Assembly: GCA_024220505.1 (NCBI GenBank)
Contig: JAKZZE010000011.1
Span: 1,364,001-1,428,000 of the forward strand
Direction of reading: 5' to 3'
Source: Rhizopus arrhizus
Lineage: Eukaryota > Mucoromycota > Mucoromycetes > Mucorales > Rhizopodaceae
Length of the DNA stretch: 64,000 bases
Shown: in pieces, positions 1-64,000 of the stretch
Numbering within the stretch: position 1 is the stretch's first letter
Layout: every line of letters starts with the position of its first letter
The notes under the pieces: generated by a model
The model's database searches: none
Told to the model about the DNA's origin: nothing
The model's input: only the letters and a program-made list of their open reading frames with translations
Translations under genes and position numbers: made by a program

Positions 1-137
1 GCCTTCAACTGATTGTTGGCTGCTTCCAAAGTGTCGAATTTTGTAACTAGGTGTTGAACCTGGTCACTTAGCGTTTTGACCATGTTGCATAGTCCGGCGA
101 GGGTGTTATTTAGTTCTTGGTTAATGTTATTGTCCAT
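1..137 (-). CDS. Retroelement gag-like ORF, N-terminal fragment cut by window edge
   Basis: An ATG at 135-137 on the minus strand opens a frame with no stop for 45 codons, to the window edge. The peptide begins MDNNINQELNNTLAGL and is a polar, heptad-like helix (AGLCNMVKTLSDQVQHLV, then KFDTLEAAN). This resembles the short N-terminal coiled segment of many fungal LTR or DIRS gag proteins. A similarly short acidic or polar start is seen in the DIRS-like relic near 36.4 kb. No conserved capsid or zinc-knuckle residues are in view, so the class of element is not resolved. It could also be the first exon of a host coiled-coil protein. Confidence 0.35.
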   Translation of the reverse strand, partial: MDNNINQELNNTLAGLCNMVKTLSDQVQHLVTKFDTLEAANNQLK

Positions 138-743
138 TTTGTTTCCAAAATATAGGTTTTGAAAAAGCGGATAACTTGTGTGATAATTGTGAGCCGTCTC
201 CCAAATTCAAATATAATATTTTCCTCAAGTAGGCGGTGTGAATAATGTTGTTTCTTATAACTGATTGCTTTGCTTTCAAACACAAAATTTTGCTTGGATT
301 CATAATTTAGTGTAACGTTTGAAAACGCGAAAGAGTGTGTTGGTAGGAAGTCGTTGGCAGACTAGAGCAAAAAAAAAAGGTTAAAACAGTCATAAAATAA
401 AGATCAATTGAAACGGTTTGGACAAGTTGAATACATTTAATAAAAAAAATTGAACAATGATAAAGATCATGTTGAAAACAGTCAACGATCAGAATACATT
501 GTTTGAGGAGGATGACATTAAAAACCATACAGTTATTCATGGCCCATCCTTTCATGAGGGTTCACAGCTAGTTTACAAAAAAAAAAAAAAAAAAAAAATT
601 GATTGTCATCAAAGGCTCTCTTTTGTTTTCAAAGATCTTTACAATTGATGATGGGTAGTATTCCTGCTGTGAAAAGACGCGTAAAACAAAAAGAAAAAAG
701 AAAGATTGAGTGGGGGATAGGATTTTATAGTGTATGTACAAAT
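138..743. other. Intergenic, no gene seen
   Basis: AT-rich DNA with poly-A tracts at about 369-378 and 577-598. If the 1-137 ORF is a gag gene, its leader and 5' LTR should lie here, but I found no clear TG..CA-bounded repeat or primer-binding site. The short ORFs on both strands have no recognisable features. Confidence 0.5.
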
Positions 744-1745
744 CTAAGAGTTTTGATATTCTAATCCTAATCTTTCAATTGCCTCATAAAACCTGGTTGT
801 CAACTGTATCCTTGCTTCTTCTCTTGTCAGCTCACCCTGTTCCCAGCGTGTGATGATGTCATGATAATCAATGGGTTTTCCAAACACCAAGACGATGGGC
901 TTGTTCAAGTAAATGGTTGGGTCATAGAGAGGTTTTGTGAGCTCCATGCCTTGATGCCAAATGGGTATCACGATCGGTTCATGTTCCATGTCCATCACCA
1001 TACGACCGATGCCCCACTTGAATCGAATCATCTTTTGAGCCTGATTCACTTTGGCTTCCGGATACATGTGAACCCAAGCACCTTGATTCAAGATGTGAAT
1101 CGCGTAATCTACACCCGGTTGATAGATACCTCCTCCTCGGATCGTCGGTATCGCCTGTCCAAAAGCGAAAAAATAAGATCGAAACCTAATCAGATCAGTA
1201 AAGACAAGTGACGGGGGGATTAAGAGGCTTACAGTGAAGTATAGCAAATGTCGGCTGCACCCAATACCCATCGCATCTTTTCAGGTGTAAATAATGTTTG
1301 GATAGGAAGCACACCCCAAAGACAGGGATCATCCAACGTACTCTTATGATTCGATACTGTCTCTCGTTATCCTTCTCTTCTAAAGACCTCTTCTTTATTC
1401 TTTACCTGTAATCACACCTCTTGTACGTTCAGGGTCATCAAGAATGGCCATAAAAGAATCTAATCCATATACCCTTGTTTGATTGCTCATCAAAAACCCT
1501 TTTGCCAAAAGTCCTGTCATACCCATCACACACCTACTTGCCATATTCCAAAGGAACCCATCCTTGACGGGATGAGGCACGGTGAATCGTTCGGCAATCT
1601 GAGCAGGTATGGTTTCCCACAAGAACGGTGGGGGTACATAGGGTATCGTGGGTGCTTGGTAGTTTTGGTTCTTTTGATAGTAATACGCTCCTCCACCTAC
1701 AGCTGCAAAAAGACTCGTCCAACGCAAGAATGGTCGTCGTGTCAT
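744..1745 (-). CDS. TAZ1: Tafazzin-type cardiolipin-remodelling acyltransferase
   Basis: Mitochondrial phospholipid-lysophospholipid transacylase that remodels cardiolipin acyl chains (known family role). Three exons are read on the minus strand: 1406-1745, 1233-1356 and 744-1185, with 49- and 47-nt GT..AG introns, giving 301 aa, near the usual fungal size. The N-terminus has a short hydrophobic stretch after MTRRPFLRW (SLFAAVGGGAYYY), fitting membrane insertion. The acyltransferase motif HX4D is NHKSTLDD (His117, Asp122), created exactly at the first splice junction. It is followed by RWVLGAADICYTS, GQAIPTIRGGG and the substrate motif MYPEAKVN. In that motif alanine replaces the glycine usual in the family's PEG motif. 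The downstream FKWGIGRMV and PIVIPIW segments are also tafazzin-like. Joining the exons restores the family's collinear order with no stop. Confidence 0.93.
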
Positions 1746-4021
1746 GGCATGCTCACAAAAAAAAAAAAAAAAATACGGTCCTTTGGCTGGTTGATGTCAT
1801 TCTTCTATTTTTGGCAGTCGACAGTCCCCTCGCTTGATGAGCACACTCGGTGGATCGGATGCCGTCTGAGTGACAAAGGGTGGGGTTGGGACATGTATAG
1901 ACATTGTACACAGTCGGGTTGGATACTGAAAGAAGGATTCCTTGTTTGGGGTTCATGCAGAATCTCATGGCAAAGAGAACTGTCTGAGCTCCTTGCTTTT
2001 TTTGGCATCCTCCGCAAGATTGCTTGTCCATCTGCAGCCATTTCTCTCTCTCTCTCTCTCTCTGTCTTGTATGAATACAAACCTGCTCCTTAACGCCATC
2101 CAGTGTCCTTTCGGGACTCTGCGCGATCTCACTGGACATCATCCGGTTTGTCATCTTCAGGACATGAAACAAGCAAGCTCCAAAAAAGGAGGTCAAGCTG
2201 CTCACTGCACACTTCTACCCTTTTCGATCCATCATCTGTCAAGAACCCCCCTTTTTTTTTACCTCCTTCAAAAATGACACGGAGCTGTCAACCTGATATT
2301 TCCGGTATCCGTCCAGATACAAAGGATCGTCTGTTGACCTTCCAACCTATCAAGATCTCTTGAATCATCACCGACTGGAATCGAATCTGTCGTCAGTCTA
2401 AACCAGGCCAGTTTAACCGGCCTATCGATCTCTCGTCATCTTTTTCCAAGTCACCACCAATCCCCTTCTTTCCGTCCCCTTAGCCGTCTGGTCTTGCACT
2501 TGTTTATACAAAAAAGGTAAATTAGCATGATATTCAATAGGAGATTCAAAAAGGATCCCTCCATCGAAAAAAAGAATTCGACAAGAAGTCGATGGAAGCC
2601 GAAGATGCGCGAAATCAAAAGAGCGACTCTGCTGAGATCGAATGGACAGTCAAAGAGGCTAGCGCGTCTTGGAAGCCGTTTTGGTCATCATGAACGGGTG
2701 ATAAAGGATGTCCACAAGACCTTTTCCTCATGTCTGTGCCCTTAAAAGATGACCTGTTTCTTTTGGCTCCTGTGGGGGTCCCATAAAAGGGTGGGGGGGA
2801 GTGGGCACGTTCAAGAATGAAGCGGGTAGCATGGAGTTCTTTATCTGAGGATCCTATCCGGCCAGTTCAAAAGAATTGCAAACACATCCAAGACCAGTGA
2901 TTGAATACATGAGTCTTTTTCGTCATCCTAGCGATCCGCAGATGCTTGAGAAAAGAAGAAAAGGAGATGATGTCCTCACGCAAACGTAACGATTGAGCTT
3001 CACTCGCCTTGACTGGCCTGCCGAAAAGAAGGCAGTGGATTGAAGCAGGGTGATTGTGTAAGAAAAAGATCAGCTTGCGTTCCAACATAGGGAGTAGGCG
3101 CACACAAGCGAGGCGACTCGGTTCATCGATTGTAACTCACAATGGATAAAAAGTTTTAGAAACACATAAAACCGTGAAACCATCCGATCCTCTGATTCAA
3201 TCCAGCACGTCCCCTCGCTCATTTTTTTGGATGCGCCGGCCAAAAAAGACAGGATGGACTAGTGAAAGCAAAGTTTTTTCTGTTCCATGTCAAAAGACAT
3301 GGACAACAAGGATGTGTGATTTATTTCATTTGTAGTTTCTTGCAGACTTGCAATTAAAAAAAGATTTTCACTTTTTTGAAGCACATCATTTTGATTTCAA
3401 TCTTAGCAGATCCAAAGAGATCAAGCGCTACAGTATACAATGAAAATAAACCTTAAATACTTGTTTTCACTGATCTTCTTTTTGGCTTGATAAAAGAAAG
3501 GCAAAGAGGGAGAGGATGATCAAATTGCGACAGTTCAATAATGAAAGGTACATGAAATCAGTACATACCAAAGGCGATCTTTTTGTTATTTTATTGTTTT
3601 ATAAACGAGGCAAGGATGATCAACATGTACAAAGAATGAATCAAATAATGAATAAAAAGGGGACAAAAGAAGATGATCCGAATCCCTTTCAAGAACAAAG
3701 CGTTCCATTCTTTGAACCAGCCACTGAAGTTCACCTTAAGACATGAGAGAACCAGATGAGGCCCGAGGATGTCCTTTCAAAGATGAACCAAGAGTCTTTA
3801 CAATCTGCTTTGGAATCAAACCCTTCTTCATCCTTTTTCTAGAACCCTTTTTCGTGTATTTGTAACACAGAATAAATAGGAGAAGCAAAATTCTGTAATT
3901 TTATTGAAGGGAGGTTGAATTAAGAAGAAATTTTAGCCAAACTTGGCAAGTATTTATTCAAAAAAAAAAGATTTCAAGGAGTTGCATGAAGCAGACAAAC
4001 AAACCAAAAAAAAAAAAAAAA

Positions 4022-4053
<32 letters not shown>

Positions 4054-4329
4054 AAAATTGGTTTGAATTAGAAAAGTATAGGGCAGAAAGTAAAAAAAAA
4101 AGTTTATTGTAATTTATTTATTTTTACTGTATTTTCAAATGTGTTGGTGAGCATGAGATGAAACATAAACGTAAAGTGTATCATATTTGCTTAATAATAA
4201 ATAAATAATAAACATGGTATATGGAATGAATATGGGGTATTTGAATAGGTAGAAAGAAGGTCAATGTATTCATATATAAAAAAAAGTTCAATTGTTTTAG
4301 GAGTCAAAAGGGAGAATGAGGTAAAGAGG
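1746..4329. other. Long intergenic region, no supported gene
   Basis: 2.6 kb between the 5' end of tafazzin and the 3' end of the C2H2 gene. It holds a (TC)n microsatellite near 2043-2063 and a less AT-rich stretch at about 1.8-3.2 kb. A poly-A/purine block lies at about 4004-4060. Short ORFs occur on both strands but none has a plausible splice pattern, domain or repeat structure. It may contain the tafazzin promoter and leader. Confidence 0.5.
2043..2063. repeat. (TC)n microsatellite
   Basis: About ten uninterrupted CT dinucleotides upstream of the tafazzin gene. It reads as a GA repeat on the transcribed strand. Confidence 0.9.
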
Positions 4330-5093
4330 TTAATAACCCGAATGATAATGAAAACTGTTTTCCATCACTGGATTTATTGTTAACCAATCCGAAGCATTCT
4401 GCTGTTCTTTCAAGACGGGATCACAGCCCATCAGATCATGACTGTTCACGGCACAAAACTGATTTCGTTGAACGTATGGACTGTATTCGGCTGTTGGATA
4501 AGAAGATCGAGGGAGGGGTAGATCGATGATGTGATAAGTTTGTTCGGTCGTCAGAGACGGATTGACAGAAGGGAGTGATTTGGGTAATTGAGGCAAGAGA
4601 TAACCTTCAGAGAAAGGAGGGTTGAATGTCTGCGGCGTGTTTGTCTGACACATCTCCATCAACATCTTCACCCCTCGTACTCTTTCTTCTGAAGGAAAAT
4701 AGATTCTTTTCGCAGGCTTCTGATGGATCCGAAGATGTCTTCGCAAGTTGGACACGACCGAAAACCGACTATTGCATCCTGGACTGTTGAAGGGCGTGAG
4801 TAGGTTGGGATGGAATGGGATGTTAATTACCTTGAACACCCAAAGGGTTTTTCACCCGTGTGTGTGTACTTGTGTGTCTTGAGTGCACTTGGCCTCGCAA
4901 ATACCTTACAGCAGTGTTCACACTCGTACTGTTTCTTGTTTGTCTTCTTTCCTCCTTCTTTGCTAATATCTCCAATTGACACTTGATCACTAAAAGTACT
5001 ACTACTAGAAGCACTACTTAAAGATGTACGTGGTGTACAAGGCTTGCTTAGAATGTTTATGTCAAAGTTGTTATATTGTAATTGGCTATGCAT
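4330..5093 (-). CDS. C2H2 zinc-finger transcription factor, two fingers
   Basis: Predicted nuclear DNA-binding protein of 238 aa from two exons (4831-5093 and 4330-4783, 47-nt intron). Finger 1 is C58-x2-C61...H74-x3-H78, followed by the classical linker TGEKPFG. Finger 2 is C86-x4-C91...H104-x3-H108 with the core [15 protein letters not shown]. The intron interrupts finger 2, and splicing is needed to restore its CSSPGC pair. The N-terminus is rich in Ser/Thr ([10 protein letters not shown]). The C-terminal 130 residues are proline- and tyrosine-rich low complexity with no domain I recognise. The SVVSNLRRH finger is common in fungal regulators of stress and development, but the target genes cannot be inferred. 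Confidence 0.88.
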
Positions 5094-6636
5094 GTTTCCA
5101 AAAGGGGGGAAGAGAGAAAGAAAGAGAGAGAGAGAGAAAAAGAAAAGGGGAAAAAAATGGTTGTTTCAATTTAAACATTTTTTTTTTTTTTTTTTTTACA
5201 AGTCAGAAAAATAAACTTTCTGTACAACTGTATTGATTGTATAATGAAATTCAAAAGATAGAGCTTCAGGAGTGAACAAAAAAAAAAAAAAAAAGAGAGA
5301 AAATCTATAAAATAATAAAATTAAATCATAAAAGTAATCTGCCCTTATTTAAATTTTACTTGTTTGTTATGAACTTGTATCCTCACTATTTTTTTTTTTT
5401 TTTAATTTTGTTTAAAATCTGAGCTTGATCGAACGTTATCGAGATCTCCCCCCAAAAAAAAGAAACAAACAATGGCCTCTCTCCCTTTTTTCTATGCAAC
5501 TACCATTTTAGTAAAAAGACGCTATTTTTCGGACTTTGACTTGATTGTTAACCTAAGCAACATAAATGAATTTAGAAAAAACCATGCTTTGTTGACCCTG
5601 ACAAAAATAGGTTGATATAAATTGTTTACTGTAAAACACGGAGTCTTCCCCTCTCTTTCTCTCTTTTTCTTACTTTACCTCATTTAGCAAATCCGTCTAT
5701 GTGTTTCGTCATTTCACTCCCCCTTTTTTTACGACAAAAAGAAAAAAATTGTAAATCGTTTCTTATCGATAATTGAAGACATGTGTGTTTCAAAATGGGT
5801 TCATACGAGTAAAATAAGGAAATTATTCCTTCTTTTTTCCCCTTTTCATTTTTTTTTATCCAATTTTAAAATGCATTTTTTTTTTGTTGGACAAATCCTG
5901 TTTAACGTTTTTATTCTTTTTCCATGTTCACTCTTGTGTTACTTGGTATTCCAAAGAATAGGAAAAAAGTGGAGAAGAGTTTTTGATAGTTGACAAGTAT
6001 TCAATGCTCCCAATATCGGTATTCATGCAATCCTATCCTTTTCCCTCTCTTTTTTTTTATATTCAACGCCAATAAGAAACAGCGCTGACTTTATATGCAA
6101 CAGAAATCAGGCCACTTTTTTTTTTTTTTTTTTTTTTAATTCAACAATCTGTGTTTCAATAGAATTAAATCTTTTTATTTCACCTTTGCTTGTTCTCTTC
6201 CTGACCAGCCACTGTCACACCTACTTGCTATATTTAGATAAATCAACAGCGCATTGACTTGTCTTTTTTTAAATCTGGAAAAGAAATCGATTGTTTCATT
6301 CTGAATGTATTGTGTGAGGTGTCTTAATAAAGATGGGTTCCACTACATGAGATGAATCAAATAAAGTTTACGTGATGGAATCGTTTTCTGTTTAGAATAA
6401 CACTCTTTTGATTCATAAAAGGGGAATAGAAAACAGTCAGAGTGATCAATAGCCTTGATGGATCGAAAAAAAGGCGATGGATGAGGATGATCCTCCATCT
6501 CATTTCACAGTTCAGTGAACGGTATGAAATTACGTCATCTTTTTTGTTTCTCTAGTGTGAATTTCAAAGGTAAAACAAAAAAAAGGGATCTTTTAATTAC
6601 TTGAGGTATAGATGGAAATAGAATATACAAATATAA
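5094..6636. other. Intergenic, AT-rich with long homopolymers
   Basis: Contains purine tracts near 5116-5150, several poly-T and poly-A runs of 10-20 nt (about 5180, 5280, 5390, 6118) and pyrimidine-rich blocks such as 5650-5680. This is the likely promoter and leader of the C2H2 gene plus the 3' flank of the MAP kinase. I saw no coding exon chain or RNA gene. Confidence 0.5.
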
Positions 6637-8501
<1,865 letters not shown>

Positions 8502-9752
8502 CTTGTTTTCTTTTTTAGATTAGAAAGAAAAAAAGAAGAGAGGAAAAAAAAAAAATCGAGTACTTTAAAGTACCGAAAAGATGAGGTAAAACGGAACAGA
8601 CATAATCTGTTTTCTTTTTTTTTTATGAATTTGTATTCAACCTCTCTCTCTCTTTTGAGTTGGTGGACCCCATTCGGATCGACTTGATCATCGATTGATC
8701 TTTTATAAGTGACTGTGTGGTACACGTATCGATTTGTTTCTCATAAAAGAGAAATCAATCCCCCCTTTGGCTCAAGGGAGTGTCGGATGAGACGGTGTGG
8801 ATCTCAGTCTACCGATCGCAGCCAGCGTCTGGTGTCAGACACAAGGCATGCCACGGAAGTGAAGCCAACCGAAGAAGGAGCGTTGGATCAAGAAAGATGA
8901 ATGAGGAGATCAAGCTTCATGATCATCGAGAGGAAATTTAAAGTGAGAGCCACTGTCAGATGCCACAGTTAAAAACAAGGACCTTGCGTACGACGGTTCT
9001 GTCTTGGACAGCGCTCTTTTCAAGCGGCGTCAGTGTGAATGACACCCAAGAGATTCCTCTCTTTTTGATCTCCTTTTCTCTTTTCATCCTCTACGTGCCT
9101 CTCCCTCACACCCTTCTTTCCTCCTTGGTCTCACGCGTCCGTTGGCATCGAACATGCCATCCGCGTGTCACCAAAGTCGGTGGCCGATTTCACTGTGGAT
9201 ACCTCTCACTGGCTGACATGGTGGGAGAAACCCAGGGTAGGTTCAGGGTCCAACCGATGCCTTTCTTGTTTTTTATGAATTTGTGATACGAAAAGGAGCC
9301 CTTGTTCATTTTATCTCGGATGGTTTATCAGAAAAGAAAGAGTCTATGATCTCAACGGTCGCAACCTCCTCAACAGGTAAGTGCGTTTTTTTCTGCTCAC
9401 AGACGGATTCGACCCAAAGGAAGAACGTCGACAGCCAGACGGCGATCGAGAGGATCAGGAAAAGACGCGAGAATCACAACCAGATCGCAGGAGAGTGTGT
9501 GACTGTCGACGATCGTACCCAACGCAGCTCAGCAAGGACAAAGACCGAATAAGGGCAACGTGTTGAAACTCGCCTTGAGTTCTATCCAAGTGATTCAAGC
9601 GAACGTTCACTGACCTCTCTTTTAGGAATGACAAGCAGAAAACAAGCAACTCAAACAAAATTTAGGCCACACCCCATCCCTCCCACTCCCCGCTTTCGTC
9701 TCGCACCTTTGACCGCTTTTACCAGCCCACAGACTGTCTGAAGATAAATAAT
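8502..9752. other. Intergenic between MAPK promoter and lipase 3' end
   Basis: 1.25 kb with a relatively GC-rich core (about 8.75-9.6 kb) and a poly-A tract near 8544-8555 just upstream of the MAPK start. ORFs of about 60-110 codons occur in several frames, but none has a domain, low-complexity signature or splice logic. It is probably the regulatory region of the MAPK gene. Confidence 0.45.
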
Positions 9753-12046
9753 TTATTTCTTTGTCATCATCAACCCTCTCTTGGTTGAACTTCTTTCTCT
9801 CTTTTGTAAAACCTGGTTGGACACGATCGGCGTACTCTGTGATCCTACCACGGTCGTCATCTCACTTTCCTTTTCGACCGGCTCCTCTTCCAGCTTTTTG
9901 GAGGTGGTGATGCTCAGATGCGAGGCCGATCTGGACTCGAGTGTGGGTCGTGTGGGTTGTTTGGTACTCTGGAGCTCGTTCAGACGGAGCAGACGCAGAC
10001 GATAGAGTATCTGGTCAATAGCGAGCTCAATCTGTAAATGATTCTTGATGATCGACATCTCTATTCTCCTCCATCAGTCTTTTTTTTATCTTTATTTTTA
10101 CAAGAGACTTACTCGGCCAAGTCGCACGTTCACCACGTACGATCGCGTCCTCGATCGATTTCTCGGTAGGATTCGAAAGAACCCGGAGGAAATCAGAATA
10201 GCCGACTTCGGGTACGATGGTGATATCGCCAGAATATTTTTGGGAAATGATGGATTGGATCTTGTTGAAAAAGGAGGGTATCACGCCTATTTCGGTTAGC
10301 TAAAGAAAGATGAGTGGTCTGTTTGCTTTGAACGATCGAGTTACTTGTGTGCATCGGTGTTGGATCTCTGTCTTGGCCAGATGCATACAGAAATTCGTCG
10401 CTTGTCTGAGGGTGGAGGGTGTGTTGGACTTTTGCAGGAATGGGATGACGTGCGGGTTCACTTGACAGACAATAAAATGATTCACGTTGAACAGTTCTGA
10501 TAATTTATTCATCGGCAGGTCACTATCTTCATCGTCAGTCTCTCTTCACAGGATCATCTCTCCCTTACTTTTCTACTGAACCATCGATATAGAGTTGATG
10601 CGTAGCTATAGAATCCGTCAGTCCTTCCGTCGTGTTCATCTTCATTTACCACTCGGATTCCAAGGTACTACTCTTCCATTCTTGTCTTTAGCATAAATAG
10701 GTGTCGATCCATACACTATAGGTACAGCACAAGATGCAGCACTAGGAAATAACAGAATTAATCCCCCACGATTCTCTCGAAAACTGACTTACACTGCAGA
10801 CCAAATTAACTAAGAATGAGGTTAACAATCAAGATGGACAGGATGATCAACATAGGCTTACCACATCAGGAGCAGTTAAATAATTCAACAATCGAGGCAT
10901 GTCATACAGAGTAGATGAACTGACGGTGATATTCAATATCCAACGTGTACGATTAAATGCTTCCTATAGCCTATCGTTTTATTTTCTGACAAACATCGGA
11001 TGAAAAGAGGGAGTTTACCTGAAATGTGTAATCACCAATATTTTCACGTATGGCTTCTTGTAAAATGTTCACATCAAACACTTGTCCTTGAGTCAACAAC
11101 CTGTGAAGTCGAGTCAGGGGTGAATCAGGTTGTCCCTTTCTTTCGAAATATTCCTAGGTGAACGATAAGTCAAACGTTCGATGGATCCCGTACGCTTACA
11201 TGACGGTAGAGACAAGGATCAAACGTGTTGGGTAACTCATCTTCAGTTTTCGTACAGACAAAAGAAGCCATGATACTACCACTGGACGCACCAGATATGA
11301 TACGAGGTAATAAATTATGTTCATAAAGACACTTGATGACTCCTATATGATTCAAACCCAACGTGCCTCCGCCACTCAGCAGCAGCGCCGTCCGTCCAAA
11401 GCTCTGACGGATGTTCATAAAGAAATCATGTTTTGTCTTTAGATCCAATCCTTCTGCGACATCCGCAGGTTCATCACATATCCAATTGAGTTGCTTGACG
11501 ACTTCTTCAATATAATCTGACGTCAACTTCTTTGTTCCCACTCTTGCATACGAATAAAGCTATGACTGGGTTAGGATCAAGCAAGCAAGGAGGCATCTTA
11601 CTTTTGTGTTGCCCATGTCACCCAGATTTCTGGCTAGACTTGTTCTCAAGGCAAATATCATGGCTGCTTGTCCTTTGTTTAATTTCCTAATCTCTCTCAA
11701 CTGGTCTAATCTTGCCTTGATGAGTTCCCAATCATAATCAGGAGAATCCATCTTTTCTTTCCACTCATTCAACCCTATTCACCATCATCAGTCGTCTAAA
11801 AGCTCCCTTTTGGTTCTTTCACCTTCCAACTCGTCCAGTTCACTCGCTGCCTCACTCCAATCTTCAAAACTAGTGGCTGTCTTTAAAAGATGTTCAAAAT
11901 ACGTTTTCTTGTTACTGTTCACAAGTTTATTGTATAGTTTCTAATAGCGCATGATTAACGGGTTGACTCTATCGATCCATTCCACTTACAGAAGCACAAA
12001 TAGGCAAAGAAGTCAAATTGGTTTCTATACAACTAGGTGGTTCCAT
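9753..12046 (-). CDS. Patatin-like triacylglycerol lipase (Tgl3/4/5 type)
   Basis: Lipid-droplet triacylglycerol lipase or lysophospholipid acyltransferase family (known role of Tgl3/4/5). About 12 exons can be chained on the minus strand from ATG 12044-12046 to the stop at 9753-9755. The N-terminal region (WSEAASELDELEG, then YDWELIKARLDQLREIRK) is the conserved pre-patatin helical part. The patatin domain has the oxyanion loop SGGGTLGLNHIGV, the nucleophile elbow GASSGS (GxSxG) and the catalytic Asp in YIDGSVENDLPM, which is restored by splicing. It is followed by FNVNHFIVCQVNPHV. The C-terminal 100 residues are Ser/Thr/Glu-rich and look like a regulatory tail. Choosing among Tgl3, Tgl4 and Tgl5 needs a phylogeny. 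Confidence 0.93.
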
Positions 12047-12537
12047 GTTTTCAGTGAAAAGAAAGAAAAAAAAAAAAAAAGTGATGGTGGATTCTGTTTT
12101 ATTGACACGTGAAAGCAAAGGTCATGTGAATCTACTCCTAGGATCCCAAGCGTACCAGACCAGGTACACAGATAGACAGGTGCTCTCTCTTCTTTTGATC
12201 TACATCCAATTGTACCCTTGAGTCAAGAAAGAATATTAAGTTCATTTTGAGAGGAGATAGAAAGCACACACATAGAATGGAACAGGTTGATATAATTTAC
12301 TTTTTTTAATTTCTGCTAGAGTTGATCATCAGGTTCAAATAGGGGGTTGTTTATTAAAAAAAAGATTTCAATCCAGAGTTCATCTTTATTGTCCCCCTTT
12401 TCACTGGCTGAATAAAGTGAATAAATTATTCCCAGTTTTTAATTACCTTTTTTAAAAAAAGAGAGCCCATGGAATCATTCTCTCGGACAATTCATTCGAT
12501 AGTCAAGCAAGTGATGATGTGAACAGGGGCACATCCA

Positions 12538-12568
<31 letters not shown>

Positions 12569-14160
12569 TGTTAAAAAGCTTACAAGAATTATCACCTTGT
12601 TCAGTATGGCAATTCGTCTGTGGGTGATAAAAATGGAGGATGTTCTATTGTCTCTTCCAATTCCATGTGGTTTGGCCCTAGGGTCTATTTTACTGACTTT
12701 ATTGTCAATCCTACCTGTGATGATCAAGGCATCTTTAGGAATAAACCATCGAATTCGATCTTCAAATCGATCGCTGGCTGTGTCTTTTTTTATCCTTACA
12801 GTCATCGACAAACTCGTAAGATTGAATGGAGGATGAAAATAGATGTTTATTTTTATAGGATTGACATCAACACGGATACATGATTTTATCAATCATTCGA
12901 TTTATACCAGCGGCAAGTGTGAGGTATCTGCAGATAATAAAAGTTGTGAGATCATACTTGAAAGCCCAATGAGTGAGTCTCATGAAAGAGTTCATTGAAT
13001 CAAGCGATGCTTTTATGTAAAAGATGGAATCATTCAAGGGGTAAAGTGAACTTGGTGTCAATTGCGTCATTGAGCTCAATAACATCCTCTTTCTTCCTAG
13101 TGTCACCCTGTTAAGAATCACAGTACAAATAATAGAAACAAAGACGCATACACAAGTACAATCGCATCCTCTCGTCCATCCCGTGTTATCATCATGATTC
13201 TAATGCCAGTACAACTATTAATATCACTCAACTTACTGCTCCTGCCAGTGAGTCATATGTAGTATGTGATTTGTAGGAACAAGAAATTGACAAACTTGGG
13301 ATACAAATGAAAAAGAACTCGAGTTTATTGTTACAGCTCAAAAGCTTGAACAAAAAAAAGTTGTAACACTTGTATGAGACACCATTTTAATTTTAAATAA
13401 AGATGATCTCTATCTTGGTGCCAAATTCAATTTTAACAAGATTTCAGCCTTTTTATTTATCCAAAAAATGCTGTAGAATGCCTTGTAGAAATCACTCAAT
13501 AATAACAAGTTCACTGCCACTAGCGCAGGAAAGTTGAAGTCATCTGATTCTATAACCCTATTGTATGCATCTCAAAAGATGCGTCGTCAATCTCACTGTG
13601 CTATCTACTCTTTTTCACTGCACACCAATAGATTCAAATTCACCAGTTCTACAAGTTCTTTATTATTTCTGGTTGCTTGGACTTGTTTGAAGAGGTTGCT
13701 TACTGATGTCTGATGGCCATTCATGCCAGGTTCAGACTGACAGCTTCGTATAAATCGATTTGATACTGTTTCTAAACTTACATTTCGTCAAGAATAAGCA
13801 TTTTATATAATAAAAGTAGATTGATGCAAGACATGTTCACTGAAGAAAAAAAAAAAAGTGAAATGCCAAGACTGACACAAAAAAAAAAAAATGATAAACG
13901 TAAAAATAGGCTGTTGTCTTTGTATTCTCTGTGTAACCGAGGCGGCCCATGACCTCTTTATTGTAGTGCCTCTGCTCTTTTTTAATAGTAAATTTGTATA
14001 CCATTCTTTTGTTCTTGTGCGTCTGATGATTTACATTTCACCTGTTTTTATTTGCGTAAAGCAATTTGTCCAGTGTGAATTTGGTATCACTTTGTTTGAA
14101 GCGAACCAAGCCACATGTTTATTCATTTACAAAAAAGGGGGAGGATATAATACAGTGTGA
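12047..14160. other. Region without a confident gene
   Basis: 2.1 kb between the lipase start and the next minus-strand gene. It has a poly-T run of about 28 nt at 12541-12569. At 12.5-13.1 kb several frames on both strands are open at once: about 105 and 87 codons on plus, 129 and 84 on minus. I could not connect any of them to a family or to a convincing exon chain. A weakly supported gene or a decayed one is possible there. Confidence 0.4.
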
Positions 14161-14951
14161 TCAGCGAGTGGATGGATAAGCGGGTGGAGGTTGCTGGACG
14201 TTGGTGATTTCAAGTGTTGGATAAGCTGGAGGACTGGGTCCCATGTCCAGCACGATATCCCTTGTAGATGTATCATAAGCAGGTAGATTTTCATGTGCTA
14301 ATTCAGTGACTGTATCAATTTGAGAAACATCAATGACAAAATTAATGTTATACGTTGTCAGTGGTAGACTCAATGCCATATCAGATGCCATGTCTGATTC
14401 TTTTGGTCTTCTAAAAGTCCATTTGATTTGTTTTGTTACATCTTGTGAATTGATTTCTTTTAAAAGAGTTTGCAAGGATTCATAATACTATCTTTTTTAT
14501 TAGTTTTTCTTCTTTTTTTTTTTTACAAGAAAACTTACTCGACCCAGTCGAATGTAATATGTATTTCGTCTACGTGTGGTGATGAAGGCAATCATAGCTG
14601 GAGCCAATAATATAATAAGTGGATACCAAACAGATAAATCCGTAGCACGAGCCACAATGGATATAGCTGCTGCCAAGGCAACCAAAAGGATAGCAATCAA
14701 AAATAACCAAGTGTCTATCCAAATTTGAGGATATTGTGCTGATACATGTTGGTCAATGGCTGTTAGTCTCGTCATAAATAATTCTTCTGTCAACTATTTA
14801 TACCTCACATGCATCAATGTCAATAACAATTGTATTTATTTTTATATATATTTACATATTCTCTTAAACGGCCGTATTCTACATAATCTCCGTGATATAA
14901 TTTACTTTTGCCCCAACGTTTAACAATCAGTGGAAAAGAAGCTAGAACCAT
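14161..14951 (-). CDS. Uncharacterised two-TM protein with C-terminal PY motifs
   Basis: 225 aa from three exons (14856-14951, 14539-14793, 14161-14487), all in frame. The start is MVLASFP at 14949-14951; a further upstream in-frame ATG would add a poly-Phe tract read from poly-A/T DNA and is less likely. A basic N-terminal region is followed by two adjacent membrane segments at about residues 60-78 (LFLIAILLVALAAAISIVA) and 85-105 (VWYPLIILLAPAMIAFIT), separated by a short loop. Then come an RRRNTYYIRLGR basic patch, a cytosolic domain and a proline-rich tail. The tail contains LPAY and two PPAYP motifs, typical ligands of WW domains in Rsp5/Nedd4 ubiquitin ligases. A role as a membrane adaptor or substrate of Rsp5 is inference. 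I do not recognise a named family. Confidence 0.8.
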
Positions 14952-15664
14952 CTTCCAAACAAAAAAAAAGAAAAAAAAAAAAAAAAGGAGAAAAAAGGGT
15001 CTTGTTTTTTTTCGGCTCATCTGAGATTATTAATATTTTTCAAGACAAAAATTATTTTACTTTATTTGGAATTCAATGATGAAAAAAGTTCAAAACATGG
15101 TCTTACTTTTGGATGATTGTCATCCAATCCCATTTTACCAGTTTCATACTATTTTCGTTTATTTTATGATAAAAAGTGGGATCTTGAGGACGGGAACGCG
15201 TAAGAAACGACATTTTTACGGTATCTTACGAACTTAAATGTCCGCTTGAACATTTTCCTTAGAGCCTAATGGATCTATAAAGTTTTCATAACCCACGTCT
15301 CCGAATGAATTCTATTTCATCTTTTCAACCCATTCAACTTGTGGGCTTCCAATAATCAAATTTCTTCAGCAGGTGATGTTGATTGTACAATGTTGTATTC
15401 ATAAAAGAATGTAAAATTCGTTAAAAGTTGGCTAGAGAAAGTCATCTTTAAAAAAAAACTTTGAAAAGCCTTAATATCAACCTATTTTGTCTCTCTTTAA
15501 TTATTCTCATTTGTGAAATCAATTCTAATAAAAAAAAAATTATACTCTTGAAAACAAAGAGCTGACATGTTCATGTGGCATAAGCATTACAATAGAAAAA
15601 AAAAAAATGAATGCAGTAATTCGATTGAGTATAATTTACTTTTTTTTTATATATAATTAAGGAA
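14952..15664. other. Intergenic, no gene seen
   Basis: AT-rich spacer between the start of the two-TM gene and the stop of the cyclin gene. It carries a poly-A/G tract at 14962-14996 and several poly-A runs of 8-12 nt (for example 15531, 15597). No ORF or RNA structure is supported. Confidence 0.5.
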
Positions 15665-16838
15665 TTAATGTCTATAAGGTGAATGATGAGGATAAGGTGA
15701 ACTTGTTTGTGAAGATGATTGATGAGATGATTTCACTAAATAATGATCCATGTAATATTCAAGCATTTCTGATGCTAACTCTATAAATGAATGGGTATAT
15801 ATTTGCTATATAAACACACAAGTGACTTTCTTTTCTTTACCATGTACTTCACTTGCATTAATATCTTCTAATGTTTCATGCCAATTATCACTTAATTTAT
15901 CTGTTGAAGAGAAATGGGTTGCTAATAATAAGGCTGCTGCTGCAACAGTATTTGGTTTATAAAGTACACATAAGGGTGATCCAAGACTATTTATATTTGT
16001 AAATACGGATATGAATCAAGTTGATTCTATTTGTACCATTGATATAATAACATCCATGCTTTACGTATTGCTGAAGAAGATACCGTGGATTTTTCTGTTT
16101 AAACAATCAACATCATTATTCAAATAAGCCATTTTTAATCTATACCCTTCAATTGTGTTTCCAGCTCACACAAACTTGTATGTGCTTGCTGTACCGATAA
16201 ATCAAAACATAAGGTTTCTAATAGTATCACTTCATAGTGTAATAACGTTTCTTTCCATTTTATAAAGTCCTATATACTGTACTGTTGATATAAACAACCT
16301 ATTGTACATCACCCAATCACGTACCTTTGAACCCTCTTCCAAACTCAACTTGTCATTTTTTTGTGCTTTCTGTGCACATACAATCACAATATCTTTTATA
16401 CGTCGTGTACATTCCTCTACTTTGGTTGCCACAAATAAACTAGTAGCTGCTATATCCTATAGACACATATTGAATACGGCAATCGTTTTGCATAAATATT
16501 GTTTTTGTACATAGACATGGTATCGCTTGACAGATTGGCGCATAAAGAATCGATGAAAAAATGTAATGGCTGTGACGACAACAAGTTGAGGACTATGTAT
16601 AATGAGTTTAATACAGCAAAAAGTTTGACGTGATCTACTTTACAGGTTTAATTTGGCACCAACGGCCAATAGGTAATGACAACCTTTGACTCTATCCAGT
16701 TGTTCTTGTTCAAAAGGCACACCGTCTAATATACTAGGTGTATCATATAAATCCTCTTTTGTAAATGACCACTATCATAAGTAATGAGAAACAACATGTG
16801 TTTATAACTATATCTTTTACCTGATCTTTTATTGTCAT
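15665..16838 (-). CDS. C-type cyclin (cyclin T/K / Ctk2-like transcriptional cyclin)
   Basis: Regulatory subunit of a transcription-elongation CDK (P-TEFb or CTDK-I type) by family. Eight short exons chain in phase from ATG 16836-16838 to the TAA at 15665-15667. The N-terminus WSFTKEDLYDTPSILDGV is the signature lead-in of cyclin T/K/L proteins. Cyclin box 1 contains LPQLVVVTAITFFHRFFMRQS, DIAATSLFVATKVEE and RRIKDIV. Splicing joins KRYH to DIAAT exactly as in the family. Box 2 (WMLLYQCLGSPLCVLYKP, TVAAAALLLA) follows. A short Ser/His-rich tail ends the protein. One intron starts with GTACAT, a weaker donor. Whether it is cyclin T, K or Ctk2 is not settled. Confidence 0.88.
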
Positions 16839-17198
16839 GATAATAAAATGAAAAGAAAAATGCGTTACAATAAAAAAAAAAAACTTCCGTTCAACGTCAC
16901 TTGGTTACACGGTGTAAAATTCCAATGATAAAAATTTCCCTTGATTGTCTCTGTTGTTTAGTATATCCTAAGCTACTATATAAAGTGTCTCTTTTGATAT
17001 GTTTTCAATCTTTTTCAGGGGATGCCAAGGGGATGCCAAGGGGAAACAGAAGCTGCACTGACAGTCCTTCCGCCCCTTAGTCTGCAGATTTCGTGACAAG
17101 TGTGCTGGGCTCAAAAAGAGTACGGACCAAAACAAAAAGCATTTTTCTTGTACGCAGTCACTTTTTACTTTTTTCTTCATTTACAACAAATTACAACA
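16839..17198. other. Divergent promoter region, cyclin / coiled-coil gene
   Basis: 360 bp between two divergently transcribed genes. It contains a direct repeat of GGGGATGCCAA at about 17019-17040 and a pyrimidine-rich leader before the plus-strand ATG. No gene is seen. Confidence 0.5.
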
Positions 17199-18053
17199 AT
17201 GAGTGACAAAGAGAATCAAACAACGGTTGAATTACCAAGACGAGAACGCGTACATAAGACAAAGATAATAACGGAAAAACAGTGCTGACAAATGACTTTA
17301 TTTAGAACCCAACTACTTTAAAAGAAAATGCCATTGCAACAAATAACAATAGTAATAAAAAGGCAAGTGACAAAGTGAATTGTATGTTACTCACAACTAA
17401 CACATTTACAACAGGGGAATGAAAGCCCTACTGAACAAACAAAGTCCACCTTTGATACTTTGAATTTTAAAGTAAGTTTTTTTTTTTATGCCTAGATTAA
17501 TTTGACAACAAAATAACTCTCTACAAAGCCTCTTGATGATACCCAACTTGTACAAAAACACAAAAAATCAAGTTTTACAGTCAACACATCAACTGAACAA
17601 AAAAGAAATGAAGACACGAAAGAAACAGAGCTCGAGTTGAATATTCAACCACTCAAGGTACAACATCGACAGAATAAGGAAGATAGACCCATCTCAAGCA
17701 AAGAAAGACAAGAGGTGGAAGCGTTGAAAGATGAGCTGTTTAAATTAGAAAATGAAAACAAGGGACATCAAGAATTTATAGCCTTGTTGGGTATGCAGAT
17801 TGAAAGTTTACGTAGAGAATTGAATGCAGACAGTCGAAGTGTGCAAGAAATTGAAAAGCAAATTGAGAGTTTATCAGAGGAATTGAACGAATACGAAGAA
17901 TATGATAAAGAATTGACGAGCACTCTGGAAAATAAGAATGAACAGGGAATTGAATTTATGTTGAATATTAAAAAGAAGGATGAGATCATTAGTGATCTAT
18001 TGAATCAATTGTCTGAAACAAAATTTAAAATATCTGAAATACAAACAGAATAA
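17199..18053 (+). CDS. Uncharacterised coiled-coil protein
   Basis: 229 aa from four exons: 17199-17249, 17306-17362, 17415-17471 and 17529-18053. The first 90 residues are polar and charged (begins MSDKENQTTVELPRRER). The last 115 form a continuous predicted coiled coil rich in Glu, Lys and Leu heptads (for example EALKDELFKLENEN and SLRRELNADS). Intron 1 is 56 nt with a CTGAC branch-like site; ignoring it gives a stop. Intron 2 begins GCAAGT, a non-canonical GC..AG intron with an ACTAAC branch site. The family is not recognised; centrosomal, kinetochore or cytoskeletal roles would be guesses. Its 3' end lies 177 bp from the convergent ADH gene, and its last 107 bp are duplicated in the palindrome. 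Confidence 0.75.
17363..17414 (+). other. GC-AG intron
   Basis: The intron begins GCAAGT, matching the U1-complementary consensus of GC donors, and ends ACAACAG after ACTAACAC, a strong branch-site match. Both flanking exons stay in phase (AAK AAG codons then GGG AAT GAA). Confidence 0.7.
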
Positions 18054-18230
18054 ACTTTGCTGTGTGACATAGAAAAGCTTTTAATCTATTTTTTTTTAAC
18101 CATTGGGATGAATGGGATGTAGTGATGAGAAATCAAAGGGATTTTGAAAAAATGAATTATACTTGAAGTTTATTTGTTTCTTCTGTACATGATTAAAAGA
18201 AAATATATATATATTTACAATTACAAAGAT

Positions 18231-19306
18231 TTACTCTTCCTTGGCAATTAAAACAGCTCTATAACGCGTCTTGCTGGCATCACAACGCTCGATAGCCTTA
18301 TGTAACCCATCCAAATTAAAATCGTATTCTTCAATCTGTGGCTTGATATTATGACGTCCAGCAAATTCAAGCATGAGCTCGATCGCATATCTTCCACCCA
18401 CAATAGAGCCTTTGAATGACTTTTGACCACCAAGGATCTCGAGAGGATTCTTGAACTCGACAGAGCTATCGGGAAGACCGAGCAAGATGAATTGACCGTT
18501 ACGCTTCAAAAGGGACATGTAGAGATCCCAATCCAGATTGGCAGAGACAGTGTCCAAGATGAGGTCGTATTTAGAGAGCTTTTCAATAGAGTCAGCAGTG
18601 AACTCTCTCGAGTTTAAAAAGTCGTGTGCACCAAAGCCAAGTGCTTCTTCTTTCTTATCAGGAGAACCAGAGATGGCAGTGACATGACAACCCCATGCAC
18701 GAGCAAATTGAAGAGCCAAGTGACCTAATCCACCGATACCGACAACGGCAACACGATCTGTGGGTCGGATACCAGAGGTATACAGAGCATTAAAGACAGT
18801 AATACCAGCACACATCAAGGGACCAGCATGCTTGGGTTCCAAATGATCAGGAATCTTGTAGACAAAGCTATATGACAGTAAGTATATATATCCTATTTGC
18901 TTTAAAAAAAAAAAGAAAGAGAACTTTACCGACTGTCAGCGATTTGATGAGAGGCGAATCCATTTGAGTTTCCTTCAGGAAACATCTTTCTACTATCACA
19001 ATTGGTATCTACACCCGAATTACAAGAGGGACAGCTCAAACAGGATTCCTTCAAATAGGAACTACCAACCACATCACCCACTTGAATCTTTTTGACATCT
19101 GATCCGATCTGAACAACACGGCCCACGGCTTCATGACCAAGGACAAGACCCTCTTGGCCCATGAAGCCACAGTCTGTGTGACAGACACCACTAGCGAGGA
19201 TCTTGATCAGCACTTCATTGTTGGCAAGTGTGGGTGTTTCGATCGTGGTTTGCTTGAATACACCACGAGTGGCAGTACTGGGGAATTGAATGATTTGAGA
19301 GGTCAT
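18231..19306 (-). CDS. Zinc-dependent alcohol dehydrogenase, left copy
   Basis: Medium-chain, zinc-dependent alcohol or cinnamyl-alcohol dehydrogenase, 337 aa. Exons are 18930-19306 and 18231-18867 with one 62-nt intron. Catalytic zinc ligands are Cys42 (GVCHTDCG), His58 (GHE, 57-59) and Cys145. The structural zinc is bound by Cys89, Cys92, Cys95 and Cys103. The Rossmann motif is GIGGLG (169-174). The SGSPDKKEEALGFGAHDF region is typical of the CAD/ADH6-like branch, which usually uses NADP(H), though cofactor choice is not proven here. Its protein is identical to the right-arm copy at 22947-24022. A TATATAAA box lies about 61-68 bp upstream of the ATG. Three 25-bp repeats sit about 250-330 bp upstream. 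Confidence 0.95.
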
Positions 19307-19366
19307 TGAGTGAAATAGATAAGATTAAAACAATATAAAAATGTGGGGGATCAATGAAACGGCTGG

Positions 19367-19374
19367 TTTATATA
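19367..19374 (-). promoter_or_regulatory. TATA box of left ADH copy
   Basis: TATATAAA on the minus strand, 61-68 bp before the ATG, exact mirror of the right-arm site at 22879-22886. Confidence 0.6.
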
Positions 19375-19558
19375 GTTTTTTTTTTACTTTTATTTTTTTT
19401 TATTTATGTTATTAATCAAATTAAATATTGATCCGGACTTTTGGGAGAATAAATTAACCTGGACAATTATAAATACAAGCGGTATTTAAATGGATTGGCA
19501 TCCGATGATACCATTGGGCCATTGACATACGTGTAGTATGAAAAATAACGTTTTCCAC

Positions 19559-19641
19559 AATATCTTTTATTCTGCTTCAACACAATAGCCTTTATTCTGC
19601 TTCAACACAATATCTTTTATTTTGCTTCAACACAATATCTT
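19559..19641. repeat. 25-bp tandem repeat in ADH upstream region (left)
   Basis: Three consecutive near-identical 25-bp units (AATATCTTTTATTCTGCTTC plus AACAC) and a partial fourth. It is mirrored at about 22612-22694. It lies in the putative ADH promoter and could bind a regulator cooperatively, but no known site is recognised. Confidence 0.85.
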
Positions 19642-19830
19642 CATTTCAAACAAAACAGATAAGACATCTCGTTTCCCACACAATAAAAGCTTAACTCAAC
19701 TCGCAATGAGGCGCAAGTTTGATTTATAATACAAAAAAAAAAAAAAAAAAACAAAACTCACAGCAAGTTACACCGACAGACGTTCGTTTTATCCGCGGTG
19801 TTTACAATCAAAGCAATACAAATTATTTTC

Positions 19831-19933
19831 TGTAAAATACAATACAAATGGACCAATTAGATGTATCCAGTATAACTTTGGAAAAGCAAAGGTTTTAAAA
19901 ACCATATATAGAAAGTCTTACGTATACATTTCC
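19831..19933 (+). repeat. Left terminal inverted repeat of central element
   Basis: Pairs with 22216-22318; positions sum to 42,149. I counted 11 differences in the first 100 bp, ten of them transitions. A 30-bp block beginning GAAAAGCAAAGG is perfectly conserved. Confidence 0.85.
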
Positions 19934-20105
19934 GGAAATAGATTGCACAAATTTAAAAAATCTTTGCACACATAAAAAAATCCAGATTGCTCGAATGAAA
20001 TTTTTAGACTGCATACTAACTGAAATCGCTTTGCATGTCTAAAAAATAAAGACTGCATAGCCTCTGAAATTTTTATTGCACAACTATGCAATCTTTTACA
20101 AAGGT
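19934..20105. repeat. Subterminal GACTGCAT/TTGCAC-type short repeats
   Basis: Short degenerate copies of a TTGCA/TGCAT core recur inside the left TIR, among them AGATTGCACAAA, TCTTTGCACAC, AGACTGCATACT, TTTGCATGTCT and AGACTGCATAGC, ending in the near-palindrome ATTGCACAACTATGCAAT. Clustered subterminal motifs of this kind are transposase-binding sites in several DNA transposon superfamilies. That function is inference. Confidence 0.5.
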
Positions 20106-20109
20106 TCTT

Positions 20110-20469
20110 TATTTAAACAAGCTTGTAGTTTTGAATCTGAATAACAACAGAACCCTTGAAGGTCCTCCGAAAAGACATTGTTACAAGCATCAGTTACTCT
20201 TGTAGTTAGAATTTCCTCCTCAATAGTTTTTCTCTTTTCATCTTACTTTTGACTACAGATCAAAACTGCTCAATCAGATTAAGCTCTGGGGAGTATAGTG
20301 GAAGATATACGCATCCATATCCTCGACTTACACTTAGCTTCGCAATCTGATCTGAATTGTGTATAGAAGCATTATCTATGATAAGATGATGTCCTTTGAA
20401 TTGTTCATGACGGTCCAAGATAAGAATAAAAAGATGTTTGATGGTAATGCCCAATGCTTTTAAAAGCAA
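20110..20469 (-). pseudogene. DDE transposase C-terminal fragment (Tc1/mariner-IS630 type), broken
   Basis: Reads GHHLIIDNASIHNS, then YLPLYSPELNLIEQF, which are the second Asp and third catalytic acidic region of the DDE_3-type transposases. The codon expected for the Trp after EQF is a TGA stop. A one-base shift follows near 20222-20230, after which the usual tail (QGFCCYSDSKL) continues in another frame. The N-terminal half with the first catalytic Asp is absent. It cannot encode an active enzyme. Confidence 0.8.
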
Positions 20470-20519
20470 AGCTGATAAAGAGAAGAGTCAACTTGAAACG
20501 AGATAAAAAAAATCAGTCT

Positions 20520-20860
20520 TATATGATGGTCATGCACTTGCTTCTCTAATTCAGGTCCCATCCTTCCTACTTCAGAGCAAATTCTTTCAACATCATTTGT
20601 CAGAATGAAGACAAGACGATCTAATCTTCTATTCTTGATTCTTTTCAAATAAACTGATTTTAATTGATTATGCCAGTTTTCGATGTAATCATTGGCGCGT
20701 ATATTTCGATGCTCTTCAATTACATATGCTGCAGACCATTTTTTGTAACCTTCTAAAGTAATCCATCTATCCAAGTACTCGACAAACTTTGCTTGGACTG
20801 AAGTCCACTTTTCTCTAAACCGACTTACTTTTTCAACTACGTTGTCGTATTTTCCTTATT
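20520..20860 (-). pseudogene. MULE-like transposase C-terminal fragment
   Basis: The minus-strand frame contains REKWTSVQAKFVEYLDRW, YVIEEHRNIRANDYIENWHN, QLKSVYLKRIKNRRLDRL and VFILTNDVE. The (N/D)-x-IE-x-WH-x-xLK pattern followed by an Arg-rich segment and a D-x-L/V helix resembles the region downstream of the catalytic core in Mutator-like or related transposases. No upstream DDE core is found, so this is a fragment. It seems to be inserted beside the DDE_3 tail, making the element a mosaic. Confidence 0.55.
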
Positions 20861-21239
20861 AAATACATAAATGTCGTGTAAAATGACTCAAGATCTCCAT
20901 GTTATATAATTTAAAACTGCTTCTATATAATACTATGCATTATATAGTCATCAATACACACTAACAACTTTAGTCATTTGACTTGTTCAACTCTGGTTTT
21001 AAAATTGTCAATTTTATAAAATAAGACGTAGTTTGTATTTAATGGGCTCTCTCTCCTGTCTTCACTTAATAAAGAGCTTGAAGAGTCTCATTGATTAACA
21101 AGTTTCCCTTTTTACTTTATTTTAACTTTTAATCGACTACAAACTACACGCCAATATCACATATCTATTAAATTCCAACCGTTCATAATGCTTTAAACTG
21201 TATATTTTCTGTAGCCTCTAAGCACAATAAGTATGTCGG

Positions 21240-21520
21240 TATCTCAAAAAGCACACAAAAGCAATGATTCGAGAATTGGAAGAGAAGTACGATGTTAGAG
21301 AATTAGCTGATTTGGATGATATTGAGAGGTTCGAAGTTGGGAAGCTTAGGCCGATTAACAAAATAATTAATTTATACATTTATTGTTGTTTGTCAACAAA
21401 CGTTAATTGCTTCTACAACTTCAGCTTGCGAAAAAAGACGCTGGAGAAGCAAGAAAGATGGCAATTAATCTGATGTTTGACGAAGAAGGAGATAAAGAAA
21501 AGACTGCCAATCTGTTATAA
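21240..21520 (+). other. Possible small exon pair inside the TIR element
   Basis: A plus-strand frame beginning MIRELEEKYDVRELADLDD IERFE can be spliced, with an intron opening at GTTGGG at about 21334 and closing at CTTCAG at about 21423, to LAKKDAGEARKMAINLMFDE and a stop at about 21520. The product is an acidic helical peptide of about 55 aa. A second open stretch at about 21590-21690 reads EHGSSLSNHYNEDIFTKKFV. The pair could be relics of a transposon accessory gene or captured host exons. No family is recognised and the splice sites are weak. Confidence 0.3.
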
Positions 21521-22215
21521 ATATGTAAAATACCTTCTCAGTCAAGATATGTTGTTGAATTATTACTAATCATTTGCTTTTTTTTCTAAGTTTGAATGAA
21601 CATGGCTCGTCTCTCTCTAATCATTACAATGAGGATATTTTCACTAAGAAATTTGTTACCCCATTACTCTCACTGTTCCTTGAGGAAAGTAAGTACATAA
21701 AGCTCTTTGGGTAAGCATCTCTTGTTAAGAGCCAAGGCAAGTAAAACAGTGTTTTCTAAATGATGTACTCTCTTTATCTTCTTTTTTTAAACAACCACTT
21801 GTTAATTGGATGATGAAGCCAGATACTAGAATACTCTTAATCAGAAATATGCCAAGTCGTTCTGATGATGAGGTTGTTTTACTCTAAAGATACTCACTCT
21901 ACTCAAAGCTTTGTAGTGTTTATATAATATGCCACATTAACATAATTTTCTGCTCAATATACCACGTTTTTTTCATTTTCTACATACAAAAAAAAAGATT
22001 CACTCTCTGTATCCTTTCAGATAGAGTTGATATATTACTACCATCACAATCACTATTTCCGGTGCCGGACTGATTATCCGAGAAGGTAGTACATGTCTTT
22101 TCTCGTGTTTTAAATCTTCTATAAGTCGTTCAGCTTGCATGTTATGTTTAGACTGCTTGCTCTATGTCTTATATTACTATAATAAGAGGTTACTTTTAAT
22201 AATTCCCATAAGTGG

Positions 22216-22318
22216 GAAAATGTACACGTAAAATTTTCTATATATGGTTTTTAAAACCTTTGCTTTTCCAAAGCTACACTGGATTCATCCAATTGGCCCA
22301 TTTATATTACATTTTACA
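22216..22318 (-). repeat. Right terminal inverted repeat of central element
   Basis: Reverse complement of 19831-19933 at about 89% identity, in sharp contrast to the nearly perfect outer arms. Confidence 0.85.
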
Positions 22319-22611
22319 AGCAGATCCTTTAAAGTAATGGTATAACGTAGTCTCTGACGAAAGAAAGAAGAAAGACAAGGAAAGACTCAATTAGTAATCA
22401 AAGGTGAATAAAGAATATGACAGAAAATAATCTGTATTGCTTTGATTGTAAACACCGCGGATAAAACGAACGTCTGTCGGTGTAACTTGCTGTGAGTTTT
22501 GTTTTTTTTTTTTTTTTTTTGTATTATAAATCAAACTTGCGCCTCATTGCGAGTTGAGTTAAGCTTTTATTGTGTGGGAAACGAGATGTCTTATCTGTTT
22601 TGTTTGAAATG

Positions 22612-22694
22612 AAGATATTGTGTTGAAGCAAAATAAAAGATATTGTGTTGAAGCAGAATAAAGGCTATTGTGTTGAAGCAGAATAAAAGATATT
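22612..22694. repeat. 25-bp tandem repeat in ADH upstream region (right)
   Basis: Mirror copy of the three-unit repeat at 19559-19641, about 250-330 bp upstream of the right ADH start. Confidence 0.85.
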
Positions 22695-22878
22695 GTGGAA
22701 AACGTTATTTTTCATACTACACGTATGTCAATGGCCCAATGGTATCATCGGATGCCAATCCATTTAAATACCGCTTGTATTTATAATTGTCCAGGTTAAT
22801 TTATTCTCCCAAAAGTCCGGATCAATATTTAATTTGATTAATAACATAAATAAAAAAAAATAAAAGTAAAAAAAAAAC

Positions 22879-22886
22879 TATATAAA
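22879..22886 (+). promoter_or_regulatory. TATA box of right ADH copy
   Basis: TATATAAA 61-68 bp before the ATG at 22947. Confidence 0.6.
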
Positions 22887-22946
22887 CCAGCCGTTTCATT
22901 GATCCCCCACATTTTTATATTGTTTTAATCTTATCTATTTCACTCA

Positions 22947-24022
22947 ATGACCTCTCAAATCATTCAATTCCCCAGTACTGCCACTCGTGGTGTATTCAAG
23001 CAAACCACGATCGAAACACCCACACTTGCCAACAATGAAGTGCTGATCAAGATCCTCGCTAGTGGTGTCTGTCACACAGACTGTGGCTTCATGGGCCAAG
23101 AGGGTCTTGTCCTTGGTCATGAAGCCGTGGGCCGTGTTGTTCAGATCGGATCAGATGTCAAAAAGATTCAAGTGGGTGATGTGGTTGGTAGTTCCTATTT
23201 GAAGGAATCCTGTTTGAGCTGTCCCTCTTGTAATTCGGGTGTAGATACCAATTGTGATAGTAGAAAGATGTTTCCTGAAGGAAACTCAAATGGATTCGCC
23301 TCTCATCAAATCGCTGACAGTCGGTAAAGTTCTCTTTCTTTTTTTTTTTAAAGCAAATAGGATATATATACTTACTGTCATATAGCTTTGTCTACAAGAT
23401 TCCTGATCATTTGGAACCCAAGCATGCTGGTCCCTTGATGTGTGCTGGTATTACTGTCTTTAATGCTCTGTATACCTCTGGTATCCGACCCACAGATCGT
23501 GTTGCCGTTGTCGGTATCGGTGGATTAGGTCACTTGGCTCTTCAATTTGCTCGTGCATGGGGTTGTCATGTCACTGCCATCTCTGGTTCTCCTGATAAGA
23601 AAGAAGAAGCACTTGGCTTTGGTGCACACGACTTTTTAAACTCGAGAGAGTTCACTGCTGACTCTATTGAAAAGCTCTCTAAATACGACCTCATCTTGGA
23701 CACTGTCTCTGCCAATCTGGATTGGGATCTCTACATGTCCCTTTTGAAGCGTAACGGTCAATTCATCTTGCTCGGTCTTCCCGATAGCTCTGTCGAGTTC
23801 AAGAATCCTCTCGAGATCCTTGGTGGTCAAAAGTCATTCAAAGGCTCTATTGTGGGTGGAAGATATGCGATCGAGCTCATGCTTGAATTCGCTGGACGTC
23901 ATAATATCAAGCCACAGATTGAAGAATACGATTTTAATTTGGATGGGTTACATAAGGCTATCGAGCGTTGTGATGCCAGCAAGACGCGTTATAGAGCTGT
24001 TTTAATTGCCAAGGAAGAGTAA
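22947..24022 (+). CDS. Zinc-dependent alcohol dehydrogenase, right copy
   Basis: Same 337-aa protein as the left copy, from exons 22947-23323 and 23386-24022 with a 62-nt intron of identical length. All zinc ligands (Cys42, His58, Cys145; Cys89/92/95/103) and the GIGGLG nucleotide-binding motif are intact. One synonymous difference was seen (GAATTC here, GAATTT on the coding strand of the left copy). At least 530 bp of upstream DNA is also shared, so both copies should respond alike unless position matters. Read-through of this copy past its stop runs antisense into the duplicated coiled-coil tail at 24200-24306. Confidence 0.95.
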
Positions 24023-24199
24023 ATCTTTGTAATTGTAAATATATATATATTTTCTTTTAATCATGTACAGAAGAAACAAATAAACTTCAAGTATAATTCA
24101 TTTTTTCAAAATCCCTTTGATTTCTCATCACTACATCCCATTCATCCCAATGGTTAAAAAAAAATAGATTAAAAGCTTTTCTATGTCACACAGCAAAGT

Positions 24200-24306
24200 T
24201 TATTCTGTTTGTATTTCAGATATTTTAAATTTTGTTTCAGACAATTGATTCAATAGATCACTAATGATCTCATCCTTCTTTTTAATATTCAACATAAATT
24301 CAATTC
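24200..24306 (-). pseudogene. Truncated copy of coiled-coil gene 3' end
   Basis: 107 bp identical in reverse complement to 17947-18053, the last 35 codons plus stop of the coiled-coil gene. It has no upstream exons or promoter. It marks the breakpoint of the duplication and shows that the outer part of this arm derives from the left locus. Confidence 0.9.
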
Positions 24307-24440
24307 ATGGTTCTTTCGCCTAATTTTTCTAAGCAACCTGATAAAGGTAGACCTTCTATTAGCTCCGTTCGATCGACTATCAGCAATCCTACTACTCCAC
24401 GATACGTTTAACCTTATGTGATACACCTTTCCTACATCCA

Positions 24441-24845
24441 CTTAAAATACTTGCGTATGCGGATGACTTGCTTGTTTTCTTGAGCAATGCCCACTGTCTT
24501 GCTGCAGTCCAATCCTTGATCCTATGCTACAATCAGGCATCCAACGCAAAAATGAACTACAATAAAGCCATTACTTTTTCGGCTCCGGATGTTCCGCATC
24601 TTCATTGGTTGCCTATCTTAGCTTTTCATGGAATTGCTGAGTGGCATGGTTGACGTTCTGATGAACCACTTACCTATCTAGGCTATCCTCTAATCCATTT
24701 GACCACGCACCAACCTTTTTTTTTCAGTCGCATTTGATTGCTAAGATTAAACGGACATGTGATCTACACAAACAAAGGAATTTATCTATTCGTGGTCGAG
24801 CAACCGTTTTAGATACATTGATACCATTGACTTTCTGGCATGTCA
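24441..24845 (+). pseudogene. LINE (non-LTR) reverse transcriptase fragment
   Basis: The frame opens at LKILAYADDLLVFL, the RT palm motif (YADD). It continues with NAKMNYNKAITFSAP, a stop, then YLGYPL and, after a shift, LSIRGRATVLDTLIPLTFWHV. These are consecutive landmarks of non-LTR retrotransposon RTs (motif C, the NxxKs/KT region, LG, and the thumb 'L..RGR..v.n'). At least one in-frame stop and one frameshift are present, and the upstream RT, endonuclease and downstream RNase H parts are missing. It is a dead fragment adjacent to the palindrome breakpoint. Confidence 0.8.
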
Positions 24846-25127
24846 TGCACGTCACCTGGATCAGTCAAGCTAGCCATACAAAATAATAATAGAAATAGAA
24901 ACAAACTCGGTGTTGATATAAACATTCATTTCACTGAAAGATACAAAATAAAAGAAATAAATCAATCGAGGAATGCTTTTCGATACAATTTTACAAGGCA
25001 ATCCGATACCAATTATTATAGAGACAGTTGTAACCAACGCCAAAAGATGTAAAATAAAAGAAAATAAAGTAGATAATATATTGGCTTTAAAGATGTTTTT
25101 ATTTATTTAAAATAAACCTATACGCAC

Positions 25128-25688
25128 CTAATAATTGTTGTTCAAAATATCATCAACCTTCTTGACCTTAGCATAAACGAATTGAATACCGGCAAGGAAG
25201 GCTTCCTTGATTTGCTTGGCCTTGATGATCTTACCATCGTACGGTTGATCGAATGCGTTGACGGCTTCATCGACAACAATACACTTGAAACCTCTATGAG
25301 TGCCAGAGTAAACAGTCGAGTTGACACAGTTATGGATCATCATGCCCACAACAATAAGGGTATCAATGCCCTTGCTTTTGAGGTACTCCTTCAAACCAGT
25401 GCCTACGAAGCCGCTCACCTCGTGCTTGATAAAGATCTTTTCATTCGCTAATGGCTTGACGCTCTCATGGATCTCTACACCGGATGTTCCCGGTTCAAAG
25501 AAATTTAGCTTCTTGCGTTGCTCTTCTGTAGCATGATGGACAACATGAACAATCTCCTTGTTTTCCCTTCTAAACTTTTCCATCAGCTGAGCAATGGCTT
25601 GAGCGGTTTCTACTGGACTGTCAGTAGGAAATCTTCCACCAGGAAAGTAATCGTTTTGAACGTCGACGATAATAAGAGCTTCCTTCAT
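25128..25688 (-). CDS. Isochorismatase-fold cysteine hydrolase (nicotinamidase-like)
   Basis: Single-exon 186-aa protein of the isochorismatase/nicotinamidase superfamily, presumably cytosolic. The triad is visible: Asp9 in VDVQNDYFPGG, Lys88 in FIKHEVSGF, and nucleophile Cys121 in GMMIHNCVNST. The length is close to the usual 180-220 aa. True nicotinamidases carry a metal-binding D-x-H set after the first motif. Here residues 50-55 (VVHHAT) are suggestive, but the H-x-D spacing is not clearly conserved, so the substrate (nicotinamide, ureidoacrylate or another amide or vinyl ether) is open. The start was chosen at MKEALII because a T-rich and A-rich leader without other ATGs precedes it. Confidence 0.88.
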   Translation of the reverse strand: MKEALIIVDVQNDYFPGGRFPTDSPVETAQAIAQLMEKFRRENKEIVHVVHHATEEQRKKLNFFEPGTSGVEIHESVKPLANEKIFIKHEVSGFVGTGLKEYLKSKGIDTLIVVGMMIHNCVNSTVYSGTHRGFKCIVVDEAVNAFDQPYDGKIIKAKQIKEAFLAGIQFVYAKVKKVDDILNNNY

Positions 25689-27456
25689 TTTATTTATTGT
25701 TTTTTTTTAAAATAAAAAAAAAAAAAAAAAAAACTTCATGCGCTCTGATAAAGAGGGTTTAAAAAACCCTTGCTTTATTGTCACTCAATTCCAGGCAGGT
25801 TTGTTGCTGCGATTTATGTAAAATACCATATTTTTTATGTAAGATCTGTACATTTAAAAAAAGTCTCGAAGTCGAGGTTTATTAAGTAGTCTAAATGGAT
25901 AGGAGACTTCAAGTAGAAAGAAAGAATAAAGTAGATAGTTATTCTAGATAAAAAATTAATATTTATGCATATAAAAATGTTAGGATATTTATAGATTTTC
26001 TATATAATAGCCTCAGTAGTTGCGTATTAGTCAAGCAGTACTTATTCCATTTAATATGAAGTGGTTGCCGTAGCAACGACTCGACCTGAATCTGTATTGG
26101 AGAATGAATTGAGGTTCGCAATACGTTTCACATAGAGTAGCCACATCTTCAAGCGGTGGGTTTTGATATTACATTAGGCGGCTTTTTTCAGTCAAAGGGC
26201 GGTTTCTATTTTCAAGAACGGCACAAATGAACAGTAGATAGACGAAATACATAGTTAACATGTTTCTTTATAGATAGTTTAATTGACTCAATTTACAACT
26301 ACTTGCCAAATTATTAAGAATCAATAAAAAAACTAATACGTAATGGCTATGAAATAATAGAATATGTAGGCAAGTCTCCTCTTCAACGATGACTTAGATA
26401 CTAGAACCAGGATTCTTCAAACTATGATTAATGATTTACGTGAATACTCATTTAGAAGCAGAGTTCATGTATCCGCATCTTATTATGCATGTTCTCCTTT
26501 TACTGAAAGAGATTTAAAAAACAATGATGATATACTTCATAGACCAGATAAAATAATAGAGAGCACACAAAGTAAAATAAAAACAGAGAAAAAAAATATG
26601 CAAATTCCAAAAGACCGCTACTAACATTTTATTTGATTAACCACAGACATACCCAAGTATTTGAAATCAGTAATCATGATGTATGTTTGATATCAATCGA
26701 CTTTGCCGAGTTAACAACAAGAACACATGATATAAAACAATTGATGAGAATAACCCCACCATCAAAAGAATTGTCATAGAAACATTTGTTGTTGCTAAAG
26801 AACTCTTTTTGATTCTGATGGTTTAACATAAAATGCTGAGTTACTTGAAAAGTTTAATAGTAGAAAAAAAAAAACCCCTCCCATTACAAAAGATCAAGAT
26901 AACATAAATGGTGTGTAGATCTCTTTTTTAATTATATATGCTAACTTTTAAATAAAATCATACTTTAAAAATTAGCATGATCTATGGTTGATTAACCAAC
27001 AAATTGAAGGTGTTGGCTGTAACAGATTTCAACAGCGCTGTTGAACAACACTTTTATAACCAATAGCCACTTGAAATATAAAATGAATGATTTCAATAAA
27101 AACTCACTCTACTTGCAAGATTTAGTATATAGTCATCGTCTATCATCAAAAGACAGTGATATGAAAAGAAAAAGAAAAATTATGCGTGTCTCCGTATCTG
27201 GCTAAGTTTGAGTAATCAAAAATCATTGATATTCCACACATCCTCATACGATCGTCTTACATGTACGGACGAGCCGTAGGGATCTAAAGTGGGATCTGGG
27301 ATATTTAGCATATAGGTGAAGGTTTGATATCATGTCTGATCACATAAAAGTAAATTCTAATCATTCATTATAAAATACACAGAAACATTGACTTTTTGTA
27401 TGGATATGTGTGTGTGTGTGTGTGATTGAATTTATTTTGTCGAGTAAAAAGAGAAT
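25689..27456. other. Gene-poor AT-rich region, probable transposon debris
   Basis: 1.8 kb with scattered short ORFs, including a 66-codon plus-strand ORF at 26424-26624 with no recognised domain. I could not find LTR or TIR pairs. A (TG)n tract at 27407-27424 lies 30 bp beyond the uL14 stop. Confidence 0.4.
27407..27424. repeat. (TG)n microsatellite
   Basis: Nine TG dinucleotides in the 3' flank of the uL14 gene. Confidence 0.9.
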
Positions 27457-28255
27457 TTAAACAACAGTACCAGAGGCAGAGGCAATACGAGGCCACAAAT
27501 CAGCACATTCCTTGGCAACGGGACCAGTGATGGCAGAACCCTTCATTTCACCCTTGGGGTTAACAATGACACCAGCGTTATCTTCAAAGTAGAGGAAAAC
27601 ACCGTCTCTACGACGCCAGGCCTTGCGTTGACGGACAACAACGGCGGCCAAGACCTTCTTTCTTAATTCAGGCTTACCCTTCTTGACGGTAGCAACAACC
27701 ATGTCACCACAACCAGCAGCAGGAAGTCTGTTCAAACGACCCTTGATGTTACGGACAGCGATCACGTACAAGTTCTTGGCACCAGAGTTATCGGCACAGT
27801 TCATGACAGCACCTACAGGGAGACCAAGGGTCATACGGTACTTTGTTCCGGAAACACTAACTGTGATCATATTAGTTGAATTATTTCACTGTCTCTGTTT
27901 ATTTCTCATAGTCCATCAACAATGATTGAATGTAAAAGTGAAGAGTGATGATTCATACTGTCGTGATGCATTACTCATTTTTCTAATTCTGTAGAGTATC
28001 CTTTCCCCCTTTTTTTCCCCTCCATCCTTTATTGTCTTTTTTTTTTTCTCATTTCTTTTTGTATGTGTTTGTTGTTTGTGTCTGTTGGATGGATGGATGG
28101 ATGGATGGATGGATAGAGATGATGTAGGGTCATTTGATGTGATATTCAACTTGTTCAATCATCCAGTCTTTTATCACGGATCCATCGCTCTCTTCACTTT
28201 TTCTCCAAAGATTGATGATGTCTATAAAATGTTGGGTTGTCTTACCTTTAGGCAT
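27457..28255 (-). CDS. RPL23: 60S ribosomal protein uL14 (L23)
   Basis: Component of the large cytosolic ribosomal subunit at the subunit interface. Exon 1 is only 10 nt (28246-28255, ATGCCTAAAG). A 385-nt intron follows, then exon 2 (27457-27860). The product is 137 aa, close to the 139-140 aa of other eukaryotes. The core is unmistakable: [41 protein letters not shown] and [20 protein letters not shown]. The intron acceptor sits just after an ACTAAT branch-like site; an internal ATG at 27868-27870 is within the intron and is not the start. A tiny first exon plus a long first intron is common in fungal ribosomal protein genes and often carries regulatory signals. Confidence 0.97.
28087..28114. 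repeat. (GGAT)7 tetranucleotide repeat
   Basis: Seven perfect GGAT units inside the uL14 intron. Confidence 0.9.
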
Positions 28256-29531
28256 TGCTCAGTGATGGATTGAGAGAGGAAGGGGAAACTGGAAACTTGG
28301 TCTTTCCCCTTCATGCTTTTCTCCACACATTTCCCTTTTGAACGAAATGAAACGCCGACACTTCGACCAAGATAAAGGTCCGGTAGAAATTTCTATTTTT
28401 GGCAAGTAGACAGAAATGAATGGTAATGCAGCAAGAAGGGTGACATTGTGACATAAATATTGGAAAAGAGGATAGATCACCACATAAAGAATAGATTTGT
28501 TAAATCAATCAAACTTTTCTCCTTTTTGAAAAGAGATGATCTTTTGTAAAACAATGAATCCGTGCTAAAATTGAATTGGAAGATTGAATTGTTTTAAATG
28601 ATTCCAATTGCTACAAGACGGTTGAGTTTATATGTAATTCACAGTAACACGGATAGATTGCTTTTTATTGAATTCAGGATTAGAAAGCTTGAATGGTTAC
28701 TATTGAATTTATGATTTCAAATGAGAGTTTATAAAGTCAGCTATACACATCAATAAATGTATGATTTGCTTGCTTTCCTTTGAAACTGATGTCAGACTGG
28801 AATGGATCCTTTTCAATCTCCACATAACTTCTCCCTCTCTTTTTACTTTTTTGAGGCTTGGAATATATGGGTGGGCTGCAGTAAAATGACGTTATGATCG
28901 AGAACATGATGCGGTGATACGAAAGACTTGATATTAAATTAATTAAACTCACCGCAATTTCTGTTGGTGTAAGAACTTGTAAAGGTCAAGAAAAAAAGAA
29001 GAGGGCGAGAGAGCGATTGTGATAGCTCAGTGGAGACAAAAGAAAGAAACGCGTCCTTTTCTTCTGCACAAGTTGTACAAATATTATATTTAATAAAATA
29101 AACTGCATCAGCCAAATTATGGGAAAAAATAATAATATTTGATTTCATGTATGAGGAATTATTGATTAATTAAAACCTTTTTTTCATTTATAGCAATCGT
29201 CTTCCTCTCTCACCCCTTGTATTTATTAAAAAAGAGTCTATTTTTTTTTTTTTAATTGTGGCTCAAAAAAAAAAGGATCTACGCTTAATTAAAAAAAAGT
29301 TAGAAAAGGCTGAAACGCCAAGAGGTTTATAATAAAAAAATAGCAATTCATCTTTTTTAATAAAATAGTTTGATACTAAAAGAGAGAGAGATAATCTCTA
29401 TGGAAAAAAGGGATCGACGCCCTCACTCACTGACTGGGTGTGTAACGGAGCCCAGACCTAAACCTGTCTCACAAACTATTTAAAACAAGATTGTCACCCC
29501 TTCTTTTTCTTTCTTTCACTCTTTTTAAACA
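28256..29531. other. Intergenic, divergent promoters of uL14 and SWIRM genes
   Basis: 1.28 kb of AT-rich DNA with poly-T and poly-A tracts near 29241-29270. Short ORFs have no supporting features. No RNA gene was recognised. Confidence 0.5.
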
Positions 29532-30131
29532 ATGATACCCATTTCTCCTCCCGTCACACCCAAAACAAGATATGATCCACTGGATGCAGACATTGAACCT
29601 ATCCTGTTGGATCGTGTCAGACACCGCAGAAAATCAAGACCTCATCGGTCACTTCCAGTCACCACACCACGCCCATTCACTCTCAATGTCTATTCAAAGA
29701 GAAAACAAGACACGATCGATTCCAAAACGAGCTCAATTCATCCCACACTTGCATCTCACTGGGCGCCGGATCTGGATGCATTCGAACGATACCCGTCTGT
29801 CCGTGCGATCTGGAAAGGTAAGCCAATTCCCCTTTTTTTTTCTTTCTCCCTCTCATCCAATGACTTAGGCACACCATTAGACATACGTCATCTTCCTTCC
29901 TTTGATTTACTCCATCCGGGTGAAGTCCACATCGCATCCACCTTGCGCTTACCACCCGAACAATACCTCAGATGCAAACACTCACTTTTGGTCCATGCCC
30001 AACAGTTTAATCAATCCAACTTGCCATTTCGAAAATCAGACGCTCAAAAATGTGTACGCATCGATGTCAACAAGACAAGTGCCCTTTGGACTGTGTTTTA
30101 TCAATTAGGTTGGTTTAAACCACGATCTTAG
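29532..30131 (+). CDS. SWIRM-domain protein (Fun19/Laf1-like)
   Basis: 182 aa from two exons (29532-29817 and 29869-30131) with a 51-nt intron. The first 90 residues are basic and proline-rich (begins MIPISPPVTPKTRYDP; RHRRKSRPHRS). The C-terminal 85 residues form a SWIRM domain: PLDIRHLPSFDLLHPGEVH, STLRLPPEQYLRCK, LPFRKSDAQKCVRIDVNK and LWTVFYQLGWF. Splicing rebuilds the start of the domain (WKGTPLDI). SWIRM domains occur in chromatin complexes, and stand-alone fungal versions such as Fun19 and Laf1 associate with histone deacetylase or acetyltransferase complexes. The gene converges on SPT20, a SAGA subunit, with 56 bp between the stops. Confidence 0.92.
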   Translation: MIPISPPVTPKTRYDPLDADIEPILLDRVRHRRKSRPHRSLPVTTPRPFTLNVYSKRKQDTIDSKTSSIHPTLASHWAPDLDAFERYPSVRAIWKGKPIPLFFSFSLSSNDLGTPLDIRHLPSFDLLHPGEVHIASTLRLPPEQYLRCKHSLLVHAQQFNQSNLPFRKSDAQKCVRIDVNKTSALWTVFYQLGWFKPRS

Positions 30132-30187
30132 TCTATCTGTATATTTGTATCATATGTGAATAATAATAATAAAAAAAAAAACACGCT

Positions 30188-33100
30188 TTATGGATTATTT
30201 CCGTTATTATTTTGTTGCTGCTGCTGTTGAAAATGCAGTAGGCTGTTTCTTTGCTGAGCCGCACTCGCTGCAGCCGCGGCTTGTTGTTTTTGATATTGTA
30301 GACTCATCTGAAACTGTTGCAAACTCGCTGCCGTCATTCGATTACCATTCCTCAACACGTTTTGCTGTTGCTGTTGTTGTTGCTGTTGCTGCTGCTGCTG
30401 CTGTTGTTGCTGTTGATTACGTAAAAGGGCCAGTGGTATCTGGGCTCCTTGTCGACCTCGTAATTGCTGTAGATTCTGTTGAGCTATCAGATGCTGCAAA
30501 ATCTGGGTCTGTTGAGGGTTCGGTGGCATCTTTTGCTGCTGTTGTGTGGGTGAATTGGACATGGTGCGTTGCTGCTGCTGCAAGAGTTGATGTTCATGCA
30601 AAATTTGCTGCTGACTTAATTGGATACGACGGAATTGTGTTTGCAACTCTTCTTGTGTTATCTTGCCTTGGGCGGCAAATTGGGCTATCTGGTTCCGTTG
30701 GACGATCAGCTGGGCCATTTGTTGCTGATGTTGAGGGTTCAATTGAGCAAGAATTTGTTGTAAGGTGACATCTATAGAGACATGAGTTAAAAAAAAAGAG
30801 AGAGAAAATGCGATTGTTTTCAACACATACTTGGTTGAGTAGGTGTAGCATTTTGCTGCATAGGTGTTGCTATTGGATTGGCCGTTGCGGTTGCAACAGT
30901 AGGTGTGCTCTAATAAGATAAAATTCAGTAAGATACGATAGCCTGCATAAATTACTAATTACCCTTTGCTGTAAAGGTGACTGCTGGCTCAATTGTGCCT
31001 GTTGCTGTGTTTGTGCTTGCACCTGTGCCTGCTGTTGTGCCTGTACTTGGGCTTGTAAGGCTGCTTTTTGAAAGACAGCCGCTTGCTGCTGCTGCTGCTG
31101 CTGTTGTTGTTGTTGTCTGGCAGAGTTACTAAGCTGTGCAACCAGCTGCTGTGCAGTAGCCATCGGTATCACACCCGTTTGAACCAATTGCTGTATACGT
31201 TGTAAAGATACTTGTAAATTGCCTGTACTCAATGCTTGTGCCAGCACAGATTGTTGAAGATGATTTAGGCTTAATTTATTGGCTGGTGCATTGGCATTAG
31301 GTAATCCCATATGAGCAGCTGAAGAAGGTGATTGAGATGCTCTGTTGGGTAAAGCCATTGAAGGCATGCCCAGCTGAGATTGCTGTTGAAAGGCCGCTAG
31401 ATGCTGAGCAGACATTGGAGTTTGTGCAGGAGTTTGTTGCTGATGAACAGGTAATGCAAGAGAAGGTTGTGGTGGTTGACGTGGTAATGAGGCGGTTGGC
31501 TGTAAAGGGGTTTGAATCTGAGACATGGTGGGTGTACTAAGATGTGATTGGGAAGGTGTAGAGTGGGCAGTGGACGGTTGTGGTGGCTGTGGTGGTTGTG
31601 CCAGAGCTTGTTGTTGTTGTTGCTGAGCAGCTTGTTGCTGCTGTTGCTGCGCAGCTTGTTGTTGTGCTTGTAACTGAGCTTGCGCTTGTGCGTGTACTTG
31701 ATTGATAACATGGTTGATTTGGGGTTGTGGTTGCTGAGGCTGCTGAGGAGCCTGAGGAGCCTGAGGAGGTGGAGGAGGTTGTGGCTGCGATGGTTGCTGT
31801 TGTTGTTGTGCTTGCTGTTGTTGTGCTTGCTGTTGTTGTGCTTGCTGCTGTTGTGCTTGCTGCTGTTGTGCAAAGATAGCACGTTGGTGTGGTGTCAGCA
31901 TGGCTATCTTGGCTTGAAGAGCACGGTTTTGTTGTGCCTGCAACTGCTGCAATTGAAGAGCAGTAGGCGGCGTCATGCGTGCAGTGGGTGAAGAAGGTAT
32001 CACGTTGGCTGTTGTATGGTCAGAAACCAATGTGTTGAATTGGCCATAGGTAGACTTGACTTGTGTGACATAGGTTTCCATAAGATGTTCAGGTCCCAAA
32101 TTAAATTTGATGTTACCACCATTCAAACTTGTGTCATAAGCAGTACCCCAACGAAAGACGCCATCGTAATGTCCATTTAAGAGATAAATATTAATAAGGG
32201 TATATACTTTTTGATCGCCTTCTGTTCGTTCAAATCGTAAAGTTCGAACACACTTCCTTCCGTCAGGTAACGTAATAGGTTCCAGCAGTGATTTGCGTCC
32301 TTTGCCCTTTTTGAGATCAATAGAAGGTAGTGGTTCTGCATTGGCTTTTTGTTTTTTGGCTCTCCAATCTTGAAGATAGGAAATTTTACTAAAGCTAGGC
32401 TCGAAAGGAAACGGCCTCTTTGCTCTCTATAAAAAAAATTAATCATTTACATTGACAAATCAATCGTGCTAATTGTACATTGTCTTTTAATGTCATGAGT
32501 CTCATATGTTCAGCTTGCTTTGCCAACTTTTGTTCACGTTCAACCGAATTCCACTTTAATTTCTTTTTCGTCTTTTTAGGTGTTGATGCGTATTCCATTG
32601 CATTATAAAATCGGGTGACTTGGATCGACGGATCCAAACAAAGTGGTTCCTCTGTCGCAATCTAAAGCAGCATGAGTTTGTGAGACAATGAGTCGATGAG
32701 AACTTACAAGAATCTGTGCTTCAACTTCTAAAGCAATCTCTTCAGTCCAAGGAAGTCCCCAATCCTCACTTAATAAGGCCACATCTGTCCAAATACTCTC
32801 CGCTGTAGGCTTCATGACAATTCGTTTAATTTCCGTGGCTTCCAATCGATGATCATGAATCTCGACAATAAGGCAACCTAGGATTGTGTTTAAGCATTGG
32901 TATTTTACCGAGCTGTCTCTATTTACCGCTATAGTATCGACATGATGCTTCGTTAAATACATCCATTAAATCGCCTGGCAATCGTTTTTCTTTAATACAC
33001 GCTAAAAAGTCCTACAAGACATATATCCTGTTAGTCTTTCGTCTCAGCCTCATCGGATCTTTACTTTAAATTGACTCTTGTATGAAAAGAAACCATCCTA

Positions 33101-33454
33101 CATAATAAAAGAATGTTAGCAATCAGATGTTGTTGCAAAGAATATCGCATATATAAACCTCATGCTCGAATTTAAAGTAAGTTGAATATAAATGTAAACA
33201 AAGTGAAGGTGGATCATGAGCATGTCTCTTTAATAATTCTATGTTGCATCGTCAGTCATTTTGCTGCTTTCTTTTTTTTAAGATTTACCTTCTTCTCTTG
33301 GTGAACATAGAGTTGACTAAATAAAAAGTGTTGGTGGATTTCATTGTACAACATGTCCTTTTACCTTTGCTTGCTTTACTGTGTTGGAAGCCTGCTGTGA
33401 ATGAAGTTCGGCTAATTGGGTTATTGAGCTTTGGTCTGCTACAATAGAAGCCAT
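30188..33454 (-). CDS. SPT20: SAGA subunit Spt20, glutamine-rich
   Basis: Nuclear coactivator subunit needed for integrity of the SAGA histone acetyltransferase complex. Ten exons are read from ATG 33452-33454 to the stop at 30188-30190. The N-terminal Spt20 domain is clear: HAHDPPSLCLHLYSTYFKFE, DGFFSYKSQFKDFLACI, YYSGCLIVEIHDHR, EDWGLPWTEEIALEVEAQIL and RAKRPFPFEPSF. The phase-0 intron before RAKRPF opens at GTACAA, an unusual donor, but without it the frame stops. The C-terminal 500 residues are Gln-rich, with runs of 7-18 Gln and AQQQQ repeats, then NNNGNNP. The CAG/CAA tract makes long but meaningless ORFs on the opposite strand (Leu- or Val/Ala-rich). The SWIRM gene lies convergent next to it. 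Confidence 0.93.
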
Positions 33455-35379
33455 GGTATGGAAAGAGAGATAAATTAGAAAAAAAGAGAGAAAGGACAGG
33501 ACAAGGGAAATAATTGATAGAGAGCGAGTCACGTGACCTGAATCAAATCTCACATCAGCTTGTGGACGTGATTCAATTAACCGATGCGAATAGTCGAGAG
33601 TAAATAAGATGTTTTGGTCTTGCTTATTTTGATCGTACTATATTAATGGGCAAATAAAAGATTCTTGACAGCAGAATGTTCATCTCACGGTTACAAAGAT
33701 CTGCAATCCAGTTTGGGCAGCCGATTTGTTATCGCAGACTGAGAGAGATCAGGTATTGTGAGTTTGGCCTTTTTATGATGGAAACGATCAGGAAGAGAGA
33801 TAAGATCCTTTCCTCTGTCTAATTCAGTCATGTACTTTATAGAAAGCTAAATAAATCGATCTATCCTATTCTTCAAAAGATCCTTGGCAGACAATAGTGA
33901 TCAGGGTGCGTTAAGTGAATTGCTCATCTAGATCTATTTGCTGTAAACGATAGAGAGGCAGTTTAAATCTCAACAAGTTTTTTTATTAAAAAACACATTT
34001 CCTGCTCCTTGGTTCTATTACAGCTAGGAATAACTTAGGTAGCTGTTTTCTTGCTTTACAAATGTGATATGTTATTGTTAGGATGATTTTACTAGATCTG
34101 ATCATGATATTTTGTATCATATAGACAGTATTATTCATATCATCCTTCACTGATCCTTTTATTCTCACACCTTTTTTTATAAATTATTTCACGTCCTCTT
34201 TACACAATTACTAAAATTGTCATGTCGTAATTCTGCTTCCCTCAAAAGGACAACGCGACTTAGCATAACATGAATACTTTCTCTTTCTGTGTGTTCCTTG
34301 CTTCATACAGCCCCTAGACGTGTGATACCTTTTATTGATTTTGTTAGTCTTGAATAATAATAAAAAAATATTTATTTACAAAAAGAAATAAGAAATAAGA
34401 GTTTTTCCAGAGTGGCAATCGTATGTGTAGAGGCGAAGGGATATGAGTGTATAGGATAGATGTTGATCACAGCCTGTCCATGGTAATGACGGGCTTGGAT
34501 AACAACTATCACAAAAAAAAAAAAAATAGCTTTTAATTTTTTTTTTGTATAGCTTTGACATAGAATGAATTCGACGATTTGCTATTGAAACAAGTTTTAC
34601 AAATCATACTTGTTGATCATCAGGAATCTGTGCGTCATCTATTACAATCATCAAATCTTTTGTGTGGTTAGCTTACCATCCACTCTCTCATTCTCTTCTG
34701 TATATTTTATTTGTATGTACAATTACTTCACCCTTTGTCCCACCTCATTGTTCATTTTATCTGGGCCTTTGTTTGCGTCATCAATAAATATTCTTGGAGT
34801 AGAACAATCCATTTATTTACTGTACATGTGTTGGAGGAATCTTGAATGACCCGGTTAGAAAACACAAAGGAAGAAACATTTATGTTGAAAACGTAGAAAT
34901 TATTATGATCAAAACACAAGAAAATTACAGTGAAACTTTTGGTAGTGCTTTATTTAGAAAAATAAAAACGAAGAAGAAAAAAGTAAATTCCTTTTTGTAA
35001 AACAACCCGAAAATCAGTAACATAAAAAAAAAAAGAGCTGTATTACATCAAAGGTCAAGTCAAGTCTTGGAAATAATAGCTTGTGATTAATCTCTTTTTT
35101 TTTTCTTTTTTTTTTTTTACATGTTTAGATTGCAGAAGTTGAAATACAACAGTCCAGAACGTTTACTTCAAATGGAACGACAAAAAAACGTACAATGAAA
35201 TATCAAAAAGTGAGCACAAGACAAAAATTAATCAAGGAGCGGCAGGTTTTGGTTGGCCCTCTGACACTCATGCCAGCTATTGACGACAGAGAAACTAGCA
35301 TCGGATCAAGGATCAAAAGATTTACTCACGCAGATGGCAAACGGTTTAGGGAACGGTGTATTGCTGTGCCGACGGTTGC
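33455..35379. other. Intergenic, no gene seen
   Basis: 1.9 kb upstream of SPT20 reaching a retrotransposon relic. AT-rich with poly-A/T tracts at about 34514-34526, 35018-35034 and 35094-35120. No exon chain, tRNA or terminal repeat was recognised. Confidence 0.45.
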
Positions 35380-36417
35380 TTGATCATCTTTTATGTCACT
35401 GTCCTTGGTTTTCATGGCACTGGACTGGTGGCCCATTGGATCCGATGGCTTTCGGCGAAGGATGGTGTATCATGGACTTCCAGTTTTCTACAAAATTCTG
35501 TAGACGACCTCCAGGGAGACTTCCATCTAATAACACCTCGTAATGTCCTTGTTTTTCTTGAGTTCCGTTCTTGTGCTACCGGGTAGGATGGTGTCTGCAG
35601 TGCAGTGCTTGTTTTGATCATTGGTTGAATAGTGTTCGGCTAGAGTTTGTCCCCGGTTCCTGGCTTGTTTCTCCTCGTCTTTGTCAAAACAAATTTTTTT
35701 TGAACGGAATTGATTTCCTCGTTGATAGTTGGAAAAGCCCCTGGTGCTCCCCTCCCCCTCGTCCTCTAAATCCATCCTGTCTATGTTGTATTTTTTTCGA
35801 CAAATACTGTAGAGAAAACCAATTTCTTGATGGATTCTTCTTCAAGATATCGTATATTTGAAGGGATTCTGAGGGCTGTTGTTGATTGATCTCTAGCTTC
35901 TTTCTCTATTGACTTTGCTGTGGCAAAAATGTAAGTGGCAAGTTTTTGGATCTTTTCGATAATGTCCATACGAATTTTATTGTCTCCTCCATCTTCTTGG
36001 ACGTAGCTAAGGTCTTCAAAAGCTTTTGTTGCTGCTCTAGCTGCGATCCAAAGTTGGTTTGCATCTTTGTAGCGTTATGATACGACTTGATGGGCATCCA
36101 CTTTGTAACTTTTAAGGTTGGGAATGAAGATCTTGTTAGTGGTTTCTGATACTGTTCAATTTCCCTTCTTCATATATGAGAATGTCTCCCGCGTATTTTT
36201 AAATGGTTGTACGCGTTTCAGGTAAGGGAGTTTCGTCCATTTCGGACATGATTTGATATAGGAGCGTTGTTCTTTCTCCTTGACTTTTTTCTTCTGCCTT
36301 AAGACTTGTAGCGAATTGTTCTAAGAATGTTTCCAGTTGCTCGGGTGTGAGGTTGATACTTTGTTGATCTTGCGCTACATTGTCATTGTGTTCAATGTTG
36401 TTCATATCCTGTTCCAT
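35380..36417 (-). pseudogene. DIRS-like retrotransposon relic: gag and start of pol, frameshifted
   Basis: On the minus strand an ATG at 36415-36417 opens MEQDMNNIEHNDNVAQDQQ, an acidic gag-like start, which stops at 36199. Fragments then continue in shifting frames (YNATKMQTNFGSQLEQQQ; IKKLVFSTVFVEKN). Near 35420-35520 two overlapping frames contain LPGGRLQNFVENWKSM and SHRIQWATSPVP. This GGRL..F...W plus G/H-x-I-x-W-x-x-x-P-x-P pattern is the entry of the reverse transcriptase region in DIRS-type elements. No RT core follows, so the copy is truncated. Its terminal repeats were not found. Assignment to DIRS rather than another gag-pol class is moderately supported. Confidence 0.55.
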
Positions 36418-36554
36418 GAATGCGAGGCTTAGAAAATTATAAAGAACAGTGATTTATGAAAGTTTTGTATTTTATTGTTTAAAAATTTAAAACTAGAAAT
36501 AAAAAAGGGCAGCTCAGAGAGCTAGTACCACATCTGGAGTCAAAATGGAAGCAA

Positions 36555-37102
36555 TTAAGGTTGAATTAGGTACGGCATACAAATGTGTGAATCATTTATT
36601 GATTGAATAGGTTTGTGGTTGAGATAATCCTCAAACTTGGCAGCAGAATATCTACAAAATCCTTGCAAGCCACTATAAATAATTTGATTGCAGGAATCCT
36701 TGATTTGCATGGTCAATGTCTTCTCTTCAAGCAATTGTTCTCTCTTAAGTTTACACTTACAAACGGACCAAAACTGCTCAATCGGGTTGATTTCTGGGGA
36801 ATAAATTGCTTTTAGCACTAATAGATCATGGCTTGATTTCTTGTCGTCTTTTTCACGTTGAATATCAACCATCACAGACACCTTCGGCAAAGCATGTTCA
36901 CAACTGTGTTCGTGCTCACTATGATATGAATAGAATAGCGATAACTTTGACGTACCAAGACACTATGGATCGTTTGTGTTACAATACCAGAACAGAACTT
37001 TGTGCTACGCAATAGATTAGCTACAGCGACGCCAAGGACCTCTGTAGTTTGCAGAAGCATCTTTTTTGATAATTCATGAATTACAAGCCTACTTGCTATC
37101 AC
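36555..37102 (-). pseudogene. Tc1/mariner-type DDE transposase relic
   Basis: A frame containing IYSPEINPIEQFWSVCKCKL, then KREQLLEEKTLTMQIKDSCN and LQGFCRYSAAKFEDYLN is the last third of a DDE_3 transposase, with the final catalytic Glu in NPIEQFW intact. It is paralogous to the broken tail at 20110-20469 (NLIEQF, LQGFC, YSDSKL). Upstream pieces at 36872-37102 are in other frames, and the first catalytic Asp is not found. It is dead. Confidence 0.7.
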
Positions 37103-37824
37103 TGATAATCATTCTGGTTTATTGGAAATCACTTTATTTATGAATTGATGGTTTATAGAATTATAAAAGCTAGGAATAGAAAGGCAAAGATCGACTGTGC
37201 ACTATTTATAGGATTTCCACGCTAGGTTTGCTACAGTAATATATGAAAGCCGTAAAGTCTCGTTACTTATAGCATTCTTTTTCAGAGGCTTTGATAGCAA
37301 GTTTCATACAAAGTATAATGCATCAGCGAGCTTTAAAAATTATATAGAAAGCTGCCAAGCAAATTTTAAAACTTACCAAAAAAAAGCAAATACATCAACA
37401 TATCCCAGAAAACGCTGTATAATTTGTAAACCTACAGATTGAAATTTACTTTTTTTTTTTTCAAAAGAAAAAAAAACAATAAAAAAAAAAAACAATAAAA
37501 ACTTACTGTTAACAATATAAGCTCTATAATTGATTTTTTCTAAATTTAGAAAAAAAAATACTATTTTTTTTCATGCATGCAAACTATAAAATAGAAAGGC
37601 TAGTTGAGAATAAGAGAATAGAATATATGATTATGATAAAGAATGATTACATAGCTTTGATTAACTGAATAAAGAAAAGAGAAAGTGTTAAAAAAAAAGA
37701 CACAATACAAAGATCTACCACAATGGTTTGTATCCCAAACAGGAAATCTTGGGGGGCATGTCGCTCAAAATAATTCTAAAAGAGAGAGAGATACTTTTTT
37801 CGTTCTCCTTTTTTTTATTATATC
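37103..37824. other. MAPKK upstream region
   Basis: AT-rich, with A/T homopolymers around 37450-37570 and a pyrimidine-rich leader immediately before the MAPKK ATG. No other gene was seen. Confidence 0.5.
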
Positions 37825-39243
37825 ATGTCGTTTGCTTCACCCGAAAAAGGCACTAAACGTAAACCTGGACTTCGTTTAACTCCACAACACTTACAACTTG
37901 CTACTCCATCTTCTACCTCACCTACCAATGCCACATTTCGTCAACAACTCGGTCATATTGTCAATGGTAATGCCCCTCCAGAAAAAAAGGACGTTGAAGA
38001 AACATCTTTAGCTGCTTCTTATTTAGCACAAAATGAATCACCTCCCAAATCCACAACAGCACGTATAGAGCAACAACAACCGACAGCAGCACCAGCAACA
38101 GGAGGAGAAAATCATTTTATGGAAATCAAAGTACAAGATCTCGAAACACTTTCTCGATTAGGTGAAGGTGCGGCTGGTACCGTACGTAAAGTATTACATA
38201 AACCAACTCAGCTCATCATGGCCAAGAAGGTAATGGTTTTAAGTGTAAAAGACAGAGTGCTAATCTTTAAAGTAGTCCATCTCGACCGAACCTGACCCTG
38301 CTGTTCAACGTCAAATATTACGTGAATTGGCTTTTTTAAAAACATGTGATTCTCCTTATATCGTTTCATTTTATGGTGTATTCTTGGATGATGGAGATAC
38401 AACAGTTTCTTTGTGTATGGAGTTTTGTGAAGCTGGAAGTTTAGAAGATATTTATAAGCGAGCAAGAGATTTGGGTGGCGTGATTGGTGAACCTGTACTT
38501 GAACGTATAGCAGAATCAGTAAGTGTCATTTCACTCTTCAGAAAGAGAGGCTTATGATACATTAGGTGTGTAAAGGATTGGTTTATTTACATACAAAAAG
38601 AGTTATTCACAGAGGTATTATTCATAAAGATTGTATATTGATAAGCTAAGGATACCGAAATAGATATAAAACCATCTAATATATTGGTAACACGTAAAGG
38701 TGAAATTAAATTATGTGATTTTGGCGTGTCTGGAGAATTAATTAATTCACTCGCACAAACATTTACTGGTACTCAGTATTACATGGCAGTAAGTTTTCTT
38801 TTTCTAATGAGCCCAAATTATATCACTGACACATCAAATAGCCTGAACGTATCCAAGGAAATGCTTATGCAGTACAATCGGATATTTGGTCACTTGGCTT
38901 AACATTAATTGAAGTATCACAAAACAGGCCTGCTTTGCCTCCTCCAGATCAACCTCACCTATCCATCTTTGAATTACTAGATTATATCGTACGTCAACCT
39001 GTACCACAAATACAAGGATCTCATATCTCTGAAGAATGTAAAAACTTTGTTGCCATCTGGTATGTATAGCACCCACCCCCACACAGAAAAACATTATTTT
39101 TAATAGTCCAATGTAGTTTAACAAAAGATCCAAATTATCGACCTACACCTGCTCGTATGCTTCAACATCCATTTATTTCAAAATGGGAACATGTTCATAT
39201 GGATTTAGGTCAATGGGTTAAAGAAGTCTGGGGTTGGCCCTAA
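37825..39243 (+). CDS. MAP kinase kinase, Mkk1/2 (cell-wall-integrity) type
   Basis: Dual-specificity MAPKK of 388 aa, six exons: 37825-38229, 38276-38518, 38566-38614, 38664-38788, 38842-39059 and 39117-39243. A disordered N-terminus of about 100 aa ([10 protein letters not shown] basic docking-like stretch at 11-20) precedes the kinase domain. Landmarks are GEGAAG (113-118), AKK with Lys134, HRDIKPSN (231-238) and DFG (251-253). The activation loop is [15 protein letters not shown], with the MAPKK Ser/Thr pair at Ser261 and Thr265, followed by YYMAPERIQG and [13 protein letters not shown]. The segment [20 protein letters not shown] matches the Mkk1/2 branch better than Ste7 or Pbs2. Its expected substrate type, an Slt2 MAPK, lies about 29 kb away. 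The stop is 2 bp from the stop of the convergent arrestin gene. Confidence 0.93.
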
Positions 39244-39245
39244 AT

Positions 39246-40834
39246 TTACCAATCTTCATCAAATAAACCAGGTATTAAGGTAGCCTCAATCAATTCACCA
39301 CTTTGAAGTGAACCACGCGCTTGCCTTTGCAAAAACATTTGCTTTTCATTACGTTCCTTTCGAATTTCAAATTGAGGCGGCAACTCTGGCAGACTGAAAT
39401 AGCTCGGTGGTTGATCTTCCCCATTAGTATTAGCAGGTGTGGATGATAAGAGGGCAGAGGTCAGAGGACCGATGAGTTCACTAGGCAATCCTTGAGGTAG
39501 AGGAGGTTCATCGAGCTGAGGATCAAAAAATAGTGGACATTCTTTGGATTGGCGATAATCTTTAATGGACGTCAGATGAGATACGCGTAACAGCTGATCG
39601 TAAGGCAGATTAGCAATGGCCAAGGGAATTGTGAATTCAGTAAGGTAATTAGATTTAAAGAGATGTCCTTGTTGTTCCACTGCGGCTTGTATACAGATAT
39701 CATAATGCACTCGTGTGTGGCGTGAGGTAAACGAGGGGGAGACGAGTCGTGTGGGAATCACAAATTCGATGGGTTGAGAGAGTGTCTTGTTGGGTGTGAT
39801 CTGGACGGAATCTTGGAGGACGACACGGACGCTTTCTCGAAAGGCGGTGCCTTGTTGCACGAGCATCTTGCCTTCGTGATGTTTACGGAACTTGTAAGAG
39901 ATGTTTGTGATTTTTGAGTCAGAGTGAAGCATGGTCATGTTTAATTGCATTTGAAATGTTTCATCTATAGATAATGAGACATTTGCTTTCTTATTCCGAT
40001 CTCTTCTGTACCTGGACAATATGTCTGCTTATCTAACTTTGCTTGAACTTCAACCAATGCCTTCTTCTCCTTTGTTACTGTTGTTTTATAAACCCACTCT
40101 TTATCTAAGTAAAGTGTTAAGATGGATATATCATAGTATTCAATAAACAAACCTGGTGTGGAAACAATGATAGGTCGATAGGGTGTGATGTAATCTTTGC
40201 TTTTGATACCCGATTGAAGAGCAGGTCCATCTGCTTGTGCTGACCAGATATAGCGAATCCCAAATCCTGCTGGTTCATCCATCGATGGCGGAAAGTTCAC
40301 ATTAGGAAACTATAGAAAAGAATGAATAAATATTAAAAGATGAATTGACTCTGTTTACTTTAAGTGCGAATGGATATTCATGTCTTCCAGGTTCAACTTC
40401 TTCCCATCCACATTGAGAATAAGGTAATGACTCTTGTCCAAATAGTTTCCAATCGATATCAAAGAATGTAGTAATCATTTCATGTATCCAGTCTCCTTTA
40501 CTATCTGCTCCTCCTTCATCTATTTTTACTGTTGCTATCTCTTCTGCCCGAAACTATAATCATTAATAATCTCCTTTCTCTATTTAATAAATTTACCTTT
40601 ATTCTTATTCTTGTAATATTTAAAATCTCTTTATTGATCAATATCACTTTGCCTAATCAAGTTGATATCAGATACAAGAAGCCATGATATCATTATATTA
40701 TTACCACGTATCACTCTATTAGGACGAATAATCACATGTGTTCCACCATCAAATTCTACTGACAGTACAGGCAGAGACATACTCTCACGTCTTTTTTGTA
40801 AGTTATCATTATCTGTACTGCTGGCTTCAGACAT
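39246..40834 (-). CDS. Alpha-arrestin (ART-like ubiquitin ligase adaptor)
   Basis: Six exons from ATG 40832-40834 to the stop at 39246-39248. The N-terminal arrestin sandwich is seen in VLSVEFDGGTHVIIRPNRVI, VILINKEILNITRIRIK and WKLFGQ..HEYPFALK, then FGIRYIWSAQAD. The arrestin C-domain has KEWVYKTTVTKEKKALVEVQ, SYKFRKHHEGKMLVQQGT and FVIPTRLVSPSFTSRHTRVH, ending in FTIPLAIANLP. The tail carries PPSYFSLPELPP with a PPxY motif. Such proteins recruit the Rsp5 ligase to plasma-membrane transporters for endocytosis (family knowledge). It heads a tight minus-strand run with CDC123 (91 bp upstream) and an SDR gene; each has its own ATG and many introns, so this is dense packing and not an operon. 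Confidence 0.9.
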
Positions 40835-40925
40835 AGTATGAACAGGGAAAAAGAAAGAAAAAAAAGTAGAGTAATGCAATGTCTTTATTTTTCTGTCTAT
40901 TCTAATATTAAATCTCAGTAACCAA

Positions 40926-42213
40926 TCACTCGTTATCTTGATCGTCCTCATCAGTAGAATAATCTTGCTCGGTTTGCTTCATGGCCTTTTGGAATTGTTC
41001 TGCAAATTCAGCAATCGATTGTCCGTTGGAAAGATCGATAACATCTTTAGGTACCATATTTGTAGCAAATTTAGGTGCATTACAACTTAATATATTAGCT
41101 TCTGACTCGGATTGTATAAATCGAATATCTGCTTGCTTTTGATCTAAATCAACTATTTTCCAAGGATAATGAGTTTATGTTATTTTTTATTCATCCTATC
41201 ATAGACTTACACGTCTCAAGTTCTTGCCAATCATACAAAATTGAGTCTGTGGTTGAACAAAATGGATTGAAATCCATCAGATAAACCTTTTGATTACTAC
41301 GTTGAACATACACATCAAATACATCTAATGTACATATCAGCCACTCAACCTACATACATCTTAACATAGCAGACACTTACAATTTAAGCTATCGAATTGT
41401 TCAACAACATGTTCTTCAAAGAATCTATAAATCAATAATTCGATATCGTCCTTCATGGCTGGTAAAAAATCATAATAATTCAAGTCTCGCTGACAAATAC
41501 CAATGATATCTTGGTTCTTGACAAAACAGCGAAATTCCATTGAAGGCTGTAAGTCATACCATTTTCTCAGCACAAGATCGAATTTGCGAGTCGTGGGTGG
41601 ATCTTGACAATCGTCATAGGCGTGATTGAGATCGTGATTGATAAAGTCAGATGATTTGAGCAATAAAAAGACATCAAAAGGTGAAGTGCATTTCAATGTC
41701 TGTGTACTTGCAATCCAAGCCGCATCCTGTTGTATGTATAATCAATTTTTTTGTGTGAAATAAAAAAGAGTGGTTTTATTATTTACTCTGGGTGCGCTCC
41801 AGTTGAGTTTTGGAAACAAAGCTCCTTCAAATTCGTTTACTGCTTCTTTAATGGCATTTTCTATTTCTGGAAAATGAGGTGTCTTTTTTATATAATGAGA
41901 ATCAATAACAAAAATAAACATTTATATTTTACATTTTCGTCTTCCTCTTGGTCATAATCGTCTTCAAGATCTGAATCTATTTCTTCCAAAGTAGCTGCTG
42001 CCTGAGGCTGTCTAAATTATACATTAGATCTGTGTGTGTAGATTGCTAATTCATTAGTTACCCATCTTTAGGCAAGTAAATGCTCTCTGCGTTCAAATAG
42101 TGTATAAATTCTTTTGATAAAGGAACTATTTTTGATTTGAAAGTAACTGCTTTAAATCTTGGATACCAAGAACCAAATGAACAATTATCAATTTCTTGAC
42201 AAGTAACAACCAT
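40926..42213 (-). CDS. CDC123: Cdc123 family eIF2 assembly factor
   Basis: ATP-grasp-like chaperone that promotes eIF2 alpha-gamma assembly and so translation initiation and cell-cycle entry. The exon chain runs from ATG 42211-42213 to TGA 40926-40928. Diagnostic segments are [89 protein letters not shown] and the metal or ATP-site region [19 protein letters not shown]. An acidic linker ([19 protein letters not shown]) is encoded by its own exon. The acidic C-terminus ends [10 protein letters not shown]. Length and order are as in other fungi. Confidence 0.95.
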
Positions 42214-42244
42214 ATTTTTTATTTGTAAAGAAAGAAGAGAAAAA

Positions 42245-43445
42245 TTAAATATCCGCAAAGTTCTTTGGTACAGTACCCGTAGGTTCACCTTCTGGTGTCT
42301 ATTTACATGAAATGATAAATAATGATGACTCACATATATGACTAATCATCACTTACTACATAAGCAGAGGCTAATCCACCGTCGACTCTAAAGTCAACAC
42401 CCGTCACAAATGAACTTTCATCCGAAGCTAAAAAGAGAGCACCATAAGCCTGTTCGATAGCCTCACCTATATGCAGCAATATGAATATTCATAAAAAATC
42501 CTGTTTTTCATCCTTACCGAATCTTCCTTGAGGAACATGAACAAGTCGTCTCTGCTTCTTTTCCTCGGTATTTAAAAAGTCCATTAATAAAGGTGTACGA
42601 ATAGGACCAGGACAAAGAGAGTTGAAACGAATGTTTTCACGAGCATGAACCATAGCCAATTCTCGACTATAGCGTTGTTATTAGCATATATACATTAAAT
42701 AAAGCATCACTCACGTCATAGCCAAGACAGCACCTTTAGATGCCGTATCTGTTAGGAAACAGAAGAGATTAATTCCTTGTTATGGTACAAGTAGACACTT
42801 ACAAGCTAATTGAGGTGTCGCTGCACCCATGAGAGCAACAAAACTAGCCGTGTTAATAATCGATCCACCACCACTTTTACGCATAGCGATAATGGCATAT
42901 TTACAGCCGTACCAAACACCCTTTACATTAATATCCATCGTCAAGTCCCTAAATAAAGAATTAATAAAAAAAAATTTATTCAATATGTATACTTACCAGA
43001 TACGTTCTTCAGTATTTAACGCGTTGTCATCTTGAGGATGCATAATACCAGCATTATTAAACATAATATTCAATTTACCTATGTTCATATTTTGTCAGCA
43101 AACGAAAGAAAAAAAAACATTATGAATAATACCGTAAACTTCAACCGCTTTATCAACTAATGCTTTCACTTCAGATTCTTTAGATACATCAACCTTAAAA
43201 GCAATAGCTACATCCTGTTTGCCAACCAATTCAGAGATTTTGGCAACAGTTTTTTTAGCACCTTCTTCATTTAAATCAGCACAGACAACCTTTGCACCTT
43301 CTTTAGCAAATAAAACAGCAGTTTCAAAACCAATACCACTTTACAGGAAGGTTTAACTTTTTTTTTTACAATGACAAGTAGAACTTTTTTTTTTTTACCT
43401 GGCTGCACCTGTTACAATAGCTACTTTTCCTGAAAGTCGTGTCAT
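42245..43445 (-). CDS. Short-chain dehydrogenase/reductase (classical SDR)
   Basis: NAD(P)-dependent oxidoreductase of about 250-270 aa, eight exons, from ATG 43443-43445 to TAA 42245-42247. The nucleotide-binding motif TGAASGIG (residues 12-19) is rebuilt by splicing after codon 15. Asp in CADLN favours NAD(H). NNAG and the catalytic INTASF Ser, YTASK Tyr/Lys and PGPIRTPL follow in the normal order, ending with FRVDGGL. The TASK active site is itself split by introns. Similar to broad-specificity bacterial-type 3-oxoacyl or glucose/cyclopentanol dehydrogenases; the substrate is not predictable. The stop lies 31 bp from the start of CDC123 on the same strand. Confidence 0.93.
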
Positions 43446-44358
43446 GTTTATAAAATGTAGTTTACGTATGTGTGTAAAGAAATTAAAAAAAAAGGAACGA
43501 AAAAAAAGTAATGCTTTTATAGTTGCATGATAGACGTGTTTTTTTAAAACTCCATTACTTTATCTCTTGTATTCTTTATTTTTTTTTTTGTTACAAACTA
43601 AAACCAATGAGTTTTAAATTGTACCTAAATAGGGTCCTTGGGAAAAAAAAGCCTCACCACGAACTTGCATGTAAATAAACAAGTCGAATGATAAACAAGA
43701 AATAGTCTTGATTTCTGTTAAGCTCCTTTTCTCGAGTCAAATTCAGTTTGTTTTCTTTTTTTTCTACTAGTGCAAAATGGATTTGATTTGTCTTATCTGT
43801 TGGTTTTTGCTTGTAGGATATTGGTATCAGAATGAAAGACTAGTTTTATATGCTTTAAGGGAATGCTATTTACAGGAACATGACAAGATACATTGCAATC
43901 AACTCATCATTTGTTTTATGCGGTCAAGAAAGAAAGTTTACAATAAAAGCAATGTATTTTGGGTGATACAAAAACAACCATGGTTTGATTAACAATGCCA
44001 GACGGCCGTGGTTATCTAAAAAACAGGATAGACTTAACAGTTGCCTTGACTTTTAAAGGTATATGAGGCACAGAGTGCACTTTAATGATATTTTCCTTAT
44101 TTTTCTTTTCTTTTCCTTTGCTCGAAACATTCTTTTTTGGGCTTGGAAGAAAAGCAGGACACTATTACTTTCGTAATATTAGTTTAGTCATTTTCATCTT
44201 CAACTTATCGTGTTCATCAGAAGAAAGAATGACTGCATTTTATATAGGTTCAAATGTGACGTTAATCTCTTAATACTGCAAAACGTAGGATAAACCATCG
44301 TAATTAGGATTAAAATCCAATATTTCACTTTCAGACGCAAGTTTTTTTTTTTTTAATA
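43446..44358. other. Divergent intergenic region, SDR / TERT
   Basis: 0.9 kb between divergent genes. A 71-codon plus-strand ORF (43777-43992, ends IQKQPWFD) has some charged helical character but no recognisable family and no credible exon partner. Poly-A/T tracts occur at 43480-43510 and 43570-43590. Confidence 0.45.
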
Positions 44359-47300
44359 ATGCTTACCATTCCAACAAGCTATTATTTAGCTTTTGAAACT
44401 ATACAGAATATTGAAGAATATTTTGAAGGCAAAGTCAATGTAGAGAAAAATGTTGAACTTGTTGAATTATCAAAGCAAATTGTCATTTTGACAGCTCACA
44501 ATGCCAAATGTTTCTCTATGCAATGGCAAGCATTTTCTTCCCTCAATGTAAACCATCCTCCTGAGCTGTCTATTGTACATAGTATATACCAATTTCGTGT
44601 GAATAAGTGATTTCTAATTTACTTTTTCGGCTTTCATACTTTGCTTTCTTTAGTTACTTCATAAACTTGGTCAGTTTATATTTACGAGTCGAGATTGTAA
44701 AAATGTGTTGGTGTCTGGCTACACTTTGGTAAATAATAGACTAGAGCTTCGCGATGGTAATTAACTATTACATATGAATTAAAGGGAGCCCGTGGTATTT
44801 GTGAAAACTTTATAAATACTGCGATGGAAGAATTAAAGACAAAGAAAGCTTGGAAGTTACTTTATCAAAGGTAAGAAACGGCCAATACAGCACAGGACCT
44901 AACAGCATAAAAGCGTGGGGCCGATCGCGTTTTGTAAGTTGTTATTGGATCATATTATATTGGTTGGATTACCTAGTGGTTCATTCTATCAACTATCAGG
45001 TACCATAAAAGCAAGCTGTGATACACAACATGCTAAGTGATATCTGGTAGGTTATCCTATCAACGAATTGAAAATATTCACTACACCATCTAGAAAAAGA
45101 GATGCGCCTGAGCCTTCAAATATCATTGACCCAAAAGAATGTATTAAGCGGCCAAGATTATCAAGAAGACAAAAGAAGAGAATGAGAACAATACCTGAAC
45201 CAGAAGAACCAACTATATATAAGAAAAAGTCAATTGAAGTGAACATTGATCGTTCTATAGGTTATGCATCATTTAGTCATCAAAGATCAATTGAGCCGCC
45301 TCCTATGCTTTTACCAAAAAATCGTAAGAAATTAATACTTGCATGAATATTGTTTGCTTACTATGAATACTTAGACATATTGCATGAAAGTCGTATGAAG
45401 AGAAAGAACTATATTAAGCAGTGCTTAGTAAAAATGTTCCCAAAAGAATTCACTACTCAAAAAAGGAAAAAAAAGTTTCTAAAAAGGTGTTTACCGATAT
45501 CCAATATCATTGAAACAATCTATAAAAGACATAACCGATCAAGAATAATTTACACATTTAATGCAATTTGCCCAGAAAGAGTACGTGATATTTTCACAAT
45601 AGCATTTTCAGCTCTTTGACCAAGATGTATAGGAAATGAACAAAGATATTAAAAGCATGTCTCTGTCGTATGGACAAGTAGCATTCTTTTTGAAGGAGCA
45701 ATTAAAAAAATCAATACCTTTAGAATTTTGGGGTTCTCAACATAATTTTGATATCATCTTTAGAGGTAAATTGTAATCATATTAATCACTTTTTATAATA
45801 AATCTGTTCTTAGCAATAAAACACTTTGTGGGAAGAAATAAAAATGAAAAAATATCAATGCACGAAATTCTACATCAATTTAAGGTAGGTATAAAAGATG
45901 CAAGCTGAAAAACAAAGTTCTAAACGCGATGAGCAGATCAAAGACTGTCAATGGCTCTCACCAGCCTCTGGAAAAGCATCTTGTTTAGTGCCCAGCGACT
46001 TGGGGAAAAGAAAAACAATTCTGATGCAAGCGCTTCGTTGGGTCTTTCATGACTTTATCTCCATCTTTATTCGTTACTTCTTTTATGTAACTGAATACTC
46101 GAACGAGGCATCCAAGTTGTTTTATTTTAGAAAGGATGTCTGGTATCGTATCACACAGCCCTTTATTACAACTGTCATTCATAGTAATAATTATCATTTG
46201 ATTAACCCAAGCGACGTTCAGTCACTTAAATTGGGTGTAAGCAATGTGAGAATTGTACCTAAAAAACAAGGATTTAGATTAATTACCAATTTACAAAGCA
46301 CAGTAATCACCATAAGGAATCAATGTAACTATTGTTTTAACGCAGTAGAATAGACGCAATCTAGTTCGATGGAATCTAAGCCTTCAGCAAATCGGATGCT
46401 GGAACCCGTACTACAGATATTAAACTTTGAAAGAGTAAGCACAGAGAGATAGAAGGATATCATAACCTAAGTTCTTATGTAGGAGCAGCATCCAGAAAGT
46501 GTAGGAAGTGCTGTACAATACCATCAACTGTTTGATAAATTGAAGAATTATAAACAAAAATTGGGACGTCTAAACTTGAGTAAAAGGTTCCTATCGATTC
46601 AACCCCTCCCCATTTCGACTTGTACTTAATGTTTTGTTTATTTAGTCTTTACTTTGTCAAGATTGATATCGCAAGTTGCTTTGACACCATCGATCAAGAT
46701 GTATTGCTACAATCCTTAAAGGACACTTTGAAATCTGTAAATAGAATTGATTTATATTTAAAGTATTAACGTTGCTTAGGATAAGTATATTTACAGATAT
46801 ATTCATATTTGTAACTTGTCCTCAGGTGGTGTTGCCGCTAAAGGTTCAAAGATTATTGGAACCCCAGGTAACTGTAGCAAAAGTAATAAATAGTTATTAA
46901 CAGGCGATTATCAGATCGGATGGAATCGTTATCAGAACACGCTACCAAATTAAAAAACCTGAATCGAGGCACGATCATTATTGATCAGGTAATTTTATAC
47001 AATCAACTTTTCGTTTGCATTCTTTCTTACCTTTTTATGCAGAATAGGAGTTACTCAAAGCAAATGAATGAAATACTCGAATTGTTGGAAGAGAATATAA
47101 AACGAAACGTAGTTCAGGTAATGGATGCCATTTTTACATTTTAGGGGGAGGGTTTACTTAGCTAAAGTATAGATTGGCAACAACTTCTATCAACGTAAAA
47201 GAGGCATACCTCAAGGCTCATGCTTATCAACTGCTCTTTGCGAGTAAATAGTTAATAATGTCACAACGATAATGATATACTTACTGCGTAGATAGTTTTT

Positions 47301-48211
47301 TCTTTGGAGCATTTGAAAATAACAATTTATCATTTTTAAAAGAAGATTCCAATGGAGTAAGTGTAAACAAGAATGAAAAAGTATACAATTTATAAAAAAT
47401 CCAATTTAGCTATTATTACGCTATGTGGATGATTTTTTATATATAAGTCCTTATAGATACTATGCTCAAAGGTTTCTACAGACAATGATTACAGGTAAGC
47501 ACTTGTTGTTCTTAAATGATGAATAACATTCTCCATGTTAGAATTACCAAGTTATGGGGTAGAGGTGAATCAAGATAAATGTTTTTCCAATCTAGATCAA
47601 GACATAAAAGAATTCCCCTGGCTAGGATACTTGTTTAACACTAAAAATCTAGATGTACACATTAACGTTACAAGTTATGCTTTCTTAGATATACAATCTG
47701 GAACCACTGTTGAATATAGCAAGCAGCCAGGAAAAGCATTGTTCTTTAGCCAAATAAGGTAAATGATGCACCTTATTATATTTGCTTTAATTTATATCCC
47801 TGTTAGGTCAATTAAACATAAGCTACAAGACATACTTGTAAATCCAAGCTTCAACTCTAGACCAACCATCATAAGAAATTTACATGATAATTTTTATATT
47901 GCAGCCAGAAAATTAGAAATTCATGTTAGCAAGATCTTAAAGAGCCCAGGTGGAAAATATAATGCAAAATTTATATTTGGTAAACGCAAATTTGCCTATG
48001 CATTGTTATACTAATTCTACTTATAGATATCATTTCTCGAATTGGGAATTTTATTGCTGAAATGATACCTAATATGCTAAACAAGAAAGAAATACTTATA
48101 GATTATCTTTTGACATATCAAATGGTGTTTAAAAAGAAAGAAATATATAAAGAGCTTGTAGCTTATTTAGATAATGCATTGAAATCAGTTGTTCTAAAAT
48201 ACAAAAAATAA
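44359..48211 (+). CDS. TERT: Telomerase reverse transcriptase
   Basis: Catalytic subunit of telomerase. About 20 exons chain without a stop from ATG 44359 to TAA 48209-48211. The N-terminal region has SYYLAFETIQNIEEYFEG and CKNVLVSGYTL; then LLYQSVGPIAF and FYQLSGYPINEL, typical of the TEN and RNA-binding domain lead-in. The CP-like motif FVGRNKNEKISMHEILHQF and QWL precede motif T (FFYVTEY...LFYFRKDVW, about 46054-46150). Motifs 1/2 are VRIVPKKQGFRLI. Motif A is YFVKIDIASCFDTID, with the catalytic Asp codon at 46665-46667. Motif B' is RKRGIPQGSCLST. Motif C is LLRYVDDFLYIS, with the Asp pair at 47428-47433. Motif E is WLGYLFNT. All catalytic aspartates are present. The IFD-like insertion between A and B' contains GTIIIDQ. 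It is followed by URB2 152 bp downstream. Confidence 0.95.
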
Positions 48212-48363
48212 AATACATTCTATTTTTGGTTATTTGGTGTTTGCCCTAGTTGCCACCTCTGTACTACGTGACGTGTTTTCTTCTCGTTCTCTAACAATTC
48301 AAGCAATTTCAAGAACCTTTCTTTCTTTAATATTTAAGCGTTGTTGAACTCAACGCATATAAA

Positions 48364-51300
48364 ATGAAAAGCCTTAATTCAGAAACGATCGCTAAGGCCT
48401 TAAAAGGTGGAAGTCTATCTTCCCGGCAAAAAATTTCAGAAGCAAGAGCTGCTTGGGACAATGATTCATTCTTCTTTCCAAACAAGGATGAATTTTTACT
48501 TTCTTGGATCTGTACTTGTTTTGCTAAACCCAACATGAAAAAGTAGGCTAGAAATAATCGCGCTTTGTATTGGCTATTGACACGCATTTATACAGGGCTG
48601 ATGATTGCTGTATATTCAACATTGATTATTGGATGTTGCTTGTAGAGCTTTTACAGCATTATAGATTACGATTTTTACAAGATCGTAAACGATCCACACC
48701 CTTCATTTCTGTCAATCTACTCGGTTCTGTTTCCTTGCTTTTGCAAAATATCTACGGCACATCAAGTAAAACCGATGCACACCAAAAAGACAAATTTTTA
48801 TCTCTTATAGGTCAATGTTTGGAATTATTATTTTCTGACAGTTGCTCATCATCCTACCGACCTGCATTTGAACATGTTTCAGCCATAGTAGACCAAATCT
48901 TGATTGCCTTGGAGATACAGATTGGTCAAGCTGAAGAATCGGCTCTAGACAAACTTGTATGCACAGCTCAGTTGATCTTGCGCAAGTTTGATACTCAACT
49001 TGTACTTGCTGCCAACCAGAAAAAAGTTTTTTTTACTCTTGTAGAGAAAACTCTTTGTAAATTGCTTAGCCTACGGTATCAGCTGAATACAATCAACAAA
49101 GATGGAAAATTCTCAGATATTATTCAACAAACTACACAAATTATATGCAATGGACTGTTTCATCCAGATATTGTTTTAGAGTATACATCTGTTTTAAAAG
49201 ACGTATCTGTGGACAATGATGATTCAGCCACTATGAAACAGACATCCTACGTTACTAAACTATTTGAATTATTGGAAACTATGGTGAGTGAAAAAGATCA
49301 AATGTTATATGGTAAGAAATTTAAAAGAGATTTGAATATATGCTAAATTTATGTTAAGCTGTTGATATTACACCTATACTGTTACATGCTTTTCTTGCTT
49401 CATTTAGGCAAAAACGCACTAGCGGAGGAGCGACACAGAATATGAATAGAAGGGTTGAATTTGGCATGTTTGTACAATTATTGAAGATCATCCGACCAGT
49501 TGAAGAACACAACAAATCTGCCTACCTTGAAACACTCTTGCGTTTATTAAAGAATGTTTTATCAACGAGTCTATATAGTGCACGTAATGATGATGTCAGC
49601 AAAGAACAATTCAATATGTTAAACACTATATCTGCACTCATTACAGATTATACAAAAAATAAAGGTAACAGGAGACATACAAAAGCACAGACAGCGACTG
49701 AAGAAATGTATTGTTTTTTAGAGTACGATCAAGGGAATGTTTTGGAGATATTGGAAACTCTTTTGCAAATTGATCTTTATCTAGTTGAGCCTCGACTTCA
49801 GCTTCTTTGGCCGATCATGTTAAATGTGAGTAAAAAGACTGCTTCCTCCAATCACTCTTTTATTGATTATATTAAAATAGCCTTTGGATCAAGCTGAAAA
49901 GTCGTGTATACTATTTGCGACGTCAGTTCTGAATGCCTTTACTGCTTCAAGACAGATGGATACTTTTGTAGAAGACCTGATTAGAAACATCAATAAAATG
50001 GAAACCGACAACTTGTTTGAAATTTTGAAAAAACCATTTTTTAGAAGGGATTTTTTGAATGTGTTTGTATCTTTAGATAAAAATATTTATATCCAAAAGG
50101 ACTAAACATGATTTTCCGTAGATTTTCTGCATCTGTATCCAAGCATATGCCTGCCCCACAAGTTCTAGGTATCTTTGAGCAATTCTCTCAAAGTCTAACT
50201 TCCGTCAACCATGAGATGAAGGAGGACAAACAAGTCATAAAAAAAAGAAAAATTATGCCAGATAGAAATCGCTTTGCATTGATCTCTGTTTATTTCTGCA
50301 ATTTTATCACATCTCTTAAACTCAACCCACGCCAACGTCAAACTCTTGAAGATCCCTCACTAGCTTTGTTTGATAAATTTATAAAGCCAAGCATTTGTAA
50401 CTGGAATGTAAAGACAATTCACAATACATTTATACCTGCCATACAAGTTCATTCTGCTCTAACTCACGTCTTGTGTGAACACTATACACAAAAAATATCA
50501 AATGAAAATCTTGTATGGTTTGAAAACTTGCTTGTTACTATCTTTAAAACTGTTAAGCAACATGACAGCTCCTCAACGCGTACAGCTACCGTTCTGTGTG
50601 TATGTATAATATTTTCTTTCATCAAATAGTAGACTAATTTATTTTATTTGTTAAAAAAAAAGGCCAATGCTATGCTGCAACATATATATTATTATACTTT
50701 CTTGTTACAAAAAAGACCATTGAATGAAACAGTGTGCATTTCAAACCTTATCATAGACTTTGTTGAGGAATCTGATCATGCTCCGTGGTATATGCATACA
50801 GTATGGGATGGATCTATATCAAGCATCGAAAACAAAAATCAAATGAAAATTGCATGCTGGAAACTAATTACCGATGAATGGTTTGAAACAATAGTGTAAG
50901 TAAACAATTATGATCATAACTTGTAGAACGTTGACCTATAAAAATTTGTAGCCAATGTCTTGAAGAACAACGAGCTAAAAAATTTATTACTATTATTTAT
51001 GATACAATGAAATACGAAGATGAATCTATAGATCAGTATATTACAGCATCAAAACTGACCAAAAGCTTGTTAAGACGTGCCAACTTTTATGAAGCAAAAT
51101 GCTCAAAAGGTAAACTTACTCGTTCTACACTCTACACAGCGAGCCTAATGGTTTTTCTTTTTTTTAGAATGGAGCATACAAACCTTTTTGAGCAATATTG
51201 TTCATTTATTCAAAACAAAGTTACGCGCCGAGTATTCTGATCCTATCTTAAGCAGCGCTGTTCAGATGGTATCTAATCTTAATACCAAAGAAGCTTTTGT

Positions 51301-53798
51301 ATTGGACAAAATTGCCATAAAAGATCTTTTAGGGAACATTCAAAGCAAAAGCATAGTGATACAAGGGGATATTGAGCAAGATATGATGAGTGGTGTTCAA
51401 GAACTGGATGTTCTCTTGAAAATCCTGTTGATTTTTCCTAGTGAATACTTTGAAAAAAATGAGCGTACACTTGTCGTGTACATCGCTACGCTGGTCGATA
51501 TCTGGTGTGTTTCCAATACTCAATTAGATCCTTTAATTCGTTCCAAAATTTCTTTGACATGCAAAAGTCTTGCTTTACAGTTTGTCCACTTTTTCAGCAT
51601 CCATAGTGTTCTTGTAAGTCCATCTTATCTTTAGACTCAAAATGGAAAAAACTGAACGATTTGTTTTAGGGATTTGATTCTAAAATTTTGGCATGGCTAA
51701 TCACATCAAGTCGTCAGCTTTCATCCAGCAGCTCATATGTTTGCAAAAGCACATCAACTATATTGGGAAAGCTTTCAGATAAACTTGAGGAAAGCATCTT
51801 GCGAAGGGTAATTGCCTTTGCTGGTGCCAAATCACCTGAAAAGCACGCAGTACAGTATTTGACAGACACTGCTCAACGATGTATTACCAATACAAATCAA
51901 TATATTACCAATGGCTTACCTACTGAAACTGTCAGTTTATTAAACGCCATGGTATCTTTTTTAAACACCAGGTAAACAAGGAAAAGATATATTCTATATT
52001 GTAGATTTTTACTTTTTAAATAGAAAAATCTCGTCAGACATTGATCTTTCCAATGTCATCTATGTATACGATACAATCACTACAGTTAGCAATGATGTTG
52101 TTAAAGCACTTGATAATGTCAAAACTATCATTGTTTCAGCTGTAGAAGGAATCAAACAAAGTACTCAAAATGAACAGGGTAATCTCATGTCACAGTATAC
52201 CAGTAATTTTGAAAGCGCTACACGTGCATTATACTTGGCACGTTTGTTACATGAATACTTGAAGCCTTTACGTAACAGTACCGATAAAGGTAAATTAAAA
52301 GCAAGAGGAGAACAACTATAATTAGGATATAATATGCTTATGTGGATCTTTTACATATAGTGCTTTCTACTAAAGAACTATCAAGAAGTTTGATGGGACT
52401 TGCGTCACCAGTTATTCAATTACTGCAATCAGCGCTTGATAGTAATGGCTCGAATACTGTAATTTGTCATATGGCTACTGAGTTTATTGCCGCTTTTTGT
52501 TCTATGCCTTCAAGTCATCAGCATTTAAAGGCATCCAAGCATATTCTAGCTACATTTTGGTTTATTTATTCTCTTATTTATAACGCAGGTAAAATTTTAT
52601 CAGTTTGTTGTGATTATAATAGCCTTTAACCTTTGTTCTAGGTGACATGGCTTCTGTTGAACTCCTGTCGAATGCTTTTGTGTATTGGATCAAAGGTTCA
52701 TCAAGAGAGCAATTTGATCTTATCGTTGAAGGATTTATAGAGCAAGCAGAAGAACAAGTAGCCAACCGAAGTTGTGCTGAAAAAAAGCAAAAGCAAGTGA
52801 TTTTCGTACGATTATTGTTCTTACTGTTTGGTGCTAGCAGCGATTGTAAGTCATTTATGCTCTTAATTCAAGCATGTTTTAGTGACATTATTCTTATATA
52901 TAGATCAAAAAACAAGATTGAAAAAACAACTTCCTGTTTTTATCATCAAAGTTACACTCATTGCAGAGAAAGTAATTTCTTTGGAGTTCATGCAAATGAT
53001 GTTGAAATTACTTGCACAGTTAACAGTAGACGAAGTAAATGTTGATATGATACTTGAAAAACGCATAATCTTACAATCTTTCATTAGTCTTATCGTTTAT
53101 CTAGTTTTGATGTTTCTTTAATACTCTCATGTCTTGTACAAATTGCACGACCAGAAGCATCTAAAATACTCAAGAATCAAATCAATAAGCAATCTGCACA
53201 TAATATATTCTCAGATATTTGCAATATTCTATCAAACTTGACGGGGCACTATAAAGAACAGTTGATAGATGTATTACCACCATATATTGCTATTACTCAA
53301 GCGTTATTGCACTGTTTCAAATCTGGACATGTCTTGCTTGTGAATGGTCTGGACGCAAACCCCAAAAAACGTAAGAATGATATGGATGACAAGAAATCGT
53401 TGGCTGTCCCTCGTACCATTGCGCTATTATCTAATTTTGCGCCACTCAATGACACAGCGGCTCAGCACTATGCTCGTTTATTGAAAACAATACTTCAAAA
53501 GCAGCATTCTTACATGACAATGAAGACGAACAGGAGTAATCAGTCGTTGATTAAGGCCATTGCGAAACATACACCCTCATTACTGATTGAATATTTCACA
53601 ATTCAGTCTAACGCTACTATGAGCATCCTCCAACCCAGTATAAAATCGATTCTTACTAATGCGCTGTATGACATTTTAGAGATTTGCTCGGATAACGATC
53701 GCGCCTTTATCATGGCTTGCTTAGATGCTTCTGGAAAATTATTATTTAAAGAATTTTATAGTAATTGGAAGGAAAACCACAAGTATTCAGGTCAATAA
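48364..53798 (+). CDS. URB2: Urb2/Npa2 ribosome-biogenesis protein
   Basis: Nucleolar helical-repeat protein of early pre-60S particles, about 1,500 residues over roughly 17 exons. The N-terminus begins MKSLNSETIAKALKGG, and intron 1 joins NMKK to ADDCCIFNIDYW. The body is leucine-rich helices without enzymatic motifs, as expected for the family. The C-terminal Urb2 domain is diagnostic: LLSNFAPLNDTAAQHYARLL, KAIAKHTPSLLIEYFTIQSN, SIKSILTNALYDILEICSD and FIMACLDASGKLLFKEFYSN. Fungal Urb2 proteins usually end with a GKW-like residue set; here the last residues are HKYSGQ. Low sequence conservation outside the C-terminus makes individual exon boundaries in the middle less certain than the overall call. 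Confidence 0.88.
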
Positions 53799-54354
53799 AA
53801 TTTGTAGATTTTGATAGATACTTTTGTTTATATACGTTTATTATGGCAATTGTATTATTTTTTTTCGTTAGGTTAATTTTTTTACAGATGTTATTGTTAT
53901 AAGAAACCACGAGAAATAGACTTACGTTCTATGAACGTGATTTTTTAGCAATGTTGCAACAGCTGGTTAAATTAATGTGAACAGTCTGCTTGTTGAAAAA
54001 TAATACCATTTTTACTAAACACCTAGTATAAATACTTTCATATTACTTGTATAAAACTATCTGAGATAATAATCTTTTGATAATAAGGCAGGATAAATAG
54101 ATTATTGTGACAGCAGTTAACTTAAATTTTCAACATGAATAACATAATAAACAATTGCCTGTATTCCTCATTTCTCTTATGTTATAATTGCTACTGTAAT
54201 ATATTCAGCTAGTTATACTTAAAAGAAAGTTTTCCTTTACGCGCTTTATAAGCTCATCGGTTCAAGTGACACAAGTTCAAATGAAAGCTGAATTCCAAAT
54301 CAGGTTTTTTTTCATTTTTTCTCTTTTAATTCGTGTAGGTTCATCTAGTAAAAA
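53799..54354. other. Intergenic between URB2 and SEC24
   Basis: AT-rich, about 550 bp, with a poly-T run near 53860 and a pyrimidine-rich leader (54305-54330) before the SEC24 ATG. No gene was seen. Confidence 0.5.
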
Positions 54355-57300
54355 ATGAGTGGTCCTTATTACAATACTCCTCCTGGCCAGCCACATATCA
54401 ATGCTCCTTCTGGATTTTCACCCGCACACACTTCTACATTTCAACAGCCTGCAGATGTTGGCCGAAAGTCCAAAAGGCACTATCCCCAATTACCTTCCCA
54501 AGTTTCTCCTGTAGCACAACCATCTGTCTACCAGCAGCAAACACATTCTGTTAGCCAACAGCAAACGCCTCAGCAAATAACACCTATTTACCAAGGCAGT
54601 ACCTATACCTCACCTGTGCCTCAAAAGGCAACCTATGACACCATTTATAATCAAACTTTGACTGGTATGGCTAACATGAATGTGTACAGCGGTGTTCCAC
54701 CATCAACTGCAAGAGAAGATGTATCGCTAATTGGGCAACCACCACTTGTTCAAGATTTACACCGTAAGCCGCCTGCAATTCGTTTACCCCCCAATGTAAT
54801 ATTAAAGTCTGTTTACTCAGCATTGTTAATTCTAACATGTACCCATACTATTAGATGTCTGTTACAAATTCCGTTTTTGTTCAAGTAGATTCTCACTTTA
54901 AGCGATCAACTGTGAATGCGTTTCCACAAACGAAAGCTTTACATAAAAAATCAAAACTGCCTTTATCATTAGTTATCCAGCCTTATTTGAACGCTAAAAC
55001 AGAGAAGGTATTCAAATATATACTTTGTAAATGAAATGTGAATTATTAAATGTGTAAAAATTTGACTATTAGAAAGCAGTTCCTACGGTGCCTGATACAA
55101 CAGTAGCTCGCTGTTCTCGATGTAAGACATACATAAACCCTTTTGTAAAATTTTCTGCTGGTGCGCTGCAGTGGACCTGTAATATGTGTGGCATGAGTAA
55201 CGAAGGTAAGAAAAGGAGAAACCTTTGAATTGGAAAGGAAAGTATAAATGTTTCTTTTCTCTTGCAGTGCCACAAGCTTTTGACTGGGACATAATTAATC
55301 AGCAACATGCGGATCGATACAGTCGGCCTGAACTCAACTATGGATGTGTTGACTTTGTTGCTCCTGCAGATTATATTGTTCGTCCTCCTCAGCCACCCTC
55401 GTATGTTTTTATTATTGACATCTCCTTTCAATCAGTACAAGCAGGTGTGGTAAGCGTTGTCGCCGATGCTATTAAGGAATCACTTGATAAAATCCCCAAC
55501 GAGGATGGACGTGCTCAGGTTGCGTTTATTACTGTGGATAATGCTATTGGATTCTACAAGCTTTTAGGAAGAGAACCAGAAATGCTAATCGTGGGTGAAC
55601 TGAATGATATTTATTTGCCTCGAATGGCATCAGACTTGATTGTGAATTTAGTAGAAGCAAGAAACATGATTGACAACTTATTAGAAAAAATGAAATCCAT
55701 GCACAATCAATCACAGTCGTCCTCCAATTGTTTAGGATCTGCTCTACAGGCAGCACGTAAATTACTGGTAAGGTTATAGATTATATCATTCGAGTCTATT
55801 TTTTGATTGATAGTGCTTTATAGTCGCCAACTGGTGGTAAGATTATTTGTTTTCAAGCAAGTTTACCCAACATAGGAGAAGGTGTAATCAAACCAAAGCA
55901 GGATAGCAACAAATCTGCATTAGATACTCCTCTCACAACAGCCTCCACCTCTTTCTATAGGACATTTGCTGGAGAATGTACTAAATCCCAAGTATGTGCA
56001 GATATGTTTGTATTTGGAAATCAATTTGCAGATGTGGCCACACTAAGTAATTCTATATTTGAAAGAAGTTGATTTGTAATATGTGTTTAGCTAAATGAAT
56101 TGCTTAGATGTCATTCCTCGTTTTACAGGTGGCCAAACTCACTTTTATCCAGGATTTCATGCTGGCAACCAAGCAGAAAGTGTTCGATTAAAGCAAGAAA
56201 TAATTGCTCTTTTATCAGAAGAAATTGGACTAGAAGCTGTAATGCGTACTCGATGCTCGGAAGGTATCATATGCAAAGCATTCTACGGTAACTTTACGAC
56301 ACGTGTACCAGATGTAATGGCTTTACCCAATGTACCTCGAGGCCAATCTTATTGCGTTGAACTGGACCTTGAGGAAGATATTCAGTCATCTTGTGTATTC
56401 TTTCAAACTGCTTTGCTTTATACAACTTGCTTTGGTGAACGTCGCATACGTGTTATGAATCTTTGTCTTCCAGTCACAAAAAGCATGAGTGAGCTGTATT
56501 CTTCCGCTGATCAAGTTATTATTGCCCGCGCTCTATGTCATCAAGGTACGGACCAAGATGTTATTGGATTAAATTGTGACTAACTCAGCTATGATATGAA
56601 TAGCCATTGATAAAGGGGCTAACGGAAAATTAAGGGATGCAAGAGACTGGTTGTCTAAGCAAACAATAGAAATTTGTACGGCTTATGGAAAAGAAGTTTT
56701 AGGACTTCAAACTGCTCCATCTCACTTAACATTGTGTCGTGAATTAAGTTTGCTCCCTCTGTTTGTTCTCGGTTTGTTAAAATCCGTAAGTTTACTTTTT
56801 TATTTTGGCAGTAGATGTTTCATAAATATAACGCTTGTCATCATTGTTAGGAAGCATTTAACGACTCAGGAGTCATTCATCCAGATATACGTGCACAATG
56901 TGCCGTTTTGCTACGTACTCTTCCTACTGACTCATGGTTAAGTTTAGTGCACCCAAATTTTTACTGTATTCATAACATGCCTCAGTTTGTAAGTAAAAAT
57001 TAAAATATAATACAAATGTGCATATTCCTTATACATTACTATAGGCTGGAACTATAGATGAAAGAACAGGAAAATGTATATTTCCACCCAACGCCAACTT
57101 ATCCAGTGAGAATTTAGAACCTCACGGCTGTTATATGGTTGAGAATGGGCAAAATATATTTATATGGATTGGTAAGCAAGCAGTTCCTCAATTATGTAAA
57201 GATTTGTTGGGAGCCCCTTCTATACAGGAAGTTAAATCAGGGCAGGTAAAAACTTATAAAGAAATTGAATAAGTTTTCAGTTGTAACTTTACATTTGAAC

Positions 57301-57576
57301 TAGATGGCTATTTTGCCTCGCATAAAATCACCTATTTCTGAAAGACTAAATACCATTATCCAGCAATTGCGATCCGAACGTCAAGTTACATATTACCCAT
57401 CCATTTACATCGTTAAAGAAGATGGAGACCCTGCATTACGTTATAGATTCTTAAGCCAGCTATTAGAAGATCGACAGCCTAATGGCCCAGTTACTGCTGG
57501 AGCTAACCAAGAGATAGTGAATTCAGGAATGAGTTATTTTCAATGGTTAGGATTTATTAGAGCAAAATGTCAATAA
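54355..57576 (+). CDS. SEC24: COPII coat cargo adaptor Sec24
   Basis: Cargo-binding subunit of the COPII inner coat that buds vesicles from the ER. About 10 exons cover the full protein. A proline/glutamine-rich N-terminus (MSGPYYNTPPGQPHINAPSG) is followed by the zinc finger CSRCKTYINPF...WTCNMCG. The trunk domain contains YVFIIDISFQSVQAGVV and AQVAFITVDNAIGFYKL. Beta-sandwich and helical parts include FTGGQTHFYPGFHA, RCSEGIICKAFYGNF and GERRIRVMNLCLPV. The gelsolin-like C-terminus has GQNIFIWIGKQAVPQL. The last exon ends with SYFQWLGFIRAKCQ. All junctions checked by eye keep the family's order. Confidence 0.95.
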
Positions 57577-59359
57577 AGTGATTCTTTTATTCATTAGTAT
57601 CATTTGCTGATACACCTTATTCTGAAATTATTAGTGTACTTTTGAGAAAAAATGGTGCAAAAATAAAAATAAATTTAGCATAGAAGCAGGAAAAAATTTT
57701 GAGCAAAAGTAGAAGAAAAATTGGTGCAAAACATAGTGTTGTAGAACAGTAACTGACTGTAGTTGACATTGATAAATATAAGTCTTAACACAAGATCATA
57801 TTAAATAAAATAAAATATAAGTTTATTTAAATAAGATCATACAATCAATTCCAATTAAACATATTCTTTTAGAATATCTTTTGTATTAATAAGAGTTCTT
57901 TGATAAGAAGAAGTATCAACAAAAACAACAAGATCCAATCCAATATCAGGAATATTGCTAATCTTTCACATAATTGAAATAATGCGTAAAATAACGTTAT
58001 TCAAATCAGTGAGAAATTCCCAGAATAAAAGATAATCTATGACAGACATACTGTTAAGGATACATAAAATTATAGTCACTTTATTTTAGTAAAAGGAATC
58101 AGATATGATCCTGAATAATATATTGACATAACTTGGAATCATTTATAACATTATTCCCAACACAGATCAATAAAATACTTTGATTAGATTTTTATATTAA
58201 GCTTTATTCATATTAATTTCACATAGTCAAATAAGATGACATGGTTGTAATATAGTTTATTAATAATATGAGCATCTTGAATAGGGAATGACGATTACTT
58301 ACCGGATCATCATTAGTCATGAAAACATTTATCCTGACTGAGATATTATTGTTAGCAATGATATCCAATCACGGAACTAAAGGTCTTTATATTCATCCGT
58401 ACCGTCTCCTTAAATAATCCTTTATCCAGAGTTATCTGAAACCATCCCAATAGCATAATTGACAATACAAGCTAGGAACAGGCTAAACTAATAATTAGAA
58501 ATAGTAATCATCTATTCTGTGAAGTTGATTATAAATCTGTCCTAGTTCTTTATCTGTATCATGTCTATAAATACTCTTACTTTTTGCATGTAGAATTTAT
58601 TTTTTAAATCTTAGTCATAGTTATCTTAACTTAATAAAGAGATACCAAGTTCTAACAGTATTTCTTTATCTTTGATTGCTATATTACATTTACCTAAAAC
58701 TCCCCTTTCCTAAACAATGATGATGAGAAGTAGTGAGAGAAATTGAGTAAAAAAAAAGAAACCCAGGGCTCTTGAAGTTGCACTTGCTTTTATATGAATA
58801 CAATAAGGAACGCTCAGAGTCTCAGACAAGTACGCTATATAGTCTTCCAATATGTTCTTTGTTGATTTAAATGTAAACGTATGATTACCGTACATAATTT
58901 AAGCTGGCCGGAAGTCAAATTTTTAAATTCGCATTCTCATCCTTCTCTTAATTTCTAGTATTACTACATGAGACCTTTACTGTTTCGAGACACATGACCC
59001 CAAAAATATACCATAGGAGCCCCAATCCGGTAGTTGGCATGCACCTTTTGATAGAGCAAAAAAAGTCGATTTTGCCAAAAGGTTGCTCATATTTTTTCAC
59101 CTACTGTATATACAGTAGCGGACAAAACTGGTGCACAAAACTTTTTTTCAGCTTTTAACTACCATTACCTGCTCATGGTAATTGCAATAGTCATGAAACT
59201 GTACTAGAAGGAGGATATACTAGTCATTGTAATTTATGTATGTTCTAAGCATGACATTGTTAAAACTGAGCGATAAGCGTGCTTTAAATTTATAAAATTT
59301 TATATTTTCTAAAAACCGCAAAAGTGGCTAAAATCTTAGACTTTATATAATCATCTCAT
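57577..59359. other. Gene-poor region with terminal-repeat-like transposon debris
   Basis: Contains two GGTGCAAAA-type motifs at 57640-57730 and two Tc1-like ends facing each other at 58975-59160 around the palindrome TACTGTATATACAGTA (about 59102-59117). No host gene was seen; ORFs are short and AT-driven. Confidence 0.45.
59110..59165 (+). repeat. Tc1/mariner-like terminal repeat
   Basis: Begins TACAGTAGCGGACAAAACTG and continues GTGCACAAAAC. This ACAGT-GCGGACAAAA start is typical of Tc1-family ends. It sits about 0.2 kb downstream of the C-terminal end of the transposase relic on the minus strand, the correct position for that element's 3' end. Confidence 0.55.
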
Positions 59360-59771
59360 CTCTTGATATTATCGGATATTCTTCTTTGCATATGCTAATA
59401 ATATGCGTGTATATCATTTTCAGTAAAAGAACCCGGCTCTTTAACTATTCTTTTCCAAAGATCATCGACCCTTTTTGATCTAGTGTCGTATCATCATACC
59501 TTTGCCATCAATTGCCACCTGGCATGCTTAAGGGGACTTAGGCCGGGATTAGTGGCGGCTAAACTTGTAGCACAGAAGCGCTGTTATCAAATATTGAGTT
59601 TGTGACATGCGTCGACTTGTGCCTTGTGTCATTGTCATACTGAAACGAGAGATTACGACGTTTTAGACCACTATGCGCTAGGCTTTTGTGGTATGAAGTA
59701 AGCGAAATATAAGTGTATATTTCTGAGTTCATTATACCATCATATACTTGACACACATATTCCGGTCCTCA
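59360..59771 (-). pseudogene. Tc1-like transposase relic
   Basis: The main frame reads VCQVYDGIMNSEIYTYIS, LTSYHKSLAH and NLSFQYDNDTRHKSTHVT. The YDNDTRH segment equals the QQDNDPKH motif with the second catalytic Asp. After a stop, other frames give DDLWKRIVKEPGSFTENDIH and MQRRISDNI, the conserved end. The expected WPANSPDLNPIE block is destroyed by stops. The first catalytic Asp and DNA-binding region are missing upstream, where the LTR element begins. Confidence 0.7.
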
Positions 59772-60099
59772 ATATCTAATACAGCCTGTGTTATCTCGTA
59801 AGAATAAAAAAGACTATAAAATTCAACGAGACTTAAAAAAGTTATATTTTTATTTTATATTATTGTATCTGGTATTTATATCCTTTTCATGAAGATTCAA
59901 TTAAATCCTTTTCAAGATACTTTAATTAATTATAGCTGTAGATCTAGCATGAATAAATTTTAGTATGAAGACCTGTTCCTGGTTATGCAAGTGGACTGTT
60001 TATAATTATTTAAGTAGATCTATTTTTCATTTATGTCTCATTGCATCAGGAGCTATATTAAAACAACTTGTATTGAGTTAAAGGAGTGGAATTAGTTAT

Positions 60100-60514
60100 T
60101 GATTTATCCAAGAATAGAAAGGAACAAGAGAGGACGAGACTCGATAAAGAGATTGCTTTATTTAATAAGAAAATGATACTCTATTTATACTTTTCATACA
60201 CGGATAATATTTCATGTCATGGATTAATAATTAATGAGTATGATATAACTGATGACAAATAGATAATGGTTACGTGTTCTTCCATTGTTATCTTTGTCAT
60301 CATAAGCATTTATCCATAGAATACTCGTATATGATTGACTGCGATTGACTGTGATTTAGTTCCTGGATTTAATATAATTTAACCGTGCAATTACGCAGCA
60401 TCTTATCCTTAATGAAGATTATCCGAATTAACCTGTAGCCTATCTATTGGATATATTTTACATGTAGCTTATTAATACTGTTTTCATATCGAGTTATGAA
60501 TGATGGATACATCA
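60100..60514 (-). repeat. 3' LTR of Ty3/gypsy chromovirus
   Basis: In minus orientation it starts TGATGTATCC and ends GGATAAATCA, imperfect inverted ends (9 of 10), giving a 415-bp LTR. It begins directly after a polypurine tract. Inside are TATAAATAG (60181-60189 complement) and AATAAA (60157-60162 complement), fitting U3/R/U5 order. The possible target duplication next to the end is GTTAT (60095-60099), unverified because the other end lies outside the window. Confidence 0.75.
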
Positions 60515-60526
60515 TTGCCCCCTTCC
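60515..60526 (-). other. Polypurine tract of the chromovirus
   Basis: GGAAGGGGGCAA immediately upstream of the 3' LTR, the priming site for plus-strand DNA synthesis. Confidence 0.75.
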
Positions 60527-60720
60527 AGGTTGGAACAACCGATGAGCATCATGAATAACGAAGAGTACAGGGTTCATATCCAATATGATTGCGTAGGCTG
60601 TTTATATTAAAGACGTAAGTGTAGAGAAAAGAGAGAGTATGCTCTTCTGGTATATAATCGATAAAAACCCAAAAAACCTGTTAAGGAAAAAAGTAATGGG
60701 AAAAGACCATATTCCGTTCG

Positions 60721-63700
60721 TTACTTTGTCTTGTTTCGTTTGTTAAAATCATTAGTCTTGGTTGGAACATTGGTATGATATGAGCGTTTACGTTTGCCAA
60801 TGTTATTATTGACGTTACGTCTTGCCCAGTACTGTTCTATCATACTCATGTCATCAAAACTTGAGGCAGGTTCCCAGGTATCATATTCTGGAGGATAACC
60901 TTTCCATCTTACTAGGTATTTATAATTACTAGTGTTATTTCCTTTATGTTGGATAATTGCCTGCACATCGTACTGTTGTTGGTCAGCGCGATTATTAACA
61001 ACGTTGTCAGTAGAGATGAGTTTGATGTGCGAGGTAGGTACGTCGCGCGATAATAATGTACCTGTTTTATCCGTCAAAATGTAGCTACCATTTTTTGTGA
61101 CTCCATGTACGACAAAGGGGCCCTCGTACCTTGGGTCAGTTTTACTATTTCTATTCACATTTTTTATCATAACTTCGCTATTGGTAGGAAATTGTTGATG
61201 TACAATGCGGTGCTTCTTTGTAAAATACTCGTTGTCAGTTCTTTGAGTAGTCATAATACGGTTACGTATAGCAGGGATTACTATGTTGTTCATATTGTCT
61301 AATTTATTTTCTAGTGCTTTAGCATACTGCTGACTAGAGTTAGGTATTGAGGATTGTGCATTGGAATAATCCTGAAATTCATTTGGTTGTCTATTATACA
61401 TAAGCACAAATGGTCTGGAATGATGTAATCTAGAATATTTGCAATTCATAGCATATTGAATACTAGGAAGGAAAAGATTCCACTCGTCTTTCTTGCCTTG
61501 TAATCTTTTAACAAGAGCTCGTTTGGCTATTCCAACAAACGATTCGTTAGTCGAATTACCCAATGGGTTATAAGGCAGTGAAAGTCTATGGTCAATACCA
61601 CAGGTTTCCATTAATGAATTAAATATTTCATTAGTGAATTCTGTACCGTTATCTGAACTAAGCTTTTTGGGCCAACCAAAAGTGCAAAAGATATCTCTAA
61701 GTTCATTAGCTATGGATACTGCAGTTTTATCCATTAATGGTCTTAGAATTGTAAATCTTGTGAAGAGATCAACTAGGACTAAAATGAAATTGTGTCCTTC
61801 TGTTGATGTAATGTTCAGGGTACCAAGATCAATGCAGACGTGATCAAAAGGACCATCTGGTAAAATACTACGGGGAGGGTGATACCCGTGTTTGCCAATA
61901 TTAAATTGCTGACATTCAGGACAATTGGATACTAGCTGCAATGCATCTTTTTTAATATTAATCCAGTGCAAATTGTCATTGTGGATTGTCTTTACAATAG
62001 CATCAGCCCCAAAGTGTCCAAGTAGATGTGCCTTTAATAATAAGTTATGACGTTCCTCTTCTGGTGGTGTCATGTAGTCTACTAATTGTACAGCTCTTTG
62101 TTTTATGTTTGTACTGTTGTCTGTAGTACGTTTGCTCTGTGACTTTGTATTTTTATTTTTTATGGAAAGTTGCTGAGGATTATTATCTCCCCCCAGTCTT
62201 TTTTCCGTATCGTCTGAAAAAAGACGAGAAAGTGAATCCGGCAACACATTTTCAATTCCTGGACGATGGATTACTTTGAATGTATAGTTGAAAATAGTTT
62301 CGAACCAATTCAGCATCATGGGATTAGGAATGTTTTGTGTGCCAAGATAGACCAAACTTTTATGATCAGTGTACAGCGTAAAATGAGATCCATACAACCA
62401 CTTGTGAAATCTTTCAAAAAGATAACAGATGGCTAGCAGCTCTCGTTTAGTTGTCGAGTAGTTCATTTCTGACTTCGACAGTGCTCTTGCTGCGAATCCA
62501 ATATAGCGAGTTTTATCGTCAATAATTTGATAAAGTACACCGCCAATTCCTGTGTTGCTAGCATCTGTAGCTAGCTGTAATTCATGACGCATGTCAGGTA
62601 TAGACAGAACAGGAGCATTAGATAAGGCTGTCTGTATATTTCGAAAAGCCTGTAGGTATTTGTCAGTCCAAATGTGTTCCAATGAACCTTCGTTACGTAG
62701 TTTATCTAACGGTGCGGTCATGGTAGAGAAATTTGGGAGATGACTTCGAAAATAATTAGCGAGGCCTAGAAAGCGTTGTATATCTTTTCCAGTTTTTGGT
62801 ATTGGCCATGCTAAAGCATTTGCAACCTTTCTGCTATCCAATGAGAGACTATTGTGACTAATAGTGAAGCCTAGGATGTTTACAGAAGTTTGCATAAAGT
62901 GACATTTATCAACGTTAAGAATAAATTTAGCTGATGTAAGTCGTTCGATGACAGTAGTTACGCATTTGATATGTTCCTCAATATCGGGTCCAGTACCGAT
63001 AGTTAAATCATCAATGAAACATGTAACGTATGGCAAGTCATGTAAGAGGGTAGTTAGCACACGTTGGAAGTGATTTGGTATAGGGGTCAAACCGAATGGT
63101 GCTCTACAGAATTGATATTGTTGACCGTTAAATGTAAAAGCTGTGAGGGCTCTATGCTCTTCAGCTAGAGGTAACCGATGAAAAGCTTGTTTGAGGTCAA
63201 GTACTGTGAATAGTGTCGCAGCGCTCATTTTTTGATGCAACTCAGCTATCAATGGTAATTGAAAGCGGTCGGTACGATCTTTAATGAGTATTGCATTGAT
63301 ATGTCTGGGGTCTATACACACCCGTACATCGTCACTATAATTACCATTAGCATCTTTCTTACGTACAGTCAACAAAGGAGAGTTAAATGCAGTATTAGGA
63401 GGAGCTATTTCAATTACACCATCTGCTAACCATTTATCAACCTGTTCTTGTACTTTAGGCTGGATTGACAGCGCAATAGGATACTGCCGTCTATAAGTGG
63501 TTTTACCTGGTTCAGTTTCCAAGCGAACTATCGCTTCAGGTAGGGGACATGCAGATGTACTAGGGATTTTAGCATTGGCGCTCAAATATGGCTGTAATGC
63601 GTTCATAAGTTGTTCACGCTGTTGGTGAGTACCAGCGGGTGACTTATTAGGTTTGATAGGTGAAGGGTCTATTGGATCAGGTATTGTAGAGATATTAGGA

Positions 63701-64000
63701 CTATCCCACGTAACAGCTAAACCTGTCAAGTTAATGTTTAACTTAGGCATAAGATCTGTACCAATACAAATAGGTATATCCTTATCAAACTTAAAAATTT
63801 CAAATTGATGCAAGACATTGATTCCGTTATAAAATACTTTTATTTGATCTGTAATAGCAGTTCTAGGTACCAAGGTATTCAAACTAGCTAATTGTAATTT
63901 TCCTGAAACAGGAAAAGTTCTAACGTTTATAATTTTTGCTAGGTCAGGAGAGATCGTAGAAGTATTACACCCAGTATCAACCAAAGCCCAAGTACGGACA
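60721..64000 (-). mobile_element. Ty3/gypsy chromovirus pol polyprotein, intact, continues past window
   Basis: One uninterrupted frame from the window edge to TAA at 60721-60723. The in-frame codons at 63985-63999 remain open, so the true start is outside. Counting from the codon at 63984 as 1: protease DTG (3-5); reverse transcriptase with D263 in VLDLKQAF and FIDD (323-326); RNase H with D474 (ATDAS) and D540 (YTDH); integrase zinc motif H653, H657, C688, C691; and integrase D719, D778 (SSDNGTEF) and E814 (STNESF). A chromodomain lies at about 1004-1057 (YLVRWKGYPPEYDTWEP), which targets integration to heterochromatin in this clade. Order PR-RT-RH-IN-CHD defines a chromovirus. All catalytic residues are present, so the copy may be young. 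Confidence 0.95.

What the first reader, a model, noticed from the sequence alone, without database searches (positions are those of the whole stretch)
17947..24306. Young 6.4-kb palindrome duplicating a zinc alcohol dehydrogenase gene
Two 1,887-bp arms pair at a constant coordinate sum of 42,253, with no indel even in poly-A tracts and only two mismatches noticed. They carry identical 337-aa ADH proteins transcribed outward from a 2.6-kb spacer. Both copies keep their promoter, TATA box and 25-bp repeats. This is a very recent inverted duplication (or one held identical by gene conversion) that doubles a metabolic gene and could form a hairpin or dicentric intermediate.
Basis: seen in the sequence. 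Interest (0 to 1): 0.75.

Follow-up and report, generated by a model that had tools for sequence, protein, structure and literature searches.

The report
Mirror-image alcohol dehydrogenase gene pair
A fungus resembling Rhizopus arrhizus carries two nearly identical, mirror-image copies of an alcohol dehydrogenase gene, and small clues at their inner ends suggest the pair is older than it looks and is kept alike by one copy overwriting the other.

Summary
The palindrome is real and the coordinates are right: arms 17947-19833 and 22420-24306, 1,887 bp, no indel, two mismatches (18363, silent; 19821), spacer 2,586 bp. The genome is close to Rhizopus arrhizus; one search found no third full-length copy of the arm in it. 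An identical core with a diverged edge fits an older inverted duplication recently homogenised by arm-to-arm gene conversion better than one young event. In the same genome, an isochorismatase palindrome on contig C34 has the same edge pattern, and there conversion is shown phylogenetically: it shares its spacer junctions with a tandem sister palindrome, yet 34 core sites group arms within a palindrome and 0 group them across. The left arm is the source: its outer end lies inside an intact conserved coiled-coil gene, and the right arm carries only that gene's last ~35 codons. A new member of a known kind. Conversion at the ADH locus itself is inferred; reads and sibling strains could not be checked.

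The parts
17947..19833 (+). Left (source) arm of the palindrome: last 107 bp of the coiled-coil gene, ADH copy 1, and 527 bp upstream of it
   Evidence: blastn self-comparison 99.894% to 22420-24306, no gaps; pairing at sum 42,253
22420..24306 (-). Right (derived) arm of the palindrome: ADH copy 2 plus a truncated 3' end of the coiled-coil gene
   Evidence: truncated gene end identical to the left 17947-18053
18231..19306 (-). ADH copy 1, two exons, inferred 337 aa, zinc alcohol dehydrogenase (ADH_N + ADH_zinc_N)
   Evidence: ORFs; Pfam; homologues; intron inferred from GT-AG and from full-length homologues such as P0001
22947..24022 (+). ADH copy 2, same ORFs as copy 1
   Evidence: single synonymous difference in the second exon
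19831..19931 (+). Diverged inward extension of the left arm (89% to 22218-22318)
   Evidence: only two places found in the genome
22218..22318 (-). Diverged inward extension of the right arm
   Evidence: only two places found in the genome
22319..22419 (.). About 101 bp present only on the right side between arm and extension (deleted from the left or inserted in the right); no other copy found in the genome
   Evidence: alignment
19932..22217 (.). Remainder of the spacer, largely pieces of dispersed repeats and transposon relics
   Evidence: genome-wide repeat matches to parts of it (40 of 227 candidates scored)
19927..20418 (-). Tc1/IS630-like DDE transposon relic in the spacer; its end coincides with the inner limit of the left extension
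   Evidence: repeat copies; Pfam DDE_3 on the piece 20263-20487
20541..20847 (-). Transposase-like repeat relic, MULE-like by eye only
   Evidence: repeat copies 75-92% elsewhere in the genome; no Pfam match to it or to a longer copy's frame
20843..21163 (.). About 320-bp dispersed repeat
21190..21775 (.). Dispersed repeat, 69-73% copies
17517..18053 (+). Last exon of the coiled-coil gene, intact; crosses the outer edge of the left arm
   Evidence: 97% to R. arrhizus P0121, C-terminus aligned in R. stolonifer P0123
24200..24306 (-). Truncated last ~35 codons of the coiled-coil gene in the right arm
   Evidence: identical to 17947-18053 reversed
24307..24883 (+). Flank of the derived arm: degenerate, retroelement-like sequence with a YADD motif (motif recalled)
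   Evidence: translation; weak repeat matches (67-72%); Pfam did not confirm a reverse transcriptase
19556..19641 (.). 25-bp tandem repeats upstream of ADH, same in the other arm (22612-22697)

Best explanation
An inverted duplication copied the segment holding the end of a coiled-coil gene, a zinc ADH gene and its upstream region from the left position to the right, facing outward across a spacer now rich in transposon relics. The event is older than the arms suggest. The arms once matched at least 100 bp further inward; that edge has diverged to 89% and carries a ~101-bp indel. The 1.9-kb core has since been rewritten by arm-to-arm gene conversion, the last time very recently, with the indel as a plausible inner limit of the tract. 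The result is two copies with identical protein, probably both functional, evolving in concert. Shown: the arms, the diverged edge, no other copy of it found in the genome, the source arm, and conversion at a second palindrome in the same genome. Inferred: conversion at this locus, template switching as the origin, and function of both genes.
For: Differences are 1 in 1,874 bp of core against 11 in 101 bp of extension (Fisher 4e-14, boundary chosen after seeing the data). Scattering the 13 differences at random never left one or none in the core, 0 of 100,000. The extension is in register with the arm: on the left it abuts the arm directly, on the right across one indel. No dispersed copy was found: 2 of 2 candidate places, both here, from either side. 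Palindrome C on C34 (arms 3,074 bp) has 12 substitutions, all within 37 bp of one end or 161 bp of the other, with 2,876 bp between free of substitutions (one 1-bp indel). Palindromes B and C on C34 share spacer junctions, so the palindrome predates their tandem duplication, yet in the core shared by all four arms 34 sites group arms within a palindrome and 0 group left with left and right with right.
Against: No outgroup sequence of the ADH locus was available, so conversion here is not shown directly. The extension is only 101 bp, and a pre-existing short inverted repeat beside a young duplication could mimic it. The genome search skips very common words, so it does not strictly prove the extension unique. 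There is no clear GC elevation in the arm's upstream part (30.0% against 32.8% in the spacer and 28.5% in one other intergenic stretch), so no sign of GC-biased conversion. Palindrome B on C34 has arms only 96-97% alike and near the inner edge of B and C the site patterns are mixed, so conversion there is episodic.
Confidence: 0.68

Rival explanations
1. A truly recent single inverted duplication. An older short inverted repeat (the 101-bp pair) served as the switch point for break-induced or template-switch copying of the left arm outward.
For: Near-perfect arms with homopolymer lengths and tandem repeats unchanged; [quoted passage not shown]
Against: The ~101 bp between arm and repeat on the right has no partner on the left, so an extra indel must fall, within the same short time, at the boundary between identical and diverged sequence. 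Palindrome C on C34 has the same edge pattern, with conversion demonstrated.
Confidence: 0.25
2. Assembly artefact: a fold-back or chimeric join duplicating one real copy.
For: Reads and depth could not be examined; near-identical inverted arms are a classic artefact pattern.
Against: The spacer is 2.6 kb of non-palindromic DNA, the inner edges differ by 11 of 101 bp and an indel, and the outer flanks are unrelated. A missed-adaptor fold-back would mirror the spacer too (established knowledge of such artefacts, not tested here).
Confidence: 0.04
3. A transposable element with long terminal inverted repeats that captured ADH (MULE or foldback type).
For: Long inverted arms, and transposase relics in the spacer.
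Against: No exact target-site duplication at the outer ends (longest shared direct word 3 bp in 20-bp flanks); no third full-length copy of the arm found; the left outer end lies inside an intact conserved gene.
Confidence: 0.03

Closest known systems
Primate X-chromosome palindromes with arm-to-arm gene conversion (PMC8981503, passages seen)
   Same: Gene-bearing inverted arms of about 99.9% identity or more (median 99.953% in that paper) around a spacer described as structurally unstable; conversion keeps the arms alike
   Different: Ordinary nuclear contig of a fungus, arms of 1.9 kb rather than a median of 37 kb, no GC elevation seen, conversion at this locus inferred
Inverted copy-number variants by template switching in yeast (ODIRA; PMC10766183, abstract and outline seen)
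   Same: Inverted copies of a gene-bearing segment generated by switching at short inverted repeats
   Different: The abstract concerns inverted triplications and hairpin fragments in yeast; here there are two interstitial copies and no evidence of an origin of replication at the junctions
Isochorismatase palindromes on contig C34 of the same genome
   Same: Inverted gene pair, 3-kb arms and a 2.8-kb spacer with a DDE transposase frame (palindrome C), diverged edges and identical core
   Different: Convergent genes, whole palindromes tandemly duplicated, and conversion there is phylogenetically shown
Near-identical tandem duplicates in Rhizopus oryzae 99-880 (PMC2699053, passages seen)
   Same: Recent-looking near-identical gene pairs in the genus
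   Different: Described as tandem; the term 'alcohol dehydrogenase' does not occur in the main text, and the single places with 'inverted' and 'gene conversion' concern transposon detection and a reference title

Membership tests
Palindrome maintained by arm-to-arm gene conversion | Arms far more alike than the age of the duplication allows | tested here: inconclusive
   Core against edge contrast, but no outgroup for this locus
Palindrome maintained by arm-to-arm gene conversion | Arms group within, not between, genomes or copies | not testable with these tools
   No relatives' DNA was held for the ADH locus; the test was met at the C34 palindromes (34 against 0 core sites)
Recent single inverted duplication | Uniformly low divergence to the very ends of homology | tested here: not met
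   89% over the inner 101 bp, unless that stretch is a separate older repeat
Transposon with long terminal inverted repeats | Flanking target-site duplication | tested here: not met
   Longest shared exact direct word 3 bp
Transposon with long terminal inverted repeats | Further copies bounded by the same ends | tested here: not met
   Two full-length copies among 9 matches, both here
Zinc medium-chain alcohol dehydrogenase | ADH_N and ADH_zinc_N domains above cut-off | tested here: met
   63.0 against 23.5 and 81.8 against 31.8 bits
NADPH-dependent aldehyde reductase Ahr (NF047908) | Curated score cut-off | tested here: not met
   292.6 against 470 bits, although the best NCBIfam match
Assembly fold-back artefact | Absence of long reads spanning both arms | not testable with these tools
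   No reads held

The most novel reading that the evidence does not exclude
Rhizopus keeps gene-bearing palindromes across its nuclear genome as a working system: arm-to-arm gene conversion in a mostly asexual haploid both preserves metabolic genes against mutation and doubles their dose, as primate sex-chromosome palindromes do.
Probability: 0.2. Interest if true: 0.6.

Novelty: new member of a known kind. Interest (0 to 1): 0.38.

Why it matters
Identity between inverted copies is usually read as youth. Here the diverged edge, and a second locus where conversion can be shown, argue that the identical core records the last conversion and not the duplication. If it holds, duplicates in Rhizopus genomes cannot be dated from core identity alone, and the fungus would offer short, gene-bearing palindromes in which inter-arm conversion could be measured directly.

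Tried and rejected
Transposon origin of the arms: rejected for lack of an exact target-site duplication and of further full-length copies. The 101-bp extension as terminal repeat of a dispersed transposon: not supported, no other copy found; a single-copy element cannot be excluded. Further inward homology: a sensitive comparison of 19931-21200 with the reverse of 21001-22218 gave a best word of 19 bp at E 0.016, which I take as chance. RIP-like decay of the extension: 10 of 11 differences are transitions, but transitions also prevail 3:1 between the C34 left arms of B and C (84:28), so I draw nothing from it. GC-biased conversion: no clear GC elevation. Reverse transcriptase in the right flank: only a YADD motif by eye; Pfam gave a sub-threshold unrelated hit for one of two pieces and none for the other. 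Papers: seven searches (one search returned none) listed no paper whose title or shown abstract start described a nuclear gene palindrome in Rhizopus; this covers only the open-licence library, and I saw the outline or passages of four papers only (PMC2699053, PMC10766183, PMC8981503, PMC12510652). A reference title in PMC2699053 (Skory 2004) names gene conversion in transformed Rhizopus oryzae; I saw the title only.
Full report
Observation. The window lies in a 50.26-Mb, 41-contig genome at C3:1364001-1428000. Named relatives point to Rhizopus: the best full-length ADH match is a protein labelled R. delemar (P0001, 76%), a partial R. arrhizus protein matches 58% of the ADH at 98% (P0016), and the neighbouring coiled-coil gene matches R. 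arrhizus at 97% (P0121). The palindrome is as described. The arms pair without a gap from 17947 to 19833 and 24306 to 22420, with two mismatches, one silent in ADH and one non-coding. The five mononucleotide runs of 7 or more in the arm therefore have the same length in both copies (ungapped alignment). Whole-genome search gave 9 matches to the arm: the two arms, a 73% ADH paralogue on C8, and six short pieces. As a small control, a 60-kb stretch of C1 has many direct repeats but no inverted pair of 150 bp or more; the window has one. The 42 loci held (160,167 bases, partly overlapping, not a random sample) had such pairs only at this locus and in the C34 cluster. These controls say little about the genome as a whole.

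(1) Homology does not stop at 19833/22420. It goes on for 101 bp at 89% (19831-19931 / 22218-22318), directly on the left and after about 101 extra bases on the right. Searches with each side found only these two places (2 of 2 candidates each; the search skips very common words). (2) The left extension ends where a Tc1/IS630-like relic begins: the relic's terminal sequence, shared with copies elsewhere, starts at about 19927, and a piece of it matches Pfam DDE_3. Other parts of the spacer match dispersed repeats at 69-92% (40 of 227 candidates were scored). (3) The outer edge of the left arm lies inside the last exon of a coiled-coil gene whose C-terminus is conserved in R. arrhizus and R. 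stolonifer. The right arm carries an identical but truncated piece of that exon, joined at 24307 to degenerate repeat-like DNA. So the left arm is the source and the right arm the copy.

Age against conversion. If the arms arose in one recent event, divergence should be low to the ends of homology. Instead there is 1 difference in 17947-19820, and 12 plus an indel in 19821-19931. Fisher's test on 1/1,874 against 11/101 gives 4e-14, and random scattering never reproduced it in 100,000 trials. The boundary was chosen after seeing the data, but the contrast is too large for that to explain it. Two readings remain: an older palindrome whose core was converted, or a young copy that started at an older short inverted repeat. 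The second must add a ~101-bp indel falling, within the same short time, at the boundary. I put it at 0.25.

A parallel in the same genome. The isochorismatase gene next to the palindrome (25128-25688, Pfam) led to six relatives on C34 (84-85%) arranged as three inverted pairs, A, B and C, within 53.5 kb. In pair C the arms are 3,074 bp long, with 12 substitutions confined to the outermost 37 and innermost 161 bp, and 2,876 bp between them without a substitution (one 1-bp indel; 0 of 100,000 random scatters). B and C are tandem copies of one palindrome: the left spacer sides match each other (16/428 differences) and so do the right sides (6/375), while left and right sides do not match. The palindrome therefore predates the tandem duplication. 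Yet where all four arms align in the core (C34:383337-385211), 34 sites have both arms of B alike and both arms of C alike but different between B and C, and 0 sites have left with left and right with right. Shared changes in both arms of one palindrome need conversion or something equivalent. In the innermost 161 bp of the arm the pattern is mixed (4 sites crosswise, 1 of each of the other two kinds). B's own arms differ by 1.9% in that core (36/1,865), so conversion is episodic. Pair A was not used in the site counts.

Function. The protein is a zinc alcohol dehydrogenase (both Pfam domains above cut-off). It is closest in NCBIfam to the NADPH-dependent aldehyde reductase Ahr but well below that family's cut-off. 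Among the 120 best matches listed, the full-length ones above 48% identity and with a given name are fungi of the Mucor-Rhizopus kind (grouping recalled). Both copies carry the same upstream 527 bp but for the one mismatch, so both are probably expressed; this was not tested. A dosage effect is inference.

Verdict. The palindrome is real and biological, and is best read as an older inverted duplication kept alike by gene conversion. It is a new member of a known kind (primate palindromes, PMC8981503, passages). Inverted copies by template switching are known in yeast (PMC10766183, abstract and outline). Interest is moderate, resting mainly on the second palindrome and on the warning about dating duplicates by core identity.

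Noticed in passing
G000:C34:338001-391500 (L041, L044, L045, L042, L046, L043): Cluster of six isochorismatase gene copies as three inverted pairs, two of them tandem copies of one palindrome; conversion between arms is visible in site patterns.
   Followed up: yes
C34 pairs A and B (L041, L042): The spacer next to the left arm of pair A aligns with the spacer next to the right arm of pair B in inverted orientation, while the right outer flanks align directly: a possible spacer inversion by inter-arm crossover.
   Followed up: partly
window 25128-25688: Isochorismatase-family gene next to the palindrome, 84-86% identical to the C34 cluster over about 780 bp.
   Followed up: partly
G000:C1:1000001-1060000 (L047-L052): A 5.6-kb direct repeat at 99.5% with a shift of about 15.3 kb, and many other direct duplicates at 71-95%, in what was meant as a control stretch.
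   Followed up: no
window 25852-26127: About 270-bp dispersed repeat with twelve other copies at 79-90%.
   Followed up: no
window 19876-19914 and 22235-22273: 39 bp inside the otherwise diverged extension are identical in both copies and contain two short self-complementary stretches (by eye); could be chance, a regulatory element or a small conversion patch.
   Followed up: no
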